Assembly (NCBI RefSeq): GCF_018205345.1 | Contig: NZ_JADRHM010000018.1 | Span: 1-38,377 of the forward strand | Reading direction: 5' to 3' | DNA: 38,377 nucleotides | From: Fusobacterium sp. DD2 | GTDB taxonomy: Bacteria > Fusobacteriota > Fusobacteriia > Fusobacteriales > Fusobacteriaceae | Shown: positions 1 to 38,377 of the stretch, one piece after another | Layout of the letters: every line of letters starts with the position of its first letter | How positions within the stretch are numbered: the first letter of the stretch is position 1 | Notes under the pieces: generated by a model | Told to the model about the DNA's origin: nothing | The model's database searches: none | Seen by the model: the letters and a program-made list of their open reading frames with translations, nothing else | Program-made: the position numbers and the translations under genes

Positions 1-31
1 CATCATATTTTTAGTAGTCCTTTTTTATTAT

Positions 32-1372
32 CTATTTTTTAATATATAATTTTTCATACTCTTTTAATGACTCAAGAGCCTTTGGAACTAATGGAGCAAG
101 CCCTATAAGGTTCACTATAGTCATTAGACCAAGTCCAAGGTCTGCCAGGTTCCATACAAGAAAGTTTTGTCTTATTCCACCTAAATAAAGCATTACAAGA
201 GTAAATACTTTAAATAACTCCTGAGGCCATTCTTTATCACAAAGGAAATAAAGATTTGGCTTAGCGTAGAAACTTATTCCTAGAATTGTACTAAATGAGA
301 ATAGGAAAAGTATAACTGCTGTAAATATAACTCCCCAATCTCCAACTTGATATCTGAAAGCTTCCTGTAAAAGTGTCATTCCACCAAGACCTTCTGGAAG
401 GTAGTTACGTGAAAGTAAAATTACAAAGGCACTTGCACTGCATATAACTACTGTATCTACTAATACACCAAGAGCCTGGATAAGTCCCTGTTTTGAAGGA
501 TGTTCAACTTCAGCAGCTGCAGCAGCACATGGAGCACTTCCACTTCCAGCTTCATTTGAGAATAGTCCTCTTTTAACTCCCTGCATAACAACAGCACCAA
601 ATGTACCACCTAAAAATTGTTTAATTCCAAATGCATGTTCAACAATATCTACTAATGTTGTTCCCATTAAACCTATGTTTTTAAATATTATAAAGAAGAC
701 CACTAATAGATATAGTCCAGCCATAAAAGGAACTAGTTTGTCTAAGACTCTAACTATTTTGTTTCTGTTCCCAAATAATATAAGTGCTGATAGAACAACT
801 AATACAATTGAAGTATAATGTGGATTTATATCAAATGCTGTATTAAAAGATTCTGTTACAGAGTTTGATATAATCTGGAAAACTCCAGCCCAACAGATAA
901 GTGCAAATATTACAAATAATACACTTAAGAATGGTAGATTAAGCCCGTTTTTGATGAAATAAGCTGCTCCACCTCTATAACCACCGTGAGGGTCTTTATC
1001 TCTATATATGATAGCAATTGTTGCTTCAATATAAGCAGTAGCCGAACTAAGTAGAGCTACACACCACATCCAGAATACTGAACCTGGTCCTCCAACTGAT
1101 ACTGCAGCAACAACACCTGCAAGGTTTCCTACTCCAACTCTTGAAGCTGTACTGATACAAAAAGCCTGAAATGATGATACTTGGTTTTTCTTAACTCTTG
1201 ATTTTTCAAAAAGCAACCCACACATATGTTTAAAAAGTCTGAATTGGACCCCTTTAGTAAGTATTGTAAAGATGATTCCACAACTGACAAGCATTACAAC
1301 TAATAAATTATGATTCCACATGATGTTGTTAAAAAAATCAACTATGGACTCAAATAAGTCAAATAAATTCAT
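32..1372 (-). CDS. AgcS-family sodium:alanine/glycine symporter
   Basis: Inner-membrane amino-acid:Na+ symporter of the AGCS family, which usually imports alanine or glycine. The 446-residue protein is at full family length and has about ten hydrophobic segments. It carries the family's Gly/Ala-rich stretches, GVGNLAGV near residue 80 and NEAGSGSAPCAAAA near residue 273, the latter followed by the conserved EVEHPSKQGLIQ. The ATG at 1372 has an AGGAGG site seven to eight bases upstream. It lies downstream of the PP-loop gene but is separated from it by a long hairpin with a U-tract (1396-1476), so it is probably only partly co-transcribed or has its own promoter. Family assignment is firm. The substrate (Ala, Gly or another small amino acid) cannot be decided from sequence. 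Confidence 0.93.
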   Translation of the reverse strand: MNLFDLFESIVDFFNNIMWNHNLLVVMLVSCGIIFTILTKGVQFRLFKHMCGLLFEKSRVKKNQVSSFQAFCISTASRVGVGNLAGVVAAVSVGGPGSVFWMWCVALLSSATAYIEATIAIIYRDKDPHGGYRGGAAYFIKNGLNLPFLSVLFVIFALICWAGVFQIISNSVTESFNTAFDINPHYTSIVLVVLSALILFGNRNKIVRVLDKLVPFMAGLYLLVVFFIIFKNIGLMGTTLVDIVEHAFGIKQFLGGTFGAVVMQGVKRGLFSNEAGSGSAPCAAAAAEVEHPSKQGLIQALGVLVDTVVICSASAFVILLSRNYLPEGLGGMTLLQEAFRYQVGDWGVIFTAVILFLFSFSTILGISFYAKPNLYFLCDKEWPQELFKVFTLVMLYLGGIRQNFLVWNLADLGLGLMTIVNLIGLAPLVPKALESLKEYEKLYIKK

Positions 1373-1395
1373 AAAATTCCTCCTGAAATAATTTA

Positions 1396-1476
1396 TAAAA
1401 ATAAAAAGAGCAGTGAATTTAGACGTTAGAATGGTATATAAAAGAACCGTTTTCCAACATTTAAATTCACTGCTCT
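1396..1476 (-). terminator. Long-stem intrinsic terminator between the PP-loop gene and agcS
   Basis: On the minus strand a perfect 15-bp stem (AGAGCAGTGAATTTA, 1462-1476, with its complement at 1407-1421) encloses a 3x3 internal loop. Inside that is a second 7-bp stem with one G-U pair (1452-1458 with 1425-1431) and a 20-nt terminal loop. The 3' arm runs directly into CTCTTTTTATTTTT, the U-tract. It should end transcription of the minus-strand operon that stops at 1507. The stem is longer and more elaborate than the other terminators in this window. Confidence 0.8.
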
Positions 1477-1506
1477 CTACTATACTACTATCCTACTCTA
1501 TCTGCA

Positions 1507-2508
1507 TTACCCTACTATTTGGTATATTTTCATCTGTTTTTCGATTTTCTCTTTATCTACTGGTAAAACCTTATGAATAGTATCATTGATTTTAACCTCT
1601 ACTTCTGTACTACCTTTACCTTTAGAGTATCTAGAAAATAATTCTTTTGCAAATAACATCTCTTCCTCAGTAAACTCTCCAAATCCTAACATACGTGGTC
1701 CAGGAGTTTTATAACCATATAGGTAAAAACTTCCTAAATTCTGGAATTCTGTTATTTTTTCATTTTCTTCCTGATCTCTTCCTACAAATAAATATTTGCC
1801 TTTTGAAAATCTAAAAAACCTACTGTGTTTTATCAAATGGAATATGAAAGAATACTCCTCTTCAAGTAATCCATCATTTTCTATAATCCTTAGTCTATCA
1901 GAATATGCCGGATCTGTCAACAGGCATCCTCCTGCAGGACTTGGATACTCTTTAAGTCCGTAAGATTCAGCAAGTTCCATCTGTCTATGTCTACTTCTAC
2001 CTTGAATATCTAAAAGTTTCTCTCTATCTACCCAACCTTCAAGTTCAGCTTTACTAGGTGGTAAAAGCTTAGCAGAAAGAGGTCTTAAAATAAGATCATT
2101 CATTCCTGAAAGTTTTTTTACTTTTTCAAGAGCTGCAGAGTTTTGAGACATAGGTCTTTGTCCTAATACTTCTCCTGATATTACAAATTGTGCATCGTAC
2201 TTTTCAAGTAGTTCTCCTGCTATTCTGAACATAAGTGAATGGCAGTCAATACATGGATTCATATTTTTTCCTCTTCCATACACTGGATTTTTAACTACTT
2301 CTGTGTGTCTCTTTTCAAAATGAACATATTCAACTTTTATTCCAAGTTGTTCAGCCATTTTTTCCGATTTTTCATTTTTCCCACCAAAAAAGTGAGATAC
2401 AAAGTTTAAGGCGATTACTTCTACACCTTGATCTTTTACTAATTTTATTGCTAATGCACTGTCCAGTCCACCTGAAAATAGTGCTAAAGCTCTTATCTTT
2501 TTTTCCAC
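1507..2508 (-). CDS. ThiI/MnmA-like PP-loop ATPase (probable tRNA thiolation family)
   Basis: A 333-residue adenylating enzyme of the PP-loop superfamily. The nucleotide-binding signature SGGLDS is at residues 12-17. A CxxC pair follows at C86/C89 (NPCIDCH), and a further conserved-looking cysteine, C195, sits in PSPAGGCLLTDP. One cysteine after the PP-loop and a second about 110 residues later is the arrangement used by MnmA-type tRNA thiouridylases to carry persulfide sulfur. The C-terminal 120 residues are a distinct accessory domain I do not recognise. The start is GTG at 2508; its G is the last base of the sepF stop codon (TAGTG), and a GGAGGAGAGG site lies ten bases upstream inside sepF. 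Automatic pipelines may call such proteins ThiI-like or queC-like; the actual substrate is uncertain. It is the last gene of the pgcA-hemW-yggS-sepF run. Confidence 0.8.
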   Translation of the reverse strand: MEKKIRALALFSGGLDSALAIKLVKDQGVEVIALNFVSHFFGGKNEKSEKMAEQLGIKVEYVHFEKRHTEVVKNPVYGRGKNMNPCIDCHSLMFRIAGELLEKYDAQFVISGEVLGQRPMSQNSAALEKVKKLSGMNDLILRPLSAKLLPPSKAELEGWVDREKLLDIQGRSRHRQMELAESYGLKEYPSPAGGCLLTDPAYSDRLRIIENDGLLEEEYSFIFHLIKHSRFFRFSKGKYLFVGRDQEENEKITEFQNLGSFYLYGYKTPGPRMLGFGEFTEEEMLFAKELFSRYSKGKGSTEVEVKINDTIHKVLPVDKEKIEKQMKIYQIVG

Positions 2509-3002
2509 TATTGTTTTACCTCTCCTCCAAAATTATCGAAAATTTTAGGATTTATACTTTTTTTACCTTCATAATATACTCTCATGCTCTTAGGAATGAT
2601 TGTATATACTTTTTTACTAATTACTAAATAATTTGCATCTTTAACTGTCATAGCTCCTGATAAGAAGTTCATAAGTCTTATTGCAGTCTGCTCATCAAGA
2701 TATTCAAGATTTAGTGTTACCATCTTGTCATCTCTTATATAATCAGCAATTTTTCTGCAATCTGAAAAAGTTTTTGGATCTAAGAATATTGTTTGATATC
2801 CTGATCCAATATTTCCTTCTAATGGAGCACTTGATTTATGAATTGTCGTATTGTTAATTACTGGTTCGGAATTATTTCCTACTGGTGCATTATCAATTTC
2901 AATTTCTGTAATTCCGTTATCCATAAAATTAAGATCGCTATCTACTCCTGCACCTTCTGGATTGTCAAGTCCTAACCATTCTTTAATTTTACCTATTCCC
3001 AT
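2508..3002 (-). CDS. sepF: Cell division protein SepF
   Basis: SepF binds FtsZ, tethers it to the membrane and helps shape the division septum. The 164-residue protein has the expected parts: a short N-terminal amphipathic stretch (MGIGKIKEWLGL) that can act as membrane anchor, an acidic variable linker at about residues 15-65, and the C-terminal SepF/DUF552 domain. That domain contains the diagnostic VTLNLEYLDEQTAIRLMNFLSGA at about residues 94-116, followed by the strand ending VYTIIP. The start at 3002 has an AGGGGAGG site. It lies 21 bases after yggS, the same yggS-sepF (ylmE-ylmF) pairing seen in Gram-positive division clusters, although this organism also has an outer membrane. Its last base is shared with the start codon of the following gene. 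Confidence 0.93.
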   Translation of the reverse strand: MGIGKIKEWLGLDNPEGAGVDSDLNFMDNGITEIEIDNAPVGNNSEPVINNTTIHKSSAPLEGNIGSGYQTIFLDPKTFSDCRKIADYIRDDKMVTLNLEYLDEQTAIRLMNFLSGAMTVKDANYLVISKKVYTIIPKSMRVYYEGKKSINPKIFDNFGGEVKQ

Positions 3003-3023
3003 AAAAGAAAGCCTCCCCTTCTA

Positions 3024-3713
3024 TTAATTATATATTTTTCTACCTATTCTTATTATAGTAGCTCCCTCTTCCAATGCGATTTTATAATCATTTGTCATTC
3101 CCATTGAAAGTTCAGTAAGAGTACCATTAAAGTATTTTTCATTTAAATCATCTTTAATCTCTCTTAGTTTTTTAAATACTCCTCTAACTAAAGGCTCATC
3201 ATCTACAAAAGGAGCCATTGTCATAAGACCTATTATATTGATATTTTCCAGTTTTTTCAACTCTGGAATATCTTTTACAAGGTCCTGGTAGTCATATCCC
3301 TCTTTTGTTTCTTCTCCAGCTATATTTATTTCAAGTAAAACATCAATTACTCTATTGTTTTGTTTTGCTCTTTTATCAATCTCTTTAGCTAGAGATAGCT
3401 TATTTACAGAATGAATAAGTTTTACATAATCAGCTATATATTTAACTTTATTCTTTTGTAAGTTACCTATAAAATGCCATTCAATATTGTTAATATCCTT
3501 TTCAATAAAATGATCATATTTTTCTTTAATAAGCTGTGCTTTGTTTTCTCCAAAAATATTCATACCTAAATCAAGAAGAACTTGGTTTACTTCTAGCCCA
3601 CCATATTTAGTGACAGCAATAAACTTAACTTTTTCAGGATATATTGAATGTTCTTTAATATCCTTTTTTATCTCTTCAATATTAGACTGAATATTTTCTT
3701 TAATAAGATTCAT
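3024..3713 (-). CDS. yggS: YggS/PLPBP-family pyridoxal-phosphate homeostasis protein
   Basis: Single-domain alanine-racemase-fold protein that binds pyridoxal 5'-phosphate and helps keep free PLP and amino-acid pools in balance; no catalytic activity is established for the family. From the chosen start it has 229 residues, normal for the family. The PLP lysine is K36 in FIAVTKYGG, and the phosphate-binding end is present (ELSMGMTNDYKIALEEGATIIRIG). I chose the ATG at 3713. An in-frame GTG three codons upstream (3722) overlaps the GGAG site, whereas the ATG sits eight bases after it. The gene begins just after the hemW stop and precedes sepF by 21 bases. Confidence 0.93.
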   Translation of the reverse strand: MNLIKENIQSNIEEIKKDIKEHSIYPEKVKFIAVTKYGGLEVNQVLLDLGMNIFGENKAQLIKEKYDHFIEKDINNIEWHFIGNLQKNKVKYIADYVKLIHSVNKLSLAKEIDKRAKQNNRVIDVLLEINIAGEETKEGYDYQDLVKDIPELKKLENINIIGLMTMAPFVDDEPLVRGVFKKLREIKDDLNEKYFNGTLTELSMGMTNDYKIALEEGATIIRIGRKIYN

Positions 3714-3727
3714 ATTTATCACTCCAG

Positions 3728-4804
3728 TTATAAAAATTCTGTTAAAACGTCGTTAGCAAGCATTATACCTTTATGAGATAATATAAAATGTCCTTTATTG
3801 TTTATTAAGAAACCTTCCTTCTCTAATCTTTTACATAGTGGAAGGTATTCATCACTAGGTATTATTCCTTTATTTAAAAGTCTTAAGCCCAGAAGATATT
3901 CATATTGTTCTTTACCTTCTTTAGTGACTTCTTCTCTTTCAAAAACAGGAACTACTCCTTCATCTATAGTATCATAATATTTAGAAAATTGCATTAGATT
4001 TTTATATCTTAGATTGCCAATATACCCTGAAGCTCCTAAACCTATACCTAAATATTCATGGTTTTCCCAGTACTTACTGTTGTGTCTGGCTTCATAGCCA
4101 GGTTTTGCAAAATTTGAAATTTCATAGTGATTATATCCGGCTTTTTTTGATAGGGATATAATCTCTTCATACATAGATGCTTCTAAATCATTATCTGTTT
4201 CTTTAAGCAATCCTTTTTCCAACTGTTTATAAAAAGGAGTTCCCTCCTCCCATATAAGAGAATAGATTGAAAAATGCTCAGGATCTAATGAAAACAGTTT
4301 CTTTAAATCATTTTTTACATCCTCTAAGCTCTGTTCAGGAAGTGAGAACATCAAGTCCAAACTTATATTGTCAAATCCGGCTTTTCTTGCATCCTCATAT
4401 GTTGCAATTGCTTCCTTGGAATTATGTATTCTTCCAAGGATACTTAAAAACTTGTCATTAAAACTTTGAATACCAATGCTAAGCCTATTTATTCCATGTT
4501 TTCTGATGTTTTTTAAGTATTCCAAATCAACAGTTTTAGGATTTACTTCCATTGTAACCTCAGCATCAGGTTTGATTTTTAATCTATCAAGTATTCTTTT
4601 TATGTCTTCATGCTCTAAAAGAGATGGAGTACCTCCACCGAAATAAACAGTGTCATAACTGTAATCAGGGTAGAGGTCTATCTCCTTTAATATATAATCT
4701 ACATATTTTTTTCTCATTTCATCTGTTGATGTAAAAGAAAGAAAATCGCAATAATTGCATTTATTAGAGCAGAAAGGAATGTGCAAATATATTGCATCAA
4801 CCAT
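3728..4804 (-). CDS. hemW: HemW-like radical SAM protein
   Basis: Radical S-adenosylmethionine protein of the HemN/HemW group. The 358-residue protein opens with YLHIPFCSNKCNYCDF: cysteines C12, C16 and C19 bind the 4Fe-4S cluster, and the next residues are D-F rather than a fourth cysteine. This fits HemW (haem-handling/chaperone) better than the true coproporphyrinogen dehydrogenase HemN. The glycine-rich YFGGGTPSLL follows at about residue 54, and the C-terminal HemN_C-type domain is present (GLGASGYIGNLRYKN onward). The start at 4804 has an AAGGAG site. It is the second gene of the minus-strand run, 15 bases after pgcA. Sequence does not prove that haem is the ligand here. Confidence 0.9.
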   Translation of the reverse strand: MVDAIYLHIPFCSNKCNYCDFLSFTSTDEMRKKYVDYILKEIDLYPDYSYDTVYFGGGTPSLLEHEDIKRILDRLKIKPDAEVTMEVNPKTVDLEYLKNIRKHGINRLSIGIQSFNDKFLSILGRIHNSKEAIATYEDARKAGFDNISLDLMFSLPEQSLEDVKNDLKKLFSLDPEHFSIYSLIWEEGTPFYKQLEKGLLKETDNDLEASMYEEIISLSKKAGYNHYEISNFAKPGYEARHNSKYWENHEYLGIGLGASGYIGNLRYKNLMQFSKYYDTIDEGVVPVFEREEVTKEGKEQYEYLLGLRLLNKGIIPSDEYLPLCKRLEKEGFLINNKGHFILSHKGIMLANDVLTEFL

Positions 4805-4819
4805 TTAACTCTCCTTATG

Positions 4820-6550
4820 TTACAATTTTTCAATATAATCTAAAAATTGTTCTTTAATATTTTTTAATTTATTTTCAGCTTTTTCTTTAGAGCTATCAAC
4901 TATACCTATATAATATTTAATTTTTGGCTCAGTACCAGAAGGTCTTACAGTTATATATGTATTATCTTCAAGTATAAATTGGATAACATTAGATTTAGGA
5001 AGTGTTATCTTTGAAGTTGTACCAGCAATCATATCTCTTTCAACTTGTGTTTCAAAGTCTTTATAAGTTACAACTTTTTTGCAACAGATTACATTGTGTT
5101 CATGAGTTCTTAATTTATCCATTATAGCACCAATCTCTTCAAGTCCACTCTTACCTTGTTTTGTAACAGAGATAGTCTCTTCACGATACCAACCATATTT
5201 TTCATATAGTTTATTAAGTTCTTTATACAATGTACTTCCAACACTGTCATAATATGCTGCCATTTCAGATATTAGAAGAGATGAAACAACTGCATCTTTA
5301 TCTCTTACATGAGTTCCAATAAGGTATCCAATAGATTCTTCAAATCCAAATATAAATGTTCCGTCAAGTTCTTTATTTTCAAATTGTCTAATTTTTTCTC
5401 CAATGTATTTAAATCCAGTAAGAGTTCTAAATAATTTTACTTTTTTATCCTTTGCAATTACATCTAGCATAGGAGTAGAAACAATTGTAGAGATAACTGC
5501 TCCATTTGCTGGAATATCTTTTTTCATTTCAAGAATATAGTTCATTAATAGAATTCCCAGTTGGTTTCCATTTGGATAATACCAGTTTCCATCATCATCT
5601 TTTATAGCAATACCAGTTCTATCTGCATCTGGGTCATTTGCAAGACATATTTTTGCACCTACTTTATCAGCAAGCTCAGTACTTAATTTAAAAACAGAAG
5701 TATCCTCTGGATTTGCATAAGAGCAAGTTGGGAATAATCCATTTGGCATCTCCTGCTCAGGGACAGTGTACACAGATTCAAATCCCATCTCTTTTAAAAC
5801 TCTTTGTACTGCTACTCTTCCTGTTCCATGTAGTGGAGAGTAAACTATTTTAAATTTATCTTTACCAGGTATATCTCTATTAATAGCTTGTTTTTCAACC
5901 TCTTCAACAAATCTATCATCTATTTTCTTATCTATATATATAAGAAGTCCTTTTTTAATTGCCTCTGTTTCTGGGATAAATTTAATATCTTTAAAAATAT
6001 CTACAGAATTTACAGAATTAACTATTCCACTTGCCTGAGGTTCAACTATTTGAGCTCCATCTTCCCAGTATACTTTGTATCCATTGTATTCTTTTGGATT
6101 GTGAGATGCTGTAACCATGATACCAGCTTGAGCTTTAAGTTCTCTTGTAGCAAAAGAAAGTTCTGGTGTTGATCTTAAAGATGTAAATAGATAAGCTTTT
6201 ATACCATTTGCAGCTAATACAAGAGCTGAATTTAATGCATATTCAACTGATCCAATTCTACAGTCATAAGCAATGGCAACTCCTCTTTTAGCTCCTTCTT
6301 CTCCTGTAACTTTTAAAATGTAATTTGCAAGACCTTGAGTAGCTTTTCTTATATTATAGATATTTATTCTGTTTCTTCCTACTCCTCTTACACCTCTCAT
6401 ACCAGCAGTTCCAAAACTTAAATCAGTATAAAATCTACTTTCAATCTCTTTATCATCACCTTTTATACTTATAAGTTCTTCCTTGTCATCTTGTGTAAGG
6501 TAATCTGATTCAACCCATTCTTTGTAGTAGTCTAAATAACTTTTTGACAT
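4820..6550 (-). CDS. pgcA: Phospho-sugar mutase (phosphoglucomutase/phosphomannomutase family)
   Basis: Alpha-D-phosphohexomutase interconverting glucose-1-phosphate and glucose-6-phosphate (and perhaps the mannose equivalents), feeding sugar nucleotides for envelope polymers or glycogen. The 576-residue protein has all four active-site signatures in order: phosphoserine loop TASHNP (about residue 144), metal-binding DPDADR (about 304), sugar-specificity GFEES (about 400) and phosphate-binding RPSGTEPKIK (about 535). This length and type match the PgcA/PGM2-like subfamily rather than GlmM. The ATG at 6550 is chosen because the upstream in-frame ATG (6565) is immediately followed by GGAGGGG, which is the ribosome binding site of the second ATG. 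It is the first gene of the minus-strand operon ending at sepF and the PP-loop gene. Confidence 0.92.
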   Translation of the reverse strand: MSKSYLDYYKEWVESDYLTQDDKEELISIKGDDKEIESRFYTDLSFGTAGMRGVRGVGRNRINIYNIRKATQGLANYILKVTGEEGAKRGVAIAYDCRIGSVEYALNSALVLAANGIKAYLFTSLRSTPELSFATRELKAQAGIMVTASHNPKEYNGYKVYWEDGAQIVEPQASGIVNSVNSVDIFKDIKFIPETEAIKKGLLIYIDKKIDDRFVEEVEKQAINRDIPGKDKFKIVYSPLHGTGRVAVQRVLKEMGFESVYTVPEQEMPNGLFPTCSYANPEDTSVFKLSTELADKVGAKICLANDPDADRTGIAIKDDDGNWYYPNGNQLGILLMNYILEMKKDIPANGAVISTIVSTPMLDVIAKDKKVKLFRTLTGFKYIGEKIRQFENKELDGTFIFGFEESIGYLIGTHVRDKDAVVSSLLISEMAAYYDSVGSTLYKELNKLYEKYGWYREETISVTKQGKSGLEEIGAIMDKLRTHEHNVICCKKVVTYKDFETQVERDMIAGTTSKITLPKSNVIQFILEDNTYITVRPSGTEPKIKYYIGIVDSSKEKAENKLKNIKEQFLDYIEKL

Positions 6551-6594
6551 AACCCACCCCTCCATTATTAAACGATATTTTCTAACATACTTCT

Positions 6595-6623
6595 ATTATA
6601 CATTATAATACATAAGAAATTAA
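6595..6623 (-). promoter_or_regulatory. Candidate sigma-70 promoter of the pgcA operon
   Basis: Read on the minus strand: a weak -35 TTAATT (6618-6623), a 17-base spacer and a perfect -10 TATAAT (6595-6600). A second TATAAT lies seven bases further upstream (6602-6607). The AT-rich context makes chance matches likely, but this is the only gap upstream of the five-gene run. Confidence 0.4.
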
Positions 6624-6753
6624 TAATAAAGTATAAAAAAATAAAACAAAAAATAATGTATAGAAAATGAACTCAATTATTTCAGATATAGTACAAAAAA
6701 TATAGTATTAATATATTTAAACATTCTATTGAAAATATATATATATTTTGAAT

Positions 6754-6783
6754 TTGAAATATATCCTTCGTATATGATATATT
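6754..6783 (+). promoter_or_regulatory. Candidate sigma-70 promoter of gltS
   Basis: TTGAAA (6754-6759), an 18-base spacer and TATATT (6778-6783) lie 65 bases before the chosen gltS start. The whole 6551-6848 divergent gap is very AT-rich, with an ATATATATAT run near 6738-6747. Apart from the two opposing promoters I see no riboswitch or operator in it. Confidence 0.35.
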
Positions 6784-6848
6784 TTAATGGTAATTCTAAA
6801 TTATAAATGGTAAACATATATGTAGTAAATAATAGAAGGAACAATAAT

Positions 6849-8036
6849 ATGAACATTAATTTATCGACTATCCAAACGATGGCACTTGCCGTAATGGTTT
6901 TTTACTTAGGAAAAATTTTAAACAACAAATTCAGATTTTTAAAAGACAACTGCATACCAGATGCTGTAACTGGTGGAACAGTTTTTTCTATAATAACATT
7001 AATAGGGCATGAAACAGGATTATTTGTATTTACATTTGAAGATTCACTTAGAGACATTTTTATGATAGCTTTCTTTACAACAGTTGGATTCTCAGCTAGT
7101 ATAAAGCTTCTTAAAAAAGCTGGATTACCAGTACTTATGTTTTTAATCTCAGCAGTATTACTTGCATTTTTACAAAACGTTGCAGGAGTAGCAATGGCAA
7201 AAGTATTAAATGTAAACTTAATGATAGGACTAGCAACTGGATCACTTGCAACAACAGGTGGACCTGGTACAGCAGGAGCTTTTGGACCAATAATTGAAGG
7301 ATTTGGAACACCAGGAGCAACAATGGTAGCAATGGCAACAGCAACATATGCCCTTATAGCTGGAAGTATAATTGCAGGACCTATATGTAAAAGACTTATT
7401 GAAAAAAGAAAACTTATAGAAAATAGAGTAAGTTATGCAGAATTCTCAGGAATGGATGAAAAAGCATCAACATTAACACTTGCTAATGTTATTCCAACAG
7501 GATTCCAAATCATAATAGCAATGGGAATTGGAAGTATTATTTCAAATATATTAAATAGCTTAGGACTTGTTTTACCACCATATATTGGAGCAATGTTTGC
7601 AGCATCTATAATGAGAAACTTATCAGATGAAACTGGATTATTTGATATAGACCTAGATGTTGTATCTGTAATAGGGAGCTTTACACTTGCAATGTTCTTA
7701 TCAATGGTATTAATGAGTTTCAAACTTTGGGAATTAAAAGAACTAGCTCTTCCATTAATCATCATGCTGATTGGGCAAACAGTACTTATGGGAGGATTTG
7801 CATACTTTATTACATTTAGACTTACAGGAAAAGATTATGACGCAGCAGTTATGACAGGTGGACACTGTGGATGTGGATTTGGAACTACTCCAAAAGCATT
7901 AGCAAACATGGAAGCATTAACAGCAAAATATCTTCCATCACCTAAAGCATTCTTCGTTATACCTATAGTTGGAGGATTGTTTATAGATTTCTTTAATGCT
8001 GCAATAATAACATTCTTTATAAATATATTAAAATAG
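6849..8036 (+). CDS. gltS: Sodium/glutamate symporter GltS
   Basis: Inner-membrane Na+-dependent glutamate importer (ESS family). The 395-residue protein has about ten to twelve membrane segments in two inverted halves. Each half carries a Gly-rich re-entrant loop: TGSLATTGGPGTAGAFGP at about residue 132 and TGGHCGCGFGTTPKALANM at about residue 336. The opening LGKILNNKFRFLKDNCIPDAVTGG is also typical of GltS. I start it at the ATG at 6849, which has AGAAGGA eight bases upstream; the longer frame from 6807 has no ribosome binding site. A hairpin terminator follows at 8070. Glutamate uptake fits an amino-acid-fermenting lifestyle. Confidence 0.94.
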   Translation: MNINLSTIQTMALAVMVFYLGKILNNKFRFLKDNCIPDAVTGGTVFSIITLIGHETGLFVFTFEDSLRDIFMIAFFTTVGFSASIKLLKKAGLPVLMFLISAVLLAFLQNVAGVAMAKVLNVNLMIGLATGSLATTGGPGTAGAFGPIIEGFGTPGATMVAMATATYALIAGSIIAGPICKRLIEKRKLIENRVSYAEFSGMDEKASTLTLANVIPTGFQIIIAMGIGSIISNILNSLGLVLPPYIGAMFAASIMRNLSDETGLFDIDLDVVSVIGSFTLAMFLSMVLMSFKLWELKELALPLIIMLIGQTVLMGGFAYFITFRLTGKDYDAAVMTGGHCGCGFGTTPKALANMEALTAKYLPSPKAFFVIPIVGGLFIDFFNAAIITFFINILK

Positions 8037-8069
8037 CTAAATTTTATAAACTTTTCATAATATAGTAGG

Positions 8070-8099
8070 GATGATAGAGATATCATCTCTTCTTTTTTT
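8070..8099 (+). terminator. Intrinsic terminator of gltS
   Basis: GATGATA (8070-8076), loop GAGA and TATCATC (8081-8087), followed within three bases by a long T-run to about 8099. It sits 34 bases after the gltS stop and before the sppA promoter. Confidence 0.8.
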
Positions 8100-8114
8100 A
8101 TAGAGAATTAATTA

Positions 8115-8143
8115 TTGACTAAGAAGCAAAATATTGTTATCAT
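8115..8143 (+). promoter_or_regulatory. Sigma-70 promoter of sppA
   Basis: TTGACT (8115-8120), exactly 17 bases, then TATCAT (8138-8143). It lies directly after the gltS terminator and 28 bases before the sppA start. Confidence 0.6.
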
Positions 8144-8171
8144 TAAAAATATATATATTTGAGGAGGAAGG

Positions 8172-9896
8172 ATGAAGTTTTTAAAAATAATTTTTAAGTA
8201 TATTTTCAAAATGATATTGTTCATAATTCGTGAAATTATTTCTTTTTTTATAAAATTTATATTATTATTTATCATATTAAGTGGAATAGTTGCTGTGACA
8301 TTGAAACAATCTACAGAGCATGTTACAAAAATACAGCCTAATTCTTATGTAAAAATTGATTTAAGCAGGAGCTATAATGAATATGCAGAAGATATTCCAG
8401 AATATTTAGGTGGCAGTGAAGGAAGTTTTTACTCTTTATTAGAAAAATTAAACCATATAAAAAAAGATCCCAATATAGATGGATTATTTATTAAACTTGA
8501 TAATATATCTGTTGACAATGCACAGATAGAAGAGTTGGCTAAAAAAATAAGTGAGCTTAAAGAAGATGGCATGAATGTAATAGCCTATGCAAATAATTAT
8601 GATAATAGAAATTATAAATTAGCAGTTAGTTCTGATGCTACTATATATATGCCAGATACTGTTACAACTGGCTCTGATATTACAGGATACTATAGTGAAC
8701 TTGCTTATTATAAGGGACTTGCTGATAAATTAGGGGTGGATTTTAATGTGATTCATGTGGGTGATTACAAAGCTTTTGGAGAAAATTATACTAAAAAAGA
8801 GATGTCTAAAGAATTCAGGGCAAATATTACAGAGTTGAAAGATAGTGTATATGACAATTTTGTACAAAAGGTATCTGAAAAAAGAGAAATTCCTTTAGCA
8901 AAGTTTGAAAATGATCTGTTAAATGGAGAATTTGTTGCAGGTAATTCTTCAACATTGTATAAGTATGGTCTTATTGATTATAAAGTTAATGAAAGTGAAG
9001 TTCTCGATGAATTAGGAGAGGATAGAATTATAGATATTGATGATTACACGGTAAAACATGAGAGAAGAAATGGTGATAAGATAGCAATAATATATCTGGA
9101 TGGAGAGATTCACATGGATGACTCTGAAAGTAGTGACTATATGGATGGAATTACTCCAGGAAAAGTATTTAAACAGATAGATGCAGCATTAAAGGATAAA
9201 GAGGTAAAAGGTATAGTTTTACGTATCAATTCTCCTGGAGGTTCAGCTTTAGCATCTAATCTTATCAATACCAAACTTAAAAGCATTAAAGATAAGAAAC
9301 CAATATATGTATCAATTGGCGGAGTTGCAGCATCAGGTGGATATTATATAGCATCAGCTGGAGATAAGATTTTTGCTGATAAAGAAAGTGTTACAGGATC
9401 TATAGGTGTTGTAAGTATTATTCCAAACTTTAAAAAACTTTTAGGAAAGGCAGATGTAAATATCTCCACTATAAAAAAAGGTAAGTATTCTGATTTGTAC
9501 TCTCTTACTCAGGAGTTTACAAATGAGGACAGAAAAAAAGTTTATGAATCAAGCTTAGAAGTATATGATGAGTTTTTAGATATAGTAGCTAAGAGCAGAC
9601 ACAGAACAAAAGAGTATATCAATAGTATAGGAGAAGGAAGAGTCTGGTTGGGAGAAAAAGGTAAAAAAATAGGACTTGTTGATGAGATAGGCGGAATAGA
9701 GGAGACAATAGATGCTCTTTCTAAAAAACTTCAGCTTACAAAATACGATGTTGTAGAGATAAAGGATAAACCAAGACTTGATATGATTATTAAGAGAAAA
9801 ATTCCTTTTTTAAAGCTTTATTTTAAAGCTGAAACATTAATAAATGATAGAGATTTTTTATTTAAACCTATCTACTATTTCCCTTATGAGATTTAG
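8172..9896 (+). CDS. sppA: Signal peptide peptidase SppA, 67K type
   Basis: Membrane-anchored serine protease that degrades signal peptides left after secretion. The 574-residue protein is the long, two-repeat form found in E. coli, not the short Bacillus form. A hydrophobic anchor covers about residues 10-42. The catalytic dyad is split between the two halves: lysine K200 in HVGDYKAFGENY in the N-terminal repeat, and serine S388 in GGVAASGGYYIA in the C-terminal repeat. Both sit close to the E. coli positions (209 and 409). The substrate-groove segment RINSPGGSALAS precedes the serine. The start has GAGGAGGAAGG immediately upstream. It has its own promoter at 8115, and no clear terminator follows before the next promoter at 9917. 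Confidence 0.94.
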   Translation: MKFLKIIFKYIFKMILFIIREIISFFIKFILLFIILSGIVAVTLKQSTEHVTKIQPNSYVKIDLSRSYNEYAEDIPEYLGGSEGSFYSLLEKLNHIKKDPNIDGLFIKLDNISVDNAQIEELAKKISELKEDGMNVIAYANNYDNRNYKLAVSSDATIYMPDTVTTGSDITGYYSELAYYKGLADKLGVDFNVIHVGDYKAFGENYTKKEMSKEFRANITELKDSVYDNFVQKVSEKREIPLAKFENDLLNGEFVAGNSSTLYKYGLIDYKVNESEVLDELGEDRIIDIDDYTVKHERRNGDKIAIIYLDGEIHMDDSESSDYMDGITPGKVFKQIDAALKDKEVKGIVLRINSPGGSALASNLINTKLKSIKDKKPIYVSIGGVAASGGYYIASAGDKIFADKESVTGSIGVVSIIPNFKKLLGKADVNISTIKKGKYSDLYSLTQEFTNEDRKKVYESSLEVYDEFLDIVAKSRHRTKEYINSIGEGRVWLGEKGKKIGLVDEIGGIEETIDALSKKLQLTKYDVVEIKDKPRLDMIIKRKIPFLKLYFKAETLINDRDFLFKPIYYFPYEI

Positions 9897-9916
9897 CCAG
9901 ATAACTTAAGAAATAG

Positions 9917-9946
9917 TTGAAAAAGTAGATGAAAATATGATATAAT
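9917..9946 (+). promoter_or_regulatory. Sigma-70 promoter of ybaB
   Basis: TTGAAA (9917-9922), an 18-base spacer and a perfect TATAAT (9941-9946), 37 bases before the ybaB start. Confidence 0.6.
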
Positions 9947-9983
9947 CACAGTTAGAAAACAAAATATCAGGAGGATTGTAGCA

Positions 9984-10337
9984 ATGGTAAGAAAATTAAA
10001 AGGTGGAAAACAAAATCAAGGTGGAAGCCAAATGAATATATTAAAACAAGCTCAAGCTATGCAACAACAAATGTTAGTTGTTCAAGAGCAGTTAAAAGAA
10101 AAAGAACTTACTGCATCAGTTGGTGGAGGAGCTGTTACTGTTAAAGTTAACGGACAAAAAGAACTTTTAGAAGTTAAATTCACTGATGAAATTGTAAAAG
10201 AAGCGGCTGAAGATAAAGAGATGTTAGAAGATTTAGTAGTTTCTGCTGTTAGAGAAGCTATGAGACAAGCAGATGAGTTAGCTGAAACTGAAATGGGAAA
10301 AGTCACTGGTGGAATTAACATTCCAGGATTATTCTAA
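9984..10337 (+). CDS. ybaB: YbaB/EbfC-family nucleoid-associated protein
   Basis: Small dimeric DNA-binding protein of the bacterial nucleoid. The 117-residue protein shows the family pattern: an N-terminal helix rich in Gln (LKQAQAMQQQMLVVQEQL), the central sheet TASVGGGAVTVKVNGQKELLEVKF, and a C-terminal helix ending MGKVTGGINIPGLF. The first 18 residues (RKLKGGKQNQGGSQ) are basic and Gly/Gln-rich, slightly longer than usual; the ATG at 9984 is supported by AGGAGGATTGTAGCA. In many bacteria ybaB lies between dnaX and recR, but here it stands alone between sppA and an exported hydrolase, with its own promoter and terminator. Confidence 0.93.
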   Translation: MVRKLKGGKQNQGGSQMNILKQAQAMQQQMLVVQEQLKEKELTASVGGGAVTVKVNGQKELLEVKFTDEIVKEAAEDKEMLEDLVVSAVREAMRQADELAETEMGKVTGGINIPGLF

Positions 10338-10356
10338 AAAAAGGAAATTATTAATT

Positions 10357-10385
10357 GCACCTAGAATCACTAGGTGCTTTTTTTT
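10357..10385 (+). terminator. Intrinsic terminator of ybaB
   Basis: A perfect 8-bp stem GCACCTAG (10357-10364) / CTAGGTGC (10370-10377), loop AATCA, and an eight-T tail, 19 bases after the ybaB stop. Confidence 0.92.
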
Positions 10386-10409
10386 ATAAAAAATCAGAGG
10401 AGGAGATAA

Positions 10410-11510
10410 ATGGGAAAATTTTTAGGGTTATTAATAGGAGTATTTTCAGTGATTTCAATTGGGGCATATGCATGTACAGGAATAACAGTAAAAACAGAGA
10501 AGAATGAGATAATAATGGCCAGAACTGTAGAGTATGGAGAGGGAAATCTGCACAGCAAACTGATAGTATCTCCAAGGGGGAAAGAGTATCAGTCATTGAC
10601 ACCAGATGGGAAAAATAATGGCCTTAAATGGAAAGGGAAATATGGCTTTGTAGGAATTTCTCTATTAAATGATCTCTTTATAGGAGAAGGGATAAATGAA
10701 GCAGGATTAAACGCAGGACTTTTCTATTTTCCACACTATGGTAATTTAAAAAGATTTGATCCAAAACTTGCTAAAAAAACTTTAGTTGATTTACAGTTTG
10801 TAAGCTGGATGTTATCTAACTTTAAAAATGTAGATGAAGTTAAAGAGGGACTTAAGAAGATAATTGTAACAAATATACAGTATTTAGATGATGGAACACC
10901 ACTTCCTACTGCACATTGGAGAGTTGCAGATAAAAATGGCGGAAATATTGTAATTGAAATAGTAAATAATGGAGAGGTTAAAATATATGAAAATAAGGTA
11001 GGAATTTTAACTAACTCTCCAGATTATGATTGGCAGGTAAAAAATCTGAATAACTACATAAATCTATATGCAGGTAATGCAGAGAATTATGAAAAAAATG
11101 GACAGAAGATTTTTTCATTTGGAGCAGGAACAGGGATGCTAGGACTTCCAGGAGATATTACTCCACCATCAAGATTTGTAAGAGCTTTTTTCATGTTAAA
11201 CACTTTAAAAACTCCAACAAATGCCTATGAAGGTGTAATTGACAGTTTCCATATTCTTAATAATTTTGATATACCTATTGGTTTGGAGTATTCAAAAGAG
11301 CATCAAAAATATATTCCTGAAGGAATAAGAAGTGCTACTCAGTGGACAGCAGCAAGTAATTTAAGTGATGGTGAGTTTTATTATAAAACAATGTACAATG
11401 ATCAAATTAGAAAGGTCGATCTGAGTAAAATTGATTTTTCAAAAGTGGGCTTTAAAAGTTTACCATTGGATCCAGATATGAAGGAAAATATAAAAGAGGT
11501 AGAAATTTAG
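10410..11510 (+). CDS. Exported linear amide C-N hydrolase (choloylglycine hydrolase/penicillin V acylase family, Ntn fold)
   Basis: N-terminal-nucleophile hydrolase that cleaves linear amides such as conjugated bile salts, penicillin V or N-acyl amino acids and lactones. Residues 1-21 form a signal peptide ending AYA. Cleavage there would expose C22 as the N-terminal nucleophile, so export and activation could be the same step. An arginine (R38) sits 16 residues after the cysteine, as in the family; 19 residues after it is E41 (ARTVEYG), where bile-salt hydrolases and penicillin V acylases have Asp. The later TNSPDYDWQ and PSRFVRAFF segments match the Asn and Arg active-site regions. The start has GAGGAGGAGATAA. 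AYAC is not a good lipobox, so a periplasmic rather than lipid-anchored protein is expected. The substrate cannot be told from sequence. Confidence 0.85.
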   Translation: MGKFLGLLIGVFSVISIGAYACTGITVKTEKNEIIMARTVEYGEGNLHSKLIVSPRGKEYQSLTPDGKNNGLKWKGKYGFVGISLLNDLFIGEGINEAGLNAGLFYFPHYGNLKRFDPKLAKKTLVDLQFVSWMLSNFKNVDEVKEGLKKIIVTNIQYLDDGTPLPTAHWRVADKNGGNIVIEIVNNGEVKIYENKVGILTNSPDYDWQVKNLNNYINLYAGNAENYEKNGQKIFSFGAGTGMLGLPGDITPPSRFVRAFFMLNTLKTPTNAYEGVIDSFHILNNFDIPIGLEYSKEHQKYIPEGIRSATQWTAASNLSDGEFYYKTMYNDQIRKVDLSKIDFSKVGFKSLPLDPDMKENIKEVEI

Positions 11511-11593
11511 ATTATATTTTAATTAAATCATATTATGAAATCTATTTTTGTTGTAAAAAAGTGTTTTATCACACTTAACATAGGAAAAAGTAA

Positions 11594-11622
11594 TTGACAA
11601 ATGTCTCAAAAAGAAGTATCCT
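11594..11622 (+). promoter_or_regulatory. Sigma-70 promoter of the unknown gene at 11652
   Basis: A consensus TTGACA (11594-11599), exactly 17 bases, then TATCCT (11617-11622), 29 bases before the start codon. The rest of the gap (11511-11593) holds only a short inverted repeat AAGTGT/ACACTT (11559-11576). Confidence 0.65.
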
Positions 11623-11651
11623 CAAATTAGAAGGGGCGAGGAGGGGATGAG

Positions 11652-12071
11652 ATGATTTGTGACAGTAAAATGCTGGAAATGTTTTTAGATGACGGATCCA
11701 GAAGAAAACTACGAGAGTTTTTCTACAAAAAAGAAATTCCCGCCAGTGAAAGTTTAAGAAAAATAAAAGGTTTAATAAAAGAGCATTTGGATTATATAAA
11801 TAAGTGCAAAGAGAAAAATACCCTTGTAACATCTGACAGTGGAGAACAGTTATTTAAGAGAGTTAAAGGAATACTTTCAGTTACTTATGATGAGGATGAA
11901 AAATACAATGCTACTTTATATTTTTTCAGTTGGTATTATAATACAATCTTATCTATATATAATATGTCAACAGCAAGTGACCTACAATATATAACAGAGG
12001 ATGTAATACAATTTTCACTGACTTTTAAATACCTGATAAATGAAAATGAGAATATTTTAACAATTGAATAA
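11652..12071 (+). CDS. Hypothetical protein, 139 residues
   Basis: I do not recognise this family. The product is soluble-looking, charged and probably mostly helical: a basic N-terminal half (SRRKLREFFYKKE, SLRKIKGLIKEHL) and an aromatic-rich middle segment (YFFSWYYNTILSIY). There is no signal peptide and no clear membrane segment. The ATG at 11652 has GGGGCGAGGAGGGG upstream and a good promoter at 11594. The reading frame is intact, with codon use like its neighbours. It is followed after 46 bases by the frameshifted lipoprotein gene, with no terminator between, so the two were probably one transcription unit. Confidence 0.75.
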   Translation: MICDSKMLEMFLDDGSRRKLREFFYKKEIPASESLRKIKGLIKEHLDYINKCKEKNTLVTSDSGEQLFKRVKGILSVTYDEDEKYNATLYFFSWYYNTILSIYNMSTASDLQYITEDVIQFSLTFKYLINENENILTIE

Positions 12072-12117
12072 GATAAAATACTTTGTAAATAGTGGCAGGA
12101 TATTTGAGGAGGGAAAG

Positions 12118-12569
12118 ATGAAGAAATATATTTTAGGGGTGTTTTTTGCACTTTTTGCTCTGATGCTATCAGGATGCTGTGGAGCTAGAGTAAGACCGGA
12201 AAACACAGTAGTAAAAGGTCAAATCTAGTAGATGTAGATGCAAGAATAGGTTATTGGAATGGACTTAATATTGTTGTAACCAATAAGACTCAGTTAGGTA
12301 TAGATGTATTATGGAAAGATTCAACTATAAATGGTAAAAAGATTAAAAATCATGAGTATAATGGTTTTGTAGAACCTGGAAACTGGATAGCAGAAGATGC
12401 ATATGTAGATGGAGAGGTCAATTTTCCTATGAATTTTTCTTTAAAAGTAAGGCATGGAATGACAGTTGAAGAGGTAGATATGCTTTTAAGAGATGTTGGA
12501 GACAGGGTTACTGTTCAAAGAGATTATATGACAAATGCTATTAAAGCTGTTCTTCCAAGAAATTATTAA
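12118..12569 (+). pseudogene. Small lipoprotein gene interrupted by a one-base frameshift
   Basis: From the ATG at 12118 (GAGGAGGGAAAG upstream) the frame encodes a lipoprotein signal peptide (MKKYILGVFFALFALMLSGC, lipid-modified Cys at residue 20). It stops at TAG 12226-12228 after 36 codons. The frame one base earlier (codons in register with 12222) is open from about 12204 to TAA 12567-12569 and reads as a normal protein: NLVDVDARIGYWNGLNIVV, NKTQLGIDVLWK, then VLPRNY at the end. Adding one base, for example to the AAAA run at 12213-12216, would join both parts into one lipoprotein of about 150 residues. This is either a real one-base loss or an assembly error. The family of the mature part is not recognised. 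A terminator follows at 12592. Confidence 0.8.
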
Positions 12570-12591
12570 TAGAAAATTATAAGTTATTATT

Positions 12592-12634
12592 AAAGAGGCT
12601 GTTGCTTTTTATAAGTTTGCAATTGCCTCTTTTT
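12592..12634 (+). terminator. Intrinsic terminator after the lipoprotein gene
   Basis: AAAGAGGC (12592-12599) and TTGC (12602-12605) pair with GCAA (12619-12622) and GCCTCTTT (12625-12632), with one 2x2 internal loop; T-run to 12634. It closes the 11652-12569 unit. Confidence 0.8.
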
Positions 12635-12670
12635 GTATATTACAAATAGTTTGATTATCTATGGATTTAC

Positions 12671-12715
12671 AAAAAAGAGTAAAGAGAGGTACTTTGGCCT
12701 GATACCTCTCTTTAA
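12671..12715 (-). terminator. Intrinsic terminator on the minus strand
   Basis: A perfect 12-bp stem (TACCTCTCTTTA 12703-12714 with TAAAGAGAGGTA 12680-12691), extended by GAG/CTC with one bulge, and an 11-nt loop. On the minus strand the stem runs directly into TTTTTT (complement of 12671-12676). On the plus strand no T-run follows, so the direction is minus, although no minus-strand gene lies to its right. Confidence 0.75.
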
Positions 12716-12766
12716 CTCTAGAAATTAAAATGTTTAAATGTAAAATTTAAGGAAATGTCTTATGAC
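12671..12766 (-). ncRNA. Candidate small RNA, about 95 nt
   Basis: The segment between a near-consensus minus-strand promoter (12773-12800) and a minus-strand intrinsic terminator (12671-12715) contains no ORF worth calling. A start about seven bases after the -10 gives a transcript of roughly 95 nt: a 50-nt AU-rich single-stranded 5' part including CAUUUCCUUAAA, then the strong terminator hairpin with loop UCAGGCCAAAG. The UUUCCU stretch and the stem's ACCUCUCUUU could pair with Shine-Dalgarno sequences, as trans-acting small RNAs often do. It is divergent from the lysine-riboswitch leader. I do not recognise it as 6S, tmRNA, RNase P or SRP RNA. This is inference from promoter and terminator only. 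Confidence 0.55.
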
Positions 12767-12772
12767 AATGCT

Positions 12773-12800
12773 ATTATATCACACAGAACATTAAAGTCAA
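12773..12800 (-). promoter_or_regulatory. Sigma-70 promoter of the candidate small RNA
   Basis: On the minus strand: TTGACT (12795-12800), a 16-base spacer and a perfect TATAAT (12773-12778). It is among the best promoter matches in the window, yet it points away from the riboswitch operon into a region without coding sequence. Confidence 0.65.
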
Positions 12801-12840
12801 CAAATATTTTGATTATCTTATAATATTTTTTTTATTAATA

Positions 12841-12869
12841 TTTACAAGGTAAAGAGTAACATATATAAA
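12841..12869 (+). promoter_or_regulatory. Candidate promoter of the lysine-riboswitch operon
   Basis: TTTACA (12841-12846), 17 bases, TATAAA (12864-12869). This predicts a start near 12876, about 50 bases before the aptamer. A TATACT at 12899-12904 is an alternative -10 that would start closer to the aptamer. Confidence 0.4.
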
Positions 12870-12924
12870 ATATATTATACATTTATATTAAATTGGAGTA
12901 TACTTTACACAACAATAGAATAAT

Positions 12925-13084
12925 AGATAGGTAGCGAAGGACAAAAGTAATTACACTCAGCTTGGCAGGCGATCAGGTGTGATGAAAGGGGAATTTGCTG
13001 AAGTAGAAAAGAAGGCTGAACTTTTTTATTAGTGGTATGGATAATATTCATATTACTCCATTTTATTGTAGTGGAAATCTATCT
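12925..13084 (+). promoter_or_regulatory. Lysine riboswitch (L-box) aptamer
   Basis: Closing stem P1 pairs AGATAG (12925-12930) with CTATCT (13079-13084). The L-box landmarks follow in order: the AGCGAAGGACAAAAGTAA segment corresponding to the GCGA...AGUA part of P2; a hairpin closed by TTACAC/GTGTGA; the conserved GATGAAAGGGGAA; then TTTGCTGAAG (consensus GCCGAAG), whose TTGCT pairs back to AGCGA. P4 is AGTAGAAAAG/CTTTTTTATT (10 bp). P5 is ATGGATAATAT/ATATTACTCCAT with one bulged C. An intrinsic terminator follows at 13095 and spmA begins at 13157. Known lysine riboswitches of this layout shut transcription off when lysine is abundant. The call rests on motif and stem recognition, not a covariance-model score. 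Confidence 0.85.
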
Positions 13085-13094
13085 TTAAATGTGT

Positions 13095-13120
13095 ATCACA
13101 GTTTCAGCTGTGATTTTTTT
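13095..13120 (+). terminator. Riboswitch-controlled terminator before spmA
   Basis: ATCACAG (13095-13101), loop TTTCAG, CTGTGAT (13108-13114), then a T-run to 13120. It lies 10 bases after the riboswitch P1 stem and 36 bases before the spmA start, the expected place for a lysine-dependent attenuator. I could not identify a clear antiterminator pairing. Confidence 0.85.
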
Positions 13121-13156
13121 ATTTCTAATGATAATTATGATTTTGAGGAGGAGAAA

Positions 13157-13771
13157 ATGATAAATGCAATTTGGTGTTTCTTAATAGTAGTTGGAATATT
13201 AGTTGGAATGGTAACTGGACATACTCAGGATGTAACTGATGCAGCGATTAAATCTGCAGGAACAGGAGTTACTCTTTCTTTAGAGATGATTGGAATAATG
13301 GCATTGTGGTTAGGACTTATGAAAATAGCAGAAGAGGCAGGAATGGTAAGAGGTCTTGGAAGACTTATGAAACCTATTATGGTAAGACTGTTTCCTGAGG
13401 TACCAGCAGATCACCCAGCTATGGGTAGTATGGTAGCAAATATGGCTGCAAATGTATTTGGTCTTGGAAATGCAGCAACTCCATTAGGAATTAAAGCTAT
13501 GCAGGAGTTACAGGAGTTAAATACAAATAAAGATGAAGCTTCAAATGCTATGATAATGTTTTTAGCTATTAATACATCTTCAGTAACATTGATTTCATCA
13601 AGTGTAATTGCATATAGAGTTGCAGCTGGATCTGTAAATGCTCCTGAAATAATTGCACCTACAATAGTTGCAACAGCAGTATCTACAACTGTAGCAATAA
13701 TTGCATGCAAGATATTTGAAAAACTTCCTAAATACAGAAGGGAAAAAGTTAACGAACCAGCAAGAGCTTAA
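13157..13771 (+). CDS. spmA: SpmA-like nucleoside-recognition (Gate) domain membrane protein
   Basis: Polytopic inner-membrane protein of the SpmA family, 204 residues, at normal length. The diagnostic NMAANVFGLGNAATPLGIKAMQEL is at about residue 97, with the hydrophobic segments FLIVVGILVGMV at the N-terminus and the TIVATAVSTTVAIIA segment before the C-terminus. In Bacillus, spmA/spmB act in spore core dehydration and lie in an operon with a D,D-carboxypeptidase; in non-sporulating bacteria their substrate is unknown. The ATG at 13157 follows GAGGAGGAGAAA. A longer frame from 13037 would run through the riboswitch and terminator and is rejected. Position behind a lysine riboswitch suggests a role in uptake of lysine or a lysine-containing peptide; this is inference. 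Confidence 0.9.
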   Translation: MINAIWCFLIVVGILVGMVTGHTQDVTDAAIKSAGTGVTLSLEMIGIMALWLGLMKIAEEAGMVRGLGRLMKPIMVRLFPEVPADHPAMGSMVANMAANVFGLGNAATPLGIKAMQELQELNTNKDEASNAMIMFLAINTSSVTLISSSVIAYRVAAGSVNAPEIIAPTIVATAVSTTVAIIACKIFEKLPKYRREKVNEPARA

Positions 13772-13803
13772 TAAAATCAAAAAAATCTTAGTGGAGGGAA
13801 AAA

Positions 13804-14343
13804 ATGTTTATAACAATAATGGAAAAAATTTCACTATATGCAATACCTGTGATACTATTAGTAATAGTAGGATATGCTTATTTTGTAAAAAAAGTAAAAG
13901 TATATGAAGTATTTTGTGAGGGAGCTAAAGAGGGATTTACAACTTCAATAAGAATTATCCCATTTTTAGTAGCAATGCTTGTTGCTATTGGAATATTTAG
14001 AGCTTCTGGATGTATAGATATAATGCTTAGAGTGTTAGACCCTGTATTCCAATTTATAGGAATGCCAGGAGAGGTTCTTCCTCTTGCAATATTAAGACCA
14101 CTATCAGGTGGAGGAGCAAGTGGAGTAATGAATGATCTGTTAATTACTTATGGACCTGATTCATTAATAGGTAGAATTGCTTCAACTATGATGGGTTCTA
14201 CTGAAACAACTTTCTATGTATTAGCAGTATATTTTGGTGCTGTAAGTATAAGAAAGATAAGACATGCTGTAGTAGTAGGATTGATTGCTGACGTTGCAGG
14301 ACTTTTAACTGCTGTATGGGTTTGTAGATTAATATTTGGATAA
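13804..14343 (+). CDS. spmB: SpmB-like nucleoside-recognition (Gate) domain membrane protein
   Basis: Partner of SpmA, 179 residues, full length for SpmB. Landmarks are the first membrane segment (IPVILLVIVGYAYFVKKVKVYEVFCEGAKEGF), IPFLVAMLVAIGIFRASG, the conserved RPLSGGGASGVMNDLL, and MMGSTETTFYVLAVYFGAVSIRKIRHA near the C-terminus. SpmA and SpmB are thought to form one complex in the membrane. The gene starts 32 bases after spmA with a GGAGGGAAAA site, and the same riboswitch should control both. No terminator separates it from the following dacB gene (33-base gap), so the operon probably continues. Confidence 0.9.
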   Translation: MFITIMEKISLYAIPVILLVIVGYAYFVKKVKVYEVFCEGAKEGFTTSIRIIPFLVAMLVAIGIFRASGCIDIMLRVLDPVFQFIGMPGEVLPLAILRPLSGGGASGVMNDLLITYGPDSLIGRIASTMMGSTETTFYVLAVYFGAVSIRKIRHAVVVGLIADVAGLLTAVWVCRLIFG

Positions 14344-14376
14344 AATATTAAAATATAAAAAGTATTGGAGATTGAT

Positions 14377-15921
14377 ATGTACAAAAAATTTAAAATTTTA
14401 CTTATGTTGTCGTTTTTAATTGCTAGTTGTAACAAAATGCCTGTGGCAAATGATAAGGAATTTGTTTCAACTAATCATATGGAAAAATCTATTGAGGTTT
14501 CAGCTTCTAGAAATACTCCTGAAGTAGAAAAATCCTTAAATGAAATTGAATCATCTGAGGAGATTTCAAAAGGAGAAAATATTGAAACTGATGGGATTAA
14601 GGCTCCAACTGGAAAAACTATAGAGTTGGGAGATATGTTGAAGAATAGTAATATGTCTTACTATGCAGTGGATCTTGATAGTGGTGAAGTGCTAGCTGAT
14701 TACAGGGGAGAAAATATTGCTACTCCTGCATCTGTAATGAAAATAGTTACTTCTGCAACTGCTCTTGATATTTTAGGAGAAGAGACAAAGTTAGAGACAA
14801 AACTTCTGTATGATGGAAAAATTGACAAAAGTGGAGTTTTAAATGGAAATCTCTATATTAAAGGAAGTGGAGATCCCACTTTAGGTTCTGAGAATTTTAA
14901 AGGGGATAGAGAGAAGTTTTTAAAAGACTGGGTATCTGATACTAAGAAAGCTGGAATAAAGAGCATTAAAGGGAATATCATAGTCTTAGATGACCTTTTT
15001 GGTTATGATGGTGTATCTGGAAAATGGTTACTGGAGGATTTAGCTTCAGGGTATGGACAAAGTGTATATGGAATAAGTCTATTTGATAATGTGTGCACAA
15101 TATTTTTAGATTCAGATTCAAAAGGTGGAAAAGTGGTAAAGGTTGTTCCTAAAGTTCCAAATCTTACTTTTGTAAATAACCTTAAAATTTCACCTAAGGG
15201 AAGAAATGATGTTTATGTAAGAGGACTTCCTTTTGAAAATAAAAGAACACTTGTAGGAGAGATACCAGCTAATCAGAAAAACATAGTGGTAAAAAGTGAT
15301 ATTCCAGATCCAGGAATGTTTTTAGGTGAATATTTTAAAGAGAGATTAACAGATGCTGGAATTAGTGTAAATGGAAAGGTAGAAACAGCAAGAACAACAC
15401 AGAAAAGACCTAAAAATCCAGTTGTTATAGGAGTTGCTGAATCTAAAACAATTGGAGAGATGATAAATGTACTTTTAGTAGAAAGTGATAATCACTATGC
15501 AGAACATCTTTATCAATTAATGAAATTAAAAGGTGTAGATATAAAAGAATATTGGGAAGAAAAAGGGATAGATACTTCTGCGCTTGGTATATTTGATGGA
15601 AGTGGATTATCAAGAGCAGATTATATTTCAGGAAAAACTCTAACAGATATTCTTGTATATATGTATCATAATTATCCAGAATATGTAGGTTTTCTTCCAA
15701 AAGCAGGATATGAAGGAACTGTTGTTGGATTTTTAACAGCAGAAAGATTTGATGGAGAAGCAAGAGTAAAAAGCGGAAGTATGGGAGGCGTTCAATCCTA
15801 TGCAGGTTATATGGAAAAGGATGGGAAAAAGGTTGCTTTTACTATAATGATAAATCATTGGAATGGAAGCAGAAATCAGGTAAAAAGAGAGATTGAAGAT
15901 TTACTTAATAAATTATTTTAG
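14377..15921 (+). CDS. dacB: D-Ala-D-Ala carboxypeptidase/endopeptidase, PBP4 (peptidase S13) family, predicted lipoprotein
   Basis: Penicillin-binding protein that trims the terminal D-Ala of peptidoglycan stem peptides and can cut cross-links. The three active-site motifs are present: SVMK (S119, K122), SDN in LVESDNHYAEHL, and KSG in VKSGSMGGVQSYAGYM. The N-terminus is a lipoprotein signal (LSFLIASC, lipidated Cys at residue 18), then about 65 residues of low-complexity linker before the enzyme domain, so it is expected to be tethered to a membrane. The ATG at 14377 has GGAG six bases upstream; a TTG four codons earlier overlaps this site and was rejected. The 514-residue length is normal for S13 enzymes plus linker. 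It follows spmB without a terminator and precedes ldcA by nine bases. Confidence 0.92.
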   Translation: MYKKFKILLMLSFLIASCNKMPVANDKEFVSTNHMEKSIEVSASRNTPEVEKSLNEIESSEEISKGENIETDGIKAPTGKTIELGDMLKNSNMSYYAVDLDSGEVLADYRGENIATPASVMKIVTSATALDILGEETKLETKLLYDGKIDKSGVLNGNLYIKGSGDPTLGSENFKGDREKFLKDWVSDTKKAGIKSIKGNIIVLDDLFGYDGVSGKWLLEDLASGYGQSVYGISLFDNVCTIFLDSDSKGGKVVKVVPKVPNLTFVNNLKISPKGRNDVYVRGLPFENKRTLVGEIPANQKNIVVKSDIPDPGMFLGEYFKERLTDAGISVNGKVETARTTQKRPKNPVVIGVAESKTIGEMINVLLVESDNHYAEHLYQLMKLKGVDIKEYWEEKGIDTSALGIFDGSGLSRADYISGKTLTDILVYMYHNYPEYVGFLPKAGYEGTVVGFLTAERFDGEARVKSGSMGGVQSYAGYMEKDGKKVAFTIMINHWNGSRNQVKREIEDLLNKLF

Positions 15922-15930
15922 GAGATTTTA

Positions 15931-16848
15931 ATGGTAGGAAAGAGACTTAAAGATGGAGATACAATAGGTATAGTTGCACCAGCTAGTTTTTCAAGTGAGG
16001 AGAAAATAGAGAGTGCAAAGGAAAACCTTGAAAACCTGGGTTTCAAGGTTGTGCTAGGAGAATGCACTAAAAAAAGATGGTTTTCTTATGCAGGAACAGA
16101 TAGAGAAAGAGCTCATGAGATAAACAGATTTTTTGAAGATCCTCAAATTGATGCAATTATCTGTATGCGTGGTGGATACGGATGTAATAGAATAGTTGAG
16201 TTACTTGATTATGAACTTATTAAAAAAAATCCTAAAATTTTTGTAGGATATAGTGATATTACAATACTGCATATCAGTTTAAATGAAAAAGCAGGACTTA
16301 TTACCTTTCATGGACCAATGGCTGTAAGCAATTTTTCAGGAGAGTATGATAAAAATACATATGAAAGTTTTATACAAATGGTAAATGGGAAAGAGCTAGT
16401 GAGTATTAAAAACTTTAGTAAAGAGATAGATGTAATCTCTTCTGGAAAAGGTCAGGGGAGACTAGTTGGAGGAAATCTTGCAACTTTAATTGCAACTCTA
16501 GGAACAGAATATGACATTGATTATAATGGGAAGATACTGTTTCTAGAAGAGGTTGGAGAAAAAACTTACAAAATTGATAGAATGTTAAATCAATTAAAAA
16601 AGCATAATGTTTTTGAAAAAGTATCAGGAATCATATTGGGAGATTTTAAAAACTGTAATAAGGATGCCCAGGAAGATATGTCTCTTAATGAGGTTTTTGA
16701 AGATTACTTTAAAGATTTACCTGTTCCAGTTTTAAGTGGAATAGAAAGTGGTCATTCAGAACCAATGCTTACGCTACCTTTAGGAGCTATGTGTAAAATT
16801 GATTCAGAGAACAAAAGTATAGAGATCTTAGAAAAGGTAGTGGAATAA
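15931..16848 (+). CDS. ldcA: L,D-carboxypeptidase (peptidase S66, LdcA/MccF family)
   Basis: Serine peptidase that removes the terminal D-Ala from murein tetrapeptides during recycling; relatives (MccF) cleave microcin C. The 305-residue protein has the S66 layout: nucleophile S108 in FVGYSDIT, a glutamate of the catalytic triad at E206/E207 in FLEEVGEKTYKIDRML, and histidine H275 in GIESGHSEPMLTLPLG. ICMRGGYGCNRI at about residue 77 is the family's oxyanion-region signature. No signal peptide is present, so it should act in the cytoplasm on imported wall peptides. The ATG at 15931 has an AGGAG site and lies nine bases after dacB, so the two carboxypeptidases are almost certainly co-transcribed. 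A strong terminator follows at 16897. Confidence 0.92.
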   Translation: MVGKRLKDGDTIGIVAPASFSSEEKIESAKENLENLGFKVVLGECTKKRWFSYAGTDRERAHEINRFFEDPQIDAIICMRGGYGCNRIVELLDYELIKKNPKIFVGYSDITILHISLNEKAGLITFHGPMAVSNFSGEYDKNTYESFIQMVNGKELVSIKNFSKEIDVISSGKGQGRLVGGNLATLIATLGTEYDIDYNGKILFLEEVGEKTYKIDRMLNQLKKHNVFEKVSGIILGDFKNCNKDAQEDMSLNEVFEDYFKDLPVPVLSGIESGHSEPMLTLPLGAMCKIDSENKSIEILEKVVE

Positions 16849-16896
16849 TAGTTCTATATAATAGAACATACAATCTATATAAAACATAATCAAATC

Positions 16897-16930
16897 AAAT
16901 GTTCGTAAAATATTTTACGAACATTTTTTT
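16897..16930 (+). terminator. Intrinsic terminator of the spmAB-dacB-ldcA unit
   Basis: A 15-bp perfect inverted repeat: AAATGTTCGTAAAAT followed directly by ATTTTACGAACATTT (16897-16926), running into further Ts. It is the first terminator seen after the riboswitch terminator at 13095. Confidence 0.9.
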
Positions 16931-16965
16931 ATGGAAATTGATAACTAGAATAAAAAATGTTCACT

Positions 16966-16974
16966 TGTTATAAT
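16966..16974 (+). promoter_or_regulatory. Candidate extended -10 promoter of the clc leader
   Basis: TTGTTATAAT contains TG, one base, then TATAAT (16969-16974), an extended -10 element without a good -35. It would start a 100-nt leader beginning close to AGCCTGCCAAGCT, which also forms a TTAGC/GCTAA inverted repeat (16979-16995). Confidence 0.4.
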
Positions 16975-17017
16975 ATTGTTAGCCTGCCAAGCTAATGTCA
17001 AATTTTTTAAATTAAGG

Positions 17018-17046
17018 TTGTATATTTGACGAAAACGTATTAAAAT
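17018..17046 (+). promoter_or_regulatory. Candidate sigma-70 promoter of clc
   Basis: TTGTAT (17018-17023), 17 bases, TAAAAT (17041-17046), 34 bases before the clc start. It competes with or adds to the extended -10 site at 16966. Confidence 0.45.
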
Positions 17047-17080
17047 AAAAGAGCTAATAATAAAATATGGAGGAGTTTTC

Positions 17081-18652
17081 ATGAAAACACAGGAAAATGT
17101 AACAGATACCTTGAAGCTTCTACATAAGGGGAGTGGAAAACTATACCTTCTATGTGTTGCTGTAGGGGCTATTACAGGATTTATTGTTTCTCTTTACAGA
17201 TTGGTATTAGAGCATACTAACGCTTTTAGAAAAATGATAATAGAAGATTCTGTATTTAAAGGACCACAGTTTATATTTATTGTCTGGATCGCTTTTATTT
17301 TAATAGGATTTATTGTTGATTATATAGCAAAAAAATATCCTAAAATATCTGGAAGCGGAATACCACAGGTAAAAGGAATTTTACTGAGACAACTTGATTA
17401 TACTAAGTGGTTTCAAGAACTTGTTGCCAAATTTGTATCAGGGGTAATGGGAATAGGAGCTGGTCTATCATTAGGAAGAGAGGGACCATCTGTTCAAATA
17501 GGTTCTTATGTGGCATTTGGAGCGACTAAGTTATTTGACAGGGATATTGTAGAGAAAAAATATCTTATAACAAGTGGTGCCAGTGCTGGACTTGCTGGAG
17601 CATTTGGAGCTCCATTATCTGGAGTTATGTTTGCACTTGAGGAGTTACATAGATTTATATCTGCAAAGCTATTAATATGTGCCTTCTTAGCAAGTATAGC
17701 ATCAAACTTTATGGGAAGAAGATTGTTTGGATCTGCTACTTCATTTGATCTTATAGCACTATATCCAAATGAGTTAAATCCATATTATCAATTTACTTTA
17801 TATATAATTCTTGGAATTATTATAGCTTTTTTAGGAAAACTTTTTACAGTTATGCTATTAAAAGCTCAGGATATATATAAGACAAATAAGGTACCAAGAT
17901 GGTTTAAGGTATCATGTGTAATGTCATCATCATTGCTTCTTTGTTATTTTCTTCCAGAAGTTACAGGTGGAGGACATACATTAGTTGAAGAAATGGTAAC
18001 TGGTAAAAACACAATATCAATACTTATACTTATATTTATTTTAAAATTATTATTTACGGTCTTTTCATATGCAACTGGATTTGCAGGAGGTATTTTCCTA
18101 CCAATGCTTGTATTAGGAGCAGTAGTTGGAAAGATATATGCAATAATTTTAATAAGATATCTGAATTTCCCGCCAGAATTTGTATCACATTTTATGGTTT
18201 TAGGAATGGCTGGATATTTCGTTGCTGTAGTAAGAGCTCCAATTACAGGAGCAGTTCTTATTCTGGAAATGACTGGTAACTTTGATCATCTTCTTGCTCT
18301 TGCAACTGTTTCAGTAATAGCTTATTATATTACAGATATACTTGGTGTAGAACCTGTATATGAGTTATTATATGAAAGAATGGCTAAGGATACACCAGAT
18401 GAAAAAGTTCATATTGGAAAGAAAACACTTATCAGTATACCTGTTGTAGGGGACTCTGAACTGGATGGTAAAAAAGTATCAGAACTTGCTATTCCAGAAG
18501 ATGTGCTTCTAGTTTCAATAAGAAGAAATGACCATGATATTATTCCAAAAAATTCTATGGTAATAAGAGGGGGAGATCTCCTTGTATTCTTAATACCAAA
18601 GGAAAAAGCTTTTGCAATGAAAGAGGAATTAGTAAAAGAAGGAAGTAATTAA
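17081..18652 (+). CDS. ClC-family chloride/proton exchanger with C-terminal TrkA-C domain
   Basis: Inner-membrane ClC transporter of 523 residues. The three anion-pathway signatures are GSGIPQ (residues 91-96), GREGPSVQIG with the gating glutamate E134, and GGIFLPM at about residue 341. An EE pair at 187-188 (FALEELHRF) matches the internal proton glutamate of E. coli ClcA, so a coupled H+/Cl- exchanger is likelier than a channel. After the membrane domain (about 1-430) there is a soluble TrkA-C type domain (GDSELDGKKVSELAIPEDVLLVSIRR and GGDLLVFLIP) that may sense a ligand. The start has GGAGG eight bases upstream. No fluoride riboswitch was found in the leader, and the GREGP filter is of the chloride type. 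Confidence 0.92.
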   Translation: MKTQENVTDTLKLLHKGSGKLYLLCVAVGAITGFIVSLYRLVLEHTNAFRKMIIEDSVFKGPQFIFIVWIAFILIGFIVDYIAKKYPKISGSGIPQVKGILLRQLDYTKWFQELVAKFVSGVMGIGAGLSLGREGPSVQIGSYVAFGATKLFDRDIVEKKYLITSGASAGLAGAFGAPLSGVMFALEELHRFISAKLLICAFLASIASNFMGRRLFGSATSFDLIALYPNELNPYYQFTLYIILGIIIAFLGKLFTVMLLKAQDIYKTNKVPRWFKVSCVMSSSLLLCYFLPEVTGGGHTLVEEMVTGKNTISILILIFILKLLFTVFSYATGFAGGIFLPMLVLGAVVGKIYAIILIRYLNFPPEFVSHFMVLGMAGYFVAVVRAPITGAVLILEMTGNFDHLLALATVSVIAYYITDILGVEPVYELLYERMAKDTPDEKVHIGKKTLISIPVVGDSELDGKKVSELAIPEDVLLVSIRRNDHDIIPKNSMVIRGGDLLVFLIPKEKAFAMKEELVKEGSN

Positions 18653-18674
18653 AACCAAAAAATCTTAAAATATT

Positions 18675-18720
18675 CTGCACTTATATCTTAGGCAACTGAG
18701 ATAGAAAGTGCAGTTTTTTT
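18675..18720 (+). terminator. Intrinsic terminator of clc
   Basis: CTGCACTT (18675-18682) pairs with AAGTGCAG (18706-18713), with an inner ATCT/AGAT pairing, followed by a seven-T tail. Confidence 0.88.
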
Positions 18721-18735
18721 ATTATGAAAAAAGCA

Positions 18736-18763
18736 AAAAATAGTTTGATATCAAATTATTTTT
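18736..18763 (+). promoter_or_regulatory. Probable MarR-type operator, 28-bp near-palindrome
   Basis: Left arm AAAAATAgTTTGAT (18736-18749) and right arm ATCAAAtTATTTTT (18750-18763) match at 13 of 14 pairs around the perfect core TTTGATATCAAA. The site covers the -35 of the marR promoter and sits 28 bases before the marR start. MarR-family proteins commonly repress their own operon from such sites. Confidence 0.65.
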
Positions 18764-18773
18764 GTGATAAAGT
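18745..18773 (+). promoter_or_regulatory. Candidate promoter of the marR-MATE operon
   Basis: TTGATA (18745-18750), 17 bases, TAAAGT (18768-18773). The -35 lies inside the 28-bp palindrome, so a bound repressor would block RNA polymerase. The predicted start leaves a very short leader containing AGGGTGA as ribosome binding site. Confidence 0.45.
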
Positions 18774-18790
18774 ATATAGGGTGATTTTGC

Positions 18791-19225
18791 ATGAAAGAGA
18801 AAAGTATAGAAACGACACTGTTTAGCTATATTAGCCGAGCACACAACAGAGGCGATGCATTTTTATGTAATGAGCTAAAAAAACGTGGAATAAAGGGACT
18901 TGTGTATTCACATATATCTATTATCGTTATTTTAAGTATATATAATCAACTTTCAATGAAGGAGATAAGTGAAAAGATTTCAAAGGACAAATCTACAGTT
19001 ACTTCACTGGTAAATAAACTGGAAAGGCTGGGGTATGTTAGAAAAAAACTTTGTAAAGAGGATAAAAGAGTTGTCTATCTTGTTCTTGAAGAAAAAGCTG
19101 ATGAGGTTATTGATACAATAAATGAAGTAGCAGATATGTTTGAAGACAAAGTAAGAAATATTTTAAAAGATGAAGAGATGGAATTTCTACTAAGAGTAAT
19201 GGATAAATTAGTAAGTAAATTTTGA
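18791..19225 (+). CDS. MarR-family transcriptional regulator
   Basis: Winged-helix regulator of 144 residues, the usual MarR size. The central helix-turn-helix and wing are readable: LSMKEISEKISKDKSTVTSLVNKLERLGYVRKKLCKEDKRVVYLVL at about residues 55-100, with the wing tip at KEDKR. N- and C-terminal helices would form the dimer interface. It has an AGGGTGA site and lies 16 bases upstream of a MATE exporter, so it most likely represses its own operon until an efflux substrate binds. The 28-bp palindrome at 18736 is the likely operator. Confidence 0.9.
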   Translation: MKEKSIETTLFSYISRAHNRGDAFLCNELKKRGIKGLVYSHISIIVILSIYNQLSMKEISEKISKDKSTVTSLVNKLERLGYVRKKLCKEDKRVVYLVLEEKADEVIDTINEVADMFEDKVRNILKDEEMEFLLRVMDKLVSKF

Positions 19226-19241
19226 TAAACAGGAGGATTAT

Positions 19242-20606
19242 ATGGAAAATAAACATCAATTAATGGGAACAGAAAAAATTGGAAAACTTTTACTACAATT
19301 TTCTCTACCAGCAATTATTGGTATGCTTGTAAATGCACTCTATAATATTGTAGACAGAATATATATAGGAAATATAAAAGACGTTGGTTATTTGGCAATA
19401 GCTGGAGTAGGAATAGTATTTCCAGTTATAATATTTGTATTTGGATTTTCAATTTTAATAGGGTTAGGAAGTGCTACAAATGTATCTCTTAATCTTGGAC
19501 GTAAAAATCCTGATGAAGCTGAAAAATACTTAGGTACAGCTTTAGTGTTTGGATTTGTTGTATCTTTGATACTTGCAATAGTTGGATATGTATGGATTGA
19601 TGATATAGTAAGATTTTTAGGTGGAAGTGACAAGACATCTATATATGCAAGTCAGTATTTAAAAATAGGAATATTGGGATTCCCAGCTGCTGTTGTAGGA
19701 TATGTTGCCAACTCATCAATTAGAGCAGATGGTAACCCTAAAATGGCAATGGTGACACTTCTTATAGGAGCTGTTACTAATATCGTATTAGACCCTATAT
19801 TTATATTTTATTTAGGTATGGGAGTAAGAGGTGCTGCTCTGGCTACAATTATATCGCAATATATATCTGGAGTTTGGGCTGTTTACTATTTCTATTCAAA
19901 ATTCAGTGGACTTAAAATTAGAAAAGAGTATCTTGTTTTATCTATAGAGAGAATGAAGGAGATTGTTTTAATAGGAAGTGCTCCTTTTGCAATTCAGATG
20001 GGAGCTAGTGTAGTTAACTTTACATATAACAGTACACTGAAGATGTATGGCGGAGATACAGCTATTGGGGCAATGGCTGTAGTTCAAGCAGTTACAACAT
20101 TTATTTTAATGCCTATTTTTGGTATCAATCAGGGACTTCAGCCGATATTAGGTTACAACTATGGAGCGAGATTTTATAAAAGAGTTAAAGAAGCGTTATA
20201 TAAAGCAATTTTTGGAGCAACAGGGATTTGTGTATTCTATTATGTTATAATTATGATTTTTTCTAAAGAGATTATAGAGATATTTACTCAGGAAAGAGGA
20301 CTTTTAGATATTGCAACAAAGGGGTTAAGAGTTGAGCTATTCATGCTTCCAATAATAGGATTCCAAATTATCTGTACTGTGTATTTTCAGGCAGTTGGAA
20401 AACCTAAAATGAGTCTATTTATGAGTCTTTCAAGACAGATTATAGTACTTATTCCATGTATCCTTATAATGTCAAGAATGTTTGGAGCAATTGGAATTTG
20501 GTATGCAGCTCCAGTATCTGACTTCATTGCAACTCTTTTAACATTCTTCCTGATTGGAAAAGAATTAAAAACACTGGATCACTTAGATGCGAAAAAAGAT
20601 CAGTAA
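19242..20606 (+). CDS. MATE-family multidrug/metabolite efflux transporter
   Basis: Inner-membrane cation-coupled exporter of 454 residues with the twelve-helix MATE layout in two homologous halves. Typical segments are PAIIGMLVNALYNIVDRIYIG at the first helix, NSSIRADGNPKMAMVTLLIGAVTNIVLDPIFIF at about residue 155, and GINQGLQPILGYNYGA at about residue 293. The spacing and sequence look like the NorM/DinF-like group common in Firmicutes and Fusobacteria. The start has AGGAGGATTAT. It is co-transcribed with the MarR gene 16 bases upstream. The substrate is unknown; drugs, dyes or a metabolite are all possible. Confidence 0.92.
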   Translation: MENKHQLMGTEKIGKLLLQFSLPAIIGMLVNALYNIVDRIYIGNIKDVGYLAIAGVGIVFPVIIFVFGFSILIGLGSATNVSLNLGRKNPDEAEKYLGTALVFGFVVSLILAIVGYVWIDDIVRFLGGSDKTSIYASQYLKIGILGFPAAVVGYVANSSIRADGNPKMAMVTLLIGAVTNIVLDPIFIFYLGMGVRGAALATIISQYISGVWAVYYFYSKFSGLKIRKEYLVLSIERMKEIVLIGSAPFAIQMGASVVNFTYNSTLKMYGGDTAIGAMAVVQAVTTFILMPIFGINQGLQPILGYNYGARFYKRVKEALYKAIFGATGICVFYYVIIMIFSKEIIEIFTQERGLLDIATKGLRVELFMLPIIGFQIICTVYFQAVGKPKMSLFMSLSRQIIVLIPCILIMSRMFGAIGIWYAAPVSDFIATLLTFFLIGKELKTLDHLDAKKDQ

Positions 20607-20615
20607 ATTATAGGG

Positions 20616-20644
20616 TTGAAAAAAACTGTATAAGAGTTTAAAAT
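20616..20644 (+). promoter_or_regulatory. Sigma-70 promoter of pepT
   Basis: TTGAAA (20616-20621), 17 bases, TAAAAT (20639-20644), 32 bases before the chosen pepT start. No terminator is visible after the MATE gene. Confidence 0.5.
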
Positions 20645-20676
20645 ACATGTAGATAAAAATTATGAGGAGGATTCTA

Positions 20677-21903
20677 ATGAACGACTTAACAAAGAGATTT
20701 ATCAAATATATCACAATTTCTACTGATTCAGATCCAAGTAGCAACAACTGTCCAAGCAGTGAGAGACAATGGGATCTTGCAAAGGTATTAGTTGAAGATT
20801 TAAAAAATATAGGTATGGAAGATGTATCAGTTGATGAAAACTGCTATATTATGGCAACACTTCCAGCAAATACTGATAAAAAAGATGTACCATCAGTTGG
20901 ATTTATAGCTCACATGGACACAGCACCTACATATAGCGGAATAGGTGTTAATCCTAGAGTAGTTGAGAACTATAATGGAGAAGATATCATATTAAATGAA
21001 AAAGAAAATATTGTACTTTCTCCAAATGACTTTCCTCATATGAAAAAATATGTAGGTCAGGATCTTATAGTAACAGATGGAAAAACTCTTTTAGGAGCAG
21101 ATGACAAAGCTGGTGTTACTGAGATAATAGAAGCTATGAAATATTTAAAAGAACATCCAGAGATAAAACATGGTGAGATTAAAGTTGGATTTACTCCAGA
21201 TGAAGAGATAGGAAGAGGAGCAAACCGTTTTGATGTTCAAAAATTTAACTGCAAATTTGCATATACTGTTGATGGTGGAGAATTAGGAGAGCTTGAATAT
21301 GAAAACTTCAATGCTGCATCAGCAATAATCAATATAACAGGAAGAGATATTCACCCAGGAAGTGCAAAAAACAGCATGGTTAACTCTCTTATGATAGCTA
21401 TGGAATTAAATGGAATGCTTCCAGTAGAACAAAGACCAGAATATACAGAAAAATATGAAGGATTCTTCCTACTTAATAAAATGAGTGGAGATATTGAAAA
21501 CAGCTCTATGAATTATATCATAAGAGACCATTCAATGAAAAAATTCAATGAAAAGAAAAATATTATTAAAGCTGCAGTTGAGTTTTTAAAATTAAAACAT
21601 AAAGATGCTCATATAGAACTTGAATTAAAAGACAGCTATTACAATATGAGAGAAAAAATCGAACCTGTAATAGAGATTGTAAAAGTTACTAAAAAATCTA
21701 TGGAAGAGTTAGGAATAGAACCAAATATAAGACCTATAAGAGGTGGAACAGATGGAGCTAGACTTTCTTATAAAGGGCTTCCTTGTCCAAACCTATTTAC
21801 TGGTGGACATAACTTCCACGGAAAATTTGAATATGTACCAATCCAATCAATGGAAAAAGCAAGAGATCTTATAATAAAAATTGCTGAAAACATTGCAAAA
21901 TAA
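20677..21903 (+). CDS. pepT: Peptidase T (tripeptide aminopeptidase)
   Basis: Cytoplasmic zinc metallopeptidase (M20B) that removes the N-terminal residue from tripeptides. The 408-residue protein has the metal-binding set: H79 and D81 in AHMDTAP, D142 in LLGADDKAG, the E176/E177 pair in FTPDEEIGRG, an Asp in TVDGGELGELEYENF, and the C-terminal His in FTGGHNFHGKFEYVP. The opening FIKYITISTDSDPSS is typical of PepT. I start it at 20677: the upstream in-frame ATG at 20662 is part of ATGAGGAGGATTCTA, which holds the ribosome binding site of the second ATG. It has its own promoter and terminator. Confidence 0.95.
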   Translation: MNDLTKRFIKYITISTDSDPSSNNCPSSERQWDLAKVLVEDLKNIGMEDVSVDENCYIMATLPANTDKKDVPSVGFIAHMDTAPTYSGIGVNPRVVENYNGEDIILNEKENIVLSPNDFPHMKKYVGQDLIVTDGKTLLGADDKAGVTEIIEAMKYLKEHPEIKHGEIKVGFTPDEEIGRGANRFDVQKFNCKFAYTVDGGELGELEYENFNAASAIINITGRDIHPGSAKNSMVNSLMIAMELNGMLPVEQRPEYTEKYEGFFLLNKMSGDIENSSMNYIIRDHSMKKFNEKKNIIKAAVEFLKLKHKDAHIELELKDSYYNMREKIEPVIEIVKVTKKSMEELGIEPNIRPIRGGTDGARLSYKGLPCPNLFTGGHNFHGKFEYVPIQSMEKARDLIIKIAENIAK

Positions 21904-21915
21904 CAACTTTTTTAG

Positions 21916-21950
21916 AAGCCTGGAGAGTAAACCGGGCTTTTATATTTTTA
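21916..21950 (+). terminator. Intrinsic terminator of pepT
   Basis: AAGCCTGG (21916-21923) pairs with CCGGGCTT (21932-21939) with one G-T wobble, followed by a T-rich tail (TTTTATATTTTT). Confidence 0.75.
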
Positions 21951-22014
21951 AGAAAAAAATATAAAACTCTGTATTTATGAGCTCTTTAAGGGGTAGAAAA
22001 AATCATTTAAGGTA

Positions 22015-22043
22015 CTGACAAAATTCAAAAAATACTGTATAAT
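22015..22043 (+). promoter_or_regulatory. Sigma-70 promoter of ktrBA
   Basis: CTGACA (22015-22020), exactly 17 bases, then a perfect TATAAT (22038-22043), 48 bases before the ktrB start. Confidence 0.6.
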
Positions 22044-22090
22044 AAAATGAAAATGGGAGTTTTTTTTACGAGATTGAAGAAAGGAATAAA

Positions 22091-23440
22091 ATGGATATAG
22101 AAGTTATCAAAGAATATTTAAAAAAGCTTTCTCCTTCAAGAAAGCTGATATTAGGTTTTTTAATAGCAATACTGATTGGAACTTTACTGCTTATGATGCC
22201 ATTTTCTCTAAAAGATGGACAGAAACTTTCATTCCTGTCTTCACTATTTACAATTGTTTCTGCAACTTGTGTTACAGGGTTAACTGTTGTAGATGTCAGT
22301 AAGACATTTTCCACTGCTGGAACAACAATCATTCTATTTTTTATTCAGCTTGGTGGATTGGGAGTAATGACTTTCTCATCTATAATATTTCTTGTTATGG
22401 GGAAAAAGATGACTTTCCATGAGAGAGAATTGTTAAAAGAGGAGAGAAATGCAGATAGTAGTGGAGAGATAGCAGATTTTATTAAGAGGCTTTTATTTGT
22501 TGTATTTGTAATTGAGAGTATAGGAGCACTTATTCTGACTACTCAATTTTTGAAGGGAAGACCTTTAAGTGAAGCAGTTTATTATGGAGTATTCCACTCT
22601 ATTTCAGCATTTTGTAATGCTGGATTTTCACTTTTTACAGATAATTTAGAAAGTTTTAAAAATAATGTAGTTATAAACCTTACAATAGGGTATCTGATTA
22701 CTCTTGGAGGTATTGGGTTTGCAGTTATAACATCTGTGGTAACTGTTGTAAGAAAAGGTATAGACAGATTTAACCTTACATCTAAGGTTGCAATACTTAT
22801 GTCTATAATTTTAACAACTGGAGGTATGATACTGTTCTTCCTTTTAGAATATTCAAACCCAGAAACATTGGGAAATTTGAATTTTTTCCAAAAGGTTTTA
22901 GCATCTTATTTCCAAAGTGTCACTTTAAGAACGGCAGGGTTTAATACGATACCACTTGGCAACTTAAGAGATGCTACAATCTTTATCAGTTGCATATGGA
23001 TGTTTATTGGAGCGTCACCAGGATCAACAGGTGGTGGAATTAAGACCACTACATTTGGTGTTATAATGTTTTATGTTATAGGGATAGCTAAAAAGAAGTC
23101 AAATGTTGAGCTTTTTAACAGACGTCTTGACTGGGAGATATTAAATAGAGCACTTGCAATACTTGTAATTGCAATAGCTTATATTTCATTTGTAATAATG
23201 TGTCTTCTGGTAGTTGAAAAATTCCCAATGGAACAAATTGTATTTGAAGTTATTTCAGCTTTTGGTACTGTAGGACTTACACTTGGAATAACACCTTATC
23301 TAAGTGTGTTTTCAAAGCTTTTAATAATAATAACTATGCTGGTAGGAAGACTTGGACCTCTGACATTTGCCCTTGCAATTGGAGAAACAAAGAAAAAGGC
23401 TGTGTCAAAATATCCAAAGGAAAATATTTTAGTTGGTTAA
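22091..23440 (+). CDS. ktrB: TrkH/KtrB-family potassium transporter subunit
   Basis: Membrane subunit of a Ktr/Trk-type K+ uptake system. The 449-residue protein has the four membrane-pore-membrane repeats of the SKT superfamily, with filter-like pore turns ATCVTGLTVVD (about residue 59), SAFCNAGFSLF (about 174), SVTLRTAGFNTIPLG (about 275) and SAFGTVGLTLGITPYLS (about 389). The length fits KtrB better than the longer TrkH. The start is ATG at 22091 with GAAAGGAATAAA upstream. Its cytoplasmic partner gene follows 16 bases later, and the pair has its own promoter. Ktr systems are usually Na+-dependent, but ion coupling cannot be read from sequence. Confidence 0.92.
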   Translation: MDIEVIKEYLKKLSPSRKLILGFLIAILIGTLLLMMPFSLKDGQKLSFLSSLFTIVSATCVTGLTVVDVSKTFSTAGTTIILFFIQLGGLGVMTFSSIIFLVMGKKMTFHERELLKEERNADSSGEIADFIKRLLFVVFVIESIGALILTTQFLKGRPLSEAVYYGVFHSISAFCNAGFSLFTDNLESFKNNVVINLTIGYLITLGGIGFAVITSVVTVVRKGIDRFNLTSKVAILMSIILTTGGMILFFLLEYSNPETLGNLNFFQKVLASYFQSVTLRTAGFNTIPLGNLRDATIFISCIWMFIGASPGSTGGGIKTTTFGVIMFYVIGIAKKKSNVELFNRRLDWEILNRALAILVIAIAYISFVIMCLLVVEKFPMEQIVFEVISAFGTVGLTLGITPYLSVFSKLLIIITMLVGRLGPLTFALAIGETKKKAVSKYPKENILVG

Positions 23441-23456
23441 TTTTAAGGAGAGTATA

Positions 23457-24113
23457 ATGAAACAATATTTAGTAATAGGGCTTGGAAGATTTGGAGCCAG
23501 TGTCGCTCAGACGTTATATGAATCAAATGAGGAAGTATTAGCTATAGATGCTGATGAAGAGATTGTACAGGATTGTATAAATGAAAATATAGTTGATAAT
23601 GGAATAATGATTGATGCTACAGATGTGAAAAGTTTAAAGGAACTTGGGGTTTCAAACTATGATATTGCTTTTGTATGTGTAGGAGATATTGAGCCAAGCA
23701 TCATGATAACATTAAACTTAAAGGAGCTTGGAGTTAAAAAAATCATAGCTAAGGCAGTTTCTAAGAGTCATGGAAAGGTTTTAGCTAAAATCGGAGCAAC
23801 AAAGGTAATATACCCAGAGGAATATATGGGAAGAAGAGTTGCACAGCTTGCTATGGAACCAAACCTGGTTGAGCATTTAAGATTCTCTTCAAACTTTTTA
23901 CTTTTAGAAGTAAAAGCTCCATCGATATTCTGGGGAAAAAGTATAATTGAGTTGGACATTAGAAAAAAATATAATTCTAACGTAGTGGGAATAAAGAAAG
24001 CAGATCAAAGTTTTAATCCAAATCCGCTTGCAACAACAGTTATTGAAAAGGGAGACGTACTTTTAATGATAACTGACAATAAAACAGCAGATTTCTTTGA
24101 AAATTTGAAATAA
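23457..24113 (+). CDS. ktrA: TrkA/KtrA-family potassium channel regulatory subunit
   Basis: Cytoplasmic RCK protein whose ring gates KtrB in response to bound nucleotide. The 218-residue protein has an N-terminal Rossmann (TrkA-N) domain with GLGRFG at residues 8-13 and an acidic ribose-binding end of strand 2 (LAIDADEE, D31), and a C-terminal TrkA-C domain from about residue 140 (SSNFLLLEVKAPSIFWGKSIIELDIR to the GDVLLMIT end). A single RCK unit fits KtrA rather than the duplicated TrkA. The ATG at 23457 has AAGGAG upstream; the longer frame from 23433 overlaps the ktrB stop and lacks a site. The same operon may run on into mnmG, 41 bases away, as no terminator is seen. Confidence 0.92.
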   Translation: MKQYLVIGLGRFGASVAQTLYESNEEVLAIDADEEIVQDCINENIVDNGIMIDATDVKSLKELGVSNYDIAFVCVGDIEPSIMITLNLKELGVKKIIAKAVSKSHGKVLAKIGATKVIYPEEYMGRRVAQLAMEPNLVEHLRFSSNFLLLEVKAPSIFWGKSIIELDIRKKYNSNVVGIKKADQSFNPNPLATTVIEKGDVLLMITDNKTADFFENLK

Positions 24114-24154
24114 AGAAAATCAGAAATAGTAACACGTAGTTTTAGGAGGAAAAA

Positions 24155-26041
24155 ATGTACGATTTTGACGTCATTGTAGTAGGAGCAGGACATGCTGGAT
24201 GTGAAGCTGCTTTAGCTGCTGCTAGAATGGGAGCACACACAGCTATATTTACAATAACTTTAGATAATATAGGGGTAATGTCATGTAATCCATCTCTTGG
24301 AGGACCTGCAAAATCTCACCTTGTAAAGGAGATAGATGCTTTAGGTGGAGAGATGGGAAGAAATATAGATAAAACTTATATTCAAATTAGAGTTTTAAAT
24401 ACTAAAAAAGGGCCAGCTGTTAGATCTTTAAGAGCACAGGCTGACAAAGTAAGATATGCAAAAGAGATGAAAAAAACTCTTGAGAATTGTGAGAATCTAA
24501 GTACTATTCAAGGAATGGTAACAGATCTTATAATTGAAAATGGAAAAGTTGAAGGAGTTAAAATAAGAGAGGGTGTAGAATATAGAGCAAAAACTGTTAT
24601 TTTAGCTACTGGTACTTTCTTAAGAGGACTTATTCACGTTGGAGAAAAACATTTCAGTGGAGGAAGAATGGGAGAACTTGCAGCAGATGATCTTCCAGTT
24701 TCAATGGCAAAAGCTGGACTTAAACTTGGAAGATTTAAGACTGGAACACCATCTAGAATTGATGCAAGAACTATAGATTTTTCAAAAACTGAAGAGCAAC
24801 CTGGAGATACTCATATCCTTAAATTTTCATCAAGAACACCTGATGAAGAGATAATAAATAGAAAACAGATATCATGTTATATCTATCACACTAATGAGAA
24901 GGTTCATGATATTATAAAAAGTAATAAAGACAGATCACCACTATTTAATGGAACAATTGTAGGAACAGGACCTAGATATTGTCCATCAATAGAGGATAAG
25001 GTATTTAAATATGGAGATAAAAGTCAACACCACCTTTTCTTGGAAAGAGAGGGTTATGATACAACTGAGATATATGTAGCAGGTCTATCATCATCTTTAC
25101 CAACAGATGTACAGGAAGCTATGTTAGATAATCTTGAGGCTTTTAAAGATTCTCATATTATGAGATATGCCTATGCAATAGAGTACGACTATGTATTACC
25201 AGAAGAGATTAAATACAGTCTGGAAACTAGAAAGATAGAAAATCTATTCCTTGCTGGACAGATAAATGGAACATCTGGATATGAAGAGGCAGCAGCTCAA
25301 GGGCTTATTGCAGGTATAAATGCTGTTAGAAAAATAAGAAATCTTGATCCTGTAATCTTAGACAGAGCAGATTCATATATTGGAACACTTATAGATGATC
25401 TGGTTTCTAAGGGTACTAATGAGCCTTATAGAATGTTTACAGCAAGAAGTGAGTATAGATTACTGTTAAGAGAAGATAACGCTGATTTGAGACTATCTAG
25501 AATCGGATATGAGGTAGGACTTTTACCTGAAGAGGAATACAGAAGAGTACAACAAAAGGAAAAAGATGTTGAGGAGATAAAAGCTAAACTAATGAATGCC
25601 TTTGTTGGACCAGGTAACCCAAGAGTTAATGAGATATTAGCTCAAAAAGGTGAAACTCTATTAAAAGATGGATGTACTTATTATGAGCTACTTAGAAGAC
25701 CTAGAGTGACATTTGATGATATCAGATACATCAGTGAGTTGTCAGATCTTAATTTAGCAGAGTATCCTCATGATACTGAGTATCAAGTAGAAGTACAGGT
25801 TAAATATTCAGGTTATATAGATAGAGCTATGAAAATGATAGAAAAACATAAGAGTCTTGAAAATAAGAGAATCCCAGCTGATCTTGATTATGACCAGCTT
25901 AAGAATATGCCAAAAGAGGCAAAGGATAAGTTAAAGGCAGCAAGACCTTATAATATAGGACAGGCTTCAAGAATATCTGGAGTTTCTCCTGCAGATATTC
26001 AGGTTTTATTGATATATTTGAAAACGAAAGGAAATTATTAA
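24155..26041 (+). CDS. mnmG: tRNA uridine-34 carboxymethylaminomethyl-modification enzyme MnmG (GidA)
   Basis: FAD-dependent enzyme that, with MnmE, adds the (carboxymethyl)aminomethyl group to carbon 5 of U34 in tRNAs reading split boxes. The 628 residues are full length. FAD-binding [10 protein letters not shown] begins at residue 10, the conserved cysteine C44 is in [13 protein letters not shown], the second one is in [11 protein letters not shown] at about residue 274, and the GidA signature [17 protein letters not shown] is at about residue 370. The start has TTTTAGGAGGAAAAA. Its stop overlaps the start of rsmG (TAATG), giving the common mnmG-rsmG pair. The mnmE gene is not in this window. 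Confidence 0.97.
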
Positions 26042-26742
26042 TGAAAGAACTTCTTATAGAAGGATTAAATAAAATAAATGTAAAATATACAGAGGAAAAA
26101 ATAGATGATTTAATAAAGTATCTAAATCTTCTAGTTGAATACAATTCTCATACAAATCTTACTGCAGTAAGAGATGAAGAGGGAATAATAGAGAAACACT
26201 TTATTGACTCACTACTTTTACAAAACTATATTCCAGAAGATGCTAAAAGTGCTATTGATGTTGGAACAGGAGCAGGATTTCCAGGAATGGTGCTTGCAAT
26301 ATTCAATAGAAATATCAATTTTACACTTATGGATTCAGTAGGGAAAAAGACTAAATTTCTTGAAATGGTAAAAGAGGAATTGAATCTTGAAAATGTAGAG
26401 GTAGTAACTTCAAGAGCTGAGGAATTTGCTTCAGATAAAACAAAAGAGAGATATGATTTAGGGCTATGCAGAGGAGTATCAAAGCTTAGCACAATTCTTG
26501 AGTATATAGTTCCATTTTTAAAGGTGGGAGGAACATTTCTATCACAGAAAATGGAGGGAACAGGAGAGGAAAAAGAAGCAGCAAATGCACTTGCAATATT
26601 AGGTGCTGAAATAAAAGAGATTTACAACTTAGAACTTCCTTTCTGTCATGACCCAAGAGTTATAATTGATATAAAGAAAGTCAAAAAAACAGAAAAAAAA
26701 TATCCTAGAAGAACAGGAATACCTTTAAAAAGACCACTATAA
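26041..26742 (+). CDS. rsmG: 16S rRNA (guanine-527-N7)-methyltransferase RsmG (GidB)
   Basis: S-adenosylmethionine-dependent methyltransferase that modifies G527 in the 530 loop of 16S rRNA; loss gives low-level streptomycin resistance in several bacteria. The 233-residue protein carries the SAM loop DVGTGAGFPGMVLAI (residues 73-87), preceded by the family's HTNLTAVRDEEGIIEKHFIDSL, and ends in the basic RRTGIPLKRPL typical of RsmG. Its ATG overlaps the mnmG stop codon by one base, so translational coupling is likely. The tamB start follows 18 bases after its stop with no terminator. Confidence 0.96.
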   Translation: MKELLIEGLNKINVKYTEEKIDDLIKYLNLLVEYNSHTNLTAVRDEEGIIEKHFIDSLLLQNYIPEDAKSAIDVGTGAGFPGMVLAIFNRNINFTLMDSVGKKTKFLEMVKEELNLENVEVVTSRAEEFASDKTKERYDLGLCRGVSKLSTILEYIVPFLKVGGTFLSQKMEGTGEEKEAANALAILGAEIKEIYNLELPFCHDPRVIIDIKKVKKTEKKYPRRTGIPLKRPL

Positions 26743-26759
26743 AAGGAGTGAAGAGGAAA

Positions 26760-29700
26760 ATGACAGAATTTTGCAAGAAACATAAAAAGAAAATTATTGT
26801 TGTTAGTTTCCTCTTTTTCTTATTTTTTGGAGGTTTTTTAAATCTGAAATATAATCTTCCTAAGACAGTAGAGGTACTTACAGGACTTTTTGTTGGACCA
26901 AAATTCAAAAGCAGTAAGATTATATTTGAGAAGGACAAAATAGTAGTAAAAGACTTTGTTTTACAGGATAAGAAAGAGGTTATAATCTCATCTCCTGAAG
27001 TTGACATACTCTATGATGATGAATCTCTTAAAAATTATAGAATAAAAGAGATTATAATGAATGGTGGACAGGCAAATATAACAAGAAGAAAAAATGGAGA
27101 TATTAACATTGTTGCTGCTTTTACTGGTAGCAGTGATGACAGTAAAGAGGAGCCACCAAAGGATAGTAAAAAAGAGGAAAAATATGATCCTGGAATAGGG
27201 GTTCCTATAGATAAGATAACTGGGATAAATGTAACAACTACTTATAGAGATTTAGGTTATAGACTGCCAATAGAAAAAACAGCCTATGATACAAATGGAT
27301 ATCTTACATTTAGTAAAACTAAAGGATTGGATCTTCACTTTGTTGGTAAAAATAAAGATGAGATATATGATTTTGCCTTTACTAACTATAATGAACCTTA
27401 CTGGATGAGGATAAAGCTGTCAAATATTGGGGTTACCACAGAGCTGGCACAATATGGTTATGATGGTGAAGAGGTAAGCTATGATGGTGGACTTTTAAAT
27501 ATGGATCTTATAATAGCTGAAAGTGGTATGCTGGGAAATATTTTATTTGATGGAGTTGACGTAAGATATAAAGATCTCAATGATACAGTAAAAAATGTAT
27601 CTGGAGCAGTTGACTTTAAGCCAGAAGGAATATTTTTAAATGCCTCAGGTCTTGTATTTGGAAAGCCTGAAAAGTTTACTTTAAGTTATAAAGATGAAGA
27701 GTTAAATATTGATTTTAATCTTAAGAATATAAAACAGAAAGATCTTGAAAAACTTTCATATTTACAGGGAATCAATCTTCCATTTAAAGGTGCAGTTGTA
27801 GATGATGTTAAATTCAATCTCAATATGAAAAAAGAGCTTAAAGTCACAATTGATGCTTTAGTAAATAAGTTAAATATGGATAGTTCAAAGGTTGAAAAAT
27901 TAGCAGTTAAATTTATCTATGATAACAACGGAATTCATATTGATAATCTAAATGGTATTTTCACAACTTTAGATGAGAAGAAAAAAGAGAGCATAAAAGA
28001 GAAGTTTAATCTCTCTTTAGATATGAAAGATGATGACGGACAGGTAAAATTTGATATTAAAAATATAAATAATAAGAGATATGTCTCAGATTTCAGTGGA
28101 GATGGAACATTTAAACTGGGAAAAGAGAGTATTGGTTTTGGTCTTAATTCCAATATCATCTCTTTAAAGGGAGAGTATCAAAAGAGCAAAGAAAAACTTC
28201 TTTTGAAAGATGGAAATAAATATTCTCTTGAGTATGATTTGAAATCTAAAAAACTGATAAGTGGAGAGGGAAAAATTCCTATAACCATTTTAAATAACAG
28301 ATTTCTTTTAGATTATTCTGGAGAAAATAATATCTTAAAAATAAACAGATTTTCAATATTTAATGAGATTGGAATCAATCATGAGTTTTTTAAAGGAACT
28401 GTTGATCTAAACACTATGAGCTATGACCTTGAATTTCCAGGTGAGAAATTTTACATTCAGGATTTTATGACCAGTGGAAAAGAAAGCATCCTGGAAGGTA
28501 AGATAAAAGGTTTTATATCAGGTTCTGGAGAGAAAAATAAAACAGATCTGGAAATATCAGATTTGACACTTAACTATTTAGGTGAGATTAAAAATATAAA
28601 TGGTAAATTCACTATGAATAAAGATAAAAATACAGATTTTGATTTTTCAGGTGAAATTGGAAATATAAAATATAAAGAGTATAGCTTACAGGGATTACGT
28701 GCTGTATTTAGAATGAAAGACAACCTCTTTGAAGTGAAGACTTTTAATAATGATTTTGTAAAATTCAAAGGTGTTGCAGATTTAAATCATGATACCTTAG
28801 ATATGAAGGCTAAGATAAAAGCCCTTCCTCTTACAAAATTCAATGTGGATAAACCGGATATATTTATAGGTGATGTACAGGGATTTATTTCAGGTAAAAT
28901 TTCAGATCCACAGGGAAGAATTGCTATAAATGATGTACAAATGGAGATAAATAATGGACAGCCTATTCTTGTAAAAGGTGAAATAGACTTTAATAATAGG
29001 AGATTTTATACTGATAATTTAAAAATAAACAATACCACTGTAAAAGGTGAATATGATATTGAAGATAGAAATTATTGGATGAAGGCAAATATTATTGAGG
29101 AAAATATTGGAAGATACTATGGAGATACCAATTTAAAATATCGTGTAATTGGTACAATTAATGTTAAAGGTCAGGAAAAAAACATACATAGTAGCTTAAA
29201 GTCAACTTTGGATAAGATGTATATTCAGGGAAATCATCTTCCAAATGTATATGTAGAAGCAAATTATGATAGTGACAATCTTCTGGATGGTATTTTAAAA
29301 GTAAATGAGATTACTTTTAGCAACAGTGATTTAGAAGAGATAGCTAAATTAAAAGGAAATTTTGATTTAAAAGAGAAAAAACTGGTATTAAATCTCAATA
29401 GACAGGAGATTCCTCTTATAAAACTTAAAGAATATATACCTTTAAAAAATGTAAAAGGAAATATAGTACTGGAAGGTAATGTAGGTGGAACAGTTCCTGA
29501 GTTAAAATACAATCTTTCAATAAAAAGTGATAAATTGGAAATTGAAGGTGTTGAATTCAATAAGATTATTACAGGTGTAAGTGGTGACTTACACAGGGTA
29601 AATCTGGATGAGTTTTCTTTTAAATATCTTGAAAATCTCTTTTATTCTAAAGGAAATTATAATATAGAAAATGGAAAATATATCTATAGTGCTAATTCAA

Positions 29701-31208
29701 AAAGGATAAATTTAGGATTTTTAAATATATTTTTAAACAAGTATGATATTGATAATATAAATGGAGATGCAATATTTGACTTGCAGTTAACTAACGATAA
29801 AAATAGTGGTTTTTTAACAATAAAGGATTTTAATTTAGAAAAAAAAGATTTGTTCTTGAAATTAACAGATTTTAACAGTACAATATTACTAGCAGGGGAT
29901 AAACTTTCAATTCAGGATTTAAAAGGAAAAATAAATCATGGAGAGATAGGATTTAAAGGTTACATAACATTGCCCACCTTGAAGGATATAACCGAAAATC
30001 CTTATTTTTATGAAAATCTAAAGTATGAAGCTACTCTTAATTTGAAAAACTTCGACTATAAATATGATAAATATTTCAATATTGACTTAAACAGTGATCT
30101 GACTTTTAAAAATCAGACTCTTTTAGGTCAGGTTGAAATAATAAAAGGAGAGGTTTTTGAGATACCTAGTAAAAAAGAAAGCATTTTTACAAAGATAAAA
30201 AACTTACTATTCAGCTCTGCATCTAAAACAGTTAACGACAGTGAAAGCCTAGGGAAGGACTTTAAGATAGAGACTGAATTTGCAAACTCTATAAATGTCA
30301 ATGTTGGAATAAAAATAAGAGATGGAATAAAGCTTGATATAGACAGTTTAGTTCCAATGGTAAGTGATGTAAAAGGAAAGATAGAAGGAAGTGGAATAGT
30401 ATCAGGAAATAATGGAAAATATCTTTTCTTAGGAAATGTTGAAGCTGTAGGAGCATCCTTAAGTGTCAATGACAACACCTTTGTTATAGATAGGGCCTTA
30501 GTTGCTTTTAATGATAAAAAAGTGTTCTTCCCTAAAATAAACCCTAGCATACTGGTTGATGCAAGTGTAGAGGTAAAAAATGATAAAATACTTCTTGCAC
30601 TTAATGGAACACTTGATAATTTACAATTTAATATAAGTTCCAGAAATGGAAGCAGCAGTGGTAACTTGAACTCATTTTTAATGGGAGATGGAGATGGACA
30701 GGAAAATAATGATGCTACGGCAATGCTGCTAAGTAATATTTTAGGTGGTCAGGTAACACAGCTTTTAAAACCAATTTCAAATTTAGTAAAAAATACTTTG
30801 GGGCTATCGAAATTTAGAATAGCATCTAACGTAGTAACAGAGCAGACTGGAAATGCTTACAACACAGATACACAGCAGTCAAGATTTAAATTTGGTGCAG
30901 TTTTAGAAGCAGAAGATAATATATATAAAGATAAAATATGGTGGGTAGCAAGGGCTACACTATTGGAGGAGGATAGCGAACAGAATAATAATAAGAGTAC
31001 AGATAACAATGGAGCATTTAAAGATTATGATTTTTCAATAGATTACAGGTTTGATTACACTAAGTCTATTGGAATAGGTGTTGGAAAACTTCCAGAAGAT
31101 ATGAAAAATACATCCAATGGAAATACCAAAAAGAACTTAAATTATCATATTGACTTTAAATTTCAGAAAAAATATGATAATCTATTAGATATCTTTATAA
31201 ATAAATAG
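26760..31208 (+). CDS. tamB: TamB-like translocation and assembly module / AsmA-like bridge protein
   Basis: Very large (1482-residue) protein with one N-terminal membrane anchor (about residues 12-28), then a long run of beta-strand-rich repeats, as in proteins that span the periplasm as a hydrophobic groove and help deliver outer-membrane proteins or lipids. The C-terminal 350 residues match the TamB/DUF490 domain: GKIEGSGIVSGNNGKYLFLGNVEA, NPSILVDASVEVKND, AMLLSNILGGQVTQLL, and a final strand set. The central part is full of GEIDFNNRRFYTDN-like repeats. The ATG at 26760 is chosen; a GTG at 26748 overlaps the GGAG site. The bamA ribosome binding site begins at the tamB stop, which fits a TamB that works with BamA; no tamA gene is present here. 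Confidence 0.9.
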   Translation: MTEFCKKHKKKIIVVSFLFFLFFGGFLNLKYNLPKTVEVLTGLFVGPKFKSSKIIFEKDKIVVKDFVLQDKKEVIISSPEVDILYDDESLKNYRIKEIIMNGGQANITRRKNGDINIVAAFTGSSDDSKEEPPKDSKKEEKYDPGIGVPIDKITGINVTTTYRDLGYRLPIEKTAYDTNGYLTFSKTKGLDLHFVGKNKDEIYDFAFTNYNEPYWMRIKLSNIGVTTELAQYGYDGEEVSYDGGLLNMDLIIAESGMLGNILFDGVDVRYKDLNDTVKNVSGAVDFKPEGIFLNASGLVFGKPEKFTLSYKDEELNIDFNLKNIKQKDLEKLSYLQGINLPFKGAVVDDVKFNLNMKKELKVTIDALVNKLNMDSSKVEKLAVKFIYDNNGIHIDNLNGIFTTLDEKKKESIKEKFNLSLDMKDDDGQVKFDIKNINNKRYVSDFSGDGTFKLGKESIGFGLNSNIISLKGEYQKSKEKLLLKDGNKYSLEYDLKSKKLISGEGKIPITILNNRFLLDYSGENNILKINRFSIFNEIGINHEFFKGTVDLNTMSYDLEFPGEKFYIQDFMTSGKESILEGKIKGFISGSGEKNKTDLEISDLTLNYLGEIKNINGKFTMNKDKNTDFDFSGEIGNIKYKEYSLQGLRAVFRMKDNLFEVKTFNNDFVKFKGVADLNHDTLDMKAKIKALPLTKFNVDKPDIFIGDVQGFISGKISDPQGRIAINDVQMEINNGQPILVKGEIDFNNRRFYTDNLKINNTTVKGEYDIEDRNYWMKANIIEENIGRYYGDTNLKYRVIGTINVKGQEKNIHSSLKSTLDKMYIQGNHLPNVYVEANYDSDNLLDGILKVNEITFSNSDLEEIAKLKGNFDLKEKKLVLNLNRQEIPLIKLKEYIPLKNVKGNIVLEGNVGGTVPELKYNLSIKSDKLEIEGVEFNKIITGVSGDLHRVNLDEFSFKYLENLFYSKGNYNIENGKYIYSANSKRINLGFLNIFLNKYDIDNINGDAIFDLQLTNDKNSGFLTIKDFNLEKKDLFLKLTDFNSTILLAGDKLSIQDLKGKINHGEIGFKGYITLPTLKDITENPYFYENLKYEATLNLKNFDYKYDKYFNIDLNSDLTFKNQTLLGQVEIIKGEVFEIPSKKESIFTKIKNLLFSSASKTVNDSESLGKDFKIETEFANSINVNVGIKIRDGIKLDIDSLVPMVSDVKGKIEGSGIVSGNNGKYLFLGNVEAVGASLSVNDNTFVIDRALVAFNDKKVFFPKINPSILVDASVEVKNDKILLALNGTLDNLQFNISSRNGSSSGNLNSFLMGDGDGQENNDATAMLLSNILGGQVTQLLKPISNLVKNTLGLSKFRIASNVVTEQTGNAYNTDTQQSRFKFGAVLEAEDNIYKDKIWWVARATLLEEDSEQNNNKSTDNNGAFKDYDFSIDYRFDYTKSIGIGVGKLPEDMKNTSNGNTKKNLNYHIDFKFQKKYDNLLDIFINK

Positions 31209-31219
31209 TGGAGGTAAAG

Positions 31220-33310
31220 ATGAGAAAACAGTTGATAGTTTTATTAGTCTTCCTGTTAGGGATTTTTTCATTTGCTGATGTTACAAACTATGACATCAAA
31301 AAGATCGAAATAGTCAATAACAGAGAAGTCCCTTATGAAGTAGTACTAGGTGCTATGAAATCAAAACAGGGAGAAAAATATGTCACAGAAAATATGATTT
31401 CAGACTATAAGGCGATAAAAGATCTGAAATCTGTAGATGATGTCGCTATATACCCATCACCATTTGATGGTGGAATCAAATTAGTTGTTGACGTAACAGA
31501 AAATCCAAATGCAAAAAAGATTCTTGAGGGAGAGGGAATAATTCCATTATCAGAAAGAGAGAAGGTAGATACTACCCTTGTAGTTTCTGATGTTGAAGTT
31601 ATCGGTAATACTCACCTATCAGACAGTGTTATAAGAACTCTTATACCTGTAAAAGCTGGAGAGTATTTTTCAAAGAACAAGATAATAGAAGGACATAAAA
31701 ATCTAATAGAAAGTGGTTTCTTTAGAGATGTTATGCCTGATGTTATCAAAACCAGAGATGGTGTAAAGGTAGTTTATAATGTTTTAGAAAACCCAGTAAT
31801 AAATGGTATTAACATAATTGGTAATACTGTTTATTCAACAAGTGATTTACTAAAAATTATACAGACTCAACCAGGAAAAGTATTTAATATCAATACTATC
31901 AGAGAAGATAGAGATAGAATAATGAAAAAATATCAGGATGATGGATATGTTCTTGCAGAAGTAACAGATATTGGATTAAATCCTAATCTTGAATTGGAAA
32001 TATATCTTTCTGAGGGAGTTATCAGAAATATTCAACTTAAGAAAATGGTAACTAAACAGAAAGGTGCTAGAAGAAAGGCTACAGATGACGTTTTAAAAAC
32101 AAAACCATATGTTATAGAAAGAGAGCTTGAAATTCATGATAATCAAATATTCAACTCTAGAAACTATGATGCTACTGTAGCTAACCTTATGAGACTTGGA
32201 CATTTTAAAAATGTTAAGTATGAAGTTAGAGATATACCTGGAGATCCAGATGGTAGAGATATAATTCTTCTATTAGATGAAGAGAGAACAGCAATGTTAC
32301 AAGGAGCTATCTCTTATGGTTCTGAAATTGGATTAATGGGAACATTATCTGTTAAAGACACTAACTGGCAAGGTAAAGGGCAAGAGCTTGGAGTTACATT
32401 TGAAAAATCAAATAAAGACTATACAAGTTTCTCAATAGACTTCTATGATCCATGGATTAAAGATACTGACAGAATTTCATGGGGATGGAGCTTATACAAA
32501 AACAGTTATGAAGACAGTGATAGTGCTGTATTTAATAAGATGGATACTTATGGTGGTAGATTGAGCATAGGTAAAGGTCTAAATAAATATGTAAGATTAG
32601 GTTTAGGAACTAAACTTGAATATGTAAAAGAAAAATCTGATATGAGTTATTTCTTTGATGCAAGAGATGGTCAGACATACTGGAGAGGATACAATAATGC
32701 CAAAGCTGAAGGACTTAATGACAAGTACTATATCTGGAGTATTTTCCCATCTATTACATATGACAGCAGAAACCATTATTGGAACCCAACAGCTGGTATA
32801 TTTGCAAAACTTCAATTAGAAGGAGGTTATGCAAGTGGTTATAAAGCTGATACATTTGGTAACGTAACTGCAGAATTCAGAACTTACCACAGAGGATTAT
32901 TCAAAAAGAATATATTCGCTTATAGAGTAGTTGGAGGAATTCAAACTGACAGTACAAAAGAAGGACAAAGATTCTGGGTTGGTGGAGGAAACACTTTAAG
33001 AGGATATGATGGTGGATTCTTCAAAGGTACAGAAAAACTTATAGGTACAATAGAAAACAGAACTCAGTTTAATGATATTTTAGGATTTGTAGTGTTCTTT
33101 GATGCAGGTAGAGCATGGAACTACAAAGGAAGAGATTTAACTTATGATCATGATGCAGATTTCTACAAGAAAATAGGAACTACTGCAGGTGTGGGATTAA
33201 GACTTAATACACCAATTGGTCCATTAAGATTTGACTTTGGATGGCCAGTAGGAAATAAAATGTCAGATGATGGAATGCAGTTCTACTTCAATATGGGACA
33301 ATCATTCTAA
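31220..33310 (+). CDS. bamA: Outer-membrane protein assembly factor BamA
   Basis: Central component of the machine that folds and inserts beta-barrel proteins in the outer membrane. A signal peptide covers residues 1-19. At least four POTRA repeats follow, recognisable from IKKIEIVNNREVPYEVV (about 25), VSDVEVIGNTHLSDSVI (about 126), INGINIIGNTVYSTSDLL (about 194) and IRNIQLKKMV plus its extension (about 269). The C-terminal barrel, about 340 residues, contains the signature LRGYDGG (about 596) and ends in phenylalanine (NMGQSF), as expected for an outer-membrane barrel. The ATG at 31220 is preceded by GGAGGTAAAG; the GTG at 31208 overlaps the tamB stop and is rejected. Four or five POTRA repeats is normal; I can only outline four by eye. 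Confidence 0.95.
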   Translation: MRKQLIVLLVFLLGIFSFADVTNYDIKKIEIVNNREVPYEVVLGAMKSKQGEKYVTENMISDYKAIKDLKSVDDVAIYPSPFDGGIKLVVDVTENPNAKKILEGEGIIPLSEREKVDTTLVVSDVEVIGNTHLSDSVIRTLIPVKAGEYFSKNKIIEGHKNLIESGFFRDVMPDVIKTRDGVKVVYNVLENPVINGINIIGNTVYSTSDLLKIIQTQPGKVFNINTIREDRDRIMKKYQDDGYVLAEVTDIGLNPNLELEIYLSEGVIRNIQLKKMVTKQKGARRKATDDVLKTKPYVIERELEIHDNQIFNSRNYDATVANLMRLGHFKNVKYEVRDIPGDPDGRDIILLLDEERTAMLQGAISYGSEIGLMGTLSVKDTNWQGKGQELGVTFEKSNKDYTSFSIDFYDPWIKDTDRISWGWSLYKNSYEDSDSAVFNKMDTYGGRLSIGKGLNKYVRLGLGTKLEYVKEKSDMSYFFDARDGQTYWRGYNNAKAEGLNDKYYIWSIFPSITYDSRNHYWNPTAGIFAKLQLEGGYASGYKADTFGNVTAEFRTYHRGLFKKNIFAYRVVGGIQTDSTKEGQRFWVGGGNTLRGYDGGFFKGTEKLIGTIENRTQFNDILGFVVFFDAGRAWNYKGRDLTYDHDADFYKKIGTTAGVGLRLNTPIGPLRFDFGWPVGNKMSDDGMQFYFNMGQSF

Positions 33311-33345
33311 GATTATATACAAGAAATACTAGGAGGTTACATTAA

Positions 33346-33822
33346 ATGAAAAAAGTAATGATTACAGCAGTGGCTTTATTAGCTTCAGTTTCAGTATTTG
33401 CTGAAAAAATTGGGTATGTAAATTCTCAAGAAGCATTTATGAAATATTCAAAAACAAAAATTGTTCAGGAAAATTTATCTAAGGAAAGAGATAGATTAGA
33501 AAATCAAATTAAACAAAAAGAGGTTGTTCTTCAAAAAAGTCAATTAGAACTTCAATCAAAAGGAAATAAATTAACAGATAAAGAAAAACAAGATTTCCAA
33601 AAACAAGTTGAAGAATTCCAAAAATTCGTTAGAGATTCTCAAACTAAATTAAGTAAAGAAGAATACACAAGAATGCAGGAAATTGACAACACAATGACTA
33701 AAGCTATAGAGTCAGTTGCAAAATCTGGAAAATACGATTACATATTTGAAGATGGAGCAATAAAATATGGTGGAACAAATATAACACAACAAGTAATAAC
33801 TGAAATGGAAAAAACTAAGTAG
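33346..33822 (+). CDS. skp: Skp/OmpH-family periplasmic chaperone
   Basis: Small periplasmic holdase that keeps outer-membrane proteins soluble on their way to BamA. The 158-residue protein has a signal peptide (residues 1-19, ending VFA) followed by EKIGYVNSQEAFMKYSKTK, the usual Skp opening. A long charged coiled coil (about residues 40-110) forms the tentacles, and a short end segment (YDYIFEDGAIKYGGTNITQQVI) closes the body domain. It begins 35 bases after bamA with an AGGAGG site and is followed by lpxD after 26 bases: the same bamA-skp-lpxD order as in E. coli. Confidence 0.94.
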   Translation: MKKVMITAVALLASVSVFAEKIGYVNSQEAFMKYSKTKIVQENLSKERDRLENQIKQKEVVLQKSQLELQSKGNKLTDKEKQDFQKQVEEFQKFVRDSQTKLSKEEYTRMQEIDNTMTKAIESVAKSGKYDYIFEDGAIKYGGTNITQQVITEMEKTK

Positions 33823-33848
33823 AATAAGGATAAATTTAGGAGGTAATT

Positions 33849-34859
33849 ATGCAGTATAAAATAAAGGATCTGATTACTCTCCTAGGCTGTGAAGTAAAGG
33901 GAGATTTAAGTCTGGAATACATTTCTGGGCTTGCTCCCTTTTTTCAAGCTAAGGAGGATAGTTTAACATTTGCATCAGATGAAAAATTCTTAAAAAATCT
34001 TAATGAAACAAAAGCTAAAGTAATATTAGTACCTGATTTAAAGGTATTTCCAAATATTGGAAAGATGTTTTTAGTAGTTAAAGAAAACCCAAGAACATTG
34101 ATGCCAAAATTATTAGGATTCTTTAAAAAGAAAGTAAGATCATTTGAAAAACAGATTGAAGATTCAGCAAGTATTGGAAAAAATGTAAATATTGCACCGG
34201 GAGTATATATAGGACATGATGCTGTAATAGGTGACAATGTTACTTTATACCCAAATGTAACAATATGTGAAGGTGTTGAAATAGGAGAGGGAACTGTAAT
34301 ATATCCAAATGTTACAGTAAGAGAGTTTTGTAAAGTTGGCAAAAATTGTGTGATTCAACCAGGAGCTGTAATTGGATCTGATGGATTTGGATTTGTAAAA
34401 GTAAATGGTAAGAATACAAAAATAGATCAGATTGGAAATGTTGTTGTAGAGGATAATGTTGAAATAGGTGCTAATACTACTGTTGATAGAGGAGCAATTG
34501 GGGATACAGTGATTAAAAGTTACACAAAAATTGATAACCTTGTTCAAATTGCTCATAATGATATTATTGGAGAAAACTGCTTAATTATTTCTCAAGTTGG
34601 AATTGCTGGAAGTGTAGAAGTTGGAAATAACACTACAATAGCAGGACAAACTGGTGTAGCAGGACATTTAAAAATAGGTAACAACGTCATAATAGGGGCA
34701 AAATCTGGAGTCAGCGGAGAGGTAAAAGATAACCAGATTTTATCAGGATATCCACTAATGGACCATAGAGAAGATTTAAAAGTTAGAGTTTCGATGAAAA
34801 GAATACCAGAACTGGTAAAAAAAGTAAGAGAATTAGAGAAAAAATTAAAAGATAAATAA
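33849..34859 (+). CDS. lpxD: UDP-3-O-acylglucosamine N-acyltransferase LpxD
   Basis: Third committed enzyme of lipid A synthesis, which adds the N-linked acyl chain to UDP-3-O-acylglucosamine. The 336-residue protein has an N-terminal uridine-binding domain (about 1-100), a left-handed beta-helix made of hexapeptide repeats (about 105-290, with [13 protein letters not shown] and [13 protein letters not shown] as clear examples), and a C-terminal helix ([17 protein letters not shown]). The catalytic histidine is H236 in [15 protein letters not shown]. The start has AGGAGG. It ends the envelope block and shows that the organism makes lipid A. A promoter for the next unit starts nine bases after its stop. 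Confidence 0.96.
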
Positions 34860-34867
34860 AAAGTTAT

Positions 34868-34895
34868 TTGAAATTTCAGTTAAAAGTGGTAAAAT
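34868..34895 (+). promoter_or_regulatory. Candidate promoter of the DUF2344-serS unit
   Basis: TTGAAA (34868-34873), 16 bases, TAAAAT (34890-34895), 34 bases before the DUF2344 start. Confidence 0.5.
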
Positions 34896-34929
34896 ATAGG
34901 AGATAAATACAAGAAAAGATGAGGTAACG

Positions 34930-35517
34930 ATGAAAAAAAGAGTTTATTTTGACAAATGTGGAGAAATGAAGTTTATATCCCATCTAGATTTGTTAAGATT
35001 TTTTGAAAGACTTTTCAACAAATCGGAAATCCCTGTAAAATATAGCGAAGGTTACCACCCAAGACCTAAAATGTCCTTTGGGAACCCAATATCCTTAGGA
35101 ACTGAGGCATATAATGAGGTTATGGACTTTGAAACAGATGCAGAGATTTCCAATGAAGAGGTTTTAAAGAGACTTAATGAAAATGCTGTGCTGGGTTTTA
35201 AAGTGCATAAAGTAGAGGAAGTACCTAGAAAGTCCTCCATAATGGAAGAATTTAAAAATGTAATTTATGAAATTGATGGAGAGAAAAGTGATATAGATAA
35301 AATTGTAGAAGTATTAAATAGAGACGAGATTATTGAGATAAAGGAAAAAAGAGGTAAAACTGTAAAAAGAGACCTTAAAGCTCGTTTGATTAATTTCTAC
35401 AGAAATGGCAATACACTGTCCTTGGAGATTGAGAATATGTCTCCAAACTGCTATTTGGATTTAGCAGGAGTGGAACAGCAGGATGTCACTATAAAAAGAC
35501 TAGGATATAATAAATAA
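34930..35517 (+). CDS. DUF2344 / TIGR03936-family radical SAM-associated protein, stand-alone
   Basis: A 195-residue protein with the DUF2344 pattern: VYFDKCGEMKFISHLDLLRFFERLFNKSEIPVKYSEGYHPRPKMSFGNPISLGTEAYNEVMDF in the first third, then an acidic helical region and a C-terminal ISLEIENM-type strand pair. In many bacteria this domain is fused to, or encoded next to, a radical SAM protein (TIGR03960) and often lies near RNase G; here it stands alone ahead of serS. The function is unknown, though the invariant SEGYHPRP segment suggests substrate or RNA contact. The ATG at 34930 has a GAGG site. It is separated from serS by 30 bases and is probably co-transcribed with it. Confidence 0.85.
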   Translation: MKKRVYFDKCGEMKFISHLDLLRFFERLFNKSEIPVKYSEGYHPRPKMSFGNPISLGTEAYNEVMDFETDAEISNEEVLKRLNENAVLGFKVHKVEEVPRKSSIMEEFKNVIYEIDGEKSDIDKIVEVLNRDEIIEIKEKRGKTVKRDLKARLINFYRNGNTLSLEIENMSPNCYLDLAGVEQQDVTIKRLGYNK

Positions 35518-35547
35518 AATAATTAATAGTATTTGGAGGAGAAGAGT

Positions 35548-36819
35548 ATGTTAGATTTAAAATTCATACGTGAAAACAGAGAAAAAGTCCAAGAGATGTT
35601 GAAAAATAGACACAACGACCTTAATCTTGATGAGTTTTTTCAATTGGATGATCAAAGAAGAGAAATTTTAGGAGAAGTAGAACTTTTAAAACAAAGAAGA
35701 AATACTGAATCTGCTGAAATTGCTAAACTTAAAAAAGAGAAAAAAGATGCAAGCAAACTAATTGAAGAGATGGGAAAAGTTTCTTCAGATATTAAAGAAT
35801 TAGATGCAAAACTTGCAGCAGTTGAAGAAAAATTGGGGTATATCCAAATGACAATTCCTAATATGTATCAAGAAGGAACTCCAGTAGGAGCAGATGATAA
35901 TGATAACGTTGAAATCAGAAGATGGGGAACACCTAGAAAATTTGATTTCGAACCTAAAGCTCACTGGGATTTAGGAGAAGAATTAGGAATTCTTGACTTT
36001 GAAAGAGGTACTAAATTAGGAGGATCTAGATTCGTTCTATATAGAGGAATGGGTGCAAGACTTGAAAGAGCTTTAATCAACTTCATGCTTGACATGCACA
36101 CATTAGAACATGGATATACTGAACATATCACTCCATTTATCGTAAAAAGAGAGATATGTGAAGGAACAGGTCAGTTACCTAAATTTGAAGATGATATGTA
36201 TAGAACAACTGATGATATGTTCTTAATTTCTACTTCAGAAATTACAATGACAAATATCCACAGAAAAGAGATATTAGACGAAAAAGATTTACCAAAATAT
36301 TATACAGCTTATTCACCTTGTTTCAGAAGAGAAGCTGGATCATATGGTAAAGACGTTAAAGGTATCATAAGACTTCACCAATTTAACAAAGTTGAAATGG
36401 TAAAAATAACTAACCAAGAAAGTTCATATGATGAATTAGAAAAAATGGTAAGCAATGCTGAAGATGTATTAAAAAGACTTGAAATCCCTTATAGAGTTAT
36501 CCAATTATGTACTGGAGATATAGGATTTGGAGCAGCAAAAACTTATGACATTGAAGTATGGGTACCATCTCAAAATAAATATAGAGAAATTTCTTCTTGC
36601 TCAAACTGTGAAGCATTCCAGGCTAGAAGAATGGGACTTAAATATAGACCAAATGGAAGTTCTAAGAGTGAATACTGCCATACATTAAATGGTTCAGGAT
36701 TAGCTGTAGGAAGAACTCTAGTTGCAGTAATGGAAAACTATCAACAAGAAGATGGATCTTTCTTAATACCAAAAGCACTAGTTCCATATATGGGAGGAGT
36801 AGAAGTTGTTAAAAAGTAG
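35548..36819 (+). CDS. serS: Seryl-tRNA synthetase
   Basis: Class II aminoacyl-tRNA synthetase that charges tRNA-Ser. The 423-residue protein has an N-terminal antiparallel coiled coil (about residues 28-100, which binds the long variable arm of tRNA-Ser), then the catalytic domain with motif 1 around ERALINFMLDMH, motif 2 SPCFRREAGSYGKDVKGIIRLHQFNKVEM, and motif 3 NGSGLAVGRTLVAVMEN. The ATG at 35548 follows GGAGGAGAAGAGT; an upstream in-frame TTG at 35533 is the first codon of a frame that runs through this site and is rejected. The last 14 bases overlap the start of the next gene. Confidence 0.97.
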   Translation: MLDLKFIRENREKVQEMLKNRHNDLNLDEFFQLDDQRREILGEVELLKQRRNTESAEIAKLKKEKKDASKLIEEMGKVSSDIKELDAKLAAVEEKLGYIQMTIPNMYQEGTPVGADDNDNVEIRRWGTPRKFDFEPKAHWDLGEELGILDFERGTKLGGSRFVLYRGMGARLERALINFMLDMHTLEHGYTEHITPFIVKREICEGTGQLPKFEDDMYRTTDDMFLISTSEITMTNIHRKEILDEKDLPKYYTAYSPCFRREAGSYGKDVKGIIRLHQFNKVEMVKITNQESSYDELEKMVSNAEDVLKRLEIPYRVIQLCTGDIGFGAAKTYDIEVWVPSQNKYREISSCSNCEAFQARRMGLKYRPNGSSKSEYCHTLNGSGLAVGRTLVAVMENYQQEDGSFLIPKALVPYMGGVEVVKK

Positions 36820-37276
36820 TTTGATGATACTACTTGGGATAAATATCCTTTGTGATAATCTATATGTGATATTTATAACGACTTTGATTTTTCTGTTTTT
36901 AAATTTTAAATATAAGATAGATGTCAAAAAAAATATGGGAAAGATAAAATTTTTATTTTTCCTATATTTTATGACATGTTTACTACAGATATTTTATACA
37001 CAAGAGGGAAGAGTTATATTTAAAATATATAAATTTTATATTACTGAAGAAGGAATGCGTAATTTTACACTGAATTTTTTAAGAATATATAATTTGATGC
37101 TTCTTTCATGGATTGTTACTACTAAGAAACTTTTGAATGGTAAGTTTAATAAGTATCAGACCGTTATAGAAAATGTAATTGATCTGGTGCCTCAAGCTCT
37201 GGTAATGGTCAGAAAAAGAATGAAAATAAAATGGTTTTTCAGATATATTTTGGAGCAGATAAAAGTAAAAAACTAA
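36806..37276 (+). CDS. Short EcfT/CbiQ-like membrane protein of unknown function
   Basis: A 156-residue membrane protein with about four hydrophobic segments (about 5-33, 48-64 and around 87-105). The segment from ITEEGMRNFTLNFLRIYNLMLL to SWIVTTKKLL (about 79-110) resembles the conserved middle of ECF-transporter T components (CbiQ/EcfT), including the iT-eG, LRi and TT-LL features. It is little over half their length, however, and lacks the Ala-Arg coupling motifs that contact the ATPases. No ATPase or substrate-binding ECF gene is nearby. The start is TTG at 36806, supported by GGAGGAG six bases upstream inside serS; an ATG at 36824 is the alternative. Resemblance is by eye only. Confidence 0.65.
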   Translation: MLKSSLMILLGINILCDNLYVIFITTLIFLFLNFKYKIDVKKNMGKIKFLFFLYFMTCLLQIFYTQEGRVIFKIYKFYITEEGMRNFTLNFLRIYNLMLLSWIVTTKKLLNGKFNKYQTVIENVIDLVPQALVMVRKRMKIKWFFRYILEQIKVKN

Positions 37277-37304
37277 TCTAAAATCATAATTGTCTATTCT
37301 GTAA

Positions 37305-37333
37305 TTGATTTTATATAAAATATTTGTTAAAAT
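37305..37333 (+). promoter_or_regulatory. Sigma-70 promoter of fba
   Basis: TTGATT (37305-37310), 17 bases, TAAAAT (37328-37333), 27 bases before the aldolase start. Confidence 0.5.
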
Positions 37334-37360
37334 TGAAATATAATTTTAAGGAGGGCAAAA

Positions 37361-38341
37361 ATGGGATATAATTACAAAGACTTAGGTCTTACAAACACAA
37401 AAGCAATGTTTGCTAAAGCAAACAAAGAGGGTTATGCAGTACCTGCATTTAACTTTAACAACATGGAAATGGCACTTGCTATAGTTGAAGCTTGTGCTGA
37501 AATGGGATCACCTGTTATATTACAATGTTCAAAAGGAGCTTTAACTTATATGGGTCCAGATGTTGCACCTTTATTAGCTAAAGCAGCTGTAGATAGAGCA
37601 AGAAATATGGGTTCTGATATTCCAGTGGCTCTTCACTTAGACCATGGACCAGACCTAGAAACTGTTAAATTATGTATTGAATCTGGATTCTCATCAGTAA
37701 TGATCGACGGATCTCACTATGATTTTGACAAAAATATTCAAGTTTCAAAAGAAGTTGCAGATTATGCTCACAAATTTGACGTAACTGTAGAAGCTGAATT
37801 AGGAGTATTAGCTGGTATAGAAGATGATGTTAAAGCTGAATCTCATACTTACACTAACCCTGATGAAGTTGAAGAATTTATAGGAAAAACTGGAGTTGAC
37901 TCTTTAGCAATAGCTATTGGAACTTCTCACGGAGCTCACAAATTCAAACCAGGTGAAGATCCTAAATTAAGACTTGATATATTAAAAGAAATAGAAAAAA
38001 GAATACCTGGATTCCCTATCGTATTACACGGCTCATCAGCTGTACCTAAACAATATACAGATATGATTAAACAATATGGTGGAGAAGTTAAAGATGCAAT
38101 TGGTATACCAGATGCTCAATTAAGAAGCGCTGCAAGCTCAGCAGTAGCTAAAATAAACGTTGACACTGATGGAAGACTTGCATTTACTGCTGCAGTAAGA
38201 AGAGTATTAGGAACAAATCCAAAAGAATTTGACCCTAGAAAATACTTAGGAGCTGCAAAAGAAGAAATGAAAGCTTACTACAAAACTAAAATAGTAGATG
38301 TATTTGGTTCTGAAGGAGCTTACAAAAAAGGAACTAAATAA
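37361..38341 (+). CDS. fba: Class II fructose-1,6-bisphosphate aldolase
   Basis: Zinc-dependent aldolase that splits fructose-1,6-bisphosphate into glyceraldehyde-3-phosphate and dihydroxyacetone phosphate in glycolysis. The 326-residue protein carries VPAFNFNNMEMALAIVEAC at the N-terminus, then HLDHGPDLE with the metal-binding histidine and general-acid aspartate (about residue 90), GFSSVMIDGSH, the EAELGVLAGIEDDV segment, a second zinc histidine in AIGTSHGAHKF, and VLHGSSAVP with the third. The codons are those of a strongly expressed gene (almost all AGA for Arg and GGA for Gly), and the ribosome binding site is an ideal AAGGAGG. A related family (tagatose-bisphosphate aldolase) is less likely given this N-terminus and length. 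Confidence 0.93.
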   Translation: MGYNYKDLGLTNTKAMFAKANKEGYAVPAFNFNNMEMALAIVEACAEMGSPVILQCSKGALTYMGPDVAPLLAKAAVDRARNMGSDIPVALHLDHGPDLETVKLCIESGFSSVMIDGSHYDFDKNIQVSKEVADYAHKFDVTVEAELGVLAGIEDDVKAESHTYTNPDEVEEFIGKTGVDSLAIAIGTSHGAHKFKPGEDPKLRLDILKEIEKRIPGFPIVLHGSSAVPKQYTDMIKQYGGEVKDAIGIPDAQLRSAASSAVAKINVDTDGRLAFTAAVRRVLGTNPKEFDPRKYLGAAKEEMKAYYKTKIVDVFGSEGAYKKGTK

Positions 38342-38356
38342 TAGTTTTTATAAATG

Positions 38357-38376
38357 GGACAACCAAATGGTTGTCC
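38357..38376 (+). terminator. Intrinsic terminator of fba, cut by the window end
   Basis: GGACAACC (38357-38364), loop AAAT, GGTTGTCC (38369-38376). The window ends one base later, so the T-run cannot be seen. Confidence 0.75.
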
Positions 38377-38377
38377 T

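What the first reader, a model, noticed from the sequence alone, without database searches (positions are those of the whole stretch)
12671..12800. Orphan promoter-to-terminator cassette: candidate small RNA divergent from the lysine riboswitch
On the minus strand, TTGACT-16 bases-TATAAT is followed about 60 bases later by a 12-bp hairpin ending in six Ts. No ORF lies between them and no minus-strand gene is near. Such cassettes usually encode trans-acting small RNAs. The 5' part is unstructured and contains UUUCCUUAAA, and the hairpin arm contains ACCUCUCUUU; both could block ribosome binding sites.
Basis: partly seen in the sequence, partly recalled or inferred. Interest (0 to 1): 0.66.

Follow-up and report, generated by a model that had tools for sequence, protein, structure and literature searches.

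The report
Conserved fusobacterial small-RNA gene
This looks like a real gene for a small non-coding RNA of about 97 bases, conserved in three groups of fusobacteria, whose end some bacterial viruses use as their insertion site; what it regulates is not yet known.

Summary
The cassette is real: minus-strand TTGACT-16-TATAAT with TG before the -10 (12800-12773), a predicted RNA of about 97 nt, a 13-bp hairpin (12714-12680) and TTTTTT (12676-12671). It is the only such cassette in the window; 0 of 60 shuffles had one. Conservation settles it: 11 of 12 genus genomes carry it (the miss is 71% complete), and so do all 5 held genomes of two other genera: 16 of 98 phylum genomes, 17 copies. Two boxes, UUUCCUUAAAU and UUUAAUUUCUAC, barely change; the terminator stem changes with compensation; the promoter scores 10-12 of 12 in all 17 copies; flanking DNA drifts. 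No conserved ORF and no Rfam match. In two genomes a prophage sits in the gene's 3' half and restores it. Best reading: an Hfq-independent base-pairing sRNA whose UUUCCUU box suits Shine-Dalgarno sequences. That step is inferred: three pattern scans found no conserved target, the divergent lysine-riboswitch gene is not one, and no transcript data were at hand.

The parts
12795..12800 (-). -35 hexamer TTGACT (TTGACA in 9 of the other 10 genus copies)
12773..12778 (-). -10 hexamer TATAAT with TG one base upstream (extended -10); TG present in all 17 copies
12671..12767 (-). predicted sRNA, about 97 nt; start inferred from the -10 spacing, end from the T-run
   Evidence: model match 12768-12673; 5' and 3' ends not measured
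12756..12767 (-). 5' mini-hairpin UGUC-AUAA-GACA; kept in the 11 genus copies, absent in the other two genera
12745..12755 (-). box 1 UUUCCUUAAAU, likely seed, nearly invariant in 17 copies
12731..12744 (-). linker carrying a 10-nt insertion found only in this genome among the 17 copies
12718..12729 (-). box 2 UUUAAUUUCUAG (UUUAAUUUCUAC in the other 16 copies)
12680..12714 (-). terminator hairpin, 13 pairs; sequence varies among relatives with compensating changes
12671..12676 (-). T-run of the terminator
12920..13089 (+). divergent neighbour: lysine riboswitch aptamer, weaker than in relatives

Best explanation
The cassette is a gene for a small non-coding RNA of about 97 nt, transcribed from a strong sigma-70-type promoter on the minus strand and ended by an intrinsic terminator (shown by sequence and conservation; not by transcript data). 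The RNA most likely acts in trans by base pairing: the unpaired stretch with UUUCCUUAAAU and UUUAAUUUC pairs with mRNAs, box 1 being suited to cover Shine-Dalgarno sequences of the AAGGA kind and so block translation (inferred). The genus has no recognisable Hfq, so it would act without it (Hfq absence tested). Its 3' half doubles as an attachment site for prophages, which carry a copy of that half and so leave the RNA gene whole after insertion (shown in two genomes).
For: Strong match in 11 of 12 genus genomes and, with covariance models, in 3 of 3 genomes of genus g4 and 2 of 2 of g6: 16 of 61 family genomes judged real and the same 16 of 98 phylum genomes at E 2e-12 or better. Core 84% and promoter 74% identical among five genus representatives, flanks 31-53%. 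Promoter 10-12 of 12 with TG in 17 of 17 copies. Terminator stem: 5 pairs with changes on both sides, reached by 1 of 500 shuffles; 96.1% of cells paired against 44-64% when slid. No conserved ORF. Gene order kept upstream (ClC channel gene near the sRNA in g1 and g6) while downstream genes differ. Hfq PF17209 0 of 12 genus genomes, control rings in 5 of 14. Prophage insertion at the gene's 3' half in G008 and G010 with direct repeats, integrase and phage structural genes, and a matching empty site in G007.
Against: No RNA-seq, Northern or target evidence. Complement sites of box 1 next to ATG and of box 2 are not more frequent than the reversed-pattern control, and the one site shared by two genomes proved antisense to a coding gene. 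T-runs are weak in several relatives (G007, G026a, G037). The family is missing from 11 of 14 genera of the family as held.
Confidence: 0.74

Rival explanations
1. A conserved non-coding RNA that acts on a protein or another RNA instead of pairing with mRNAs (for example a protein-titrating RNA or a sponge).
For: Long unpaired stretch conserved in full, not only a 7-10 nt seed; no conserved mRNA target found.
Against: No conserved fold other than the terminator and, in one genus, a 4-bp hairpin, which is unusual for protein-binding RNAs; no Rfam family similar. A sponge pairing with the trailer of a tRNA-Met gene was tested and the complement is not conserved.
Confidence: 0.15
2. A cis-acting partner of the divergent lysine-riboswitch operon.
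For: A lysine riboswitch lies within the 3-kb locus in 10 of 11 genus loci.
Against: The transcripts diverge and do not overlap; duplex energies against the neighbour's start region are ordinary (15 to 149 of 200 shuffled cores as good in seven genomes); in g4 the neighbours are unrelated genes.
Confidence: 0.04
3. An antitoxin RNA of a type I toxin-antitoxin pair: the opposite strand carries a 19-22 codon frame starting MSYDN.
For: The frame is open in 11 of 11 genus copies.
Against: Absent in all 6 copies of the other genera; substitutions at codon positions 1/2/3 are 64/37/47, no third-position excess; AAGGA lies only a few bases from the ATG; the frame runs through the sRNA promoter, whose conservation explains it.
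Confidence: 0.03
4. No gene: chance promoter and a terminator of the convergent plus-strand gene.
For: Promoter-like sites are common in this A+T-rich DNA.
Against: Conservation of promoter, core and stem in 17 copies; the T-run follows the hairpin on the minus strand only.
Confidence: 0.03

Closest known systems
FoxI and FoxJ, sigma-E-dependent sRNAs of Fusobacterium nucleatum (PMC11005410: abstract, section 5 and passages read)
   Same: Stand-alone fusobacterial sRNAs acting by base pairing without Hfq or ProQ; translation repression at C-containing seeds.
   Different: Sigma-70-type instead of sigma-E promoter; no cytosine stretch; about 97 nt against ~156 nt for FoxJ; other gene neighbourhood (FoxJ lies by ylmH).
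Hfq-independent Shine-Dalgarno-blocking sRNAs of low-G+C bacteria (recalled class)
   Same: Unpaired C-containing seed suited to SD sequences, followed by an intrinsic terminator.
   Different: No target shown; the seed UUUCCUU is shorter in C than the usual C-rich motifs.
RNA genes used as phage attachment sites (tRNA and tmRNA genes; recalled)
   Same: Integrase recombines in the 3' half of an RNA gene and the phage copy restores it.
   Different: Here the RNA gene is a short sRNA whose att repeat spans box 2 and the whole terminator.

Membership tests
trans-encoded base-pairing sRNA | own promoter in an intergenic region | tested here: met
   17 of 17 copies score 10-12 of 12 with TG
trans-encoded base-pairing sRNA | intrinsic terminator | tested here: met
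   stem in 17 of 17 copies, covarying in the genus; T-run weak in some
trans-encoded base-pairing sRNA | no coding capacity | tested here: met
   no conserved frame; longest frame in 11 genus copies 2-10 codons
trans-encoded base-pairing sRNA | conserved unpaired seed | tested here: met
   UUUCCUUAAAU in 17 copies, unpaired in the single-sequence folds of most
trans-encoded base-pairing sRNA | expression as a discrete RNA | not testable with these tools
   no transcript data held
trans-encoded base-pairing sRNA | mRNA target paired through the seed | tested here: inconclusive
   no enrichment or conserved site in 12, 12 and 7 genomes; only exact long matches were sought
FoxI/FoxJ | sigma-E promoter | tested here: not met
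   sigma-70-type hexamers with extended -10; the sigma-E motif itself was not at hand
any Rfam 15 family | gathering score reached | tested here: not met
   best sRNA model 18.7 bits against a cut-off of 56
Hfq-dependent sRNA | Hfq encoded | tested here: not met
   0 of 12 genus genomes, control rings
Cas12a crRNA-like RNA (box 2 recalls the recalled repeat UAAUUUCUAC) | matching GUAGA arm and Cas12a gene | tested here: inconclusive
   no GUAGA arm after box 2; TIGR04330 0 of 12, but its control rang nowhere
prophage attachment site | direct repeats at both ends, integrase, empty site in a relative | tested here: met
   for G008 and G010; not in the window's own genome

The most novel reading that the evidence does not exclude
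A core Hfq-independent regulator of fusobacteria that pairs through two boxes at once, important enough that unrelated tailed phages with related integrases have settled on its 3' half and carry a repaired copy of it, so that lysogens run on a phage-supplied half of the sRNA and terminator.
Probability: 0.22. Interest if true: 0.72.

Novelty: new member of a known kind. Interest (0 to 1): 0.5.

Why it matters
Fusobacteria are far from model organisms and lack Hfq, so how their sRNAs work is open; the studied ones come from the F. nucleatum group. This gives a second set of species (F. varium, F. mortiferum and relatives) an sRNA with mapped promoter, boxes and terminator, ready for deletion and pairing tests. 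Its use as an attB gives a concrete case of phages tied to a regulatory RNA gene.

Tried and rejected
Sponge idea: a perfect 10-nt complement of box 1 lies in a conserved 3' trailer of a tRNA-Met gene, but it is TTTATGGAAA in G006-G010 and TTTAAGAAAA in g2 and belongs to the trailer's terminator arm: rejected.

Targets: TTTAAGGAAA-ATG in 12 genomes, GTAGAAATTAAA in 12, TTAAGGAAA-ATG in 7: counts below the reversed-pattern control, which is a poor control for coding DNA. The one site shared by G000 and G005 in front of a frame beginning M(N/K)AIVINAPGA is antisense to what looks like a coding gene; its frame is 19 codons in one and 182 in the other: rejected. Neighbouring Gate gene as target: rejected.

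Weak model matches: L065, L067, L068 lack the core. Of 13 weak R2 loci listed, 11 were seen and looked like coding DNA or tRNA promoters; L093 and L094 were printed at a wrong place and not seen. One search hits inside the start of a glyoxalase-like frame (L012-L015, L018-L020) are chance (L013 read). Viral contigs: one chance 18-mer and none for the other pattern. The genome contigs pattern gave 19 stretches, one Fusobacterium (F. mortiferum An814), the rest taken as chance by organism only. Opposite-strand peptide and Cas12a: see rivals and membership test. G009's 342-aa neighbour is a FokI-type nuclease, not an integrase.

Limits: whether F. nucleatum itself has the gene could not be tested; no held genome could be shown to be that species. 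The 2021 Fusobacterium sRNA paper (doi 10.1038/s41564-021-00927-7, recalled) is not held, so a match to one of its sRNAs is not excluded. Not-in-print statement rests on searches of the held library only.

Full report
Observation. The minus strand at 12800-12671 reads TTGACT, 16 nt, TATAAT (with TG just upstream), about 52 nt without an ORF, then a 13-pair hairpin and six T. The RNA folds far better than shuffles because of the hairpin (z -4.59). By my script's criteria it is the only such cassette in the 38 kb, and 0 of 60 shuffles has one. The lysine riboswitch is divergent at 12920-13089.

Conservation in the genus. Searching 12 genus genomes with window 12660-12815, 11 have a match at E 5.8e-11 or better (own included); G006, 71% complete, has only chance matches. 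The aligned core reads UUGUCAUARGACAUUUCCUURAAUUACAUUUUAAUUUCUAC in nearly all; the window's own copy is the most diverged, with a 10-nt insertion and a final C to G. Among five representatives, identity is 44-53% upstream, 74% in the promoter, 84% in the core, 63% in the terminator and 31-33% downstream. The terminator stem is kept by compensating changes: 5 pairs with both sides changed among 7 distinct sequences, reached by 1 of 500 shuffles, and 96.1% of cells paired against 44.2-63.6% when slid.

Beyond the genus. A covariance model searched in 61 family genomes rings in 19 at E 0.1 or better. I read all of them: 16 genomes hold the core (11 of 12 in g1, 3 of 3 in g4 with two copies in G026, 2 of 2 in g6); three (G020, G031, G035) do not and were dropped. 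A sequence model with promoter over 98 phylum genomes finds the same 16 at E 2e-12 or better; 71 of 98 have something at E 1 or better, which I take as noise below the two half copies at 2e-5. All 17 copies have hexamers at 10-12 of 12 and a TG extended -10. Boxes UUUCCUUAAAU and UUUAAUUUCUAC are shared by all three genera; the 5' mini-hairpin belongs to g1 only.

Neighbourhood. The sRNA faces away from the lysine-riboswitch/Gate genes and the ClC channel gene in most of g1; ClC is also upstream in g6; in g4 the neighbours differ. Downstream genes differ almost everywhere: IclR regulator, transporter, IS element, CbiJ, HSDR_N-type protein and others. That is what an insertion hotspot would give.

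Prophages. G008 and G010 hold a second copy of the 3' half of the gene (box 2 and terminator), 37.6 and 40.2 kb away. Next to each, inside the element, lies a 342-aa tyrosine integrase (PF00589). The repeats are identical over more than 50 bases. Ten proteins from the two elements were scanned: terminase, portal, major head, tail sheath, tape measure and baseplate proteins of tailed phages, with different sheath and portal families in the two. Host DNA past the distal copy matches the DNA that follows the sRNA gene in prophage-free G007 (83% over 834 bases, 77% over 1332 bases). So the gene is the attachment site and integration leaves a whole sRNA gene.

Mechanism. Shown by sequence: promoter, terminator, conserved unpaired boxes, no Hfq in 12 of 12 genus genomes. 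Inferred: base pairing, with UUUCCUU resembling the anti-Shine-Dalgarno and so suited to cover AAGGA sites. Against: exact-complement scans gave no excess and no conserved site, and the divergent neighbour is no target. F. nucleatum is reported to lack Hfq and ProQ while its FoxI and FoxJ work by pairing (PMC11005410, passages), so Hfq-free pairing has precedent in the phylum.

Known or new. No Rfam 15 family reaches its cut-off. Searches of the held papers show F. nucleatum work but none on sRNAs of these species; the main F. nucleatum sRNA catalogue is not held. I file it as a new sRNA family of a known kind, with expression and targets untested.

Noticed in passing
G000:C67:4391-4519 (L190), outside the window: The 3' trailer of a tRNA-Met(CAU) gene is nearly invariant for about 75 nt (AAACCCCAC and CUAACCCUAAA boxes) and then ends in a diverging terminator; E 1e-13 or better in 16 of 61 family genomes (12 of 12 in the genus, 2 of 2 in g2, 2 of 3 in g11). 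Likely a second, tRNA-linked sRNA; Rfam sees only the tRNA.
   Followed up: partly
12920-13089: The window's lysine riboswitch scores 60.8 bits against 111-122 in 8 of the 9 other loci with one (G005 78.4) and has changes in otherwise kept junction letters (AGAGGUGC to AG--GUAGC, CCGAA to CUGAA, GGAGUGC to GGAAAUC): possibly failing or altered.
   Followed up: partly
L163/L164 (G008:C1 about 714.9-752.6 kb) and L165-L167 (G010:C1 about 2597.3-2637.6 kb): Two different tailed-phage prophages with related 342-aa integrases share the sRNA gene's 3' half as attachment site.
   Followed up: yes
L169:2523-3551 (G009) and L173:3553-4632 (G026): A FokI-type nuclease and an HSDR_N-type protein lie just downstream of sRNA copies: defence genes at the insertion hotspot.
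   Followed up: no
12593-12636 +: The plus-strand gene ending at 12569 has its own hairpin with T-run (AAAGAGGC...GCCTCTTTTT), tail to tail with the sRNA terminator.
   Followed up: no
L172 and L173 (G026): One g4 genome has two full sRNA genes at unrelated places with different terminators.
   Followed up: partly

What the first reader, a model, noticed from the sequence alone, without database searches (positions are those of the whole stretch)
12925..16848. Lysine riboswitch controlling spmA-spmB and probably two peptidoglycan carboxypeptidases
Seen: an L-box aptamer (12925-13084) with a following terminator (13095-13120), then spmA, spmB, dacB and ldcA with gaps of 32, 33 and 9 bases and no further terminator until 16897. 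Known: lysine riboswitches normally control lysine synthesis or uptake; Spm proteins are known from spore maturation in Bacillus, where they lie with a different class of D,D-carboxypeptidase. Inferred: in this diderm, SpmAB may be a transporter for lysine, a lysine-like diamino acid or a wall peptide, made when lysine is scarce, with the two carboxypeptidases trimming or recycling wall peptides that contain such residues. This would give the Spm pair a function outside sporulation.
Basis: partly seen in the sequence, partly recalled or inferred. Interest (0 to 1): 0.82.

Follow-up and report, generated by a model that had tools for sequence, protein, structure and literature searches.

The report
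Worn lysine riboswitch before wall-salvage operon
A cell-wall salvage operon, built round the poorly understood SpmA-SpmB pair, is switched by a lysine-sensing RNA in related bacteria, but in this species the RNA has lost its lysine pocket; the gene company suggests that SpmA-SpmB is a transporter for wall peptides or their lysine-like amino acid.

Summary
RF00168 matches 12920-13089 at 60.8 bits, a terminator follows, then spmA-spmB-dacB-ldcA.

Of 51 lysine aptamers in 12 genomes of the genus, the window copy scores lowest. It departs from 10 of 43 near-invariant positions (49 of 56 aptamers depart at none), losing the three guanines that floor the lysine pocket. The helices survive through compensatory changes. 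The antiterminator that makes the relatives' leaders OFF switches is gone, while the terminator stays. Lysine control has therefore probably been lost here. This genome also lacks dapA and dapB but keeps lysA and dapF.

In 10 of 11 other species the linkage recurs, nine with good aptamers. In four the operon runs spmA-spmB-ldcA-ThrE-lysA-M20-YfcC. spmAB-ldcA, with or without dacB, lysA, dapF or alr, recurs in at least three further phyla (ldcA adjacency P = 8e-6). A fused SpmA-SpmB homologue is predicted to fold like elevator transporters.

Best explanation: SpmAB is a two-part transporter serving salvage of wall peptides or diaminopimelate towards lysine. Substrate and direction are inferred. 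No lysine riboswitch was found beside spmAB outside this genus in the few loci tested.

The parts
12875..12904 (+). Promoter: -35 TTATAC (relatives TTGTAC), 18-base spacer, -10 TATACT
   Evidence: Hexamers aligned across the spm leaders of the genus; the -10 is kept in 10 of 11 and the window carries a changed -35
12920..13089 (+). Lysine riboswitch aptamer (RF00168): helices intact, ligand pocket worn
   Evidence: 60.8 bits; lowest of 51 in the genus; 10 of 43 near-invariant columns changed; 46 of 51 scored pairs standard
12930..12935 (+). J1/2, normally GAGGuGC, here GGUAGC: pocket bases A10/G11/G12 changed or deleted
   Evidence: role of G11 from PMC3764141
13057..13060 (+). J4/5, normally UGUCA, here UCCA: G141 lost
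   Evidence: role of G141 in the pocket-floor quartet from PMC3764141
13073..13081 (+). J5/1, normally GGAGnGCUA, here GGAAAUCUA: G163 to A and G165 to U
13095..13120 (+). Intrinsic terminator, stem 13095-13114, retained; the antiterminator partner CUGUGA found after P1 in relatives is missing
13157..13771 (+). spmA (Gate domain; predicted first half of a transporter)
   Evidence: PF07670, E = 1e-13
13804..14343 (+). spmB (Gate domain; predicted second half of a transporter)
   Evidence: PF07670, E = 2.8e-14
14377..15921 (+). dacB: S13 D,D-carboxypeptidase/endopeptidase with a lipobox-like N terminus (LIASC) and SVMK, SDN and KSG motifs
   Evidence: PF02113 222.8 bits; TIGR00666 194 bits; motifs read from the sequence
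15931..16848 (+). ldcA: S66 L,D-carboxypeptidase, no signal peptide seen, GYSDIT and GH motifs present
   Evidence: PF02016/PF17676
16897..16933 (.). Terminator that closes the unit (13-pair stem, T-tract)

Best explanation
The window carries a spmA-spmB-dacB-ldcA operon whose leader descends from a lysine riboswitch of the OFF, transcription-termination kind. In the relatives, lysine binding stabilises P1, which frees the terminator; without lysine the CUGUGA after P1 pairs with the terminator's 5' arm and transcription goes on. SpmA and SpmB are the two halves of an elevator-type secondary transporter. DacB in the periplasm and LdcA in the cytoplasm trim cell-wall stem peptides, and the module salvages these peptides, or the diaminopimelate in them, towards lysine through DapF and LysA. 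In the window species the lysine pocket and the antiterminator have decayed, so the operon has probably lost lysine control and is expressed by read-through or by other means. Shown by sequence: the riboswitch ancestry, its recurrence in relatives, the lost pocket and antiterminator, and the gene company across phyla. Inferred: the OFF logic, the transporter substrate and its direction, and the loss of lysine response.
For: Riboswitch and linkage. OFF logic in relatives: antiterminator fold -8.7 to -17.2 kcal/mol in nine relatives against -1.3 in the window; terminator arm sequestered upstream with probability 0.70-0.82 in eight relatives against 0.18 in the window. Other riboswitches of the genus precede lysC-asd-dapA-dapB, lysA-dapF and NhaC- or YfcC-like transporters, classic OFF targets. 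lysA in the spmAB operon of four species. Cross-phylum company: spmAB with ldcA, dacB (S13), dapF/lysA or alr; LdcA within two genes of SpmAB in 11 of 164 near ORFs against 2 of 496 far ones, P = 8e-6. Transporter fold: model pLDDT 86, pTM 0.82, best PDB matches VcINDY, YdaH/MtrF and CNT. Pocket loss: with the role of the bases from PMC3764141. DapA and DapB absent while LysA and DapF are present in the window genome.
Against: No transport or binding measurement exists. The PDB fold matches are weak (best E = 6e-4, TM about 0.4), and the fold was predicted on a fused homologue from another phylum. The link between dapAB loss and riboswitch wear is imperfect: G024 seems to lack dapAB (71% complete genome; its 99% complete sister G029 also lacks them) yet keeps a 110-bit aptamer. 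In G024-G028 the riboswitch lies about 235-340 bases before spmA, with room for a second promoter. Genera of the same phylum with spmAB-ldcA have no riboswitch there. The common product of DacB and LdcA is D-alanine, so D-alanine is a possible substrate too.
Confidence: 0.5

Rival explanations
1. The aptamer has been retuned, not lost: a variant riboswitch with a changed pocket senses another ligand, such as lanthionine, diaminopimelate or a stem peptide, and still governs termination.
For: Helices are as complete as in relatives (46 standard pairs of 51 scored; 6-8 both-sided compensatory changes against each of four relatives and few broken pairs), while the pocket bases changed. A second species (G023), not a sister of the window species, independently has a J1/2 deletion, C79 to U and a changed G165. 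Both lack dapA and dapB.
Against: No antiterminator can be found in the window leader, so no switch mechanism is visible; the two worn copies share only part of their changes.
Confidence: 0.12
2. The aptamer is still a working lysine riboswitch with an unusual pocket, and the operon is lysine-repressed.
For: Significant match to RF00168; P1, the terminator and the -10 are kept.
Against: The three guanines G11, G141 and G163 of the pocket floor are all changed or lost, and the antiterminator is missing.
Confidence: 0.15
3. SpmAB exports lysine or another amino acid released when wall peptides or dietary peptides are broken down, so it is a relief valve, not a salvage importer.
For: In G025-G028 a ThrE-type exporter pair and a YfcC-like antiporter lie in the same operon, and a second spmAB copy lies beside an Opp-type peptide importer.
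Against: An exporter of lysine would need an ON switch; the relatives' leaders read as OFF switches, and lysA, a lysine-making enzyme, shares the operon.
Confidence: 0.15
4. SpmAB handles D-alanine set free by DacB and LdcA, and the lysine riboswitch merely reports the state of wall-precursor supply.
For: Both enzymes release D-alanine (established knowledge); alanine racemase lies before spmAB-ldcA in Romboutsia; B. subtilis spmAB lies with a different D,D-carboxypeptidase (established knowledge, not tested here).
Against: lysA and dapF recur in the neighbourhoods, and the riboswitch ligand is lysine in the relatives.
Confidence: 0.15

Closest known systems
Lysine riboswitch / L box (RF00168) upstream of biosynthesis or transporter genes
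   Same: Sequence and helix architecture; in relatives an intact pocket and a terminator/antiterminator platform
   Different: Target is spmAB with wall carboxypeptidases, which the lysine-riboswitch survey PMC5584792 does not mention; the window copy has lost pocket bases and the antiterminator
SpmA-SpmB spore maturation proteins of Bacillus and Clostridium
   Same: Same protein family (Gate domain, adjacent genes), company of a D,D-carboxypeptidase
   Different: The carboxypeptidase here is S13, not the spore type; S66 ldcA is added; found in diderm lineages not known to sporulate
Peptidoglycan recycling systems (AmpG, Opp/MppA with LdcA)
   Same: A transporter beside a cytoplasmic L,D-carboxypeptidase
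   Different: The transporter is unrelated to AmpG or ABC importers; its substrate is unknown
Elevator-type secondary transporters (DASS VcINDY, AbgT YdaH/MtrF, CNT)
   Same: Closest solved folds to the predicted fused SpmAB
   Different: No sequence relatives in the PDB; here split into two genes

Membership tests
Lysine riboswitch (RF00168) | Score over the gathering cut-off across the full model | tested here: met
   60.8 bits against 30, model 1-182
Lysine riboswitch (RF00168) | Five-helix architecture with standard pairs | tested here: met
   46 of 53 pairs standard, 2 gapped, 5 non-standard; relatives 46-49 standard
Lysine riboswitch (RF00168) | Conserved pocket bases (G11, G141, G163 and neighbours) | tested here: not met
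   All three changed or lost in the window (positions from PMC3764141)
Lysine riboswitch (RF00168) | Expression platform with mutually exclusive terminator and antiterminator | tested here: not met
   Terminator kept, antiterminator absent in the window; present in nine relatives
Lysine riboswitch (RF00168) | Binds lysine | not testable with these tools
   Needs in-line probing
SpmA/SpmB family | Two adjacent proteins with Gate domain PF07670 | tested here: met
   adjacent genes
SpmA/SpmB family | Role in spore maturation | not tested
   No experiment; the lineage is not known to sporulate (background knowledge)
Elevator transporters of the DASS/AbgT/CNT kind | Same fold with two inverted halves | tested here: inconclusive
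   Foldseek best E 6e-4, TM about 0.4-0.47 for the DASS and AbgT matches, on a fused homologue
S13 D,D-carboxypeptidase (PBP4) | S13 profile and SxxK, SxN, KTG-like motifs | tested here: met
   PF02113 and TIGR00666 over cut-off; SVMK, SDN, KSG in the sequence
S66 L,D-carboxypeptidase (LdcA) | S66 N- and C-terminal domains | tested here: met
   PF02016 146.8 bits, PF17676 138.6 bits

The most novel reading that the evidence does not exclude
The worn aptamer is a variant riboswitch whose pocket has been retuned from lysine to another wall amino acid, such as lanthionine or diaminopimelate, in species that lost dapA and dapB, and SpmAB is the transporter for that ligand or for wall peptides that contain it: a new family of wall-peptide transporters that would also explain the Spm proteins of spores.
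Probability: 0.1. Interest if true: 0.85.

Novelty: new variant of a known kind. Interest (0 to 1): 0.6.

Why it matters
SpmA and SpmB have been known from spores for decades without a molecular function. The gene company found here (ldcA, dacB, lysA, dapF, alr) in several phyla, a predicted transporter fold, and a lysine riboswitch in one genus make a testable proposal: SpmAB carries wall peptides or their diamino acid. It also gives a natural series, from a good riboswitch through a worn one to none, alongside loss of dapA-dapB, in which loss or retuning of a riboswitch can be studied.

Tried and rejected
An alternative antiterminator in the window leader, for example the P2 strand GUGUGAU pairing with AUCACA, was looked for: the terminator arm is paired upstream with a mean probability of only 0.18. 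Common descent of the window and G023 aptamer changes was rejected because the MnmG tree puts G023 inside the G019-G023 clade; the shared states look convergent. A first version of that tree was discarded because two sequences were misread at contig edges. The HisR reading of the window genome's DapF was not pursued: it matches DapF over the cut-off (271.6 bits) and its best PDB hits are DAP epimerases. Lysine riboswitches beside spmAB in Bacillota were sought in ten loci and not found. Literature: no held paper joins lysine riboswitch with SpmA, and none of the papers listed for three or more of the Spm and wall-recycling terms is, by title and abstract, about such a link; the library is partial.
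Full report
OBSERVATION. The elements described are present. RF00168 matches 12920-13089 over its full length with 60.8 bits, E = 1.2e-13. A terminator lies at 13095-13114 and a bidirectional one at 16897-16926. Between them lie spmA (13157-13771), spmB (13804-14343), dacB (14377-15921) and ldcA (15931-16848), with gaps of 32, 33 and 9 bases. Families: Gate PF07670 twice, S13, S66. Promoter-like matches within the unit are no more than chance gives, so nothing in the sequence argues for a separate start before dacB, but none is excluded.

LINKAGE IN RELATIVES. Of 98 genomes of the phylum, 92 carry at least one lysine riboswitch; SpmA relatives are found in 23 of 98 genomes by the tool's tally, in three genera. 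In the window's genus (12 genomes) a riboswitch lies before spmA in 11: the window, G019-G023 and G024-G028; it is missing in G029. In the two other genera with spmAB none of the eleven loci scanned (L044-L054) has a riboswitch near spmA. Gene order in G019-G023 is riboswitch-spmA-spmB-dacB-ldcA, as in the window. In G025-G028 it is riboswitch, about 340 bases, spmA-spmB-ldcA-ThrE-ThrE_2-lysA-M20 amidohydrolase-YfcC-like transporter, with murI just upstream (in G027 lysA is split between two frames). These four species have a second spmAB without riboswitch beside an Opp-type operon.

SWITCH LOGIC. In nine relatives the bases CUGUGA or CUGUGG directly after P1, overlapping its 3' strand by two bases, can pair with UCACAG of the terminator's 5' arm. 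In eight of them the arm is sequestered by that segment with probability 0.70-0.82 before the 3' arm is made; G024 is weaker at 0.21. P1 formation would break this pairing and free the terminator, so the relatives' leaders read as OFF switches. This is inference from base pairing. The rest of the regulon agrees: other riboswitches of the genus precede lysC-asd-dapA-dapB, lysA-dapF, NhaC-like and YfcC-like transporters. Lysine riboswitches with ON logic are known before lysine-breakdown genes, one in Fusobacterium nucleatum (PMC5584792), so the logic had to be checked.

THE WINDOW COPY IS WORN. It has the lowest score of 51 copies in the genus; G023's spm copy is second lowest at 78.4 bits, and the other spm copies score 110-122. 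In an alignment of 56 aptamers from the phylum, 43 columns are at least 95% conserved; the window departs at 10, G023_spm and one other at 3, four at 1 and 49 at none. By the numbering of the T. maritima structure, G11, G163, G141 and A162 form the quartet that floors the lysine pocket (PMC3764141). In the window the J1/2 segment that holds G11 is shortened and changed, G141 is lost and G163 is A. The register between the structure's numbering and this RNA is my own mapping through the Rfam consensus, and two aligners place the J1/2 change differently. The helices are not worn: 46 of 51 scored pairs are standard, as in relatives, with 6-8 both-sided compensatory differences and one to seven pairs broken in either partner. 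The antiterminator is gone (-1.3 kcal/mol; arm paired with probability 0.18) while the terminator stays. The -35 hexamer is TTATAC where relatives have TTGTAC. The simplest reading is loss of lysine control with a scaffold not yet eroded. Retuning to another ligand is not excluded.

METABOLIC SETTING. DapA (TIGR00674) and DapB (TIGR00036) are over cut-off in G019-G022 and G025-G028 and missing in the window genome, G023, G024 and G029. The window genome is 99.95% complete and keeps LysA (442.9 bits) and DapF (271.6 bits), without a riboswitch hit before them. It could turn diaminopimelate from outside, or from salvage, into lysine, though LysA and DapF might serve other substrates: in F. nucleatum, which lacks diaminopimelate synthesis and uses lanthionine, a DapF-like protein proved to be a histidine racemase (PMC11602996). 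Good riboswitches before spmAB occur in all eight dapA-dapB-positive genomes; of the four others two are worn, one is absent and one is good (G024). The species tree from MnmG and its paralogue puts the window species as sister to G019-G023, with G023 inside that group, so the wear arose at least twice.

WHAT SPMAB DOES. A scan of GTDB genomes with SpmB gave 80 loci from many phyla. In 11, ldcA lies within two genes of spmAB on the same strand: Tissierella, Romboutsia, Geosporobacter, two other Bacillota, a Goldiibacteriota MAG and five loci of Neomarinimicrobiota or unnamed bacteria. In those five the order is dacB(S13)-ldcA-spmA-spmB, the window's four genes in another order. One Bacillota locus continues with dapF and lysA (TIGR00652, TIGR01048 over cut-off), Geosporobacter has lysA upstream, and Romboutsia has alanine racemase upstream. 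LdcA near against far: 11 of 164 against 2 of 496 ORFs, P = 8e-6; only unfused spmAB loci show it (11 of 44 against 0 of 31 fused, P = 0.002). The loci are not independent draws, so the P values are guides. A fused homologue (L132, 428 aa) folds with pLDDT 86 and pTM 0.82 into two helical halves; the best PDB matches are VcINDY, AbgT transporters and CNT, all elevator-type, with modest scores. Together this supports a transporter, and the gene company points to stem peptides, diaminopimelate or D-alanine. LdcA acts in the cytoplasm, so a partner that brings peptides in is the natural guess; direction and substrate are not shown.

VERDICT. In the window itself the riboswitch is probably a relic or a variant. 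No paper in the held library was found to join SpmAB to a lysine riboswitch, but that library is partial.

Noticed in passing
L092:6566-7047; L094:5808-6288; L096:6457-6936: Two lysine riboswitches stand back to back in G025-G027, one before lysC-asd-dapA-dapB and the other before an M20 amidohydrolase gene (not called in G027).
   Followed up: partly
L066, L068, L070, L072: A second spmAB copy without riboswitch lies next to an Opp/Dpp-type peptide ABC operon in G025-G028.
   Followed up: partly
L065:8577-9368: Glutamate racemase (murI) lies just upstream of the riboswitch-spmAB unit in G025-G028.
   Followed up: no
window 10410-11510: Choloylglycine hydrolase or penicillin V amidase-like protein with an N-terminal signal-like stretch, below the curated cut-offs.
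   Followed up: no
window SpmA+SpmB against relatives: The SpmAB branch of the window species is long (0.31 against 0.056 for G023), while the LdcA branches are alike (0.30 and 0.29); possible relaxed constraint on SpmAB.
   Followed up: partly
G026:C1:2744787-2746336 and 3799631-3801180: The dapA-dapB pair is present twice with identical scores in G026, a possible recent duplication.
   Followed up: no
L117:592-6102, L120:3388-8924: The dacB-ldcA-spmA-spmB unit is flanked by a class-I glutamine amidotransferase-like gene and an amino acid permease gene (confirmed by Pfam in L117 only).
   Followed up: partly
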